Virus record (IMG/VR): IMGVR_UViG_3300043313_000968
Span: 1-41,932 of that record
Reading direction: 5' to 3' (one strand)
Length of the DNA stretch: 41,932 nucleotides
Source of the DNA: a virus
Below are positions 1 to 41,932 of this stretch, in pieces. Position numbers and translations under genes: made by a program. Numbering within the stretch: the first letter of the stretch is position 1; every line of letters begins with the position of its first letter. The notes beneath the pieces were generated by a model, which made no database searches, was not told the DNA's origin, and saw only the letters and a program-made list of their open reading frames with translations.

Positions 1-69
1 ATGTAAAAATAAAAAACGTCTTTTTATTTAGCATACCTAACTATAAACACTAGTTTTATTTTGCCTATA
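1..69. repeat. 69-bp terminal direct repeat, left copy
   Basis: The first 69 bases are identical to the last 69 bases of the window (41864-41932). The simplest reading is that a circular or circularly permuted phage genome was assembled and opened here, leaving the overlap at both ends. A true short terminal redundancy is possible but would have to be shown on virion DNA. The repeat lies in the AT-rich intergenic block between the end of the primase-helicase gene and the start of polA. Confidence 0.9.
7..29. terminator. AT-only hairpin at the genome junction
   Basis: AAATAAAAA (7-15) and TTTTTATTT (21-29) are perfect 9-bp inverted arms around a 5-base loop. The arms are pure A/T in an otherwise GC-rich genome. 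The hairpin lies between primase-helicase (ends at 140, minus strand) and polA (starts at 41756, minus strand). It could end primase-helicase transcription, or it could be the easily melted part of a replication origin. The same hairpin appears in the right-end copy of the terminal repeat. Confidence 0.5.
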
Positions 70-80
70 TGGGTAGTAGG

Positions 81-166
81 GGATCCCCCCGGATACCCCC
101 AGATCCCCTAACTGGTTTACTTAGAGTGAAACAGGTTTACTAAGAGTATGGAGGTTCACTATAAGT
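81..166. other. Candidate replication origin, right side: 10-bp C-run repeats and iteron-like repeats
   Basis: Three tandem 10-bp units occupy 81-110: GGATCCCCCC, GGATACCCCC and AGATCCCCTA. They are followed by the direct repeat GGTTTACT(T/A)AGAGT at 114-127 and 134-147, with a weaker third copy beginning at 153, so the spacing is about 20 bp. The block overlaps the 3' end of the primase-helicase gene and lies next to the AT-rich hairpin. Spaced direct repeats beside an AT-rich stretch and next to replication genes are typical of origins, but no known initiator-binding site is recognised, so the role is inferred. Confidence 0.4.
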
Positions 167-2461
167 TAGTAACCAATTACTGATGGTTGAACTGAATCCA
201 GAGTAATCGTCAAGTGACACACGGTATAAGTTCTTGTGGTCGTGAGCTCCCCGGGCGGTGAGCGTCACTCCTCCGTAGGATCGAGCGGCGGCGCGCTTAT
301 ACCGCGCACCCAGTGTTCGGGAATAGCCCTTGGCGTTCGTGTCCTCGAGCCCGGGCGGGGTGGCCGCGTTGAGCGTGTCCCGAAGCATCGCCTGGACGAC
401 GTCGCCGGCACTGAACTCCTGTGCGCCGAAGGTGCCCAGGAGCCAGGCGAAGTGCTCCGTCCAGTGCTGGTGGTCGAAGTCGCTTTCCGACGACCACGCC
501 TTGCGCCCGGAGAGGAACCCGGGTTGGCCGGAAAAATCAGTGATGCCGTGCATGATCCGGGCCCACTGGCCGAAGCCACCCAGGGTCTTGGCGTCCTCGC
601 GCGGCGCTGGGCGTCCCGCGGCGAACCACCCGCGCGCCAGGGTCAGGCCCGCCCGGACCAGCTCGGGGCGGTGTGCCCGCGTCCACGCCTGGATGTCCGG
701 GTAGCGCCACGACGTCACTGACCGGTCCTGGGGGCGGTAGCCGTCTTTTGGGGCGATGTAGATCCGGTAGACGCGCTCCGCGATGTCGCGGACCAGCTCG
801 ACTTTGTTCCCCATGGCCACCCAGGTCATGCGGTTGGGGATCTCCACGGACTTCGACGCGCCCAGCACCCGGTCCGACCACACCGCGCCCGTGAGCGCCT
901 TCGCCAGGGAGTCGCCCTCGAGCACGTGCGCCTCATCGAAGAACACCAGCTCTCGGCCGTCCAGGAACATGCTGGTGAGCTGTTTGCGCCGTTCTTCCTC
1001 GACTCCGGGCAGAGAGGCCAGCGAAGCGGCCTCACCGGTCGCCATGATGGCGAGTAGATCAGCGATCATGCCCTTGCCCACCTGGGGCTGCAGGCCGTCC
1101 AGGACCGCCAGCGGGACCTTGTCGACCATGCTCCGGGTGAGCGGGGTGAGTAGCAACGCCAGCATGTTCGCTCGTGCCTCCGCGTCGTCGAACGCGAAAT
1201 CCCCCAGCCAGTCGTCAATGAGCAGGCGGCGCGAGTAGTCTATCTGTTCGCGCGTCGGCGTGGCCGGCACCTCGAGCCAGGTCACGGTGGGGTCGAGCGC
1301 CAGGAACGTCCCGGTCACCTTGTCGTAGCCGTCTTCCTGGCACACCGACCCGTCCGATCGCATGAAGGGTGTCCGGGTGATCCCGTTGAGTGCGGAATAC
1401 CGCTCAGCGCGGCGAAGGCTCGATTCGAGCACGCGCACGCTGGGATCCCCCCAGACGTTTGCGGTTTCCCCGGTCAGCGGATCGAGGTCGGTGCGGACTG
1501 TTTTGGCGACGTGCTGCAGCTTGTCGTAGAAGACGTGCGGATCGAGCACCTGGGTGGAGTGGCCGTTGCGCCAGGCCAGGACTCCCCCCAGGTTGAATAC
1601 CCGGTCAGCGTCGTAGCTCTCGAGCATGCGCGTGGTGATGGCGTCCATCGTGGCGAGGGGATCCCCCCCGACGTCGATCAGGATCCGGCGTTCCGAAGCC
1701 TCGATCGATCCGGCCTGGGCGCGCTGGTGTTTGATCGGCTTGGCCAGGGGCTTATTCTTGGCGGGCTTGCTCTTGGCGTCGCGGATCAGCCGATCGAGCT
1801 TCGCCACGCGGGTGGTGTCGTCGGCCTGGGCGGCGAGGTAATCATCGATCCCGGACTTCTTGCCCCCGGGCACCCAGGCGTACTTGGTGCTCACCGCGCC
1901 CGACACCTGGCACTCGTTGGCCAGGTTCTCCGCGGAGCGGTAGACGTCCAGGTTGGTGGCCGCGTCGGCGTCCATCATGATCACGACGTGCTTACCGTCC
2001 ACGATCGTGAGGCCCGGGTCCGGCACACCTTCGCGCATCCAGCCGTCCCGCCCGCTGATCCCCAGGACTTCCACCAGCGGGTCGGCGTAGCTGGCCGCCG
2101 CAAGGTGCTGTTTGGTGCCTTCCACGATCAGCACGGTGTCCGCGCGCGGGCGCGGGATCGGCCGGCTGACCGGAGCGCTGTGACCTTCGGGGAATTCGTA
2201 TTTCACGGTCTTGCCCGCCGCGTCCATGCGCGGGACGTCAGGCGCCAGCTGGGGGACCGCACGGCCGTCGATCACGGATACCCACCAGTAGAGCACCGCG
2301 GGGAGCGTGGCCGCCCAGTAGTCGGGCGCGCCCGCGGGGAGCTGGCGGGGATCCGTGATCGAGCTGACACCCGCGGCGCGGGCCACCTCAGGCTTGATAG
2401 CGGACGCCTCGAGTAACGCTGTGTGATTGACTGTAAGCGGCATTCCCGCCCAGCTGGTCAC
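140..2461 (-). CDS. Primase-helicase (TOPRIM-type domain plus AAA/D5-like helicase)
   Basis: This 773-residue replication protein most likely primes and unwinds DNA at the phage fork. A TOPRIM-like domain fills the N-terminal third: the motif LIVEG has Glu at about 114, and MMDADA has acidic residues at about 164-166, followed by GIDDYL near 204-209. The C-terminal half looks like a phage helicase with Walker A region GLQPQVGKGM (Lys about 463) and Walker B FFDEAH (about 507-512). The Walker A ends in GKGM rather than GKT/S, a variant I associate with actinophage primase-helicases. The chosen start is GTG at 2461; an ATG at 2443 is an alternative. The last 30 codons are AT-rich and overlap iteron-like repeats. 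It lies downstream of the small HTH gene. Confidence 0.85.
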   Translation of the reverse strand: MTSWAGMPLTVNHTALLEASAIKPEVARAAGVSSITDPRQLPAGAPDYWAATLPAVLYWWVSVIDGRAVPQLAPDVPRMDAAGKTVKYEFPEGHSAPVSRPIPRPRADTVLIVEGTKQHLAAASYADPLVEVLGISGRDGWMREGVPDPGLTIVDGKHVVIMMDADAATNLDVYRSAENLANECQVSGAVSTKYAWVPGGKKSGIDDYLAAQADDTTRVAKLDRLIRDAKSKPAKNKPLAKPIKHQRAQAGSIEASERRILIDVGGDPLATMDAITTRMLESYDADRVFNLGGVLAWRNGHSTQVLDPHVFYDKLQHVAKTVRTDLDPLTGETANVWGDPSVRVLESSLRRAERYSALNGITRTPFMRSDGSVCQEDGYDKVTGTFLALDPTVTWLEVPATPTREQIDYSRRLLIDDWLGDFAFDDAEARANMLALLLTPLTRSMVDKVPLAVLDGLQPQVGKGMIADLLAIMATGEAASLASLPGVEEERRKQLTSMFLDGRELVFFDEAHVLEGDSLAKALTGAVWSDRVLGASKSVEIPNRMTWVAMGNKVELVRDIAERVYRIYIAPKDGYRPQDRSVTSWRYPDIQAWTRAHRPELVRAGLTLARGWFAAGRPAPREDAKTLGGFGQWARIMHGITDFSGQPGFLSGRKAWSSESDFDHQHWTEHFAWLLGTFGAQEFSAGDVVQAMLRDTLNAATPPGLEDTNAKGYSRTLGARYKRAAARSYGGVTLTARGAHDHKNLYRVSLDDYSGFSSTISNWLLTYSEPPYS

Positions 2462-2554
2462 AGGTCACTCACCAAGGGCGCAAAAAACCGGCAAAGCTGC
2501 ATGTCAGGGCTACTTTCTCCGTGGTCCGAACTGTGTGTGATCAGGCACCCAGTT

Positions 2555-2809
2555 CTAGCCCGAAACGCCCCCGGTTTCCGTTCCCACCGGGGTCAAAAGC
2601 GACTGTACTTCCGACCGGTAGAACTTGACGTTGGACTGAGCGCGGAGGCTGCCCACCTTGATTTTCTGCAGCCTGCCCAGCGACACGTAGCGGTCCACGG
2701 TCCGCACGTGCACGCCCAGCATGTCGGCCGCCTCTTTGCGCGAGACGAGTGCGAACGGGTCGATCAGGTCGGTCTGTCCCGCCTGTACCTTGCTGTCTGC
2801 TGTTGCCAT
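2555..2809 (-). CDS. Small helix-turn-helix protein (excisionase/MerR-like DNA binder)
   Basis: This 84-residue protein has a compact HTH segment at about residues 21-52, with SRKEAADMLGVHVRTVDRYV followed by a basic wing. The pattern is typical of phage excisionase-like or helix-turn-helix domain 17 proteins. It is the first minus-strand gene facing the early plus-strand arm, and its ATG lies only 7 nt from a good -10 box (TAGGCT), so the message is probably leaderless. No integrase is visible, so a regulatory role, perhaps on its own divergent promoter, is more likely than excision. That role is inferred from position only. Confidence 0.7.
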   Translation of the reverse strand: MATADSKVQAGQTDLIDPFALVSRKEAADMLGVHVRTVDRYVSLGRLQKIKVGSLRAQSNVKFYRSEVQSLLTPVGTETGGVSG

Positions 2810-2816
2810 GATCGTG

Positions 2817-2869
2817 AGCCTACGGGATGAAGACAGTAGTAGACAATAGGGTGCATACGGGGGTAACCT
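2817..2869. promoter_or_regulatory. Divergent overlapping promoters sharing one -35 element
   Basis: Plus strand: TAGACA (2840-2845), 18-bp spacer, TAACCT (2864-2869), then 6 nt to the ATG at 2876. Minus strand: TTGTCT (complement of 2841-2846), 18-bp spacer, TAGGCT (complement of 2817-2822), then 7 nt to the ATG at 2809. The two -35 hexamers overlap by five bases, so RNA polymerase could occupy only one direction at a time. An extra AAGACA lies 10 bp upstream (2830-2835) on the plus strand. Both transcripts would begin at or near the start codon. Confidence 0.6.
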
Positions 2870-2875
2870 CACGGC

Positions 2876-3097
2876 ATGACTTCGACGATGTACGCCATGG
2901 CCGCCACGATCCTTGTCGTGGGCCTGGTGATCGCGTTCCTGTGCTTTCGTGAGGCGACTCGACTGTTCGTCGCCGAACAGCGCGACATCCGGATGATCCG
3001 CCGGAAGGCGCTGGCAAGGGCGGTCGCCTGGGAGATGAGGAATTTCGACCGGGAGGCGCGCGCGATCCTGCAGCATGAGGATCGGGGCAATCGATGA
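2876..3097 (+). CDS. Small single-pass membrane protein
   Basis: This 73-residue protein opens the plus-strand early arm. One hydrophobic helix near the N-terminus (about residues 6-23, rich in Ala, Val, Ile and Leu) is followed by a long basic, Arg-rich cytoplasmic tail. The ATG is 6 nt after a TAACCT -10 box, so the message is probably leaderless. The stop overlaps the next ATG (ATGA), suggesting translational coupling. No family is recognised. Its first-expressed position and membrane anchor would fit host takeover or exclusion functions, but that is inference. Confidence 0.65.
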   Translation: MTSTMYAMAATILVVGLVIAFLCFREATRLFVAEQRDIRMIRRKALARAVAWEMRNFDREARAILQHEDRGNR

Positions 3098-3183
3098 TTT
3101 TCATCGTCTGGCACCTGATCAAAGTGATCTGCCTGGCGATCGTCATGGACGCGGCGGACCGGATCCGGAGGAGAAAAAAGTGA
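3094..3183 (+). CDS. 29-residue membrane microprotein
   Basis: A 29-codon frame starts at an ATG overlapping the previous stop (ATGA). It is mostly one hydrophobic helix (MIFIVWHLIKVICLAIVM) followed by a very basic end, DRIRRRKK. The stop overlaps the next GTG (GTGA), so it sits perfectly in a chain of coupled genes. It is below the usual length cut-off for gene calling. The overlaps on both sides and the clean hydrophobic-basic layout are the evidence that it is real. Function unknown. Confidence 0.5.
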   Translation: MIFIVWHLIKVICLAIVMDAADRIRRRKK

Positions 3184-3368
3184 TCATCCTCGCTGCAGCT
3201 ATCGCCTGGACGATGGCCGCTACGTGGACGCTGTGCCGCTTGCTCGAGCGCCTGGGCACGCTGGCGGGGGGCCTGGCGCTCGAGTACCACGCCGACCTCC
3301 ACCGTGGCGCTATCGAGGCGTGCGACCACCCGGACTGCCGCCGTGCGCGCCGCTGGGGCGTGGTGTGA
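3180..3368 (+). CDS. Small membrane protein
   Basis: This 62-residue protein starts at GTG 3180, which overlaps the preceding stop and is preceded by a strong GGAGGAG ribosome-binding site at about 3167-3173. The N-terminal half is hydrophobic (MIILAAAIAWTMAATW and on), and the C-terminal half is polar with a Cys pair (CDHPDC) and a basic end. The frame is open further upstream, but this start is set by the Shine-Dalgarno and the overlap. It is one of four adjacent membrane microproteins. No family recognised. Confidence 0.6.
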   Translation: MIILAAAIAWTMAATWTLCRLLERLGTLAGGLALEYHADLHRGAIEACDHPDCRRARRWGVV

Positions 3369-3481
3369 ACCCCTTCGACTCCCCCGCACGCCGACTCACC
3401 CTGATCCTGATCGGGCCCATCACCGGAATGCTGGCCGGCATCACCTACCTCGTATTGCTGAATCTGGGAGTAATCGCATGA
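3365..3481 (+). CDS. 38-residue membrane microprotein
   Basis: GTG at 3365 overlaps the previous stop, and the stop at 3479-3481 overlaps the next ATG. The product begins with a short polar segment (NPFDSPARR) and continues as a 25-residue hydrophobic helix with Gly residues. It fits a single-pass membrane peptide. It is the last of a run of four such coupled genes at the head of the early operon. Function unknown. Confidence 0.5.
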   Translation: MNPFDSPARRLTLILIGPITGMLAGITYLVLLNLGVIA

Positions 3482-3744
3482 CAGTGAACCTCTACAAACT
3501 CGAGAAAAAGAGGCGTTCTCGCCTCGATTACGACTGTGCGGTGGAATTCGTCGTCGCGGCCGGATCGGAAGACGCGGCACGTCAGGCGATTGTCGACGCT
3601 GGCAAAGTAATCGGCGAAGACGGTTACGGCGCGGAAGGTCCGGAGACGTGGCTTTCTGAGCTGGACTCCTCGTGCACCTTCATTGGTTTCGGCGCGCACG
3701 ACTTGGTGCCCGGGATCCTCTGCAGGGAGGTAGTCGCCGGATGA
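3478..3744 (+). CDS. Hypothetical protein, copy 1 of a tandem pair
   Basis: This 88-residue protein opens with MTVNLYKLEK and contains the block FVVAAGSEDAARQAIV, which also occurs in the next gene. The pattern (short strand, then a helix with SEDAARQAI, then a conserved SxCTxIGF/L near the end) suggests a small alpha-beta fold. The DNA for the shared block is identical over 44 bases in both genes, so they arose by recent duplication or are kept alike by gene conversion. Coupled to both neighbours by ATGA overlaps. Function unknown. Confidence 0.65.
   Translation: MTVNLYKLEKKRRSRLDYDCAVEFVVAAGSEDAARQAIVDAGKVIGEDGYGAEGPETWLSELDSSCTFIGFGAHDLVPGILCREVVAG
3547..3590 (+). repeat. 44-bp exact repeat inside tandem paralogues (copy 1; copy 2 at 3804-3847)
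   Basis: Forty-four identical bases encode the FVVAAGSEDAARQAI block in both neighbouring genes, while the flanking sequences have diverged. Identity at third codon positions points to a recent duplication or gene conversion rather than protein-level conservation alone. The two copies are 257 bp apart. Confidence 0.85.
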
Positions 3745-3983
3745 TCAACATCTACTTGCTCGAGCGAATCGGCACTGTCGCGGACCACGGGGAGGCTGCC
3801 GCGTTCGTCGTCGCGGCCGGATCGGAAGACGCGGCACGTCAGGCGATCGTCACGGAGAACGTGTGTGGCCAGGAAGGGTCGATCACCTGGCGAGAGGCGC
3901 GTTACTCCCGGTGCACGCTGATCGGGCTGGCCACCGCGGGGACACAGCGCGGTGTGGTCTTGCGCGATTACGCCCCCTGGTGA
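3741..3983 (+). CDS. Hypothetical protein, copy 2 of a tandem pair
   Basis: This 80-residue paralogue of the preceding gene has the same order: N-terminal IxxYLLERIG strand, FVVAAGSEDAARQAIV helix, and SRCTLIGLA near the C-terminus. The middle part differs and is shorter. ATG 3741 overlaps the preceding stop (ATGA). Retention of two diverged copies suggests either different partners or dimerisation between copies. Function unknown. Confidence 0.65.
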   Translation: MINIYLLERIGTVADHGEAAAFVVAAGSEDAARQAIVTENVCGQEGSITWREARYSRCTLIGLATAGTQRGVVLRDYAPW

Positions 3984-4270
3984 TGGGCAATTCGATGGTT
4001 CGGCTCCACACGGTGCCCTCTCGGGACATCTGGGTGGCGTCGGAGTGGCTTGTCGTGGAGCCCGGTCCTTCGATGCCGGGAACGTCGCGGATCGACCTGG
4101 TGGGGCTGCACTTCGTCATGGGGTTTTGCGAACCGGAGATCCTGCAGGGCACACCCTCGATCCTGCCCCTACAACCCTTGCCCAGTCCGGATTTCCTCGC
4201 GCTGGCATCGGTCCGCATGTTCGCCGGCCAAAGCGTGATCATGCCGGGCAACGTCACGGGGATGACCTGA
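3983..4270 (+). CDS. Hypothetical protein
   Basis: This 95-residue protein begins at an ATG sharing one base with the stop of the gene before it. Its sequence (DIWVASEWLVVEPGPSM, then several Pro-rich turns and a C-terminal MPGNVTGMT) shows no signal peptide, membrane helix or recognisable catalytic motif. It looks soluble. It is part of the tightly packed early operon. Function unknown. Confidence 0.55.
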   Translation: MGNSMVRLHTVPSRDIWVASEWLVVEPGPSMPGTSRIDLVGLHFVMGFCEPEILQGTPSILPLQPLPSPDFLALASVRMFAGQSVIMPGNVTGMT

Positions 4271-4273
4271 ATA

Positions 4274-4408
4274 ATGAATTATACGCCTGACGATGAGGAC
4301 GCGGAATTAGACGCTGCGCGTCGCAAAGAGGAAGCGAGGCTTAAGAAACTAGCTGACGACGAAGCGGATCGAATTCGTAAACTGACTTTACAAACCGATA
4401 TATCGTAG
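4274..4408 (+). CDS. Small charged helical protein
   Basis: This 44-residue frame starts at an ATG three bases after the previous stop. It is strongly acidic at the N-terminus (DDEDAELD) and then alternates basic and acidic residues (ARRKEEARLKKLADDEADRI), typical of a single amphipathic helix or short coiled coil. The DNA is AT-richer than its neighbours, hinting at a different origin. It is below normal length cut-offs, so existence is supported only by spacing and codon-like composition. Confidence 0.45.
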   Translation: MNYTPDDEDAELDAARRKEEARLKKLADDEADRIRKLTLQTDIS

Positions 4409-4420
4409 AAAGCGGGGAAA

Positions 4421-5092
4421 ATGGGCGACACACTAGTTTTCAACGAGGGTACGGCGCATAGTGCGGAGTTTTTCACCATCCCAGGACTGGACGGGAAACA
4501 GGGCTGGCGCGCGGTGTGCGCATGCAACGAGTGGCGCTGGGCGGGCGTGGAATTGGAGCGAGGCAAGGCTTTCTGGCAGAGTCACGTCACCCAGGTCACC
4601 ATGACGGAGCTCAACGACGGAGTGCCGCCGGCAGGGCCTTGCCAGGGTTGCGACGACCCCAAGTGCCCGGGTGCCCAGGATGCTTTGGACCTGTTGCTGA
4701 ATTCCGCTCGAGTGGTCAACCTGGTCCCGGGTCTGAACGTCATGCTGGCGAGTCGCACGGCAATTCGAGAGGACGAAAACGCGCCCGCCAAAGAGCCCCC
4801 TCCCACCATGGACTACCTGGCGTACAGCAACCTTTCCGGGGTGCCCGTTGGGCCATGGTCCCCGGGCCAGAGGTTCGTAGTGCTCACGAAAAACTCGAAC
4901 AAGGGGCTGATGTGGCTGCGGGAATACTCTCCCGCGCCACCCCTTCATTCAACCGCGATCACGTCCTTGGAAGGCTTGCGTGGCCTGACGGAGGGGACGT
5001 TATTCGTCGTCGCTTCGGACTGCCCTCCGAACCTCCCGATCGTCGCGGTGCTCGAGCGCAAAATGACCTACTGGAACGGAGAAATAGCGTGA
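4421..5092 (+). CDS. Hypothetical protein with cysteine cluster
   Basis: This 223-residue protein starts at ATG 4421 behind a purine-rich site (GCGGGGAAA). There is a CAC pair near residue 33 and a CQGCDDPKC cluster at about residues 75-83, which could bind zinc. The second half looks like a small beta-rich domain. Its GTG-overlapping stop couples it to the next gene. Not recognised as any known family. Confidence 0.6.
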   Translation: MGDTLVFNEGTAHSAEFFTIPGLDGKQGWRAVCACNEWRWAGVELERGKAFWQSHVTQVTMTELNDGVPPAGPCQGCDDPKCPGAQDALDLLLNSARVVNLVPGLNVMLASRTAIREDENAPAKEPPPTMDYLAYSNLSGVPVGPWSPGQRFVVLTKNSNKGLMWLREYSPAPPLHSTAITSLEGLRGLTEGTLFVVASDCPPNLPIVAVLERKMTYWNGEIA

Positions 5093-5946
5093 CTTCCTTT
5101 GGTGGATCGGACAACCTCGCACGATCCTTGGCGCCCGGCATGGCGGAGACGTGCAAGACAGAGCTCGAAAAGCTGATCCCGTTCTTCGGGGATCTCGAGG
5201 TGCACGAGCGGCGCACGGTGGCGGTGAAGATCTCCCTGGCACTGGTCGACACGCTCCGTGACCAGCTGAGCGACATCGCCGCGGACCCGCTGGACGCCAT
5301 CTACCGTGAGCTTGCCCTGTGGGTGCACGCGGAGGGCAGCGTCTACCGCATGGCGGTGAAGCGAGCGATGGAGGCTCTGGGCGGCCCGGAGCATGTGAAG
5401 TCCGAAATGGACAAGCTCCGACAGGGCCCCGACTACGCGCTGGCGCCGAAGATCCCGACACCACACCCGCGCAGCCAGACTCAGTCGACAGGCAGCCCGA
5501 TTTACAACCTGCCGCCGGCACTTCACCCCATCGGTCTCCCCGACGCTTTGGCGGCAGGCATGGGGCTCACGGAGTCGCCGCGATGTGCCGAGTCGGTGGA
5601 TCCCGATGCACTCGCTCAGTCGACCGGCGGACCGATTTACGATCCACGCAAGCCTGTTTCCGACGACGCGGTGATTCAGGATGACGTCTCGGTGAAACTG
5701 TCGGGAACGCCCAGAACCGCCAAGCTCTCCGACGCTGTTGCGGGCAAGGGCTTCACGGATCCGGAGACGGAAGACGCCACAGGCCTGGACGACGATGGCT
5801 TCGACCGGATCGCGGACCTGCAGGTGAAGCCCCCAAGCCCGCCGGCGGGCGTCACCAGCCTGGGGGAAGACCCGCCCTCGAGCTCGAGCGACGGAGTCCG
5901 CTACGTCACCCCGTTCTGCGAACCTCAGGAAGGCAACTACCCGTGA
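5089..5946 (+). CDS. Hypothetical protein with helical N-terminus and disordered, repeat-bearing C-terminus
   Basis: This 285-residue protein starts at GTG 5089, overlapping the preceding stop (GTGA). Residues about 10-110 look helical (HERRTVAVKISLALVDTLRD, then VYRMAVKRAMEALG). The rest is Pro/Ser/Asp-rich and probably disordered, with two copies of the motif STG(S/G)PIY(N/D) about 55 residues apart. The longer frame upstream is only an open reading extension. The repeated motif may be a short binding peptide for a partner; this is inference. Function unknown. Confidence 0.6.
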   Translation: MTSFGGSDNLARSLAPGMAETCKTELEKLIPFFGDLEVHERRTVAVKISLALVDTLRDQLSDIAADPLDAIYRELALWVHAEGSVYRMAVKRAMEALGGPEHVKSEMDKLRQGPDYALAPKIPTPHPRSQTQSTGSPIYNLPPALHPIGLPDALAAGMGLTESPRCAESVDPDALAQSTGGPIYDPRKPVSDDAVIQDDVSVKLSGTPRTAKLSDAVAGKGFTDPETEDATGLDDDGFDRIADLQVKPPSPPAGVTSLGEDPPSSSSDGVRYVTPFCEPQEGNYP

Positions 5947-6113
5947 GCGTCCCGCAGATCCCCGAGGAAGACCGGGACGAACTGATCGACGCGCTGGTGT
6001 CCGCGGTGGGCGAATCCCGCGGTCGCGACGACTTCGACCAGTGCGACGTCATCGCGGACGAACTGATCGAATTGGGCTGGCGGAGAGAACCGAGCAAGGC
6101 CTTAGGCAAGTAG
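5943..6113 (+). CDS. Small acidic protein
   Basis: This 56-residue frame starts at GTG 5943, overlapping the previous stop (GTGA), and ends at TAG 6111, inside the downstream promoter repeat. It is acidic and helical in character (EEDRDELIDALVSAV and VIADELIELGWRR). Its reading frame fills the gap exactly between two genes. No family recognised; a small partner or inhibitor protein is possible. Confidence 0.5.
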   Translation: MSVPQIPEEDRDELIDALVSAVGESRGRDDFDQCDVIADELIELGWRREPSKALGK

Positions 6114-6150
6114 ACAGTAGTAGACAACAGAGGACAACAGGGTGTACGGT
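6111..6150 (+). promoter_or_regulatory. Early promoter with doubled TAGACA, leaderless start
   Basis: TAGACA occurs at 6111-6116 and again at 6121-6126, one helical turn apart. Eighteen bases after the second copy is TACGGT (6145-6150), and the next gene's ATG follows 6 nt later. The context around the ATG (cggcATGACTTCGAC) is the same as at the 2876 promoter. It starts a second early transcription unit. Confidence 0.55.
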
Positions 6151-6156
6151 TCCGGC

Positions 6157-6819
6157 ATGACTTCGACCACGAAGACCTGGCACACCCCGCGCCCGTTCGC
6201 GACGTTCAGCACCCTCGAGCTGGTCAAACAACGTGAGCTGATGACGAAGCGGCTGACCGAAATCGGTGAGTCGACGCTGGACCCCGATGTCACGCGGGTC
6301 ACCCAGAGGTCCCTTGACCAGATCAACGAGGAATTGACCATGCGAGGCTATGACAAGGAGCCTGGGGAATTCGTCTACGGCCAGGTGCACTCCATCGAAC
6401 ACCTCGACAAGGGTGTGCGTCGGGTGGTGGTTCGAAACGAAGATCAATCGGTGAGCCTGACGATTCCCGCACGCGCGTCAGCTCAGCCCCGTCCGCTCGA
6501 GCACTACACGGACGACGATCTGCAAGAGTCCTTGCGCATCGCGAATGATCTCCGTTTCGACCCCAACCCGTCCACTCGCCGGCAGGCTGAGGCCCGGTTC
6601 GCCCTGCTGGCCAATGAGGTGGCCATGCGGGCCTACCTGCAGCACCGCGCCCGCGTGGATGTCGTCGCCCGGCTGGCCCAGAACTACTACCGGGACACCG
6701 CGGCGACGAAGGACGACGCGGTGCTGCAGGCGGGCGCCGCGCTCCGGGAGATGGGCGTGGCGTCCAGTGTGGTCGACCCCATCGTGTCCGTGCTGACGAC
6801 CTCCCAGCACACCTCGTGA
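6157..6819 (+). CDS. Hypothetical helical protein
   Basis: This 220-residue, largely alpha-helical soluble protein has segments such as STLELVKQRELMTKRLTEIG and RRQAEARFALLANEVAMRAY. The start is ATG 6157, beginning MTSTTKTWH; an upstream GTG lies inside the promoter -10 region and is rejected. With the ATG 6 nt from the -10 box, the message is probably leaderless. No recognisable catalytic motif. Its neighbours are a membrane peptide and a helicase, so a replication or takeover role is possible but unproved. Confidence 0.6.
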   Translation: MTSTTKTWHTPRPFATFSTLELVKQRELMTKRLTEIGESTLDPDVTRVTQRSLDQINEELTMRGYDKEPGEFVYGQVHSIEHLDKGVRRVVVRNEDQSVSLTIPARASAQPRPLEHYTDDDLQESLRIANDLRFDPNPSTRRQAEARFALLANEVAMRAYLQHRARVDVVARLAQNYYRDTAATKDDAVLQAGAALREMGVASSVVDPIVSVLTTSQHTS

Positions 6820-6956
6820 GGCGCCTGATGAGGGGCGTGTTCGCGGACATCTGGAACGGGCTTCGGGCCGCAAATCCTTGCGTCTACGTCGCGGCTGTGC
6901 TGTTCGCGGTCACCCTGGTCCTGGTCGGCGCGACGCTGATGGGGACCGCGCGGTGA
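6816..6956 (+). CDS. 46-residue membrane microprotein
   Basis: GTG 6816 overlaps the preceding stop, and the TGA at 6954-6956 overlaps the GTG of the helicase gene. The product has a short basic N-terminus (RRLMRG), then a hydrophobic helix of about 22 residues (CVYVAAVLFAVTLVLVGATL). It is likely a single-pass inner membrane peptide coupled to helicase translation. Function unknown. Confidence 0.5.
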   Translation: MRRLMRGVFADIWNGLRAANPCVYVAAVLFAVTLVLVGATLMGTAR

Positions 6957-8575
6957 CGACCGTTCTGCAGGACCGCGGCTACCAGACGGAGTGCAACGAC
7001 GCGGTGTGGAATGACCTTCGCGGCGGGCTTCGTCGGGTGGCCGTGGTCCTGCCGACCGGCATGGGGAAGACCGTGATCCTGTCGCGGTTCGTCCAGCGAT
7101 ACCGGTCGGTCTCTCCGCTCCGCGTGGTGATTTTGGTTCACCGGGATGAGTTGGTTTCTCAAACTGTCGACAAGCTGCTGAGCGTGGACCGAACGCTGGA
7201 CGTCGGCGTAGTCAAGGCGGCGCGCAACGACGTCGCCGCTCAGGTCATCGTGGCGTCGATCCAAACCCTGGCGTCCAGCCGGCGGCTCTGGCAACTGGCG
7301 AGCGTCGGCCTGGTGATCGTGGACGAATGTCACCACGCGCCCAGCAAGACCTACATGGACGTGCTCGAGCACTTCGGGTGCTTCACGAGCACGGGCGCGG
7401 TCGCCGTGGGGTTCACCGCGACGATGACCCGCGCCGACTCGAAAGGGCTGGGCGACGTCTGGGAGAAAGTCAGTTACACCAAGGACATTGAGTGGGGGAT
7501 CCGCCACAAGTTCCTCTGCGATGTCCGCGCAAAGGCGATCAAGGTGGATGTCGACCTGTCGGGCGCCGACCGACTGGGGCTCAAGGACTACTCGGCCGAA
7601 GACCTGGGGAAGTTGCTCGGGACGGAGCAGACTGCGGACGCGATCGTGTCGGCCTACCAGGACTACGCCCCCGACCGATCCGGGATCCTGTTCGCGCCGA
7701 CCGTGGCGACGACGTGGCAATTCGCCGAAGCGCTGAGCACCGCCGGTTTCAGCGCCGAAGTGGTGACCGGGAAGACCCCGCTGGCGGAGCGGCGCGACAT
7801 CTACGCCCGGTCGCGTGCCGGCGACACGCGGGTGATCTGCAATGCCATGGTGCTGACGGAGGGCTTCGACGCGCCGTGGATCAGTTGCGGGGTGATCGCG
7901 CGGCCGACGAAGCACGTGGGCCTCTACATGCAGATGACGGGCCGGATCCTTCGCCCGTGGCCTGGGAAGGCCGACGCGCTGTTGCTGGACGTCGCCGGCG
8001 TCACCCGGCGGCACCGACTGGCCAGCCTGGCGGATTTGTCGAAAACGAGGATCGGCGGCCTGGGCGACCTCAGCCTGATGGAGGCGTTCGAGGGCGCGGA
8101 GTCCGCCGAAGCGGATGAATTCCTCGAGTCGGACGATCCGCTGGACGCGGAGCTGGGCTGGGAAGACGTGGACGTCTTTGGCCGGACATCGGTCACCTGG
8201 CGGACGACGTACGGGGGGACTCCGTTCGTGCGCGGGGGGACGTTTATGTGGTTCCTGATTCCGGATCCCGCGGTTCCAGGGCTCTGGAAAGTCGGGGAGT
8301 CCCGCTCGAAATACCTGCACGGCGGGGGCTACATCGCCCAGGGCGTGGAGCTCGAGCAAGCGGCGGAGCTGGTTGCCGCGCGCGCCGAAGAACTCGAGCC
8401 GAAACTTGCCAGCAAAAAGTTCGACAAGAGCAACCAGGGGCGCCCTCCCCCCCAGCAAATGAAGCGGTTCGCCCGAACGCTGGGGATCGACCCCGGATTT
8501 TTGGACCACGCTTCCCTGGCGGCGCGAATTGACCTGGTTTTTGCGTCCCATCTACTAGACAACAAACGACATTAG
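6953..8575 (+). CDS. Superfamily 2 DEAD/DEAH-type helicase
   Basis: This 540-residue ATP-dependent nucleic acid translocase is probably for phage DNA replication or recombination. Motif I is VLPTGMGKT (about residues 33-41), motif II is DECH (Asp 124), motif III-like is FTATMTR, and the C-terminal helicase motif VI is QMTGRILRP (about 327-335). The layout matches phage RAD3/UvrB-like or type III restriction-like helicases. GTG 6953 is chosen because it overlaps the previous stop; the frame is open for 25 codons upstream but lacks support. A C-terminal region of about 150 residues after the helicase core includes PPPQQMKRFARTLGI and may be a substrate-binding tail. Confidence 0.85.
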   Translation: MTTVLQDRGYQTECNDAVWNDLRGGLRRVAVVLPTGMGKTVILSRFVQRYRSVSPLRVVILVHRDELVSQTVDKLLSVDRTLDVGVVKAARNDVAAQVIVASIQTLASSRRLWQLASVGLVIVDECHHAPSKTYMDVLEHFGCFTSTGAVAVGFTATMTRADSKGLGDVWEKVSYTKDIEWGIRHKFLCDVRAKAIKVDVDLSGADRLGLKDYSAEDLGKLLGTEQTADAIVSAYQDYAPDRSGILFAPTVATTWQFAEALSTAGFSAEVVTGKTPLAERRDIYARSRAGDTRVICNAMVLTEGFDAPWISCGVIARPTKHVGLYMQMTGRILRPWPGKADALLLDVAGVTRRHRLASLADLSKTRIGGLGDLSLMEAFEGAESAEADEFLESDDPLDAELGWEDVDVFGRTSVTWRTTYGGTPFVRGGTFMWFLIPDPAVPGLWKVGESRSKYLHGGGYIAQGVELEQAAELVAARAEELEPKLASKKFDKSNQGRPPPQQMKRFARTLGIDPGFLDHASLAARIDLVFASHLLDNKRH

Positions 8576-8583
8576 AGTAAAGT
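8556..8583 (+). promoter_or_regulatory. Early promoter, TAGACA type, leaderless start
   Basis: TAGACA at 8556-8561 is followed after 16 bases by TAAAGT (8578-8583), and the ATG at 8591 comes 7 nt later. A second, weaker CGACAT lies 10 bp after the first GACA, keeping the one-turn spacing of this promoter family. It overlaps the 3' end of the helicase gene and would start the zinc-protein/exonuclease unit. Confidence 0.5.
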
Positions 8584-8590
8584 AGCTGAC

Positions 8591-8815
8591 ATGCCGCGTA
8601 ACGAACCCCAGCCGATCGCAGAGCCCAGAACCAGGGCCGGAATCCCGTACTCCAAAACTCGCAACGTCGTGGAACCGCCGAAAAGTTCGGCTCACGCGGC
8701 GATCAGCTGTTTCGGATGCGACCCGCCAACCGACTACTACGGGCACGCGGCCTGGGCGAACCATCACTGCATTCGCCCGTCGAAGCCCCGCCCCACCGAT
8801 GACACTCCTGCGTGA
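8591..8815 (+). CDS. Small Cys/His-rich protein
   Basis: This 74-residue protein has a basic, Pro-rich N-terminal half and a C-terminal cluster CFGC, then YYGHAAW and NHHC. These could form one zinc site. The ATG is 7 nt from the -10 box, so it is probably leaderless. It is coupled by GTGA to another small cysteine protein and then to the exonuclease. No family recognised. Confidence 0.55.
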   Translation: MPRNEPQPIAEPRTRAGIPYSKTRNVVEPPKSSAHAAISCFGCDPPTDYYGHAAWANHHCIRPSKPRPTDDTPA

Positions 8816-9018
8816 GCGCGCTGGGGAAGGTCTTCCGGGCGAACTACGGCGGCCAGTGCTCTGGGTGTTTCGAGCCGTTCGACGAAGGCGACCAGATCCG
8901 CTACTACTTCGATGAAATCATCGGGGAGGAGTGTTGCGGCGCCGACATCGAAAGCTTGGAAGTCAGTGAGCAGGAAGACATCACGATCGAAAACTTCCTG
9001 ACGTCGGGGGATCCGTGA
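8812..9018 (+). CDS. Small zinc-ribbon-like protein
   Basis: This 68-residue protein has CSGC (about residues 16-19) in a context GGQCSGCFEPFDEGDQIRY, followed by ECCGAD about 20 residues later. It resembles small treble-clef or zinc-ribbon proteins common in actinophages. The acidic C-terminus (SEQEDITIENFL) is notable because a similar VDNFLTES segment recurs in the exonuclease encoded next door. Coupled by GTGA overlaps on both sides. Function unknown; binding nucleic acid is plausible. Confidence 0.6.
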   Translation: MSALGKVFRANYGGQCSGCFEPFDEGDQIRYYFDEIIGEECCGADIESLEVSEQEDITIENFLTSGDP

Positions 9019-11009
9019 GCGGATCTTCGCGAATCTGGATGTCGAATGGCTCGAGCCACCCATCGTGGTCGCTGGTCGCCGACCGGTGCACCCCCAGCGA
9101 CGTCGAAGCCTGGGAGCGAACCGCGCTGTTCCCGCTGAGTGTGGAGCCCTCCGACAAGCTCCCCGAAACCGTTGTGCCGCAACCGAAAGAGGTACCCGCT
9201 GTGCCCATCACCGTAGACAACTTCCTGACAGAGTCCCCGTTCCACGAAAAACCGAAGATTCCGCGGGACCGCTGGGAACGCTACGTGATCCCGGATCCGG
9301 CGACCGGGGCGCCGACCAGCTGGACGCGCATGACGACGCTGTCCGGCACGATCAGCGACCGGCATAACCTCGAGCTCTGGGCCCAGCGGATGGTGCTCAA
9401 GGGCATCGCGGCGCGCCCGGATCTCTACGCCATGGCGGTGGCCACCCCGCTCGAGGACAAGAAAGAGCTCAACGGGATCGCGGAGTCCGCGAAGGACGCG
9501 GCCCAGGCGAACTCCGCGGCGAACATGGGTACGGCGGTGCACACGTTCACCGAAAAACACGACCGCGGGGAGCCGCTGAACGTCCCGGAGCCCTGGGCCG
9601 GCGACATCCGGGCCTACGACTCTATGCTCCGGGCACACGGGCTCCGCGTGATCCCCGAGCTGATCGAACAGGTGTGCATCTGCCCGGAGCTGCAGGCCGC
9701 CGGCACCTTCGACCGGATCGTGATGCTGCCTGACGGGTCGCTGGTCATCGCGGACGTGAAAACCAAGGGCACGATGGACTGGGGTCGCGACGACATCGCC
9801 ATCCAGCTGGCCGGTTACGCAAACGCCACGCACATGTTCATCTGGGATCCCGCGGTGGGGAACTGGGTACTGGTCCCGATGCCCCCAGTCCGCAAGGACT
9901 TCGCGCTGGTGTTCCACATGCCGGCGGGCTCGAACCGGTGCACGCTGTACCGCGTCGACATCGCCCAGGGGCTCGAGGGTGCCCGCATGTGCGTCCAGAC
10001 TCGCGAATTCAGGACCCGCAAAGACCTGATGACGGAGATCCCGACCCCAGGCCTGCCGGGCGCGCCCGCGGAGTCCCCCGCCGCTCCGACGCCGCGTGTC
10101 GACGCCACTGCGCTGGTGGCCGCCGGTCAGGCCGCGGTGGCGGCTCAGCAGGCTCAGCACGCGGCGCCCGCCACCGCGCTGCAGAACGACCCGTACTTCG
10201 TCACCCAGCCGGCACAGCCGGTCGCCCAGCAGTGGGGCCCGTCGACGCGCGGTGAGCAGAACGGAGCTCCGGGGACGTGGTTCCAGACCCCCCAGGGCTG
10301 GCACTTCATACACGACGCACAGCCCCAGGGTGACGTGGTCTTCACCGGGCCGTCCGTGCCGCTGACCCCCGCGACTCCGCCGGCGGCCGGCGGGCAGCCT
10401 CCCGCGGTGAACGGGCACGCGTTCCCGAGCGGCCCGGTCGACTTCGCCACCCTGCAGCCCGCCGCGCCGCCGGCGGCCGACACCCCGCCCTGGGAAGACC
10501 CCGCCACCCAGAGCACCCCGGAGCCCCCCGCGGCCGACGAAGCTCAGGACGCCCCGAAAAGTGCCGCTGTGGACGATGAGCGGTGGGACGCGCCCGACAT
10601 CCACGACAAGGCCTGGTGGCAGAAACACGCGAAGTTGCTGAACCTCTCCGACGTCGGCCACCGCAAGACGCTGGCGAAGCGGATTCAGGCGCACTTGCGC
10701 GCTCAGGGGATCATGGCTCCGGAGGGCTCGAGCCCCGTGGAGCCGAATCCCGCGCCCGCCGGCGATAACTCCGTCGCGGCGGCAGATGCCGCGTATGAGC
10801 GGCGGACCGGGGAGGCCTTTCCCGTGGACGGGCCCGACGTCGGGGCGCCGAACGAGACCGTACAGGGCTGGGAGAACCGCCTGAGGTCCGCTCCGGGCAC
10901 GGAGGAGTTGAGCGCCGTGTTCCGGGAGGCCAGCGCGGTGAGTCAGTGGACGCCCGCTCTGGCGTCGATCGGCGCGGAACGGATGAAACAGCTGGGCATA
11001 TCGGGTTGA
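9015..11009 (+). CDS. Cas4/RecB-like PD-(D/E)XK exonuclease with long disordered tail
   Basis: This 664-residue protein has a nuclease core with GTAVHTF (His 176), GTFDRI (Asp 233) and the catalytic pair in IADVKTK (Asp 247, Lys 249), in the usual RecB/Cas4 order. Such phage exonucleases process DNA ends in recombination or replication. Residues about 340-510 are Pro/Ala/Gln-rich and likely disordered. A folded segment follows (WDAPDIHDKAWWQKHAKLLN and on), then a helical C-terminus. GTG 9015 overlaps the preceding stop; an internal GTG at 9201, with a better AAAGAGG site, could give a shorter form starting at PITVDNFL. The nuclease assignment is firm; the tail's role is unknown. Confidence 0.8.
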   Translation: MSGSSRIWMSNGSSHPSWSLVADRCTPSDVEAWERTALFPLSVEPSDKLPETVVPQPKEVPAVPITVDNFLTESPFHEKPKIPRDRWERYVIPDPATGAPTSWTRMTTLSGTISDRHNLELWAQRMVLKGIAARPDLYAMAVATPLEDKKELNGIAESAKDAAQANSAANMGTAVHTFTEKHDRGEPLNVPEPWAGDIRAYDSMLRAHGLRVIPELIEQVCICPELQAAGTFDRIVMLPDGSLVIADVKTKGTMDWGRDDIAIQLAGYANATHMFIWDPAVGNWVLVPMPPVRKDFALVFHMPAGSNRCTLYRVDIAQGLEGARMCVQTREFRTRKDLMTEIPTPGLPGAPAESPAAPTPRVDATALVAAGQAAVAAQQAQHAAPATALQNDPYFVTQPAQPVAQQWGPSTRGEQNGAPGTWFQTPQGWHFIHDAQPQGDVVFTGPSVPLTPATPPAAGGQPPAVNGHAFPSGPVDFATLQPAAPPAADTPPWEDPATQSTPEPPAADEAQDAPKSAAVDDERWDAPDIHDKAWWQKHAKLLNLSDVGHRKTLAKRIQAHLRAQGIMAPEGSSPVEPNPAPAGDNSVAAADAAYERRTGEAFPVDGPDVGAPNETVQGWENRLRSAPGTEELSAVFREASAVSQWTPALASIGAERMKQLGISG

Positions 11010-11033
11010 CAATAGAAGACAATAAGGTAGATT
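11006..11033 (+). promoter_or_regulatory. Early promoter with consensus -35, long leader
   Basis: TTGACA (11006-11011), a 16-bp spacer and TAGATT (11028-11033) make the most canonical promoter in the window. A second AAGACA lies 10 bp after the first element, as in the other early promoters. Transcription would start near 11040 and produce a leader of about 190 nt before the ATG at 11230, unlike the leaderless early genes. Confidence 0.6.
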
Positions 11034-11080
11034 GAAACTGTGCCTCAGGAGACGGTAAGCGGCTCCCGGAAAACGACAGT

Positions 11081-11174
11081 AAGGGGTCTCCCCCTTCGCC
11101 CCCGAACGAAGCGAGACGCTTGAAATCGGGGCACGGTCAGGGGAATCGGGTCTTCCCGAAGCACTCGATTCCCC
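11081..11174 (+). promoter_or_regulatory. Structured 5' leader with three hairpins
   Basis: Three perfect hairpins follow each other. The first is AAGGGG (11081-11086) with CCCCTT (11091-11096). The second is a nested one in which CCCCGA pairs with TCGGGG and encloses AAGCG aga CGCTT (about 11100-11131). The third is GGGGAATCG (11140-11148) with CGATTCCCC (11166-11174). The last can compete with a small TCGGG/CCCGA stem. The leader could control expression of the ssDNA-binding protein by autoregulation, attenuation or antitermination. No known riboswitch class is recognised. Confidence 0.5.
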
Positions 11175-11229
11175 TGGCCCACCGAATTTTTCCCGCTATA
11201 CCAGAAATTCCTAGCGAAAGTAGCAAAAG

Positions 11230-12288
11230 ATGACCTCTCCCGATTCGTTCCTGAGCGGCGGCGCGAAGGCGGTGTCGTTCGGCGGACTGCAGGCTCAGCC
11301 CGCGGGGTTCCAGCCCTACAACCAGGATGCGGTGTGGCTGGGCATGCAACAGCTCGAGCCGGCCCAGATCGTTCAGAACCGCAACTTCGACACGGGCGAG
11401 CTCGAGTGGTGGGACGACGCGAAAACCCAGAAGAAAGAGGCCATGTGCCTGGTGATGCAGACCGCCAAGCGCAATCCCCAGGACCCGAACGACGATGGGA
11501 TCCGGCGGCTGTTCATCAGCGGCAAGAGCATGAAAGAGGCTCTGGCCAAGGCGATGGCCGACGTCGGCGCGGTCGGTGCTCCCCAGCCCGGTTGCCTGAT
11601 CGACATGGCCTTCGTCGGCGTCGAACCCGTTCCGGGTGGTAAGAAGACGCGGCGCCTCTACGCGTCGAAGTACACCCCGCCCTCAGCCAGCTTCCTGGCC
11701 CAGCACGCCCCCGCCCAGCCGCCGGCTCAGCAGGGCGCGCCTGGCGGTTACGACCCGTTCGCTCCTCAGGGTCAGCAGGCTGGTCCGCCGGCTCAGCAGT
11801 ACCAGCAGGGCCCGCCGGCACAGGCACCGCAACCGCAATACGCGGCTCAGGGCGGGTACCCCGCTCAGGCTCAGCAGGGCGCGACCGCGGGTTACGACCC
11901 GTTCGCCGGCCAGCAGGCCGGTCCCCCCGCTCAGCAGGGTTACCCCCAGCAGGCGCCCAGTCAGCCCGCGTGGATGCCCGGTCCCGCCGAAGTCGCGGCC
12001 GCAACTCCGCAACAGCAGGCTGGTCCGCCGGCTCAGCAGGGATACAACCCTGCTCAGTACGCGGCTCCGGGGACTCCCCAGGGTCCGCCGGCTCAGCCGG
12101 GTCAGCCCGCCGGATACGACCCGTTCGCTCCCCAGGGTCAGCAGGCCGCGCCACCGCAACAGCAGTACCAGCAGGCGCCCGCTCAGCAGGGTTACCCCCA
12201 GCAGGGCGCGCCCGCCGGATACGACCCGTTCGCTCCCCAGGGTCAGCAGGCCGGTCCGCCGGCCCAGCAGGGTTACCCCGGGCAGTAA
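11230..12288 (+). CDS. Probable ssDNA-binding protein with repetitive disordered tail
   Basis: This 352-residue protein has an N-terminal domain of about 150 residues with NRNFDTGELEWWDD and DGIRRLFISG. It resembles an actinophage family of small OB-like proteins that I associate with ssDNA binding; this is from memory of the pattern, not a search. The C-terminal 200 residues are almost entirely Gln, Pro, Gly, Ala and Tyr, with GYDPFA four times and the unit GPPAQQ repeated many times. Its own promoter and long structured leader suggest abundant, regulated expression. It follows the exonuclease, consistent with a recombination/replication module. Confidence 0.6.
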   Translation: MTSPDSFLSGGAKAVSFGGLQAQPAGFQPYNQDAVWLGMQQLEPAQIVQNRNFDTGELEWWDDAKTQKKEAMCLVMQTAKRNPQDPNDDGIRRLFISGKSMKEALAKAMADVGAVGAPQPGCLIDMAFVGVEPVPGGKKTRRLYASKYTPPSASFLAQHAPAQPPAQQGAPGGYDPFAPQGQQAGPPAQQYQQGPPAQAPQPQYAAQGGYPAQAQQGATAGYDPFAGQQAGPPAQQGYPQQAPSQPAWMPGPAEVAAATPQQQAGPPAQQGYNPAQYAAPGTPQGPPAQPGQPAGYDPFAPQGQQAAPPQQQYQQAPAQQGYPQQGAPAGYDPFAPQGQQAGPPAQQGYPGQ

Positions 12289-12297
12289 CCTCAGTCC

Positions 12298-12332
12298 CCT
12301 GGCGGTCGTCGCTTCGTGGTCCGGCCGCCAGG
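12298..12332 (+). terminator. Terminator-like hairpin after the ssDNA-binding gene
   Basis: CCTGGCGG (12298-12305) pairs perfectly with CCGCCAGG (12325-12332) around a 19-base loop. It begins 10 bases after the stop at 12288. There is no T-tract, which is common for actinobacterial terminators. Confidence 0.5.
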
Positions 12333-12357
12333 TGTAGTACCCCTTTCCACAGTCAGC

Positions 12358-12449
12358 GCGGCGGGGTTTTGAGGAATTTCCCCTACCGCTGCAGACCGAG
12401 GAGAGGCCTCCGTCCCCCTGGGCGACAGACGCGGCAAACAGGGGGACGG
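12358..12449 (+). ncRNA. Two further hairpins in the non-coding stretch
   Basis: Stem 1: GCGG c GGGG (12358-12366) against CCCC ta CCGC (12380-12389). Stem 2: CCGTCCCCCTG (12410-12420) against CAGGGGGACGG (12439-12449), 11 perfect pairs with an 18-base loop. Both lie between the terminator-like hairpin and the first tRNA-like structure, in a 498-bp stretch (12289-12786) that has no credible reading frame. They may be parts of one or more non-coding RNAs or processing signals. Confidence 0.4.
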
Positions 12450-12453
12450 TTGG

Positions 12454-12538
12454 GGGTCCGTACAGCTCAATTGGCAGAGCGCCGCAACATGCCGGGAGGC
12501 ATTGAGCGGGTGTCCAGGTTCAAGTCCTGGCGGATCCA
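12454..12538 (+). ncRNA. tRNA-like structure 1 with abnormal anticodon arm
   Basis: The acceptor GGGTCCG (12454-12460) pairs with CGGATCC (12531-12537, one G-T pair), with discriminator A. The D stem is GCTC/GAGC with loop AATTGGCA. The T arm is CCAGG TTCAAGT CCTGG (12514-12530), including the conserved GTTC. Between them, instead of a 7-base anticodon loop, is a long arm: CCGC/GCGG, an internal loop, then ATGCC/GGCAT closed by GGGA. Four rather than two bases separate acceptor and D stems, and no CCA is encoded. It cannot decode in the normal way; it may be a tRNA mimic, decoy or decayed tRNA. Confidence 0.5.
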
Positions 12539-12634
12539 CGCGAGGCAGGTCATCAAAACCCGAGTAGGGGATCCGGAGCGCTCCGGGTGCTCCGTGCAAA
12601 TCGAGGCGCTGAGGTGGCCTGTCTCCACAAAGTT

Positions 12635-12706
12635 CGTCCCGCACTATCGCGGCGAAAGCGTCTCCGGGCCCAGGGGGCGTGACAGGTTCGAATCCTGGCG
12701 GGACGA
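12635..12706 (+). ncRNA. tRNA-like structure 2 with abnormal D and anticodon arms
   Basis: CGTCCCG (12635-12641) pairs perfectly with CGGGACG (12699-12705), discriminator A, for a total of 72 nt, a normal tRNA length. The T arm has CAGG TTCGAAT CCTG (12683-12697). A possible anticodon arm is TCTCC/GGGGG with loop GGGCCCA (12666-12672), which lacks the universal U33. The D region does not form a standard stem. CCA is not encoded. With structure 1 it makes a pair of tRNA mimics 96 bp apart. Confidence 0.4.
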
Positions 12707-12708
12707 TA

Positions 12709-12749
12709 GGGCGGCTCGAGACGGGGAGCTCCACTGGCTCGAGCCGCCC
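12709..12749 (+). terminator. 12-bp perfect hairpin after the tRNA-like pair
   Basis: GGGCGGCTCGAG (12709-12720) pairs with CTCGAGCCGCCC (12738-12749) around a 17-base loop that contains the palindrome GGAGCTCC. It starts 2 bases after the second tRNA-like structure and has no T-tract. Each arm carries the CTCGAG palindrome seen in another terminator at 15424-15478. It may end the RNA locus or shape its 3' end. Confidence 0.55.
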
Positions 12750-12786
12750 GCCCTTTACCCACTACTGTGAGGAAAGAAGTATCACA

Positions 12787-13233
12787 ATGCGTAAACTGAC
12801 AACCGGATTGCTCGTCACCGCGGGGGTGGCCGCCATCGTCGGCGCGATCGCGATCAGCGATGACGCTCAGCCGCGCAGCTTCCCGGCGACCGGCTGGACG
12901 GCCGGGACGATCCTGATCACACCGACTCCGCCGGCGGAGTCGATCCCCGCGGAGCCCCTGCAGGTCTCGAGCCCCGGGACGTTGCGGAGCGGCCTGTACC
13001 ACGCGGTGACGTCGCCGACCTCCGCTGATGAGATGCAAGCGGGAGCGACGTATCACACCGCCGGTCCGGAGACTGGTGACCTGGTCGGGAGCTGCTACTG
13101 GGCGAAGCGCAAGGACGACTCGGGGGACTTCGCCGCGATCCTCGCGAATGGCAACACCTCCGGCGTTTCACAGATCACGCTCAAGGCCGGCCAGTACCTC
13201 GAGCTGAATGGCTCGTGCACGTGGACGAAGTGA
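12787..13233 (+). CDS. Exported protein with CYWAR/G-type extracellular domain
   Basis: This 148-residue protein has an N-terminal signal or anchor (basic MRK, then about 18 hydrophobic residues) and a Pro/Ser-rich linker. Its C-terminal domain pattern is YHTAGPE, then CYWAKRKD, then ILANGNTSGVSQITLKAGQY and NGSCTWTK. This Cys-paired domain is widespread in exported actinobacterial and actinophage proteins. ATG 12787 is behind GAGGAAAG; the frame is open upstream through the RNA locus but that part is not a gene. A cell-surface role such as exclusion of other phages is possible. The stop overlaps the LuxR-type gene. Confidence 0.6.
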   Translation: MRKLTTGLLVTAGVAAIVGAIAISDDAQPRSFPATGWTAGTILITPTPPAESIPAEPLQVSSPGTLRSGLYHAVTSPTSADEMQAGATYHTAGPETGDLVGSCYWAKRKDDSGDFAAILANGNTSGVSQITLKAGQYLELNGSCTWTK

Positions 13234-13748
13234 CTCCCCCGGAGCGCATAGAGCTGGTGGTTCTGCCAGACGAGCGTGAAAGCTACGGGCCGAAGAAAAA
13301 GGACCCGAACGCGAACAGAATCTTCATCTCCGCCAGGCACAAGGAAGTGCTCGAGCTGGTGGCGCTGGGGCTGACCAATAAAGAGATCGGCCAAAAGCTG
13401 TTTATTTCGGAAGACACCGTGAAAACGCATGTTCGCCGACTCATGCAGAAAACCGGTACGGGCACCCGAGTTTCCCTGGTGGTCCTGGCCGCGCGCATGG
13501 GGTGGCTCGAGGACTTCGACGCAGTCAAGGACATTACGGTCAACCCGCGTCCCGGGGCGGTCAAAGTCATACGTATCAAGGCGAAGCGTCGGATCAGCCC
13601 TGAACAGGCCACCGCTCTGGCCATCATCGCGTACACCACCGCACTGCCGACCGAATCTCAGCAGTGGGACAAGGAGCACACGCACACCCGAAACCGCTGG
13701 CGTCGCATCGCGGTGGCGGTCGCCCAGGAAAGGGACGTGCAAGAGTGA
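13230..13748 (+). CDS. LuxR/GerE-type transcriptional regulator
   Basis: This 172-residue protein has a clear LuxR-type HTH at about residues 34-91: ISARHKEVLELVALGLTNKE, then IGQKLFISEDTVKTHVRRLM and TRVSLVVLAARMG. There is no receiver or ligand-binding domain ahead of it, only about 33 basic residues. After the HTH is an extra region of about 80 residues ending in a basic helix (HTRNRWRRIAVAVAQERDVQ). GTG 13230 is chosen for its overlap with the preceding stop. It is a candidate switch protein for early or late phage promoters; its target sites are unknown. Confidence 0.75.
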   Translation: MTPPERIELVVLPDERESYGPKKKDPNANRIFISARHKEVLELVALGLTNKEIGQKLFISEDTVKTHVRRLMQKTGTGTRVSLVVLAARMGWLEDFDAVKDITVNPRPGAVKVIRIKAKRRISPEQATALAIIAYTTALPTESQQWDKEHTHTRNRWRRIAVAVAQERDVQE

Positions 13749-14155
13749 CAAACGACAATCCGGCCATCCCGCCGCGCCGCTGGGAGCCCACCACGAATCG
13801 CGGGGGCGGGTTCCGTTGGAAGTGCACCTGGTGTGGCCACGTGGCCACGAACAAGGCCGCACACGAGCGCGCGGACGACGTGCTCCGATTTTACGATCGC
13901 AAGCTCGAGCGGGAGAAGATCCGCCCGTGCACGGAGCCTCTGGCCACTGCCGACGACGTGCGCGCGGCTCTGCACAGTCTGGCCGTCGACACCGACATCA
14001 GCGCCGATACCGCGTGTCGACGCCTCACGCTGGTGGGCGTGGTCGTGGAGCGGATGGTTCGAGCCGCGGAGATGAGCCGCCCGGAGTACGGGCTTATCGT
14101 GGCCGGCGACTTGGCCAGCGAGGTAGCTAAGGCGCTCCGGGGCGACCTTGGCTAG
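13745..14155 (+). CDS. Hypothetical protein with zinc-finger-like CxxC
   Basis: This 136-residue protein starts at GTG 13745, overlapping the LuxR-type stop. Near the N-terminus FRWKCTWCGHVATNKAAHER suggests a C2H2-like or C-x2-C...H site at about residues 26-41. The rest is helical (DDVRAALHSLAVDTDISADT and on). It may bind nucleic acid. No family recognised. Confidence 0.55.
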   Translation: MTNDNPAIPPRRWEPTTNRGGGFRWKCTWCGHVATNKAAHERADDVLRFYDRKLEREKIRPCTEPLATADDVRAALHSLAVDTDISADTACRRLTLVGVVVERMVRAAEMSRPEYGLIVAGDLASEVAKALRGDLG

Positions 14156-14486
14156 GCACGACGGACCCCGCAAACAGATCCGCGATATCCACGTGGTGCT
14201 CACGGAGCCCGGATACGCGGAAGTGTTCGAGGGCAAGGATATCGGCGAAGGTCGCCAGCTGGGCCGCGTGCAACGCGTCTCCGGGCACCCGACTCCGCTC
14301 TATCACGTCTTCAATGCGCGGGGAGAGGAAATAGGTCAGCGTTCCAGGCACGAACACGCGGCGCGGCTGTGCGCCAAAGACGCGGGGATTCTGCCGAAAT
14401 TCATGGTGGACGTCACGCTCTATAAGAAATACGGGGAAGGCTATGACAAAGTATCGTCCCGTTCAACTTCCAGACGATGTAACTGA
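14148..14486 (+). CDS. Hypothetical basic protein
   Basis: This 112-residue protein probably starts at TTG 14148, giving MARHDGPRKQ and overlapping the previous stop by 8 bases. It contains beta-rich stretches (IRDIHVVLTEPGYAEVFEG and PLYHVFNARGEEIG) followed by a basic region. The 3' end overlaps the next gene by 44 bases, which is unusually long for this operon, so the real C-terminus may matter little. Function unknown. Confidence 0.45.
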   Translation: MARHDGPRKQIRDIHVVLTEPGYAEVFEGKDIGEGRQLGRVQRVSGHPTPLYHVFNARGEEIGQRSRHEHAARLCAKDAGILPKFMVDVTLYKKYGEGYDKVSSRSTSRRCN

Positions 14487-15168
14487 GCGAATGACCGAAG
14501 CCTTACGGCTGGCCACGGCCGAAGGGTGCGACTGGTCACAAACCGCTCACCGCCTGGTGGGCTGGTTGCTCGAGCTGCAGCTTTCGCCGGCTCAGTACCT
14601 CCCGGATCACCGCGCCGATCAGCACGCCACTGCAGTGCTCGAGCGGCACGCCGATTCGAACACAGCTCCGGTCGGTTTGCGGCCGTTCCCCTACGAAGCG
14701 CGCCAGTGGGCGAACGAAGGCGCGGAGGTCGAAGCGGTCAGCGGTGCCGACCCGAACACCGTGATCCACCGCGGGGTGTGCGTCGGCGTGATGGAGGCGC
14801 CGACCGTGCTCTTGCAACGCGTGGACGGGAAGCTGGTCCACTGGGCGCTGGGCTTGGTTCGCCGGAGGGTTGCCGCATCGGGCGCGGAGACGTACGTGGG
14901 TAAGCGGCGCGCGCCCGCGGCCGACGACGACACCGCGGTGTCCCCTGCAGTCGGCCAGCTCGAGCATTCGGGCGCCTGGTCTGAGCCGATTGGCGTCACT
15001 CGGGTACCCGATCGGACGAATCACGGGTGGTGGATCGGCGACGGGCCGGATCCGGAGCGGTCGGCCTTGCTCGAGCACCCGACCGCCTGCCCGGGCCCTT
15101 CGCAGTGCGAAGCGTGCGCCGCTCACGCCATGGCCTGGATGCGCGATCAGGTAAGAGGCGTGTTGTGA
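14443..15168 (+). CDS. Hypothetical protein
   Basis: This 241-residue protein starts at ATG 14443 behind a strong GGGGAAGG site. It has a helical N-terminal 60 residues (VTERMTEALRLATAEGCDWS and on), a beta-rich centre (GVCVGVMEAPTVLLQRVDGK) and a C-terminal CPGPSQCEAC cluster that may hold a metal. It is coupled by GTGA to a membrane protein. Not recognised. Confidence 0.6.
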   Translation: MTKYRPVQLPDDVTERMTEALRLATAEGCDWSQTAHRLVGWLLELQLSPAQYLPDHRADQHATAVLERHADSNTAPVGLRPFPYEARQWANEGAEVEAVSGADPNTVIHRGVCVGVMEAPTVLLQRVDGKLVHWALGLVRRRVAASGAETYVGKRRAPAADDDTAVSPAVGQLEHSGAWSEPIGVTRVPDRTNHGWWIGDGPDPERSALLEHPTACPGPSQCEACAAHAMAWMRDQVRGVL

Positions 15169-15395
15169 CCACCATCGTCCCGCCGATCGCCTGGCGACCG
15201 CTCACCGTGCTCTGGGCGCTGTTCGTCGCGAACGTCCGCTACACCCGGAACCCGCGGCACGCGTTGCGACGGAGGCCACGATCGCCGCGCCGCGTGCTTG
15301 AGGATCACGAATTCCTGGCGCTGGGGTTCCTGGCGCTGGTGGCCGGTTGGGTGGCCGCGGTGATCGTGTTCGGCGCAGTCGCCAACTCCGGGTAG
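15165..15395 (+). CDS. Small membrane protein
   Basis: This 76-residue protein starts at GTG 15165, overlapping the previous stop. A weakly hydrophobic N-terminal segment (WRPLTVLWALFVANV) is followed by a very basic middle (RHALRRRPRSPRR) and a strong C-terminal helix of about 22 residues (FLALGFLALVAGWVAAVIVF). It is probably anchored with the basic loop in the cytoplasm. It is the last gene before a long terminator hairpin. Confidence 0.6.
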   Translation: MTTIVPPIAWRPLTVLWALFVANVRYTRNPRHALRRRPRSPRRVLEDHEFLALGFLALVAGWVAAVIVFGAVANSG

Positions 15396-15423
15396 CGGAG
15401 CGGGTCAGGATAGCCAGGTAAGA

Positions 15424-15478
15424 GCCGGCTCGAGCGCGCTGGGCTAGTCGGGCGCGGATCCGGAAAACTCGAGCCGGC
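15424..15478 (+). terminator. Long rod-like terminator hairpin
   Basis: GCCGGCTCGAG (15424-15434) pairs perfectly with CTCGAGCCGGC (15468-15478), and an inner CGCGC/GCGCG stem extends the rod. It lies 29 bases after the stop at 15395 and just before the next promoter. No T-tract. The CTCGAG-bearing arms resemble those of the hairpin at 12709-12749. Confidence 0.65.
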
Positions 15479-15494
15479 CACCCGTCTGGAGTAG

Positions 15495-15534
15495 TAGACA
15501 GTAGTAGACAGTAATGAGCATGTCGTGGTACTAT
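15495..15534 (+). promoter_or_regulatory. Early promoter with doubled TAGACA
   Basis: TAGACA occurs at 15495-15500 and 15505-15510, exactly one turn apart. Eighteen bases after the second is TACTAT (15529-15534). Transcription would start near 15541 and reach the ATG at 15576 with a short leader carrying a GGAAA site. It drives the final early unit of mini cysteine-pair proteins. Confidence 0.6.
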
Positions 15535-15575
15535 TTCCTCACAAGTTCAGACCACGAAGCTAAGGAAATTCCTCA

Positions 15576-15722
15576 ATGGCCGCACACAGGGGTCCGCACG
15601 AGCAGACCAGTACCGGATCAGCCACCGCTAAAGAGGGTGATTACGTGGTGGTTTACGAAACTACGTTGTGTTGGTGCGGTTACGAAATATCACGCCGTGA
15701 GGTCAATCGGTTTAAGGAATAG
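15576..15722 (+). CDS. Mini cysteine-pair protein, member 1
   Basis: This 48-residue protein begins MAAHRGPHEQ behind TAAGGAAATTCCTC. It has a single pair CWCG near residue 32 followed by YEISRREVNRF. Its second half aligns by eye with the three following genes (x-C-x2-C-G, then a short basic end). The small size and one CxxC suggest zinc binding by dimerisation or a rubredoxin-knuckle half-site. Function unknown. Confidence 0.5.
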   Translation: MAAHRGPHEQTSTGSATAKEGDYVVVYETTLCWCGYEISRREVNRFKE

Positions 15723-15727
15723 GCCTG

Positions 15728-15892
15728 ATGGCGAAACCCGAAGAACACACTTGCGACAAATCCGGATTTGTCAGTCTGGAACTTGGCGGAGTGCGCGATG
15801 GATTCGAGTACACCACGAAGATTTACCACTGTTCGGTGTGCGGATACGTCACCGATAGCAACACCACAACACGCCCCGTGAAAGAGAACTAA
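15728..15892 (+). CDS. Mini cysteine-pair protein, member 2
   Basis: This 54-residue protein has an N-terminal HTCD (residues 7-10) and, about 27 residues later, HCSVCGYVTDSN. The two parts could form one Cys/His zinc site. The TAA stop shares its last base with the next ATG. It is clearly paralogous to the next gene (MAK...HTCD, HCSVCG). Function unknown. Confidence 0.55.
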   Translation: MAKPEEHTCDKSGFVSLELGGVRDGFEYTTKIYHCSVCGYVTDSNTTTRPVKEN

Positions 15893-16047
15893 TGGCTAAA
15901 GAAGAGGCGCACACCTGTGACACCAACGGTTCGATCACCACGGAAGACGCGGCGGGTCGCGACGAAGTGATCACATGGACCATCGTTCATTGCTCCGTGT
16001 GTGGCGAGGGTGTCCGCCGCTCGATCACCAATAGGCGGCCGACGTGA
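15892..16047 (+). CDS. Mini cysteine-pair protein, member 3
   Basis: This 51-residue paralogue of the preceding gene runs MAKEEAHTCD, then a short strand region (DEVITWTIV), then HCSVCGEGVRRSITNRRPT. ATG 15892 shares a base with the previous stop, and its stop overlaps the GTG of member 4. The C-terminal RRSITNRRP tail parallels RAIVSRRPA in member 4. Confidence 0.55.
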   Translation: MAKEEAHTCDTNGSITTEDAAGRDEVITWTIVHCSVCGEGVRRSITNRRPT

Positions 16048-16187
16048 GACACACCCACGATGTCCTGGGGCCCGTCAGCACCGAAGAAATCAAGGTAGGC
16101 CCGGAAATTATCACCTACCGGGTAACCCTGTGCTCCCAGTGCGGCAACGTGGCGGAGCGGGCCATTGTGAGCAGGCGGCCTGCCTAA
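16044..16187 (+). CDS. Mini cysteine-pair protein, member 4
   Basis: This 47-residue paralogue starts at GTG 16044. HTHDVLG replaces the HTCD of members 2 and 3, so one cysteine is lost while LCSQCGNVAE is kept. It ends in RAIVSRRPA. The TAA stop overlaps the next ATG. Loss of the first Cys argues that the CxxC pair is the essential part. Confidence 0.5.
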   Translation: MRHTHDVLGPVSTEEIKVGPEIITYRVTLCSQCGNVAERAIVSRRPA

Positions 16188-16324
16188 TGCCCAAAGGGAC
16201 CGACAAAGACAAGGTCGATAACACGGACGACGCGGTGGACATGCAGAACGAGACGGAGTCCGACAAAGACAAGCCGTTGGGCGACAAGCTGAAAGATTTG
16301 CTGTTCCCTGACAACGGGAAATAG
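16187..16324 (+). CDS. Small, highly charged protein at the end of the early arm
   Basis: This 45-residue protein is rich in Asp, Lys and Glu with the segment SDKDK near the middle and TDKDK near the start. It ends in DKLKDLLFPDNGK. It looks disordered except for a short C-terminal amphipathic helix. ATG 16187 overlaps the preceding stop. It is the last plus-strand gene before the convergent terminator. Function unknown. Confidence 0.5.
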   Translation: MPKGTDKDKVDNTDDAVDMQNETESDKDKPLGDKLKDLLFPDNGK

Positions 16325-16332
16325 CGAGTAAC

Positions 16333-16388
16333 AGAGAACCCCCGCACTGAGCAACCGGTGACGACTCCGGTCAGTGCGGGGGTTCTCT
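16333..16388. terminator. Bidirectional terminator between early and late arms
   Basis: AGAGAACCCCCGCACTGA (16333-16350) pairs perfectly over 18 bp with TCAGTGCGGGGGTTCTCT (16371-16388). The loop carries its own CCGG/CCGG stem. It sits between the last plus-strand gene (ends 16324) and the last minus-strand gene (ends 16435), so it can stop both convergent transcripts. It is the longest perfect stem I see in the genome. Confidence 0.8.
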
Positions 16389-16434
16389 CGCGCGCGGCCG
16401 TGCGGGGGACAACCGGGCGCGGCTCGAGGGGGGC

Positions 16435-17196
16435 TCAGCCGGTCGCTGTACAGATCATCGTGTCCGGTTCGGTGGGCAGTAGCTTCGGCCCGGGAGCGAA
16501 GGCGTAGCCCTCCGGACAGCTTGCCCCCGCCGGCCCGGTCGGGCCTTCGGCGCCTGCAGCTCCGGGAACGCCATCGTCCCCGCGGCACTGGCGCGGCTCC
16601 GACAGGCACGGAGGGCTCTCTCCGTCCTTCCCGTCTTTCGGCGGGTTCTCGGCCAGCACCGTGCGGATCAGCCCCGTCAATCGGGCGTCGGAGGGGTCGG
16701 GGGCATCCTGACCGGGCTGGCCGTTCGCCGGCGTCGGGATCAGCGCGCGTACGCGGGTCACCACCGCGTCCACGTCGACTGCAGGCGCGTCGCGGCCGGC
16801 GGGCCCGGGGATCGGCGGGGTTTCAGCCAGCACTCCGCGGACCAGCGTCCGAATTCGCGCGTCGGTGACCTCCGGGGCTTCGGCCACGGCCGGCGACTGG
16901 GAGGCCTGGACGCACCCGTCCTTCTCGTTCGGCGAGAGCTGGCCGGCGGGGACCTTCTGGCACACGGTGAGCAACTTCTGATTGATCCGGCTGATGGCGG
17001 TGTCCTGATCGTCGTTGGCTCGAGCGGTCGCCATCAGGTCGCCGATCGCCCAGCCGGCGAAGGCGAGCAACAGCGCCAGCGACACCAAGACCACCACGTT
17101 GAGCACCGGTTGCCGCGCGCTGACCTTGCGCCGCGTCCGGTACTGGTCGGAGAGCTCTTTGCCCTTCGGGGTCATCCGTGTGGGCTGGTCGTTCAC
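16435..17196 (-). CDS. Membrane protein with collagen-like segment
   Basis: This 253-residue protein has a basic N-terminus of about 30 residues, one strong transmembrane helix (about 31-50, VLNVVVLVSLALLLAFAGWA), an extracytoplasmic region with several Pro/Asp-rich repeats (xRIRTLVRGVLAETPP and RLTGLIRTVLAENPP), and a collagen-like stretch GVPGAAGAEGPTGPAG near the C-terminus. GTG 17196 overlaps the preceding stop. It lies at the end of the lysis cassette; similar proteins follow holins in actinophages. A spanin-like or envelope-disrupting role is possible but unproved. Confidence 0.6.
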   Translation of the reverse strand: MNDQPTRMTPKGKELSDQYRTRRKVSARQPVLNVVVLVSLALLLAFAGWAIGDLMATARANDDQDTAISRINQKLLTVCQKVPAGQLSPNEKDGCVQASQSPAVAEAPEVTDARIRTLVRGVLAETPPIPGPAGRDAPAVDVDAVVTRVRALIPTPANGQPGQDAPDPSDARLTGLIRTVLAENPPKDGKDGESPPCLSEPRQCRGDDGVPGAAGAEGPTGPAGASCPEGYAFAPGPKLLPTEPDTMICTATG

Positions 17197-17492
17197 TGGG
17201 GATTCGCCTCCGCACCTTCCCGCTTGCCGCGCCAGTATGCCGCGTCCGTGCGCGCCCGGTTTCGTTCGTCACGCATCGTGTCCTCCGACGCCTCGAGCTC
17301 CTTGACTCGTTTTTCCAGATCCCGGATGCGTTCCGCGGCGCGCACGTTCTCTTGCTCGAGTCGGGTGAACGCAGTGGATTCGCCCTGCAGCGCGCGAGTG
17401 CGCCGATCGTTCCAGCGCTTTGCGAACAGGCCCGCGATCGAGGTGAGGACCGGGGACGCCAAGAGAGCCGCGATCAATTCTGGCGTCAGCAT
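17193..17492 (-). CDS. Membrane-anchored coiled-coil protein (lysis cassette)
   Basis: This 99-residue protein has an N-terminal hydrophobic segment (about 6-23) followed by a long charged coiled coil (LEQENVRAAERIRDLEKRVK and on). The topology resembles inner-membrane spanins or holin accessory proteins, and it lies just after the holin, but no sequence family is recognised. Its stop overlaps the start of the collagen-like membrane protein. Confidence 0.5.
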   Translation of the reverse strand: MLTPELIAALLASPVLTSIAGLFAKRWNDRRTRALQGESTAFTRLEQENVRAAERIRDLEKRVKELEASEDTMRDERNRARTDAAYWRGKREGAEANPQ

Positions 17493-17569
17493 CCCGTGGC
17501 CCCATCACTCTCCGTCGTCCAGCCCCTCCATTATGCTCCCCTGGTGTGACATATTTAGGCTGTGTGTCA

Positions 17570-17604
17570 GGCAACCGCCCCAGGTCGGGAACGGGGCGGT
17601 TGCC
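17570..17604 (-). terminator. Hairpin after the holin gene
   Basis: GGCAACCGCCCC (17570-17581) pairs perfectly with GGGGCGGTTGCC (17593-17604) around an 11-base loop. On the minus strand it begins 9 bases downstream of the holin stop (17614). It would end or reduce late transcription before the two membrane genes at 17492-16435. The remaining 77 bases of the gap hold no clear promoter. Confidence 0.65.
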
Positions 17605-17613
17605 CGGCAACCC

Positions 17614-17841
17614 TCAGCCGTAATCGTTGTGCTGAGTGGGGACCAGCGACGCGCTGGTTTTCGAGCCCACCAGCTTGGCGGCCAGGCCCTTGACAACGGA
17701 CACCAGGCCGGACACGCCCATCCCGGTGAGCCACGCTTTCCAGCCCAGATCCGTGTAGGCGTTGAGCGCCACGGACGTGGCCAGGCCGCTGACGAACGAC
17801 GTCGCGACGCGCTCCGCCAGGTCCTTGAGATAGGCGCTCAC
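17614..17841 (-). CDS. Holin, r1t-like
   Basis: This 75-residue membrane protein would control the timing of endolysin release. The N-terminus YLKDLAERVATSFVSGLATS and the following hydrophobic segments (WLTGMGVSGLVSVVKGLAAK) match the pattern of the r1t holin family, which has two membrane segments. GTG 17841 overlaps the endolysin stop, giving the usual lysin-holin coupling. The C-terminus is short and polar. Confidence 0.75.
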   Translation of the reverse strand: MSAYLKDLAERVATSFVSGLATSVALNAYTDLGWKAWLTGMGVSGLVSVVKGLAAKLVGSKTSASLVPTQHNDYG

Positions 17842-18785
17842 GCTTCGTCCCGGCGGTGTTGCTCGTCCAGGACAGCTTCGGCGATTCGGGCCACGTCCGC
17901 GTCACTGAGCGCGGCCACGGCGGACCCTTTGAGCGCGGCGGCCAGCTTGTCATAGTCGATCACGGGTGCCGACGCGTCGCCGGCCACGCGAAGCGCTTTC
18001 GCTAGCGGGCCCTCCGGGAAGTTGGGGTCGCCGGCAGGCCGGAACCACGATTCCAGGTTGGCAATCCGGGCGTAGTCTTCCGCCACGATCGACTGAAACA
18101 ACTTCGTGACCGGGTGATCCGGCAGGCTGGTAACCAGCGGTACCCCGGTAGTGAGCTCGAGTGCCATAGCGATGTCTCCTGAAATCGGTCGGTATACCTG
18201 GTTGACGTCGACTGCTACGCCGGACACGGTGACGCTGGTGGGCCCGATGCGGTTTCCCGGGTTTCGCTGCCAGACGTTCACCCATTTCTTGTCTTCGATG
18301 CTGGGTTCGGAACCGCATCGCCAAAACCATGTGGCCGCGCCCGCATCGTGCACGCGGACCTGAGTTTCCTGGAACCCGTAGTGCCCGGTGCGCGCCAGGC
18401 CCAGCACATCGATAAAGCCCTGCTGGAATTCCACGGTGTCGGTGATCTGCCACGGGGATGTGGCGTGAGCGTCCGACGCGCCCGCGACGCCCACCCAATC
18501 GGGGACGCCCGCGGCGCGCAGATCCGCCAGTCCCGCACGCGCGTACGCCTGGCCACGTGCACGATCGTCGTCGGTGACGCTGCCCCAGGTGTCCCCGGTG
18601 CCCAGCTCCACGACGAAGTGCACGTTCTCCGCGCCGAACGTGGCGACCAGGTCCTTGTATTCCGCCGCGGTAATGCGCTTCCCAGCATTGCCCATTCCGG
18701 CGTAGCGGATCACCCCGCTAAAGCCACCGCGGAGAAGGGCGTCACCGGAGGGCCGGCCGCCGGAATAGTCGCCCCACAGCGTCAC
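17838..18785 (-). CDS. Endolysin with glycoside-hydrolase-like domain
   Basis: This 315-residue peptidoglycan-degrading enzyme has an N-terminal domain of about 200 residues: DYSGGRPSGDALL, FSGVIRYAGMGN, ITAAEYKDLV and VHFVVELGTGDTWG. It matches the Rv2525c-like (DUF1906) TIM-barrel fold used as a glycosidase in actinophage lysins. Candidate acidic catalytic residues are the Asp in DYSGG and the Glu in VVELGTG. The C-terminal 110 residues are helical and may bind the wall or regulate the enzyme. No signal peptide, so export depends on the holin. No LysB-type esterase is seen. Confidence 0.75.
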   Translation of the reverse strand: MTLWGDYSGGRPSGDALLRGGFSGVIRYAGMGNAGKRITAAEYKDLVATFGAENVHFVVELGTGDTWGSVTDDDRARGQAYARAGLADLRAAGVPDWVGVAGASDAHATSPWQITDTVEFQQGFIDVLGLARTGHYGFQETQVRVHDAGAATWFWRCGSEPSIEDKKWVNVWQRNPGNRIGPTSVTVSGVAVDVNQVYRPISGDIAMALELTTGVPLVTSLPDHPVTKLFQSIVAEDYARIANLESWFRPAGDPNFPEGPLAKALRVAGDASAPVIDYDKLAAALKGSAVAALSDADVARIAEAVLDEQHRRDEA

Positions 18786-18789
18786 CGGA

Positions 18790-19020
18790 TCAGTCCTCCG
18801 TCTTCTCGAACGTCACGGTGTATTTGTCCCCGACGACGAAGTTCTCCGCCACGGAGCTCTGCATGCCCAAGGTGATCTGCAGCGTCGGCGTGGCCGCGGC
18901 CCACTCCTTATTGCGGCCATCCTGGTAGTCGGGGGCGAAGGAGACTCGGTGGGTGTCCGGGGGGTAGTCGCTGGGGCTGTTGCCTTCGCACCGAGCTTTG
19001 GCGGTGATTCGGACTGTCAT
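18790..19020 (-). CDS. Small hypothetical protein in the tail-lysis interval
   Basis: This 76-residue soluble beta-rich protein (HRVSFAPDYQDGRNKEWAAA, then LQITLGMQSSVAENFVVGDK) ends in YTVTFEKTED. It starts at ATG 19020 behind AGGAAGG. Similar small proteins occur next to tail genes in other actinophages, in my recollection, without a known role. It may be a virion component. Confidence 0.55.
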   Translation of the reverse strand: MTVRITAKARCEGNSPSDYPPDTHRVSFAPDYQDGRNKEWAAATPTLQITLGMQSSVAENFVVGDKYTVTFEKTED

Positions 19021-19032
19021 TAGTTTGCCTTC

Positions 19033-19791
19033 CTACTGTCGCATGTAGACACTGTCCACCTGGACGGAGGACAGACCTGCAGAGCCACCGCCCGCCTGGG
19101 CGGTAACTTGAACCTGGACTGCGTTCAGATCAAGATACGCACTCACATCGAATCGAGGTGTGGTCATCCCGGTGGCGCCGAAGTTGGCCGTCCAGGTCCC
19201 GACCACCGTTCCGTTGAGTCGAAGCCGGTACGTCACTGCGTTGGATCCCACCGCAAATCCGAAAATTCCGGTGACTTCCATAAACTTGTGGAGAATCGAC
19301 GCGGCGCCCTGGTAAATCGCTATCTCGCTGGCGATAAGATCGTTCCGGGTAACGTGGTACTGGAAGAATTCTCCTTGTGGCGCAACGGGAGTGCTGTTCG
19401 CCCAGTCACGGAACATGGGTTGCATGGGGACCGGGAGCCACGGCCGCGCCATCCCCCCCAGCCCCGCCGCATTGTCGGAGAACAGAATCACGTTGTTCTG
19501 ATCCCGCATGGCAAAGAACGGCTGGCCGGCGAAATAGTCCGACTGCAGGACCGCGGAACCGTTCTCTCGCTTGAGAAGGAAAATTTGCTGGCCACCCGAG
19601 TTTGGTCCGACGTAGAGCACCTGGGTTCCCAGGTCGTCCACCATTTTGATGAACGAATCGTCCAGCAACGTCAGCCCGCCACGCCGGATGATCGCGGACG
19701 TCAGCCCCGCCAGCTTGCGGATCTGTTCCAAGCCTTGCTCGAGCGCGATGACCCGATCGAGCACGTTCGTCGGAACGTTGACCACACCCAT
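19033..19791 (-). CDS. Minor tail protein
   Basis: This 252-residue protein has an N-terminal helical segment (VLDRVIALEQGLEQIRKLAG) typical of trimeric tail-tip proteins, then a beta-rich body, and a C-terminal beta domain (VTYRLRLNGTVVGTWTANFG) that resembles carbohydrate-binding or receptor-binding modules. Its position as the last of the tail genes suggests a receptor-binding or tip role. The specific ligand cannot be read from sequence. Confidence 0.6.
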   Translation of the reverse strand: MGVVNVPTNVLDRVIALEQGLEQIRKLAGLTSAIIRRGGLTLLDDSFIKMVDDLGTQVLYVGPNSGGQQIFLLKRENGSAVLQSDYFAGQPFFAMRDQNNVILFSDNAAGLGGMARPWLPVPMQPMFRDWANSTPVAPQGEFFQYHVTRNDLIASEIAIYQGAASILHKFMEVTGIFGFAVGSNAVTYRLRLNGTVVGTWTANFGATGMTTPRFDVSAYLDLNAVQVQVTAQAGGGSAGLSSVQVDSVYMRQ

Positions 19792-19803
19792 AATTCCCCG
19801 CTT

Positions 19804-20955
19804 CTACGCTACGTCGTCCAGCAACGGCGCCATCGTCAGTGCCACCGTCTCGAGGTCTTCCCCGGGGGTGACCTCTGCCTTCACAATACGCATACTGGTG
19901 TCGACCCCGTACACCATGAAATCGTCGTCGATAATGACCCGCGCGTCGTCGCCCAGGCCCCACTCCCCTACGACCGGTGAGCGGTCGCCGCGGACGATCA
20001 GCGTCGGGAGCACCACAGGGAGCCGAGAGTTTCGCTGGTCAGCGTCGGCGTGCGCCTGCAGCGTGCTCACATCGCTCACGGTGGGATAGCTGGTCTCCAC
20101 CTCCATCAGCGGGAACCCCTGGCTGTAGCGGCTGGTGTCTTCGCTCACCGCGATCATGGTCCCCTCTACGGTGCCTTCCCCCAGCGCGAACGCGCGCGAC
20201 GCGTACCGGGCAGCGTCCGAAGGCCAGTTGTAGGACACCAGATTGCCGCCCAGCTCCCACACCCAGGCCGACCCACTCTGGCCCAGGCGCGGCACGCCTT
20301 GGCGGAACTGGCGGATCGGCAGGCCGTTCGCGTCGGGCCCGCCCACGTCGAATGCCATATCCGGGCCGTCGATCACCGAAGCCAGGTTGCGGAGCGCGGT
20401 CCCTGTGTCGATCAGCGAGTAACCGTCGTATTCCCGGTCCCGGTTGATCAGGGACGTGGACGCGTCGGAGACAATCCCGATGTTGCCCCCGGTGCTCGTC
20501 TGAGCCAAGGCGACCAGGTTGCGGGCTATCTGGTTTTGCTCCGTGTTCGGATAGATGACCTTGGCGCCCGCGATGTCATAGGTCGGGTTGATCGGCATTC
20601 CCAGCACGGGGAGCACCTTGCGGTGGTCGAAGTAGGACCAGAAATCACCGCACCCGATGTCCACCATGCCGCTGGTGGAATCGTATTTTCGCGTCCAGAT
20701 GATCCCCGCCCACACGGGTAGCTCGTCTCGGTAGATCACCAGGGAGCGGCGTCCCGGAGTCGTTGCGTCGTAAGGGTCTTCGACCATGCGCCGACCCTGA
20801 TCGCGACTCTCGACTTGGAACTTTCCGCTGGCCTGCCCGGAATCGTTGAGAACCTTCGAATATTTGGCTCCCTGTAACGGAACGTTGCAGATCGGTCGGT
20901 TGGTCACCAGGTCGTGGATCATGTAGGAGTAGACCGCTACGTGGTCAGCCATCAC
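19804..20955 (-). CDS. Tail tip / baseplate hub-like protein
   Basis: This 383-residue protein opens with VYSYMIHDLVTNRPICNVPL and contains RRSLVIYRDELPVWAGIIWT and GCGDFWSYF. The layout resembles the siphoviral tail-associated hub proteins (gp37-like of Rhodococcus phage ReqiPepy6). GTG 20955 abuts the upstream stop; ATG 20952 is equally possible. It probably builds the tip complex with the distal tail protein. Confidence 0.65.
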   Translation of the reverse strand: MMADHVAVYSYMIHDLVTNRPICNVPLQGAKYSKVLNDSGQASGKFQVESRDQGRRMVEDPYDATTPGRRSLVIYRDELPVWAGIIWTRKYDSTSGMVDIGCGDFWSYFDHRKVLPVLGMPINPTYDIAGAKVIYPNTEQNQIARNLVALAQTSTGGNIGIVSDASTSLINRDREYDGYSLIDTGTALRNLASVIDGPDMAFDVGGPDANGLPIRQFRQGVPRLGQSGSAWVWELGGNLVSYNWPSDAARYASRAFALGEGTVEGTMIAVSEDTSRYSQGFPLMEVETSYPTVSDVSTLQAHADADQRNSRLPVVLPTLIVRGDRSPVVGEWGLGDDARVIIDDDFMVYGVDTSMRIVKAEVTPGEDLETVALTMAPLLDDVA

Positions 20956-22179
20956 TCACACATCCGTAGTGTTGGTGGCGATGCCGGTACAGATCACTTC
21001 GGTATACGTCTGTCCATTTGCGACCGCCATCACGGAGCATGTGCCTGTTCCCGCCCAGCGTTGCAGGCGACCGACAAAGGTCTTGGTGACATTGGACGCT
21101 CCGGGCTTGTAATCGCACTGGATTTCGATCTGCCGAAGGGGCCCGCCTGGCAATCCGCTCCCGTTGCACAGGTTGTTCGCCATCACCGCGCCCGCAATGG
21201 TCGTATCGCAGATCTGGAAGTCGAACATGTCTCCGGTTGCGGTGACCTGAAAACTGGCGACGAACTTGATCTTGTACTCACAGTTCGCGAGAAAAGTGAT
21301 CGAGCCCGTATCCATACCCATAGCGATGGGCGTACCACCGACCGTGGCCAGCGTGCCCGGGGTGACATAGCGCTTGCCCCCCGCGTTCGACATACCCTGG
21401 CGGATCCACACCGACCCGGTCCACCGGTAGAGCTGATGGTCAGTGGTGAGGATGGCCAGCTGGTCGGTGTAGGGGTCGGTGATCGAGGCCAGGGAGCTCA
21501 CCGCGGGCGTACCGACGGAGCGCCAGGCCACCGCGTCGAAGAATTCCAGGATGTCCAGGTCCCGCCGGTATACGACCTGGCCTTCGTACGCGCTCAGCGC
21601 TGTGCGCTCCGCCGCGCTCGAGACGGGGAGCACCCCGCCCAGTGCCACCATCCACGCGGGACGGAGATCGTCGATCAGCGCGTTTGTGATGGCGGTGGTG
21701 AGCGCGGGGACGCGCACGCGCGCAATGAGCATGTAGTCCGGGGAGCCGGTCACGACCGGGTCCACCGGGGAGCCGGCGGGCGTGCCGACGATGTAGCGGA
21801 GCACGAACGACGTCGGGGCCGGATCGCCGTAGTAGGTGTCGGTTTGCTGGGCGATGATCAGGTCCCGCCGCGCGTTCGTCGCGTGTGCCGGCGTCGCCAG
21901 GGCGTTGATCGTTTTGTCCGCGTCCAGCGTGCACAGGTAGGCCCCGGATCCGCGGGTGGCGGTGAGGTTCAGTTGTCCCTTGGCGATGTGGATATTTGCG
22001 TCGGGCGTGCCGGTCGCAGTCACCGCGAACGGGTTGCCCGGAGCCAGCCGGATCCCCTGGCGGCCGGTCAGGGCAGTGGCTCCGGGGGTCAGGAAGATGC
22101 CCGTAGCAATCCGGGAGTCCTCCGCGTCCAGCACGCGGGTGGCTCCGTTCATCGTCGCCCAGCTATCGCGCTCAGCCAT
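20956..22179 (-). CDS. Minor tail protein
   Basis: This 407-residue protein starts at ATG 22179 (MAERDSWATMNGATRVLDAE) behind AGAGAGG; a TTG two codons upstream is less likely. The N-terminal half follows the pattern of upper baseplate proteins in actinophages (GIRLAPGNPFAVTATGTPD and LCTLDADKTINALATPAHAT). The C-terminal part is a beta-rich domain that probably forms the exposed tip. It lies between distal tail and hub genes. Confidence 0.6.
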   Translation of the reverse strand: MAERDSWATMNGATRVLDAEDSRIATGIFLTPGATALTGRQGIRLAPGNPFAVTATGTPDANIHIAKGQLNLTATRGSGAYLCTLDADKTINALATPAHATNARRDLIIAQQTDTYYGDPAPTSFVLRYIVGTPAGSPVDPVVTGSPDYMLIARVRVPALTTAITNALIDDLRPAWMVALGGVLPVSSAAERTALSAYEGQVVYRRDLDILEFFDAVAWRSVGTPAVSSLASITDPYTDQLAILTTDHQLYRWTGSVWIRQGMSNAGGKRYVTPGTLATVGGTPIAMGMDTGSITFLANCEYKIKFVASFQVTATGDMFDFQICDTTIAGAVMANNLCNGSGLPGGPLRQIEIQCDYKPGASNVTKTFVGRLQRWAGTGTCSVMAVANGQTYTEVICTGIATNTTDV

Positions 22180-22191
22180 GATCAAACCTCT

Positions 22192-23091
22192 CTAGTGGAT
22201 CGCGCCGCGCCAGAACGCGGTGAGTTGGGCGGATGCGGAGTACGCGGCGGCTGAGAATTGCACTTGGGTAGTGACCCCGGGCAGGAACGGGGTCCACTGG
22301 GCGAAGAACAACCGGTTCCGCTGGCTGACCCCGTTCAGCGTCACGGAGAGGTAGCGCGGCCGAGTGTCAATGATCAACGGCGGGCCATCGGGAAGCGTCC
22401 AGCTGGGGTCGAAGGCCAGCGTCCGGCCGCCGTAGGTGATTTGCGGACCGGTGACCGGGCCCTGAATCTGGAACCGTGGCCAGGTGGGTACGTGGCCACC
22501 GACCGCCGCGCTCAGCACGCCCCCCGACGTTCCCGCGCCGAAGTCGAGCCCTTCCGTGACAGGCACCCCGAAGTCCAGGCCACCTGACCCAAAGTCCAGG
22601 CCACCGCCGGCGGCGACCGCCAGCGCGGCGGAGCTCGAGCTTTCCGACACTTCGTAGAGTCGCGGGTCGGTGGACTCCCAGGCGACCGCGCCTTCCACGT
22701 ACCCGCGGAGGTAGTTTTTGTCCGCGGTGATCGCGCGGCGAACCAACCGCGCTTCGGTGTATACCTGGCGGCCATCCAGTTGGATAACCAAACTCTCCTC
22801 GACAGGGTTTTCGTCGGGCGCGCTCACGCGCAACAGGTCGTCGATCGCGCCGCCGAAGGCCTCGAGCGCGATTTTCGACACCTTGAATGACCAGGTGATC
22901 GTCCGATCTCCGCTGAGCCGCTGGCCCGGATAAGACCCGTGGCGGTTCGGGAGCGGGGAGTTTCCGCCGCGCTGGGGCGGCAGGTCCCGAAGACCCTCGA
23001 GCTTCGTCGTGCCGTACACCGACCCCGTACCCAGCAGTAGTCCCCGCCACTGGATTCCCCCGTCCAGTGTCACCAGTTCGCCGGCCATCAC
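22192..23091 (-). CDS. Distal tail (Dit)-like protein
   Basis: This 299-residue protein directly follows the tape measure, where Dit genes normally lie. The motif LPPQRGGNSPLPNRHGSYPG with an early beta domain (TITWSFKVSK) is typical of the siphovirus tail-component family. A short repeat LDFGSGG-LDFGVP-LDFGAG marks the linker between N- and C-terminal domains. It forms the hexameric adaptor between tail tube and tip. The start overlaps the tape-measure stop. Confidence 0.7.
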   Translation of the reverse strand: MMAGELVTLDGGIQWRGLLLGTGSVYGTTKLEGLRDLPPQRGGNSPLPNRHGSYPGQRLSGDRTITWSFKVSKIALEAFGGAIDDLLRVSAPDENPVEESLVIQLDGRQVYTEARLVRRAITADKNYLRGYVEGAVAWESTDPRLYEVSESSSSAALAVAAGGGLDFGSGGLDFGVPVTEGLDFGAGTSGGVLSAAVGGHVPTWPRFQIQGPVTGPQITYGGRTLAFDPSWTLPDGPPLIIDTRPRYLSVTLNGVSQRNRLFFAQWTPFLPGVTTQVQFSAAAYSASAQLTAFWRGAIH

Positions 23092-25571
23092 TTGCCCCCG
23101 CTCTTTGCCAGCCAGTCAAGATCGACGGCCACCTGATCCGGCGACGCGTCGGCCGGCGGATGGTAGTTGTCGATATGGACCAGCGGACGGGCTGAGCTGT
23201 CCCCAGGCGTCCCCGTAGCGCCGTTCGGTGCCACCAGGCTGGCGCCCGCCCCGTTGACGCCCACCGACAACGTGGGCCCGCCGAACGCGGTTACCAGTTG
23301 ATCGGCTACGCCGCTGACCATGTCGAGCACCGGAGCCAGCCCGGTCACCAGGCCGTTGTGGAGACCAGCCATGATCGCGAGACCAGCGGGGATCAGCAGT
23401 GTTTTGTCGTAGGGGAGCGGGCCCTTGAGCGAGGCGATTTTGTCGCCGATCCCGCTGACGAAGTCCCACACCGCGCCCGCCGCGGCCTTGATTCCGTTGA
23501 GCAGGCCATTGATGATCGCCTTGCCCGCGCCCAGCAGTAGGTTGCCCAGGTCGCCCAGCCGGTCCATGATCCACCCCGGGATGCTGCGCACCCAGTCCAG
23601 CAGGGCGGAGCCCACCGTTACCGCGCCATCCTTGAACGCGTTCCAGGCGTTGCGCGCGGCATCGCCCAGCATGTTCGCCAGGTTGCGGATCCCGTCCACG
23701 ATCCGGCCCGGCAGGCCGCGCACCCAGTCGATCAGCTCCGCCGCTTTCTGCACAGCGGCGTTGTACAGCTCGATAAACGCGCCCACAATCCAGTCCCGGA
23801 GCATGATCGCGAAGACCACCACCGCCTGGATGATCCGGTCCGGCAACGTCTGGAACCACGCCACCAGCTGAACAATCCACTCCACGACAGTCGCGATCAG
23901 GCTCACGAAGGCGTCGATCGCCCACTGCACGATCATCGGTCCGAAGGTGGCCACCGCTTCGATGATCCGGAGCGGGAGCGCGATAGCCGCCGCGATGATC
24001 CACTCCACGCCCTGGACTATCGCGTTCAAGCCCCATTGCATCGCGGAGAGCAGTGCGTTCCCGACGATCCCGGGGAGGGTGAGCAGGAAAGCGCCGATCT
24101 TCATAGGCAGGCTGGCGAACCAATCGAGCACCGCCATAAACGCGGTAGCAATGCTCGATCCCAGACCGGAGAAGAATGACACAATATTGTTGAACGTGTT
24201 GACAATGAAATCACGGATATCGGAAATACGATCCGACGTCCACTTCCAAATGGTGTTCCACAAATCGGTGAAGAAACCCGCGATGGAGGACCAATTCTCG
24301 ATCACCAGCTGAACCACTGCCACCAGCGCCACCAGGGCGATGATCACCACCCCGATGGGGTTTGCGTCCAGGGCGTAGTTGAGCAACCAGGTTGCGGCCG
24401 TCAGGATCGCGTACCCGATAGCCAGCGGCTCGATCCACGACATGTTCTCGGCCAGGAAGCGGGCCACCAGGCCCAGCAATTGCCCGGTGAGGCCCAGCGC
24501 GTCGGTGAGCGCACCCCAGGGCAGGCCTTCGATGAGCTGGGTGAAGGCGTCGATCAGCGGCGGGATCACCGGGGCGATGGCCTCGAGCGCCGCCTTGAGC
24601 ACGGTGGATACGGTGTTGCCCACCAGGGCGATGGCGGAGCCCAGCGCGGTGAACGCGGCCTGCCCTTCGGCGCTATGCACGAAGGCGTCCAGCATGGTCA
24701 CCGCTGGGCCCAGCCACGAACCGATGCCCATCCCGCCGGCGTGCAAGGCGGAGAATACGCCGACAACGATCGACCCCAGCTGGCCGAAGAACGCCACCAG
24801 GCTCTTGATCGCCTCGATACCGCCTTGCATCCAGTCGTGAAGCTGGCCGGATTCCTTGGCCGCACGGATGAAATCAGCGAAGCGCTGAGCCAGCCCGCCG
24901 GCACCTTCGGTGAGGCCCTGGAACGTGTTGGCGCCGACAGAAGCTATGTCCAGCAACGCTTGCACGATCGGGGCGAAGGCCGCACCCAGGTTTTGCACCA
25001 CCAGTTTGGAGCTGTTAAGGATCGCCTGCAGGTCGACAACGGACGCTTTTTGCTTGAGCATTTCCGTGAATTTGACGGCCACGCCGCTGATCGCGCCCGC
25101 GACGCCCTGAAATCCGGAAGTCAGCTGGGGGATAATGCCCTTGAGGTTTTGCACGGCGGGCGCCATGCCCTTTTCAAACGTGGCGGAGACGTTCGCCTTG
25201 AGTTTGTCCAGAGTCGGGGTCAGCGCCTCGAACGCTTTCTTGACCCCGTCAGCGCCCAGCTTCCACGTGATCATGGCCCCAGCGATAGCCGCGATCGCGC
25301 CCGGCATGATCAATAGGGCCGGTAGCGTCGGGGCGACCATGGCCAATAGCTGAGGGCCCAGGGAGGCCGCCAAGCCCTTGAGCGTGAACATGCCGGCACC
25401 CACACCGACCAGAGCTGTTCCGACCTTTTTCAGACCGTTCTCAAAGCCATCGGTGTTGGGGAGATCCGCGGCGAAGGCTTTCATCTTCGCGCGGTTTTCC
25501 ACCATTTTGCGAGAGAAATCGGTGTCCTTGAGATCGAGGTACCCGACAAGCTCACCGATAGACAACGCCAC
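23088..25571 (-). CDS. Tape measure protein
   Basis: This 827-residue protein is the second longest in the late arm after none, that is, the longest of all; it is helical with hydrophobic stretches (for example IGVVIIALVALVAVVQLVI) and many Trp-containing amphipathic repeats. It lies between the frameshifted tail chaperones and Dit, the standard tape-measure position. By the usual rule of about 0.15 nm per residue, the tail would be roughly 120 nm; this is an estimate. GTG 25571 follows an AGGAAGGGG site. The C-terminus has no obvious peptidase motif. Confidence 0.9.
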   Translation of the reverse strand: MALSIGELVGYLDLKDTDFSRKMVENRAKMKAFAADLPNTDGFENGLKKVGTALVGVGAGMFTLKGLAASLGPQLLAMVAPTLPALLIMPGAIAAIAGAMITWKLGADGVKKAFEALTPTLDKLKANVSATFEKGMAPAVQNLKGIIPQLTSGFQGVAGAISGVAVKFTEMLKQKASVVDLQAILNSSKLVVQNLGAAFAPIVQALLDIASVGANTFQGLTEGAGGLAQRFADFIRAAKESGQLHDWMQGGIEAIKSLVAFFGQLGSIVVGVFSALHAGGMGIGSWLGPAVTMLDAFVHSAEGQAAFTALGSAIALVGNTVSTVLKAALEAIAPVIPPLIDAFTQLIEGLPWGALTDALGLTGQLLGLVARFLAENMSWIEPLAIGYAILTAATWLLNYALDANPIGVVIIALVALVAVVQLVIENWSSIAGFFTDLWNTIWKWTSDRISDIRDFIVNTFNNIVSFFSGLGSSIATAFMAVLDWFASLPMKIGAFLLTLPGIVGNALLSAMQWGLNAIVQGVEWIIAAAIALPLRIIEAVATFGPMIVQWAIDAFVSLIATVVEWIVQLVAWFQTLPDRIIQAVVVFAIMLRDWIVGAFIELYNAAVQKAAELIDWVRGLPGRIVDGIRNLANMLGDAARNAWNAFKDGAVTVGSALLDWVRSIPGWIMDRLGDLGNLLLGAGKAIINGLLNGIKAAAGAVWDFVSGIGDKIASLKGPLPYDKTLLIPAGLAIMAGLHNGLVTGLAPVLDMVSGVADQLVTAFGGPTLSVGVNGAGASLVAPNGATGTPGDSSARPLVHIDNYHPPADASPDQVAVDLDWLAKSGGK

Positions 25572-25586
25572 CGGGTACCCCTTCCT

Positions 25587-25799
25587 CTACAGCCGACTGA
25601 GGATGCTGGACGCTTCCTCCGACGACATCTCCACGGGCTCGTTCGCTGTGACCTGGCGCCACACCGCGTCGGCCGACAGTCCTAACAGGAACGTGGAGAA
25701 CTCCGTCCAGGAGATCCCCGCGTCCAGGTCGTCCATCAGCTCTACGCGGTACTCCCTTCGCCAGTCCGCGCGGAGGAAGCGCCAGTATTTGAAGATCAT
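25587..25799 (-). CDS. Tail assembly chaperone, frameshift-extension frame
   Basis: This 70-codon frame lies in the -1 frame relative to the upstream chaperone gene. It is open without stops from the GGGGGAA heptamer at 25841-25847. Read by -1 slippage, it would give a fusion of about 251 residues. The sequence WRFLRADWRREYRVELMDDL and on fits the second tail chaperone (lambda GT equivalent). It also has its own ATG, but the frameshift product is the usual functional form. Confidence 0.75.
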   Translation of the reverse strand: MIFKYWRFLRADWRREYRVELMDDLDAGISWTEFSTFLLGLSADAVWRQVTANEPVEMSSEEASSILSRL

Positions 25800-25801
25800 C
25801 T

Positions 25802-26341
25802 TTATGGCGTGGTCGGATTGCCCCGTAGCGGGGCTGGAACTTCCCCCGTGGTGGCCGCCCCTGGCATCATGTCCTTGTACGTGTCCATGCAGTAATTCAT
25901 GACGTCCGCCATCTGGCGAACACCCAAGCCGTCGTCCATGATCTGAGCGACGTTGTCCTTGCCCAGCAACGAATTCAGCATGTCGACCAGCTGTGTTTCG
26001 TCCACGACGTCGGTTGCCGCGAGCCCGGATTTCTTGGCCTTGGCCGCGTACAGGATGATCTTCGCGGGAATTTCCCCGGGGAGCCGGTACACCTTCCCGC
26101 AGATTTTGACCTTGGGCGCCTTCGCGTCGCGCGCGGCCCAGTCGGCGTCGAAGTCGTGAACGATGTCGTCGGCATCGTCGGGATCCGGTACCGCGGTGAG
26201 CGCGCGTGCGTCCGCCTCTTTGATCATGTCGAGCGCCAGGCGTGCGCGCTCACCCGCTTGGAACTCGCGCCACGCACGGATTTCCTCCGCTGTGGGCGCG
26301 GGCAAACCTGTGTCCATGCCTTCCCCGCCAGGCTGTGTCAT
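25802..26341 (-). CDS. Tail assembly chaperone (upstream frame)
   Basis: This 179-residue soluble protein sits between the tail tube and tape measure genes. It is acidic at about residues 45-70 (PDPDDADDIVHDFDADW) and contains a conserved-looking region VKICGKVYRLPGEIP. ATG 26341 (MTQPGGEG) is the chosen start. Ribosomes that slip at 25841-25847 make the longer form; both forms coat the tape measure during tail assembly. Confidence 0.8.
   Translation of the reverse strand: MTQPGGEGMDTGLPAPTAEEIRAWREFQAGERARLALDMIKEADARALTAVPDPDDADDIVHDFDADWAARDAKAPKVKICGKVYRLPGEIPAKIILYAAKAKKSGLAATDVVDETQLVDMLNSLLGKDNVAQIMDDGLGVRQMADVMNYCMDTYKDMMPGAATTGEVPAPLRGNPTTP
25841..25847 (-). promoter_or_regulatory. 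Candidate -1 programmed frameshift site
   Basis: On the minus strand the heptamer reads G GGG GAA in the zero frame of the first chaperone. A -1 slip gives GGG GGA and then an open frame into the second chaperone. It lies 39 bases before the first chaperone's stop codon at 25802-25804. Position and gene context match the conserved tail-chaperone frameshift. Confidence 0.65.
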
Positions 26342-26343
26342 GG

Positions 26344-26799
26344 TCAGCTCACCGACACCAGCACGGACGGGCCGGAGCGCATGATGTCGCACTTCCAGCT
26401 GATCTTGTCGTTGTTTCCGCCGCCCTGCTCTCCCACGGAGAACGTGGCTTCGTTCCACACAGTCCAGTTGGTGTCGACCGGGGCGCGGAACCGAATCTTG
26501 CCCAGCGACGCGTAGCCGGTCAACAGGGCCAGCTGAGTGCACCGGTCCTGACCAGGATTCGGCGCCCCGGTGATGTCGTCCTTGAGAACGAAGCCCTCGA
26601 GCGCCAGCGACGCGCCGCGCTGCATGATCTCACCCTCGTAGTTGCCCTGGCTGGAAAACGTGGTGGTGTCGACGCTTTCTTCGTTCTCGGCCAGCTTCGG
26701 CGTGGCGCTGTTCAGCCCGCCGACTTCCACCCAGGTGGTTCCGTCCACCAGTGCCACTTGAATGGTGACGTCTCGCGCGTTGATCTTGCGAAGTGTCAT
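26344..26799 (-). CDS. Major tail tube protein
   Basis: This 151-residue beta-rich protein (DVTIQVALVDGTTWVEVGGL, then TTTFSSQGNYEGEIMQRGAS) is immediately upstream of the tail chaperones. That position and the FSSQGNYEGEI-type segment fit tail tube proteins, which polymerise as hexamer rings. Confidence 0.75.
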   Translation of the reverse strand: MTLRKINARDVTIQVALVDGTTWVEVGGLNSATPKLAENEESVDTTTFSSQGNYEGEIMQRGASLALEGFVLKDDITGAPNPGQDRCTQLALLTGYASLGKIRFRAPVDTNWTVWNEATFSVGEQGGGNNDKISWKCDIMRSGPSVLVSVS

Positions 26800-26809
26800 G
26801 ACTTGCCTC

Positions 26810-27232
26810 TCATGCTCTGTTGACGGTAGGCCGCCATATTTCGGTACGGAAATTTACGGTGTATTCATGACGATTCAGAGAGTCCCGAGCGATGTATATC
26901 GGGCCCGCCTGGTTACCTACCGCCAGCTGTATTACGGACCCATCAGCCAAGGTGTAATTCCCCAAGCCGTGAATCGCGTCGTATACAGATTGAGCGCGCA
27001 TCTTCACCGAAGGCGCGTTGTCTTTCGTTCCCCGCACCCGAACTTGGATGTTGGGTTCGTCGTAGGGCAATCGGGAATCGCTTTCCACTCCCGCATACGT
27101 GGCCACCGCCATGCATTCATCAGGGGATTGGGGGAGCGTAATCAGGTAGATGGTGCCGGACGCATCCGATAAGGAGAACGTGCCCAGCCCCTTGTCCGCT
27201 AACAGTCGAGCGAACGCTTCCTCAAGAATCAT
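26810..27232 (-). CDS. Tail terminator-like protein
   Basis: This 140-residue protein has the pattern SPDECMAVATYAG, then LPYDEPNIQVRVRGTKDN, matching the family of siphoviral tail terminators and 'minor capsid 3' proteins. It caps the tail tube and joins it to the head-completion proteins. ATG 27232 overlaps the preceding stop. Confidence 0.7.
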   Translation of the reverse strand: MILEEAFARLLADKGLGTFSLSDASGTIYLITLPQSPDECMAVATYAGVESDSRLPYDEPNIQVRVRGTKDNAPSVKMRAQSVYDAIHGLGNYTLADGSVIQLAVGNQAGPIYIARDSLNRHEYTVNFRTEIWRPTVNRA

Positions 27233-27585
27233 CGCCCGAATCCAAACTTGAGCTCAGCGCGGATAATTTCGGCCACCGTTTGCTGTTGCTCGATCAGCAC
27301 CGCCTCGAGATATTTGGCCGTGCGCCCGGGATCATGCCGCCATGTCAGTTCTTCGTGCTGGCGAACCGCGTACACCGTGTCGTAAGACACTGCGGCCCGG
27401 AGCGCCACATCGTCCACGGAGGCCTTCCCCGACGCGCTGAGCGTTCCTTCCTCGAGCGGCACCCGCTTACGGGACTCCCCCAGGACATGCTCCGCGGCCT
27501 TGTGCAGGCCCTTGCTCTCGCCCTTCTTGAGCATTAGCTCGATCCGCGCGAAGTCGCCGGCCTTGAACTCCATCCGAAGGCTCAT
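27229..27585 (-). CDS. Head-tail joining protein (HK97 gp10 / minor capsid 2-like)
   Basis: This 118-residue protein starts at ATG 27585 (MSLRMEFKAGDF). It has a helix HKAAEHVLGESRKRVPLEEG followed by VSYDTVYAVRQHEELTWRHD and GRTAKYLE, a typical pattern of the gp10-like neck family. The longer open frame upstream is not supported. It lies between head-closure and tail-terminator genes, as expected. Confidence 0.7.
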   Translation of the reverse strand: MSLRMEFKAGDFARIELMLKKGESKGLHKAAEHVLGESRKRVPLEEGTLSASGKASVDDVALRAAVSYDTVYAVRQHEELTWRHDPGRTAKYLEAVLIEQQQTVAEIIRAELKFGFGR

Positions 27586-27899
27586 GTCAGGCTCAGCTCG
27601 AGGTGATCCGGCGTCGGCAGTCCGCCACCATCCCGCCGAAGCGACTGCAGCACCGTGCCGTTGGTGCCGTTGGCGTTCGTCACCTTCGACTCGGCTGGCG
27701 CCACGGTGCTCAGCGGGCAGATGATCGTGGTGTTGCTGACCACCTGTGTTCCCGTGGCGTCGCGCACCATGCGGCGCTTGGCGTCCACGAAGCACGCAAC
27801 GGTCACCGGAGGGCCGTAGAGCGGGCCCGTGGCGCTGTTGCCCAGGTAGGGCTCAATGGTCGCCGTGTGGCGCAACAGCCAGGCTGGAACAGCGCCCAT
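27582..27899 (-). CDS. Head closure-like protein
   Basis: This 105-residue protein starts at ATG 27899 (MGAVPAWLLRHTATIEPYLG) behind a strong GGGGAGG site. It is beta-rich and has a pattern like head-tail stopper proteins (HTATIEPYLG, then VACFVDAKRRMVRDATGTQV). Its position between the adaptor and the gp10-like gene supports the call. Confidence 0.65.
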   Translation of the reverse strand: MGAVPAWLLRHTATIEPYLGNSATGPLYGPPVTVACFVDAKRRMVRDATGTQVVSNTTIICPLSTVAPAESKVTNANGTNGTVLQSLRRDGGGLPTPDHLELSLT

Positions 27900-27910
27900 C
27901 GAACCTCCCC

Positions 27911-28336
27911 TCAGTAGTAGTTCGTAATCACCCCGGGCAACAGCCCGGAGCTGAGCAGGATCTCGGCCGCCTGGATGCACAGCTGGTCGGCCGCCGGCAG
28001 TCCGTTGTCCCCCGACGCCACCGCGCCGCGACTCAAGCTCACCGACCCGATCGACACCGCCGAAAACTGGCCACCGCTCCCCGTTTCGTCGCCACCGATC
28101 TCCGGAAACCAGTAGTACGCCTGAGCGCACGTAGCGTCCCGGAAGACTTCGATCACCGCGGCGTCTTTGGGCAGCAACGTCACGGAGTCGACGTCATACA
28201 CAGCCGTTTTCATGGCCGAGTCGACGCGGCGCGACGCGGAATGCAACAGCCGGGTGGCCTCCGGGTCCGGGGGAACCGTAGCGGTCCCGGGGACGAACGC
28301 CACCAGGTCAGCCCGCGTCGCATATACCCGGGACAT
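27911..28336 (-). CDS. Head-tail adaptor protein
   Basis: This 141-residue, mostly helical protein begins with YATRADLVAFVP and has a central helix DAAVIEVFRDATCAQAYYWF. This is the layout of gp6/gp15-type adaptors that bind the portal ring. It is the first of four consecutive neck genes. Confidence 0.65.
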   Translation of the reverse strand: MSRVYATRADLVAFVPGTATVPPDPEATRLLHSASRRVDSAMKTAVYDVDSVTLLPKDAAVIEVFRDATCAQAYYWFPEIGGDETGSGGQFSAVSIGSVSLSRGAVASGDNGLPAADQLCIQAAEILLSSGLLPGVITNYY

Positions 28337-28339
28337 GGC

Positions 28340-28681
28340 TTACGGCTTGACGTATTCGAAAACGGCACGGGTGACTGTGGTGATGGCGGAATAATCCACC
28401 AGGACTTCACCGGTCGGTTGGCTGTAGTTCACGCCGAATGGGCCGATGAACTTGCTTGCCCCCGCCGCGATCGCGTGCACCTTCGCCGCGATCGCCTGGC
28501 CGTCGATCGTGCGGCCCAGGTTGACCGTGACGTTGATCGAGGACCCGGAGCCGTTGGTGACGTGGAGCAGTCGAGCCCCGTTATTCATGATCGAATCACC
28601 ATCCACGGTCGGACCCGTGTAGGCGGCCGTCAGGCCCAGGGAGGTGAACGGCTGGGGTGTGGGGACTATTCGAGCGGCCAT
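28340..28681 (-). CDS. Virion structural protein, possibly decoration-like
   Basis: This 113-residue beta-rich protein has LLHVTNGSGSSINVTVNLGR and the late segment VLVDYSAITTVTRAVFEYVK. It resembles small head-surface or immunoglobulin-like structural proteins found after the capsid gene, but I cannot name a family. ATG 28681 overlaps the preceding stop (TGATG). Confidence 0.5.
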   Translation of the reverse strand: MAARIVPTPQPFTSLGLTAAYTGPTVDGDSIMNNGARLLHVTNGSGSSINVTVNLGRTIDGQAIAAKVHAIAAGASKFIGPFGVNYSQPTGEVLVDYSAITTVTRAVFEYVKP

Positions 28682-29082
28682 CAGGTCTCCATCTCATTGT
28701 CCGCGTCGAAGCTCTCGAGCTCACTGGGCGGGGTGGTGTCGTCGGGCGATTCTTCGCCTGGCGCATCGTCTTCGTCGTCGGTCAGGTGGCTGATGAGCTC
28801 CGCCTTGCTGAACTGCTCCGCTTCCTCGCGCGTGAGCGCCCGCGTGTCCACGGCGAACTGAACCCAGGCCGGTTTGAGGTCCGTCCGATTCGGTTCGGTG
28901 AACTTCGGCCGAATCGGCTCACGATCGGGGGTGTAGTCCCGCACGGAGCCCACCGCTTCGGCCCAGCCGGATTCCGGATCCCGCGATTGGGCCGTCAGCC
29001 GGCGATCCTCCGCGGAGAGGTCCACCGTGATGATCCGCTCGAGAACGACCCCGTCAGCGTCGATTCGTTCGTATGTGGGCAC
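28681..29082 (-). CDS. Hypothetical acidic virion-region protein
   Basis: This 133-residue protein has a short C-terminal motif, PAWVQFAVDTRALTREEAEQ followed by FSKAELISHL, and then a very acidic tail (DDEDD, EESPDD). A related motif (DAWVEYVV, then LTKNELMDY) ends the protein encoded at 29770-30366. The motif looks like a small helix-extension-helix module and may be a shared docking element. Function unknown. Confidence 0.5.
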   Translation of the reverse strand: MPTYERIDADGVVLERIITVDLSAEDRRLTAQSRDPESGWAEAVGSVRDYTPDREPIRPKFTEPNRTDLKPAWVQFAVDTRALTREEAEQFSKAELISHLTDDEDDAPGEESPDDTTPPSELESFDADNEMET

Positions 29083-29127
29083 TGGTCGCCTTCCTCTGTC
29101 GCTTCGCCTGTGATCGGGCCTGGGCGC

Positions 29128-29164
29128 GGCGCTCCGTCCGATTGGGAATCCGGTGCGGAGCGCC
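29128..29164 (-). terminator. Intra-operon hairpin in the head gene block
   Basis: GGCGCTCCG (29128-29136) pairs perfectly with CGGAGCGCC (29156-29164) around a 19-base loop, in the 112-bp gap between the genes ending at 29195 and starting at 29082. No T-tract follows on the minus strand. It may act as a partial terminator that lowers expression after the abundant capsid genes, or as an mRNA end stabiliser. Confidence 0.5.
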
Positions 29165-29194
29165 GAACCACGGTGGCCAGGTGACTGGCACGGG

Positions 29195-29767
29195 CTAGCT
29201 GGCTACGACCAGCGGGACTTTGCGGGTCCACGCGGGGGCGGCCAGCGTCGCCGTAGCGGTCCCGGTGAGCCCGGTTCCGGAGGTGACGGCCAGGTTGGTT
29301 TCGCCGGCCAGCACGGGCTTGGCGGCCTGCATGCCCATCAGCGTCGGCGGGGTCGTCGCGGTGACGTTGATCGCGGCCCAGTACTTCCCCGACTTCGGCA
29401 CGGTGATGGGCGATGCCAGCGCCAGGGTCTTCCACGTGTCGGCCGCCCAGGCCGCGGTCAGTTGGTCGGCGGACTGGCCCAGCAGGGCCGGAACCGCCGC
29501 GTCGGAGTAGAGGGCCGTCCAGTAGTTGGTGGGCGTGCCGGCCGCGGTGGACCCGCTCACCCACGACAGGCTGGTGATGACGTCGCCGGCGGTAAGCCAG
29601 AGCTGAACCGCGGTCATCACGCCGGTTGCCAGCGGCGCCGCCAGGTCCTCGAGCGCCAGTCGGGGGAGGTTGGCCTTGGCGAACAGTGCATCGTGCGGAC
29701 GCCCGCCCGTGTTGAGGTAGCCCAGGTCTTCCCGGACAACGCCCTTGTACGTTCCGTGAACCGTCAT
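29195..29767 (-). CDS. Putative virion structural protein
   Basis: This 190-residue protein is largely beta-strand with Ala/Thr/Gly-rich segments (LWLTAGDVITSLSWVSGSTA; TLALASPITVPKSGKYWAAI), as in surface-exposed head or fibre proteins. It lies two genes after the major capsid gene. A head decoration or fibre role is plausible; the family is not recognised. Confidence 0.5.
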   Translation of the reverse strand: MTVHGTYKGVVREDLGYLNTGGRPHDALFAKANLPRLALEDLAAPLATGVMTAVQLWLTAGDVITSLSWVSGSTAAGTPTNYWTALYSDAAVPALLGQSADQLTAAWAADTWKTLALASPITVPKSGKYWAAINVTATTPPTLMGMQAAKPVLAGETNLAVTSGTGLTGTATATLAAPAWTRKVPLVVAS

Positions 29768-29769
29768 GA

Positions 29770-30366
29770 CTAAGCGTCACCTTTCGGCTGGTAGTCCATC
29801 AGCTCATTCTTGGTGAGCTTGTTCGCATCCACCGCGGTGATCGGCTCACCGCGTGCGGCGCTGAGCGCCACGACGTATTCCACCCAGGCGTCTTTGGGGT
29901 CGTTGACCGGCGGGCGCTTGGGGTCGTTCTCCTGGCCGGCGAACGGGTCGACCTGAGGGTCGAATCCGGCGTCGGGCGCCTTGTTCCGATCGTGGCCGTT
30001 GATCTTGAGCGGGTCTTCGCCGGCCTCGATCGGCTCCCCCGAGACGTTCTGGTCCAGGGTCAGGCGTTCGATGTCCTCGAGCGCCAGCTTGGTGATCTGC
30101 ACACCGCTGAGCCGGTCGATATCGGACGGGTGGTCTTCGGCGACCGCGCGAAGCCACTCGAGCACCAAGCCCGCGTCCAGCTCCACGACGTCGAAGTCGT
30201 CGCCATCCGGGTCGCCTTCGGTGAGCTCGAGCTTGTACCCCGCCTGGGCGAAGTAGCTCAGCGTGCCGGCCTTGACCGTGCCGCGGTACAGGCCCTTGCT
30301 GAACTGGCAGTGTCCGGTTTCCCCGGAGTACGTCGTGTTCGGCGACGTGATCTGAAAGACACCCAT
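29770..30366 (-). CDS. Hypothetical protein following the major capsid gene
   Basis: This 198-residue protein has an N-terminal beta region (VFQITSPNTTYSGETGHCQF), an acidic middle, and a C-terminal DAWVEYVVALSAARG followed by LTKNELMDY that resembles the motif of the protein at 28681-29082. ATG 30366 overlaps the capsid stop (TGATG), so it is translationally coupled to the most abundant late protein. It may be a capsid-associated or assembly protein. Confidence 0.5.
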   Translation of the reverse strand: MGVFQITSPNTTYSGETGHCQFSKGLYRGTVKAGTLSYFAQAGYKLELTEGDPDGDDFDVVELDAGLVLEWLRAVAEDHPSDIDRLSGVQITKLALEDIERLTLDQNVSGEPIEAGEDPLKINGHDRNKAPDAGFDPQVDPFAGQENDPKRPPVNDPKDAWVEYVVALSAARGEPITAVDANKLTKNELMDYQPKGDA

Positions 30367-31373
30367 CAGACCACCTTGATTCCGCGGAGGACCGCCGCCG
30401 CCTTGGTGTTCTTGAGCACCATCGAAATCGGACCCATCTCAAGCTCCCCGGACTTGACCGCGCCCGCGGTGGTGAAGTCGGGCATCCAGGTCTGTACCAG
30501 CGGGTGGCCGGCGACGCTGGCGCCGTGGAAGGAGTCCAGGCCGAAGGTGACTGCGTAGATGTCGGTCAGGCCGCCGGCGGTGATGGGGATGATCGGCGCG
30601 GCGCCGTCTTCCCGGTCGCCCAGGTCCACCAGCACCCACTCGCCGTACCGTTCGACGTTGCGGCCCAGGTCGTCTTTGGTGCTGGTGTACATCGCGGCCC
30701 AGCGCAGAATCGCGCGGAGACGGACGATCGACTTCGTGTTGCCCAGGATCGCGCGCTGACCGACCGGGAGCGCGCCCGGTGCGCCCTGGTCCCCGCCGCC
30801 GACGTGGCTGGGGACGAGGTTCGCCAGCCAGGCATCCACTTCGTCCAGGCGGGCGTTGGCTGCGATCTGGGTGTTCACGCCGGTAGGCGTCCAGTCCGTC
30901 AGCACCGCGTTGACTTCGGTGGTCGATCCGGTCAGCGCCTTGCTCAGGCCGTCGAAGCCCGCGTCGTCCACGGCGGTGTCACCCAAGATGAGCTCTCGCT
31001 GGAACTTGCCACGCGTCGCGGTGATCAGCTGTTGCATCTGGAATGTGATTTCGTTCGTGGCCGCGTTGCCCAGGTTGGCAAGGACGCGGTCCACCGCGAA
31101 CGACCCGCCCAGGGGCTTGAGGTCGCTCGAGAATCGGGCGCGCGTCGCCTGGCCGGCGGTGTACTCCTGGTTGATCTTTCGGAAACCGGCCGCGGCGGGG
31201 GTGATCAGCCGCGTGTAGGCGTAGGTCAGCGACCCGCCGCCGGTCCCGGGCGTGACCGTGTCGTCGAACACGATCTGGTCGAACAGCCAGGAGTAGCGGC
31301 GAAGGTTGTCGATCACCGCAAAGTTGATATCGGCCGCGGCGTTCACCTGGGCCTGAGCGAGAGTGATGGGCAT
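30366..31373 (-). CDS. Major capsid protein
   Basis: This 335-residue protein is the main head subunit, probably of the HK97 fold. It follows the scaffold gene and has the expected layout: helical N-arm (ITLAQAQVNAAADINFAVID), a long loop region (FKP-like segment FSSDLKPLGGSFAVDRVLAN), spine helix (NEITFQMQQLITATRGKFQR) and a C-terminal beta domain. ATG 31373 is behind GGAG. No protease or delta-domain is visible, so a separate scaffold is used. Confidence 0.8.
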   Translation of the reverse strand: MPITLAQAQVNAAADINFAVIDNLRRYSWLFDQIVFDDTVTPGTGGGSLTYAYTRLITPAAAGFRKINQEYTAGQATRARFSSDLKPLGGSFAVDRVLANLGNAATNEITFQMQQLITATRGKFQRELILGDTAVDDAGFDGLSKALTGSTTEVNAVLTDWTPTGVNTQIAANARLDEVDAWLANLVPSHVGGGDQGAPGALPVGQRAILGNTKSIVRLRAILRWAAMYTSTKDDLGRNVERYGEWVLVDLGDREDGAAPIIPITAGGLTDIYAVTFGLDSFHGASVAGHPLVQTWMPDFTTAGAVKSGELEMGPISMVLKNTKAAAVLRGIKVV

Positions 31374-31390
31374 GGTGGAGACTCCCGGAA

Positions 31391-32128
31391 TTAGGGGGTG
31401 TAGTGCTTGCCAACGGCGGCACCAAGTGACGCTGAACGTGCTGTTCCGGCTCCGGTTCCGCCTGGGAACTCTCCGCCGCTACGACCCGCGCCTGTCGGAG
31501 TCGTTTTCAACTTCGGGTTTTTCTCGATCGCGCTTTTGATTTCCGCCGCCACCAGGGCATCGAAATCCTTCGCGGTGGTGTCGAGCTCCCGAACGGACGT
31601 CAAGAACGACCGGGAGTCCAACAGGGCGTCAGGATCGGCGCCCGCTTTGCTGGCTGAACGGTACACCGCCAGCTGAATTTTGGAGTCGTTTGTGGCGGCC
31701 TTCGCCTCTTTGAGCTGATCTTGCAACTGTTCGGCCGTGACGGTTTCGCCCTCTTTGAGCCCCAGGGCTTTGGCCACGTCGTCCAGGAGAGCTTTACGCG
31801 CGTCTTCGGCGGCCTTCGCCTTCGCGGTGGTGCGGTCCTTGCCCGCTTCCTTGCGCGCGGCGGTCAGCGCGGTTTCGAGCCGAACGATTTTCTCAGCTTC
31901 GGTTTCCCCGTCCTTGCCACCCTCACCCGCGCCCTTGTCTCCCCCAGCGCCATCTCCGCCCTTGTCGCCCTCACCAGTGCCCTTGTCTCCGGTTCCCGCG
32001 CCGCCCTCCCCCGTGCCAGCACCGCTCCCGCCACCCGCTCCCTCACCGCTGGTCCGGCCGACATGCGCGAAGCGCCCCGCCGTGGACCCGAGGATGGAGC
32101 GGAGCATGCGGTTTCGGTGGATGAACAT
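31391..32128 (-). CDS. Scaffolding protein
   Basis: This 245-residue protein starts at ATG 32128 (MFIHRNRMLRS). The first 80 residues include a Gly/Glu/Asp/Lys-rich low-complexity region. A long coiled-coil-like helix follows (AEKIVRLETALTAARKEAGK), then LKEGETVTAEQLQDQLKEAK, and a Gly-rich C-terminus. Coiled-coil body and place immediately before the major capsid gene are typical of scaffolds. Confidence 0.75.
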   Translation of the reverse strand: MFIHRNRMLRSILGSTAGRFAHVGRTSGEGAGGGSGAGTGEGGAGTGDKGTGEGDKGGDGAGGDKGAGEGGKDGETEAEKIVRLETALTAARKEAGKDRTTAKAKAAEDARKALLDDVAKALGLKEGETVTAEQLQDQLKEAKAATNDSKIQLAVYRSASKAGADPDALLDSRSFLTSVRELDTTAKDFDALVAAEIKSAIEKNPKLKTTPTGAGRSGGEFPGGTGAGTARSASLGAAVGKHYTP

Positions 32129-32218
32129 GGGTGCACTCCCGGTGCGTGAAGGGTGACGCCTGGCCACCGTGATCGAGGCTGAACGATTTCACTGTAACAG
32201 TAGGCCCTACCTGGGCGT

Positions 32219-32356
32219 TCAGGCTGAATCAGGCAACTCTTTCAGCGCCCGTTCACACTTCGCGATCGCCTGATCCCGATCCGGGGTTTGAGGGCTTCGT
32301 CGAAGCGCCTCGAGCACCTGCAGGATGTCGGCGCGGTTGGGTAGCACGGTGCTCAT
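32219..32356 (-). CDS. Small helical protein after MuF
   Basis: This 45-residue frame has an ATG at 32356 overlapping the MuF stop (ATGA). The sequence MSTVLPNRADILQVLEALRR and on ends with CERALKELPDS. It looks like two short helices. Its coupling to the MuF-metallopeptidase gene makes it a candidate partner, for example an immunity-like or chaperone peptide, but there is no direct evidence. The 90-bp gap that follows contains the palindrome ACTGTaACAGT. Confidence 0.5.
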   Translation of the reverse strand: MSTVLPNRADILQVLEALRRSPQTPDRDQAIAKCERALKELPDSA

Positions 32357-34434
32357 GATGTGGTCTCCTGGGTGAAGTTGTCTTCCTCGAGCAAGGCGCG
32401 CGTAACCATGGACATGGTCGTGTGAACCCCGTTTCCTCGTGATTGGGCGTACAGCTCCGCAATTGTTTCGTACTGATTCTTAGCGGCGTAGATACCAATC
32501 TCTTTGGTAATTCGGTCCTTATTCAGAGCTATGAATTGCACCCCTTGCCAGTCGTCCTCTGGTATTTGATTCCACTCTGGATTAGAGCTGGTTATATCGT
32601 AGTAAAGGTTACTTCTCTGTACGGGGCTCTGCAGGAAGTCCAGGTGATGGCCAAACTCATGATCCATGGCTACCTGTAAGAACTTCCGGTCACCCGTAGT
32701 CGAGTAGAACCCTGTGGAATTCCAGGCATCTCTAGACGTGGCGTAGTATTTCTCCTCAAGCAACAGCTCAGGCTTGATATAGATCACGCGCTCAGCCGGC
32801 ACGTACAGACCTAGAGAATCTTCCCTGCCCTCACGCGTACCTATGAACACGGAATTGAGTGCAGCCACCTTCTTTTCTGGAACGCCCACAAACGTGGTTG
32901 CCACGACGTCTAAGAAACGCGCCTTGTGCTCTTTACCCAAGAAGTCGTAGACGCCTCCGAAACCCTCGAGCACGCGCTTGGCGTGGACCAGCGCCCGGGC
33001 CTTGTCCAGCTTCGCGGGCTTCGACTCCGTAGTGGCCTGTGCCACTGGCAACCCCTGATCAGGAGTGGACTGTGCCACTGGCTTTTGCTCGTTCGAGGGA
33101 GCCGCTTTCGGCGTGCTCGAGGGTTCCGTCGCCTTCGGTGCGGGCGGTTTCGGCGGAGTCACTGCAGGTCGGGGCTTCGGCTCTACTCGAGTTGGCGTCG
33201 CGGCATCGGCGCTGGTCGGGGTTTCGGACTTCCCTCGAGGAGAGGGCGTGGTGTCGGTGCTGGTCGGAGACTTGCTACTGGTGGGTAGCGTGCCCTTCGA
33301 CCCCGCGCCGATCTGTTCGCGGTAGCTGAGCCGCTTGAGCTCCGGGTGATTCTCGAGGTGCTGGCGGATAACGGCCTGTGCCGCTTTCACTCGCACGCCG
33401 GCCAGCCGTTTGGCCTCCGGGTCGATCGCGGCGGCCTGATCCGCCTTCGCCGCGCGGATGGCCCGCTCGAGCGCGCGCTGTTGCTGGCGCGCCAGGTCGC
33501 CCTCAGGGTCTTCCGTACCGGTCGGGAGCTCCGTGACCCCGGGGAGGTACGCGCTGAGCGTGTGGCGGCAGTTAGGGTGCTGGAAGCCCTCGAGCCGCGC
33601 GCCCGCCAGCGTGTTCTTCACGTGCACGGTGATCCACTTATTGGTGAGGGTGTGCCGAACCAGGACATCGCCGATCGCTCCACCCCCGACCTGCAGGATC
33701 TTGCCCTCGAACGGCCGGCACAGCTTGCACTCCTGGACGTGGTCAGAGACGTAGACTAGGTCCATCCCCGCGGCCGTCTGCCGATCGACTTGGGCGGTGG
33801 TGCCCGTGCGGATTGTCGCCGTGCGCGTGGCCATCTCCACGTAGCTCGAAAGCGCCCACTTGCGACCGGCCTTGTCCCGGAACGACATCAGGCCCTCTTT
33901 GGCCAGCTTCGACCACGCGGCCTGACTGGCCTGGCGCCGCGTCTGGACTCCGGTGACCACCGCGGCGGTGGTCTGGGCGATCGCACGGCGGAACGCGTCC
34001 ACGGTGTCCCGCAGAATGTTTCCCGCGCGCATGCCGACGTCGAAGTTCACCGCGCTGGCCAGCGCCTCCACGGAGCCGAAGTTGAGCTCATTCGCGGCGG
34101 CGCCCAGCGCGGCCACCTGTTCGGCGGTGAGCACCCCGTCAGGCAGGTTCGAGAAGGCGGTTTCCCAGCCGACCCGGTAACCATCCATCAGAGCTTGCCG
34201 GATATCGGCGGCCGACGTGGAGTGCAATTTGCGCACCACCGCGTCAGCCGCCGTGCGGAGGGCTTGCACCGCGGCAAGCTTGCGTTGAGCCCATTGCTGG
34301 TCGCTGACCCGATCGTTCGCCACGTCCTTGCTGAGCTGGTCGGTGATCATCTGTAGCAGGGTGAGCTCAGCTTCCCGGTACAGCTCCGCCACCGCGGCGG
34401 CCGTGGCGTCTACTTCGGTCGGGTCAAGTGCCAT
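32353..34434 (-). CDS. MuF-like minor head protein with C-terminal metallopeptidase-like domain
   Basis: This 693-residue protein has an N-terminal half that is a MuF-type minor capsid domain: helical, then ECKLCRPFEG and HPNCRHTLSAYLPG, which close the conserved C-terminal MuF module near residue 310. A Pro/Ser/Thr-rich linker follows (about 400-490). The C-terminal 200 residues contain DHEFGHHLD (His 592, Glu 593, His 596) and, about 60 residues later, YETIAELYAQ, giving a possible third ligand at Glu 656 or 660. This is the gluzincin pattern of secreted metallotoxins. The DNA of the last 580 bp is clearly AT-richer than the rest, suggesting acquisition. It may be carried in the virion and injected. 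Activity is not shown. Confidence 0.75.
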   Translation of the reverse strand: MALDPTEVDATAAAVAELYREAELTLLQMITDQLSKDVANDRVSDQQWAQRKLAAVQALRTAADAVVRKLHSTSAADIRQALMDGYRVGWETAFSNLPDGVLTAEQVAALGAAANELNFGSVEALASAVNFDVGMRAGNILRDTVDAFRRAIAQTTAAVVTGVQTRRQASQAAWSKLAKEGLMSFRDKAGRKWALSSYVEMATRTATIRTGTTAQVDRQTAAGMDLVYVSDHVQECKLCRPFEGKILQVGGGAIGDVLVRHTLTNKWITVHVKNTLAGARLEGFQHPNCRHTLSAYLPGVTELPTGTEDPEGDLARQQQRALERAIRAAKADQAAAIDPEAKRLAGVRVKAAQAVIRQHLENHPELKRLSYREQIGAGSKGTLPTSSKSPTSTDTTPSPRGKSETPTSADAATPTRVEPKPRPAVTPPKPPAPKATEPSSTPKAAPSNEQKPVAQSTPDQGLPVAQATTESKPAKLDKARALVHAKRVLEGFGGVYDFLGKEHKARFLDVVATTFVGVPEKKVAALNSVFIGTREGREDSLGLYVPAERVIYIKPELLLEEKYYATSRDAWNSTGFYSTTGDRKFLQVAMDHEFGHHLDFLQSPVQRSNLYYDITSSNPEWNQIPEDDWQGVQFIALNKDRITKEIGIYAAKNQYETIAELYAQSRGNGVHTTMSMVTRALLEEDNFTQETTS

Positions 34435-34607
34435 CAGGCTGGCCGCCAGCTCTCGCCTTTACCCGGGATGTAGAAGCGACCGCCGGCCAAGTGCTCCGCG
34501 GGCAGGTCGGTGCCTTCGGGCGTGACGTCGCTACCGTCGTCGGGGACCGCGTAGCCGCTCGGCTCGAGCTCCGCCTTGACACCTTCGGCGTGCTCCACGT
34601 CGGCCAT
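34434..34607 (-). CDS. Small hypothetical protein between Acb2-like and MuF genes
   Basis: This 57-residue acidic protein has its ATG at 34607 and its stop at 34434-34436, both in TGATG overlaps with its neighbours. It ends in HLAGGRFYIPGKGESWRPA and is otherwise rich in Glu, Asp and Pro, probably disordered. Part of the small-gene pocket between portal and MuF. Function unknown. Confidence 0.5.
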   Translation of the reverse strand: MADVEHAEGVKAELEPSGYAVPDDGSDVTPEGTDLPAEHLAGGRFYIPGKGESWRPA

Positions 34608-34834
34608 CAGAACGTTTCCTCAGGCTGGGCGACCGACCGGGCCATCCACATGAATCCGGTCTGCAGGTCCGTGCGCGCGATCGACGCGGCACGCTTATCA
34701 ATCCCGTCCAGCGCGAAGATCTGGCGCCACAATTCGCCGATCTGAGCTTCGCTGGCCTTGATCGCGTTGATCAGGCCAATTTCATCGGTGGAGAGCTGGC
34801 GGTACCCCGAAATCTTCGGCAGTTCTTCGGACAT
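34607..34834 (-). CDS. acb2: Acb2-like cyclic-nucleotide sponge (anti-CBASS/anti-Thoeris)
   Basis: This 75-residue two-helix protein starts at ATG 34834. The order ISGYRQLSTDEIGLINAIK, then IDKRAASIARTDLQTGFM and WMARSVAQPEETF matches the Acb2/Tad1 hairpin pattern as I know it: GYR.L...E..L.N.IK, then D.RW..I..TDLQ.GFM...R.VA.P..F. Acb2 proteins form hexamers that bind the cyclic di- and trinucleotides made by CBASS (and some Thoeris) defences, protecting the phage. Here the usual RW is RA. Location in the late operon is notable. The family match is by eye, not by search. Confidence 0.75.
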   Translation of the reverse strand: MSEELPKISGYRQLSTDEIGLINAIKASEAQIGELWRQIFALDGIDKRAASIARTDLQTGFMWMARSVAQPEETF

Positions 34835-35142
34835 TAGATGAACTCCGTTTCGGGAACGATGGCCCAGGCGATTGACTCCTGGTTGTAGCGGGTGCGGAGT
34901 GTGAGGAGCGTGGTTTTGAGGTGCTCTGTATCGATTGTGCGCATGGCGATCGCACGGCACGCGTTCTGCCACGCGGCGCTAGATTCAGAGAACCACTCTC
35001 CGTAGGTCTGATGTGCGAAACGGTCCAAGATCTGGCGGAACTCTCGACAGAATTGCGCCCACTGGGCTTGAGACAACTTGTCGTCGCTGTTGCTGATCGA
35101 GACGTACACCGTGGTCAACTCCACGGGATTTGGCTCTGTCAC
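34834..35142 (-). CDS. Hypothetical protein upstream of the Acb2-like gene
   Basis: This 102-residue protein starts at GTG 35142 behind GGAGAAAG. It opens with a beta strand VYVSISNSDDKLSQAQWAQF, has a helix, then NACRAIAM, and ends with YNQESIAWAIVPETEFI. The pattern looks familiar from actinobacterial hypotheticals, but I cannot assign a function. TAATG overlap couples it to the Acb2-like gene, so a counter-defence role is worth testing. Confidence 0.55.
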   Translation of the reverse strand: MTEPNPVELTTVYVSISNSDDKLSQAQWAQFCREFRQILDRFAHQTYGEWFSESSAAWQNACRAIAMRTIDTEHLKTTLLTLRTRYNQESIAWAIVPETEFI

Positions 35143-35234
35143 TTGTCTTTCTCCACTTCGTTGTCCACTGTGGACGTTGTCGAGTCCACGTCCTCTTTGT
35201 GTTTGTCCGGATCCAAGGATCCCCACATTGCCAT
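35139..35234 (-). CDS. Very small acidic protein after portal
   Basis: This 31-residue frame starts at ATG 35234 behind AAGGATAAGGA. An ATG at 35252 would add six residues. The sequence WGSLDPDKHKEDVDSTTSTV and on is acidic and probably disordered. Its stop overlaps the next GTG (GTGA). Too short for standard gene calling; support is the ribosome-binding site and the overlap. Confidence 0.4.
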   Translation of the reverse strand: MAMWGSLDPDKHKEDVDSTTSTVDNEVEKDK

Positions 35235-35263
35235 ATTCCTTATCCTTCCCATGCGAGCGAATG

Positions 35264-37006
35264 TCAGTTCACCCCCGTACGCGCGGGCGCCTTCGGTGCG
35301 GGTGTGCCGATCGTTTTGCTGCCCGGGATCACGGGAGCCTTGCCCGGTGCCGGCGGAGCTCCTGGCGCGGTGTGCGTCGGGGGCGTGCCCGTGGACCCCT
35401 TTCCTCCCGGTGCGTCGCCAGGCTTGCCACCATCGCCCCCAGGGGCTCCCGGAGGATTGTTGCCCGCCATGTCGCCTAGGACCGTGATCGGGTCCGCGGG
35501 CGCGCCTGGGCCGAAGCCCTGTTCGAGCTGGATGCGGTCTACTTCCTCTTTCACCTCCGCATCGTCCCACTCCGGGTGCAAGCGTTCGACCTTGATCTTG
35601 GTGGACATAGCGCGCGCCGTCTCGAGAAGCTGCAGCGTGGTGGCCACGGTGGTGGGATCCTCGCTCACCGCGTCAGGGAAGGTGAGGTCGGGTTCCGCGG
35701 GCGTGATTGCGCTGTTGAATTGCTGCTGATCAATCAGCAACAGCACGTTGACGATGTGTTTGAGAGCAGGCCTCCAATACATGATCTTCTTATCCCGTGT
35801 GGTGAACGACGCTCGCTGACGATCAGTAATCTCCGTTGCGGTAGTGGCCACACCATCGCCCTTAAGTCCAAAGGACTCCTGAGCGTAACCGCTGGATTGG
35901 ATGATCGTTTCCATCAGCGCGGTGGATGTCGCCTGGTGTTCTGCCACGCGGATTTCGAATTGCGAAATAGTCAGCTGTTTGGTGCCGTCCGCTTGGGGCA
36001 GCATATTCAGCGTTTCATAGATTTCGCGCTCAGCGTTGAACGTCGCACCACCGCCAGGGCCGTTGCTCTGCAGGTAGATGTCCGGCACGAACACGCGGCC
36101 CTTGCCCAGGCGGATATCGCGCATCCAACTGGTATAGACCTCATCCAGGGCGTCCAATTGGGACTCACTCCCGGAGACGTCAGCGCGGCCTAGCGACGCG
36201 GCGGCCGGCACGTTGCGCCACACTCGGTTGGGCCGCATGTTCGGCACGTACACCGCGGTGAGCATGTCGATACCGGTTGGCACCCGGTCGCCTTCCTCGA
36301 TCACCTCCGCGATGCCGGCCAGATCGCTGTGTTCGGTAAGCGGCACCTTGCGGCCCAGGCGTTCATCCGTGCCCTGGTAGAGCCCGTGGAGCACGTAACC
36401 GACTTCGTGGCGCTCGAGGTGGCGGAACACGGTCTGCCCTTGGCGCTCGAGCTCTCGCCAGAACGTCACCGCGGTAAGCTGTCCCCAGCGCCATTCCGGT
36501 ACGGCCGCGTCGGCGTGCACGGCGGTGATCCACGGGCGCTTGCGGATCGACTTGTCCCACACCACGCGGAGGTAGACCCCGCCCAGGCCCGCGCAGATCT
36601 CGGCCGCCTCGATCAGGTCGGCGTGCATCCCATCGTCCACCAGTTCATCCATACGGTCCTGAGTGGCCTTGTCCTTGAGCTTGAACTTCGGCGGGTCGCT
36701 GAACAGCAAGTCAGCCGACTTCGCCGCGATGTTGCCACCCAGGGGGATGTGGAGCTTCGACGATCGAGTGTTGAGCTGAGGGCCCTGACCCCAGAACCAC
36801 CGGGACAGGATGCCTTTGAGCCCTCGAGCGCGGATCGAAGGCGGCGCGTACTCCGCGGCTCGAGCTTCCCCGCCGTAGACCAACCGGAGGTCGTCGGGAT
36901 CCCCGGAGTACCACGCCGACCACGTCTGGATTTTCTCGTAAATGTGGTGCAACGGCTTGGGCGGCCAGCTGTCTGAGCTGTTCGCGTCTCCTACTGGTAG
37001 TGGCAT
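35264..37006 (-). CDS. Portal protein
   Basis: This 580-residue protein forms the DNA entry vertex. It lies directly after the large terminase. It fits the SPP1 gp6-like portal layout: N-terminal IYEKIQTWSAWYSGDPDDLR, a middle region with LPQADGTKQLTISQFEIRVA, and the long C-terminal stretch including ATTATEITDRQRASFTTRDK. The last 90 residues are Pro/Gly-rich and likely disordered. Confidence 0.85.
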   Translation of the reverse strand: MPLPVGDANSSDSWPPKPLHHIYEKIQTWSAWYSGDPDDLRLVYGGEARAAEYAPPSIRARGLKGILSRWFWGQGPQLNTRSSKLHIPLGGNIAAKSADLLFSDPPKFKLKDKATQDRMDELVDDGMHADLIEAAEICAGLGGVYLRVVWDKSIRKRPWITAVHADAAVPEWRWGQLTAVTFWRELERQGQTVFRHLERHEVGYVLHGLYQGTDERLGRKVPLTEHSDLAGIAEVIEEGDRVPTGIDMLTAVYVPNMRPNRVWRNVPAAASLGRADVSGSESQLDALDEVYTSWMRDIRLGKGRVFVPDIYLQSNGPGGGATFNAEREIYETLNMLPQADGTKQLTISQFEIRVAEHQATSTALMETIIQSSGYAQESFGLKGDGVATTATEITDRQRASFTTRDKKIMYWRPALKHIVNVLLLIDQQQFNSAITPAEPDLTFPDAVSEDPTTVATTLQLLETARAMSTKIKVERLHPEWDDAEVKEEVDRIQLEQGFGPGAPADPITVLGDMAGNNPPGAPGGDGGKPGDAPGGKGSTGTPPTHTAPGAPPAPGKAPVIPGSKTIGTPAPKAPARTGVN

Positions 37007-38301
37007 TACGCTGCCTTCGCTTTCTGCTGTGCGAGCAACGGCCGCCAGCTGGCCTCCGTTGTGAAGATCCCGTATCGTCCCGCGTCCATGTGGTGATCAT
37101 CCACCTTAATGGGCTGATCGAGCCCCTTTTCCGAAGCCTTGTCATCCCAGGCGTACCCGCCGATCTCCTCGATCCACCCCGTGCACGATCGGTGAATCTT
37201 GAGAAGATCTTGGCCTAGCAAACTCGACAACACACGGATTCCGTCCGCCACGCTGTTGTTTGCCATGATCGGCACTACACCATCACGGAACAATTGCTGA
37301 ATGAAACTCGAGGCACTGGGGTCTACGACAGTCCATTCGGGACGTACGCCCGTGACGTCGGCCAATCCAGGCTGTTTAATCTGGTCCATCCACTCACGGA
37401 GCTTGACGGAGTACTCCACGTCGGTGAGTGAACGACGTGCAGCCTTCGAATCCCAACGGAACTCGTTGGTCATGTACATTTTGCGGTCCACACCCACACC
37501 GATCATCTGACCGGCGAACGGGTTCTTGGTGCCATAGTCGATCCCCAGGCTGATCCACCGCATGATCTTCGGCATGATGTCGATCACGTGCCGGTCGGGA
37601 TCCCACATATCGTAAACAGCGCCCTCAGCCTGTACCCACAGGCCTTCGATAAAGCGCTTGTACCAAAGACCGACATACTCTTTCTTCAGTTCGGAAACAT
37701 ATTCGGGATCGAGCGCTATATTATCTTCGATCTTGAAATGAAAGTGCGCAAGGCTCAGTTCGTCTTCTTTGAGCAGGAAGTTCTTTCGCAGCCAGTGGCC
37801 TGGGGAGTCCGGATTAGTGGTGGCGAACAGCTTGGCACCCTTGACGCTCAGGCGCGCCAGGAGTTGGTTCCAAAACTCTTGCGGGATCAGCGTCGCTTCG
37901 TCCACGTAGGCGCCCGCCGCGGTGAGTCCGCGAAGCCGGCCTTCCGCTCGAGCGTCGTTGGCGGTGATCACTTCGACCTTGCGGTTCAGGATTCGGCCAT
38001 AGCTCGAGCCGCGGACGTAACTGCAGAGCTTCGACGCGGGCCCGAATAGGCTGAATTGCTCGAGCGGACCGAAGACGTTGCGCGAGACCGTGTCGTAAGT
38101 CTTGCCCACGACGACCAGGTCCCCGCCCTTCGGCGCGGTGGCCACGTACATCAGCCACCGGAGCAGGCTGGCCACGGTCTTCCCAGAGCGCACGGAGCCG
38201 TCCCAAATGTTGATCCGGGCGGTAGACTCCGCAACCGAGCTGAACTGGCCGTCACTGAGCAACAGGCCGCTTGCCAGGGGGCTCTCTGTCGTGGTGGTCA
38301 C
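37006..38301 (-). CDS. Terminase large subunit
   Basis: This 431-residue packaging motor and nuclease has a Walker A-like GSVRSGKT (about residues 35-42), Walker B AYVDEAT, and the nuclease start SLGIDYGTKNPFAG in the C-terminal half. GTG 38301 overlaps the small terminase stop (GTGA), and its stop overlaps the portal start. The family resembles the P22/HK97-like Terminase_3 or _6 type. Confidence 0.9.
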   Translation of the reverse strand: MTTTTESPLASGLLLSDGQFSSVAESTARINIWDGSVRSGKTVASLLRWLMYVATAPKGGDLVVVGKTYDTVSRNVFGPLEQFSLFGPASKLCSYVRGSSYGRILNRKVEVITANDARAEGRLRGLTAAGAYVDEATLIPQEFWNQLLARLSVKGAKLFATTNPDSPGHWLRKNFLLKEDELSLAHFHFKIEDNIALDPEYVSELKKEYVGLWYKRFIEGLWVQAEGAVYDMWDPDRHVIDIMPKIMRWISLGIDYGTKNPFAGQMIGVGVDRKMYMTNEFRWDSKAARRSLTDVEYSVKLREWMDQIKQPGLADVTGVRPEWTVVDPSASSFIQQLFRDGVVPIMANNSVADGIRVLSSLLGQDLLKIHRSCTGWIEEIGGYAWDDKASEKGLDQPIKVDDHHMDAGRYGIFTTEASWRPLLAQQKAKAA

Positions 38302-38867
38302 TCCGTGTCGGCGTACGTGATGGGCTCAGCCTCGAGCGCCTGTTGCCGCGGGCCCTTGGTGGGCTTGACGCGGTCTACCCGTTCGCTGTTGACCTTCACC
38401 ATGTTGTCAAACAGGCTGCCCAGCAGGCTCGAGACATTGTCCGCGTCGGATTCGCCATCGTGGAGCTCGAGCTTCATGCTGGTCACCGCGGCCACGTTGA
38501 TAGCTGTGACCAGGTCTTTTTGGTCTTTGAACAGCGGCTGATCGATGTCGCGGGATTCGTAAGTGTGGTCTTTCCCGCCGAAGCTGTGCAAGGTCGTCGG
38601 GGAGAACAGCTGTTGGCGAAGCCGTTCCGCGTCCAGCAACAGCTTGGCGGCCAGCTCCGCGCGGCGCGCCTTATTGTTGATCTGAATCACCGCGGTGGCT
38701 TCGGCCACGGGCTTCGCATCCCAGGTGATGCCCAGGAGTTGAGCCTGGTACCCGATCGCGGATCCGGACCGGCCCAGGTGCTTTCCGATCGCGTTGCGGG
38801 TTGCGCCCATCGCGTGCATAGCGGCGATCGTGTTGCGTTCTTCGTCGGTGAATGGTCGGCCGGCCAT
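38298..38867 (-). CDS. Terminase small subunit
   Basis: This 189-residue protein has an N-terminal HTH (FTDEERNTIAAMHAMGATRN then AIGKHLGRSGSAIGYQAQLL), followed by a helical region probably for oligomerisation. It is directly upstream of the large terminase. The upstream non-coding region contains repeats that could be its binding sites. ATG 38867 follows a G-rich stretch. Confidence 0.75.
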   Translation of the reverse strand: MAGRPFTDEERNTIAAMHAMGATRNAIGKHLGRSGSAIGYQAQLLGITWDAKPVAEATAVIQINNKARRAELAAKLLLDAERLRQQLFSPTTLHSFGGKDHTYESRDIDQPLFKDQKDLVTAINVAAVTSMKLELHDGESDADNVSSLLGSLFDNMVKVNSERVDRVKPTKGPRQQALEAEPITYADTE

Positions 38868-39157
38868 CGTCCACCCCCGCCGCTAGAAAACCCGTCAAAA
38901 GTCACTCTAGCAACAGGTGGTCGGTGGGTGGTCGTTCATCCTGGTTACTAGGGCCTGAACGTGCTGGTCAGGCCCTACCGACCACCCACCGACCAGGGGT
39001 GTTTCAATTGCTGATCAGGCGAGTTTGAAAACACAACGCTGCAGGTCAGCCATACCGCGTTTCGAACGATCAGACGACTCACCGACCACCCATCAGCTAA
39101 ATTTGCCCAAAAATTACTAATTCCCAGGTCAAACACTGTTTTAGGTGGTCGGTCAGC
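38868..39157. promoter_or_regulatory. Late control or packaging-site region with GGTGGTCGGT repeats
   Basis: This 290-bp non-coding gap sits before the terminase. GGTCGGTGGGTGGTCG (38919-38934) is repeated in reverse at 38979-38994, and inside lies a perfect stem TAGGGCCTGA/TCAGGCCCTA (38949-38958, 38968-38977). Further GGTGGTCGGT copies occur at 39082-39091 (reverse) and 39145-39154. The palindrome AAACAcTGTTT is at 39132-39142. On the minus strand a -10-like TAGAGT (complement of 38904-38909) stands about 37 bases before the terminase ATG. It may be the late promoter with activator sites, the pac/cos region, or both, and the inner stem may terminate the polA unit. Confidence 0.5.
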
Positions 39158-39394
39158 TCACTTTTTGAGCGATCGGCCGACTGAATGCGACAACGCCATG
39201 TAACCGGGCAAAACGTGATTAATGATATTGGTGGTCAGCCCGTCGACTTCGTGCGCGGGGACACCGTGCTCGAGCAACAGGCCACGGAGAGTCGTCCATT
39301 TGTGCTCCGCGCCGATCCACAGGGCCTTGCCGGCACCCGACGTCCAGTAGTCCCACAGTTGAGAGCCCTGGCCGTACTGGAGTTTGCTCACCAT
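39158..39394 (-). CDS. Small hypothetical protein
   Basis: This 78-residue protein has sequence LQYGQGSQLWDYWTSGAGKA, then HKWTTLRGLLLEHGVPAHEV. It resembles small proteins found near resolvase and terminase genes in actinophages, in my recollection. Soluble, no motif recognised. The last gene of the polA-resolvase unit on the minus strand. Confidence 0.55.
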   Translation of the reverse strand: MVSKLQYGQGSQLWDYWTSGAGKALWIGAEHKWTTLRGLLLEHGVPAHEVDGLTTNIINHVLPGYMALSHSVGRSLKK

Positions 39395-39424
39395 GCCGCT
39401 AGGGTAAGCCCCGCCCAGGCGTGC

Positions 39425-39961
39425 TCAGGTGTCTTCCTGGGCTATCGCCAGGGCTCGAGCGAACGTCGTCAGGGCGTCTGTTCCGGTCAAGGGGTCGCTG
39501 AGCGGGGTCACGGTAATCAGGCATCCGGGAGTCTCCCCCTGCTCAGCGATCACCTTGTCCACCACGATCCGGGTGGCCTGAGAGTCGTCGTGCCAGACGT
39601 GCGCGAAGGTGACCGCGTCCATCACCGCGCGGAGGAGTTTGTCCGCGTCGGGCCGTTTGGTGGCTCGAGGGGTCGGTTTGCCGTTGAGGTACTTCGGGCG
39701 CGGCATGACGAACCAGATTTCGATCATCACCCCGCCGGCGAACGGCGGTGTGGGTGCCCAGGGGATCAGCTCATCGCGCACAGCTTTTCTCCACTCGTCC
39801 AGGCCCTTGGCGGAGTCGAGCAACACGACCTTGCCCGTGTAGACCCGCGTGCCCTTGGCCTTACTCCCGCGCGCGATCGCGATCCCGTTCTTGCTGCCCT
39901 GAGGGCGAGCAACCCCGGGAACCCATACCGTGATCACGCCTTCGGCCTGCTCACTTGGCAT
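39425..39961 (-). CDS. RusA-like Holliday junction resolvase
   Basis: This 178-residue endonuclease would resolve branched DNA during replication and before packaging. The family signature is clear: VARPQGSKN near the N-terminus, KRPDADKLLRAVMDAVT with the catalytic aspartates, and VWHDDSQAT. It overlaps the 3' end of polA by 11 bases. Length is a little above the RusA norm. Confidence 0.85.
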   Translation of the reverse strand: MPSEQAEGVITVWVPGVARPQGSKNGIAIARGSKAKGTRVYTGKVVLLDSAKGLDEWRKAVRDELIPWAPTPPFAGGVMIEIWFVMPRPKYLNGKPTPRATKRPDADKLLRAVMDAVTFAHVWHDDSQATRIVVDKVIAEQGETPGCLITVTPLSDPLTGTDALTTFARALAIAQEDT

Positions 39962-41756
39962 AGCAGGCCGCCCAGTTGTCGCCGCGCTTCGACTTATCGG
40001 CGGGGATGTGCACTGGCCGCGACGCTCCGGGCGGCGCCCAGTCGAAGGACATGCAGTCCACGATCAGCCGCTCGATCTCGTCAACGTGGCGCCGCGGGAT
40101 GGAGAACACCAGCTCATCGTGGACCTGAGCACGGATCATGCGTGCGACGTCGGGGGCAACGTTGTCGATCCTGAGCATGCCTTCGGTGACGATGTCCCGC
40201 GTCGCGCCCTGGCCCATCAGGGCGGGTCCCTGGGTGTGTTCGCGGCCGGGGGTGCACCGCATCTTCCTGCCGAAGCCGTTGTCGAGCATGGCTCCGGTCT
40301 TGGCCAGCGCGGTGACCTCTTGGTTCCACATCGCTTTCCTGGCGAATTGCTGGCGCATGATCACGTGGAAGCGGTGGGCCAGCTCCCGGGACACGCCGGC
40401 GGTTTCGCTGAGCCGTTCTTCGCCCATCAGGTAGTTGTAGCCGTGACTGAGTGGTTTGGCCTGTTCCCGGTAGCCGGCGGGGTCGGTGGCTACCAAGACC
40501 TCCCCCCACACCATTTTCGCCACTTCGGCGTGCATGTCCTTGCCGGGAAGGAACATGTCCAGGTAGTTGTGGTCCTGGCTGTGCACGGCGACCGCGCGGG
40601 CGTCAACCTGGGCCAGGTCGAAGGCGACCAGCACTTCGTCGTAGTCGTCGGGGAGCAACACGGCGCGTTCCCGGACGCGTCCGCCGCGCTTGCCTAGCAC
40701 GGTGAGTCCCGGATCGGTGGTGGACCAGCGCCCGGAGGCCTGGAACATGGAGATGCTGGGGTGGACGCGTCCATCGTCGGCCAGGTGGTCGGTGAGGGTC
40801 TGGTACACGGTGCGCACGCCCACCAGGGCCGCGATGGCCTCGCACAGCGTCTTCACCGCGGGGTTGGGGTGGCGGGCGCCCAGTTCCAGCATCGTCTCCC
40901 CCTTGAACGACACAGCCCCCTTCGGTGTGTGCGGTAGCTGGGCTTCGGCGATCCCGTGACGGGCGAAGGCGTCGATCAGCGCGGCCTTGCCGTTCTTGCT
41001 GGCCGCGGGGGACTTGAACGGGACACCCTTGTCATCGGTGAGCGGGAGCCCGTAGAACCTCACCAGCTGATCGATCAGTTCGGCCTTGCGGGCTTGGCCT
41101 TCGGCGAACCTCTGCTCAAGGAGTCGATCGTCCACGCGGAACCCCGTGGAGCTGATGTGGCCGGCGATCGCGGCGACGCGCTGTTCCCGCCAGACGTAGT
41201 CGGTCACCAGGCCGCGGGACAGAAAGTAGCTGGCGAGGGCCTGGGTGGCCTGCAGATCGCCGGCGAGATAGGCGCGGTATCGCGGGTCGTCCAGGGGGAT
41301 CCGGCCGTAACCTCCGTGCTCTTTAGCCAGCGCGGGCAGGTCGTCGGATTTGCCGATCCCGGTGAGTTTGGGTCCGATTGAGTCCAGTTTGTACAGTTTG
41401 CGCGCCGCTTCGGGCTTGAGGTTCGCCGGCGGCGGGTACACGGTGGCCGCGGTGACCATGGTGTCGAGGATCCGCCGATCCCGCGCCAGCGCGATGTAGT
41501 CCAGCCGTGCGCCTCCCGCGGCGCGGCGGGCGCGATCGAGCAACGGCAGGTCGTAGTCCAAGGCGTTGTGGCCGACCGTGAGGGCTGAGGTCTCCGCGAT
41601 CGAGGCAAGGGCCCGCGGGTCGGTGACGTACCCGACCGGCTGACCGGCGTACTGAGCCCCGCCCAGCCGGTAGAAGCGATCCGGGGGGACGTCGTATTGG
41701 TCGTCGGCGTCGCCGGTTTCGATGTCCAGGACTACGGGGGGAGTAGAGATTTTCAT
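39951..41756 (-). CDS. polA: DNA polymerase I-like (family A) with 3'-5' exonuclease
   Basis: This 601-residue replicative polymerase lacks the 5'-3' exonuclease domain. The exonuclease motifs are VVLDIETG (Asp 11, Glu 13) and VGHNALDYDLPLLDRARR. Polymerase motif A is FDLAQVDARAV (Asp 380), motif B is REQAKPLSHGYNY (about 430-446), and motif C is VHDELV (Asp 547, Glu 548). In motif B the position normally Phe before Gly is His (SHGYN), which I believe is seen in other actinophage polymerases. I see no CTCGAG in this gene, unlike the rest of the genome. It starts next to the putative origin. ATG 41756 lacks a clear Shine-Dalgarno. Confidence 0.9.
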   Translation of the reverse strand: MKISTPPVVLDIETGDADDQYDVPPDRFYRLGGAQYAGQPVGYVTDPRALASIAETSALTVGHNALDYDLPLLDRARRAAGGARLDYIALARDRRILDTMVTAATVYPPPANLKPEAARKLYKLDSIGPKLTGIGKSDDLPALAKEHGGYGRIPLDDPRYRAYLAGDLQATQALASYFLSRGLVTDYVWREQRVAAIAGHISSTGFRVDDRLLEQRFAEGQARKAELIDQLVRFYGLPLTDDKGVPFKSPAASKNGKAALIDAFARHGIAEAQLPHTPKGAVSFKGETMLELGARHPNPAVKTLCEAIAALVGVRTVYQTLTDHLADDGRVHPSISMFQASGRWSTTDPGLTVLGKRGGRVRERAVLLPDDYDEVLVAFDLAQVDARAVAVHSQDHNYLDMFLPGKDMHAEVAKMVWGEVLVATDPAGYREQAKPLSHGYNYLMGEERLSETAGVSRELAHRFHVIMRQQFARKAMWNQEVTALAKTGAMLDNGFGRKMRCTPGREHTQGPALMGQGATRDIVTEGMLRIDNVAPDVARMIRAQVHDELVFSIPRRHVDEIERLIVDCMSFDWAPPGASRPVHIPADKSKRGDNWAACYAK

Positions 41757-41820
41757 CGGGGGGATGCCCTTCGATGGGTTTCGTGGTCAAAATCGCGTTT
41801 TGCCTGGTCAAGTAATTCTA

Positions 41821-41850
41821 GGGGGAAGTGGGGGGATTCGGGGGGTGTCC
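41821..41850. other. Candidate replication origin, left side: three 10-bp G-run repeats
   Basis: GGGGGAAGTG, GGGGGATTCG and GGGGGTGTCC follow each other at exact 10-bp spacing, just before the AT-rich junction block. Across the junction, C-runs with the same 10-bp period stand at 81-110, so the AT-rich hairpin is flanked by inverted G-run repeats. The region is also the 5' flank of polA, so it could equally be regulatory or form a G-rich secondary structure. Confidence 0.35.
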
Positions 41851-41863
41851 TACCCCTCTATAT

Positions 41864-41932
41864 ATGTAAAAATAAAAAACGTCTTTTTATTTAGCATACC
41901 TAACTATAAACACTAGTTTTATTTTGCCTATA
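41864..41932. repeat. 69-bp terminal direct repeat, right copy
   Basis: This is an exact copy of bases 1-69. It indicates that the sequence closes on itself, so features near both ends (polA start, AT-rich hairpin, repeats at 81-166) should be read as one continuous region. Confidence 0.9.

Follow-up and report, generated by a model that had tools for sequence, protein, structure and literature searches.

tRNA-shaped, non-decoding RNA elements in a structured non-coding locus of a viral genome, and an element of the same build in relatives of phage phiC31

The locus described here raises the question of whether tRNA-shaped elements without a normal anticodon loop are broken tRNA genes or RNAs retained for another use. 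It lies in IMGVR_UViG_3300043313_000968, a single IMG/VR record of 41,932 bases with a GC content of 64%, the whole of which is referred to as the window. Genes for tail, head, portal, terminase, primase, DNA polymerase, helicase and a Cas4-like exonuclease were recognized in the window, and its terminase relatives among named genomes occur in Streptomyces, Actinomadura and Glycomyces, from which an actinomycete appears the most likely host. The primase and DNA polymerase genes (140-2461 and 39951-41756, minus strand) sit at opposite contig ends and match different parts of one polymerase family, phrog_17, which would fit a near-complete genome that is circularly permuted.

The non-coding stretch and its tRNA-shaped elements

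Positions 12289-12786 separate an upstream gene, whose stop codon ends at 12288, from the next ATG at 12787. The initial annotation had seen no credible gene in these 498 bp, and indeed no gene with a codon-position GC signal was detected there; a 147-aa minus-strand ORF across the locus was rejected for want of this signal. The genes flanking the locus run in the same direction. The upstream gene (11230-12288) encodes a protein with a match to phrog_1911 (function unknown) over its N-terminal half and a long tail rich in Q, P and G, in which repeats such as GYDPFAPQGQQ occur. Downstream, 12787-13230 encodes a small protein that begins like a signal peptide and belongs to no family, followed by a LuxR-type HTH regulator at 13215-13745 (GerE, 3.9e-17).

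Folding of the locus gave an MFE of -245.9 (z -4.3 versus shuffled sequence), and six perfect stems of at least 7 bp were counted, compared to a mean of 1.4 and a maximum of 4 in shuffles. Four perfect stems had been noted at first, and four with at least 8 pairs were located, a count that is not unique to the locus since a few other 498-nt stretches of the genome reach 4 or 5. The individual features are listed in Table 1.

Table 1. Structured elements of the locus, with z-scores of single-element folds against 300 shuffles
Feature	Position	Strand	Description	z
H1	12298..12332	+	8-bp perfect stem CCTGGCGG/CCGCCAGG (12298-12305/12325-12332)	-4.4
H2	12352..12396	+	Interrupted hairpin with AT-rich 13-nt loop; weak	-1.9
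H3	12410..12449	+	11-bp perfect hairpin (12410-12420/12439-12449), 18-nt loop	-3.0
T1	12454..12538	+	tRNA-like RNA, 85 nt; acceptor GGGTCCG/CGGATCC, A73, D and T arms intact	-3.0
T1 anticodon-arm replacement	12482..12509	+	CCGC-AAC-ATGCC-GGGA-GGCAT-TGA-GCGG	
M	12542..12626	+	13-bp stem (10 Watson-Crick, 3 G-U) around three arms	-3.8
T2	12635..12706	+	tRNA-like RNA, 72 nt; perfect acceptor CGTCCCG/CGGGACG	-2.0
H5	12709..12749	+	12-bp perfect hairpin (12709-12720/12738-12749), 17-nt loop	-5.9

H1 starts 10 nt past the upstream stop codon, extends further with small interruptions, and is possibly a terminator or a processing hairpin. Between T1 and T2 lies M, which is absent from the initial annotation and belongs to no known family; none of 300 shuffles was as stable. 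H5, starting 3 nt past T2, is terminator-like without a T run. Actinobacterial terminators frequently lack a T run, and the strong perfect stems of H1, H3 and H5 would also suit a locus in which only DNA or transcript hairpins matter, as terminators or RNase sites between gene blocks, with the tRNA remnants as passengers. We regard this as unlikely, as no T-run terminator was found, the flanking genes are co-directional, and M and T1 are unusual folds in themselves.

A cloverleaf finder based on a 7-bp acceptor, a D arm with GG and a T arm returned exactly two elements in the entire 42-kb genome, T1, scoring 18, and T2, scoring 15. Across 150 shuffled genomes it gave no cloverleaf with a score of at least 18, and 0.127 per genome with at least 15. 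The lengths of 85 and 72 nt originally given proved right for T1 and T2. ARAGORN reported no tRNA and no tmRNA in the window, and the Rfam tRNA model scored T1 at 24.7 bits, under the cut-off of 29, and left T2 unreported.

T1 is laid out as GGGTCCG-TACA-D arm-G, the replaced arm (Table 1), and GTGT-T arm-CGGATCC-A. All 16 body pairs of acceptor, D and T stems are formed, with a G-U at acceptor pair 3-70. In the odd arm a 4-bp stem is followed by an internal loop and a hairpin capped by GGGA, a GNRA tetraloop, which bears out the first description of an anticodon loop replaced by a long GGGA-capped stem. T2 has a canonical length and pairs at 7/7 acceptor, 3/4 D-stem and 4/5 T-stem positions; with its extension the acceptor becomes a 9-bp perfect stem (12634-12642/12698-12706). 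Its anticodon loop, GGGCCCA, carries G33 and C37. Both the missing U33 and the abnormal D arm noted before were seen again. A 5-bp anticodon stem with a 7-nt loop, U33 and a purine at 37 is found neither in T1 nor in T2, and by established tRNA knowledge neither of them can decode normally. The cloverleaf finder and the missing normal anticodon loops thus agree with the original view of both elements as tRNA-shaped and non-decoding.

Unusual decoding would have to proceed without a normal anticodon loop in T1 and without U33 in T2. It shares a very low probability with the proposal that the locus is an attP carrying tRNA 3’ ends: the T arm of T2 weakly matches the RP3 and VWB attP cores (E about 9), but T1 and T2 are both full length, and a PHROGs or Pfam scan of about 30 ORFs, with the small ones partly covered, gave no integrase. 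On this coverage an attP in a tRNA fragment was set aside as improbable. The tRNA-like domain of tmRNA combines a tRNA-shaped end with G3-U70 and no anticodon. T1 shares these features, although the phiC31 relatives described below do not keep G3-U70, and tmRNA was rejected since no tag reading frame and no ARAGORN or Rfam match was found.

The main rival to a retained RNA is neutral decay, in which two acquired tRNA genes are being lost, T1 by insertion into the anticodon arm and T2 by point changes, and the surrounding hairpins are terminators or spacers. The D- and T-stem mismatches of T2 and its lack of U33 agree with such relics, as do the sequences closest to T1, a phage tRNA-Asn for the 5’ part and a tRNA-Phe for the 3’ part. 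Moreover, no relatives demonstrate constraint on the locus. A DNA search of the window against 50,697 phage records gave no match in the tests made, and no homologue of T1, T2 or the whole locus was found in phage DNA or through neighbouring proteins in viral contigs. The inner arm of T1 was likewise not found in the genome collection. The closest protein relatives, at 43% identity for the helicase and 50-61% for the terminase (Streptomyces, Actinomadura and Glycomyces among the hosts), showed no comparable locus and no related exonuclease in the stretches or records searched. Against decay stand the 16 of 16 intact body pairs of T1 despite full replacement of the arm, and the new arm itself, a well-formed tetraloop hairpin at least 14 edits away from each of 196 canonical arms, whose plan is kept with compensation elsewhere (see below). 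If the body had decayed uniformly at the rate of the arm, the probability of all 16 pairs surviving would be about 4e-5, a simple estimate that is compatible with one local insertion. We consider decay of both elements a doubtful explanation. For T2 alone the assignment is uncertain, between a decaying tRNA and a second module that has diverged further.

An element of the same build in phiC31 and its relatives

A tRNA body with the anticodon arm swapped for a longer tetraloop-capped hairpin recurs outside the window. Blastn from viral contig L022 led to the Streptomyces phages Euratis, Vash, Heather and Sebastisaurus, and from the Heather element to RemusLoopin, Lilbooboo, Samora, AbbeyMikolon, Nesbitt and phiC31. 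In phiC31 the element occupies the gp13-gp14 gap (L146, NC_001978.3:31424-31510) and is unannotated in the RefSeq record; ARAGORN miscalls it as tRNA-Gly(ccc). Euratis, Vash, Heather, Sebastisaurus, RemusLoopin, Lilbooboo and Samora carry syntenic relatives at a single conserved site, mostly unannotated, and in a phiC31-like prophage from the Streptomyces genome set the element precedes a gp14 homologue, as in phiC31. Altogether, the build is conserved in phiC31, 6-7 Streptomyces phages, the contigs L022 and L123, and this prophage. Two entries filed as tRNA-Gly, in Lilbooboo (L148, 998-1084) and Ibantik (L145, 2852-2941), have a long GNRA-capped hairpin for an anticodon arm and are probably misannotated. 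Samora has TTCG in place of the GNRA cap.

In an alignment of ten sequences (A2), 98.3% of the pair cells were actually paired, and changes on both sides were found in 10 of 24 pairs, including the two stems of the odd arm, compared to 0-2 when the partners were slid. The outer stem of this arm occurs as CCGC/GCGG, CCAC/GTGG, CCCC/GGGG and TCCC/GGGA. This alignment both defined and tested the structure, and the models derived were built on few sequences. Compensatory changes in the long arm had been proposed initially as a check; they are present in the phiC31-type build, odd arm included, but for T1 itself the searches gave no homologue in which they could appear. As the arm motif is kept while acceptor sequences vary widely, importance of any particular amino acid is argued against. 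On this comparative evidence, the phiC31-family elements are not decaying tRNAs. A search of open-access papers found no account of such an RNA class; the phiC31 element was apparently overlooked so far, and may have been described in earlier literature.

Furthermore, the 5’ internal loop of the arm contains a palindrome directly after AAC in each of the 12 aligned family members, in the versions CCCGGG, TCCGGA, CCTAGG and CCATGG (columns 33-38 of alignment A4). Within the hexamer, which was observed in L141-L144 and L146-L151, only compensated changes occurred. Columns 35 and 36 are adjacent and unable to pair intramolecularly, yet they co-vary, through few (two or three) independent events. 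This suggests intermolecular pairing or a symmetric site: the hexamer might pair two copies of the RNA into dimers, or be a symmetric binding site or target.

T1 follows the same plan as the phiC31 element, with a 4-bp outer stem, AAC, an inner stem and a GNRA cap, and the first eight letters of its arm (GCCGCAAC) are identical to those of phiC31. It differs in its 3-nt 3’ internal loop, in two extra bases before the D arm and in the absence of the palindromic hexamer, the corresponding position reading ATGCCG. An alignment score as high as that of the two arms was obtained with 4 of 2000 shuffles and, among 3000 random arms matched to the plan, with 39. With the full family model T1 reached 44.3 bits, in the same range as ordinary tRNAs, and with an arm-only model 8.0 bits (E 0.058 in 481 bases), which is not significant. 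The window locus is not located between gp13- and gp14-like genes, and matches to phiC31 proteins were distant only (tail genes, DNA polymerase). Since the full-model score is tRNA-like, the arm-only score amounts to 8.0 bits and the hexamer is absent, we describe T1 as having, to judge from its anatomy, the same build as the phiC31 type and claim no family membership; the two arms are not demonstrably homologous.

A possible role for the tRNA body and the replaced arm

The acceptor-T half of a tRNA is the main region on which RNase P, 3’ trimming and CCA addition act, and the artificial tRNA-scaffold method exploits the ability of a tRNA body to stabilise a foreign hairpin. From this we infer that the body may serve the phage as a cassette in which the hairpin is the payload. 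We propose that the locus is an array of structured-RNA modules whose core, T1, is a maintained, non-decoding, tRNA-scaffolded RNA with a payload arm, a reading to which we give an even chance. Counting against it, neither a sigma-70-type promoter nor a homologue of T1 was found, T1 lacks the hexamer and scores like an ordinary tRNA, and T2 has mismatches in its D and T stems. The transcript would be cut out, trimmed and protected by host enzymes through its retained tRNA body, while the longer tetraloop-capped hairpin in place of the anticodon arm would be the active part, binding an RNA or a protein. In the phiC31 relatives the self-complementary hexamer would allow two copies to pair or a symmetric target to be bound, and the perfect hairpins at the flanks of the locus would bound or protect the unit. 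As the build of T1 is that of a conserved RNA in the phiC31 family, such RNAs look like maintained tools and not like broken tRNA genes.

More tentatively, the window might hold a two-member array, each member with its own payload, of an undescribed class of natural tRNA-scaffold RNAs in actinomycete phages. It is equally tentative that, within such a class, the body serves as a processing and stability cassette, the hairpin is exchangeable, and the payload of the phiC31 relatives joins two copies.

A different use of the same shape would be counter-defence, with the body (acceptor, elbow, variable region) occupying a tRNA-sensing or tRNA-cutting host enzyme. Retention of the body with loss of decoding agrees with this, and phages deploy tRNAs against tRNA-cutting defences, tRNA-Tyr versus retron-Eco7 and tRNA-Lys versus an anticodon nuclease (PMC11555353). 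T1 is phage-encoded and tRNA-derived like the defence-evading tRNAs (PMC11555353, PMC10264068), but these decode and possess an anticodon, and the precedents are real tRNAs in which the anticodon matters (PMC11555353). A decoy for anticodon nucleases is weakened because the anticodon loop, which such enzymes read, is replaced; moreover, no defence target is known for the window phage. A decoy of the tRNA body is possible, and we rate decoys overall as rather improbable. Among other known systems, the tRNA-Other of Bacillus cereus is a pseudo-tRNA acting outside translation (PMC3399842), but it is bacterial and has a Trp anticodon, whereas the anticodon arm of T1 is rebuilt. GOLLD and ROOL are structured phage RNAs often found near tRNA islands (PMC12286853), far larger than the separate small modules of the window; both were rejected, with no Rfam match at gathering score across the window.

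Aberrant phage tRNAs are commonly discarded as pseudogenes, or enter annotations as ‘tRNA-OTHER’ or ‘tRNA-Gly’. Because phiC31, in which one aberrant build is conserved and shows compensatory changes, is a workhorse of the laboratory, the function of that build is readily testable; it would reveal that phages use tRNA shape for something unrelated to decoding.

Aberrant tRNA-like elements in other viruses

The closest resemblance to the window locus was found in AbbeyMikolon, where an array (NC_047904.1:41010-41567) includes two entries filed as ‘tRNA-OTHER’, the phiC31-type copy among them. Like the window, it presents a non-coding stretch (about 790 bp, MFE z -4.1) with tRNA-likes and perfect hairpins, and a 12-bp perfect hairpin lies 3 nt before the first tRNA-like, compared to the 11-bp H3 ending 4 nt before T1. 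Unlike the window, the array also holds a canonical tRNA-Asn; no related proteins were found between the two phages in the tests made. In viral contig L064 an 11-bp perfect hairpin is likewise placed 3 nt upstream of a tRNA-like. Upstream hairpins of at least 11 bp were obtained at 4 of 3000 random positions, and phiC31-type copies mostly have short upstream hairpins or none. We take the recurrence of a long upstream hairpin, together with the AbbeyMikolon locus as a whole, as support for the proposed reading of T1 and its locus. The L022 locus, with two tRNA-likes, was rejected as a full analogue of the window as its overall fold is ordinary (z -0.9).

A pattern scan for normal D and T arms with an overlong middle identified at least 119 viral loci. 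Among the matches listed, removal of tRNA-Ile(UAU) and duplicates left 75 arms, some of them from class II tRNAs such as Lys; a full T stem was present in 69 of the 75 and a full 7-bp acceptor, pairing of which is outside the scan pattern, in 52. GNRA caps numbered 5 in these listed arms versus 0.8 expected (maximum 4 in 300), which is suggestive only. A general enrichment of palindromes in aberrant arms was not upheld, being modest: palindromes of 10 or more nt occurred in 8 of the 75 listed arms versus 2.7 expected, with a maximum of 7 in 300 shuffles. A RAYATGC motif common to T1 and contigs L018 and L033 was also dropped, as beyond these two contigs a scan for it gave just a near copy and one match without relation to them.

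Six unrelated viral contigs (L032, L047, L049, L052, L061, L100) have tRNA-likes with a palindrome or near-palindrome in the anticodon arm, followed by an AAAAC-like stretch. In seven others (L041, L045, L069, L080, L098, L129, L130) the tRNA-likes have an arm stem of 3-5 bp and a loop of about 20 nt with common motifs such as CATNTGCTAT and TTAAT. In Microbacterium phage ISF9 (L137, NC_023859.1) a tRNA-like whose 7-bp acceptor is perfect and whose arm is non-canonical (2501-2583) lies inside the DNA primase gene as annotated, at its 5’ end; the start of this gene may be wrong.
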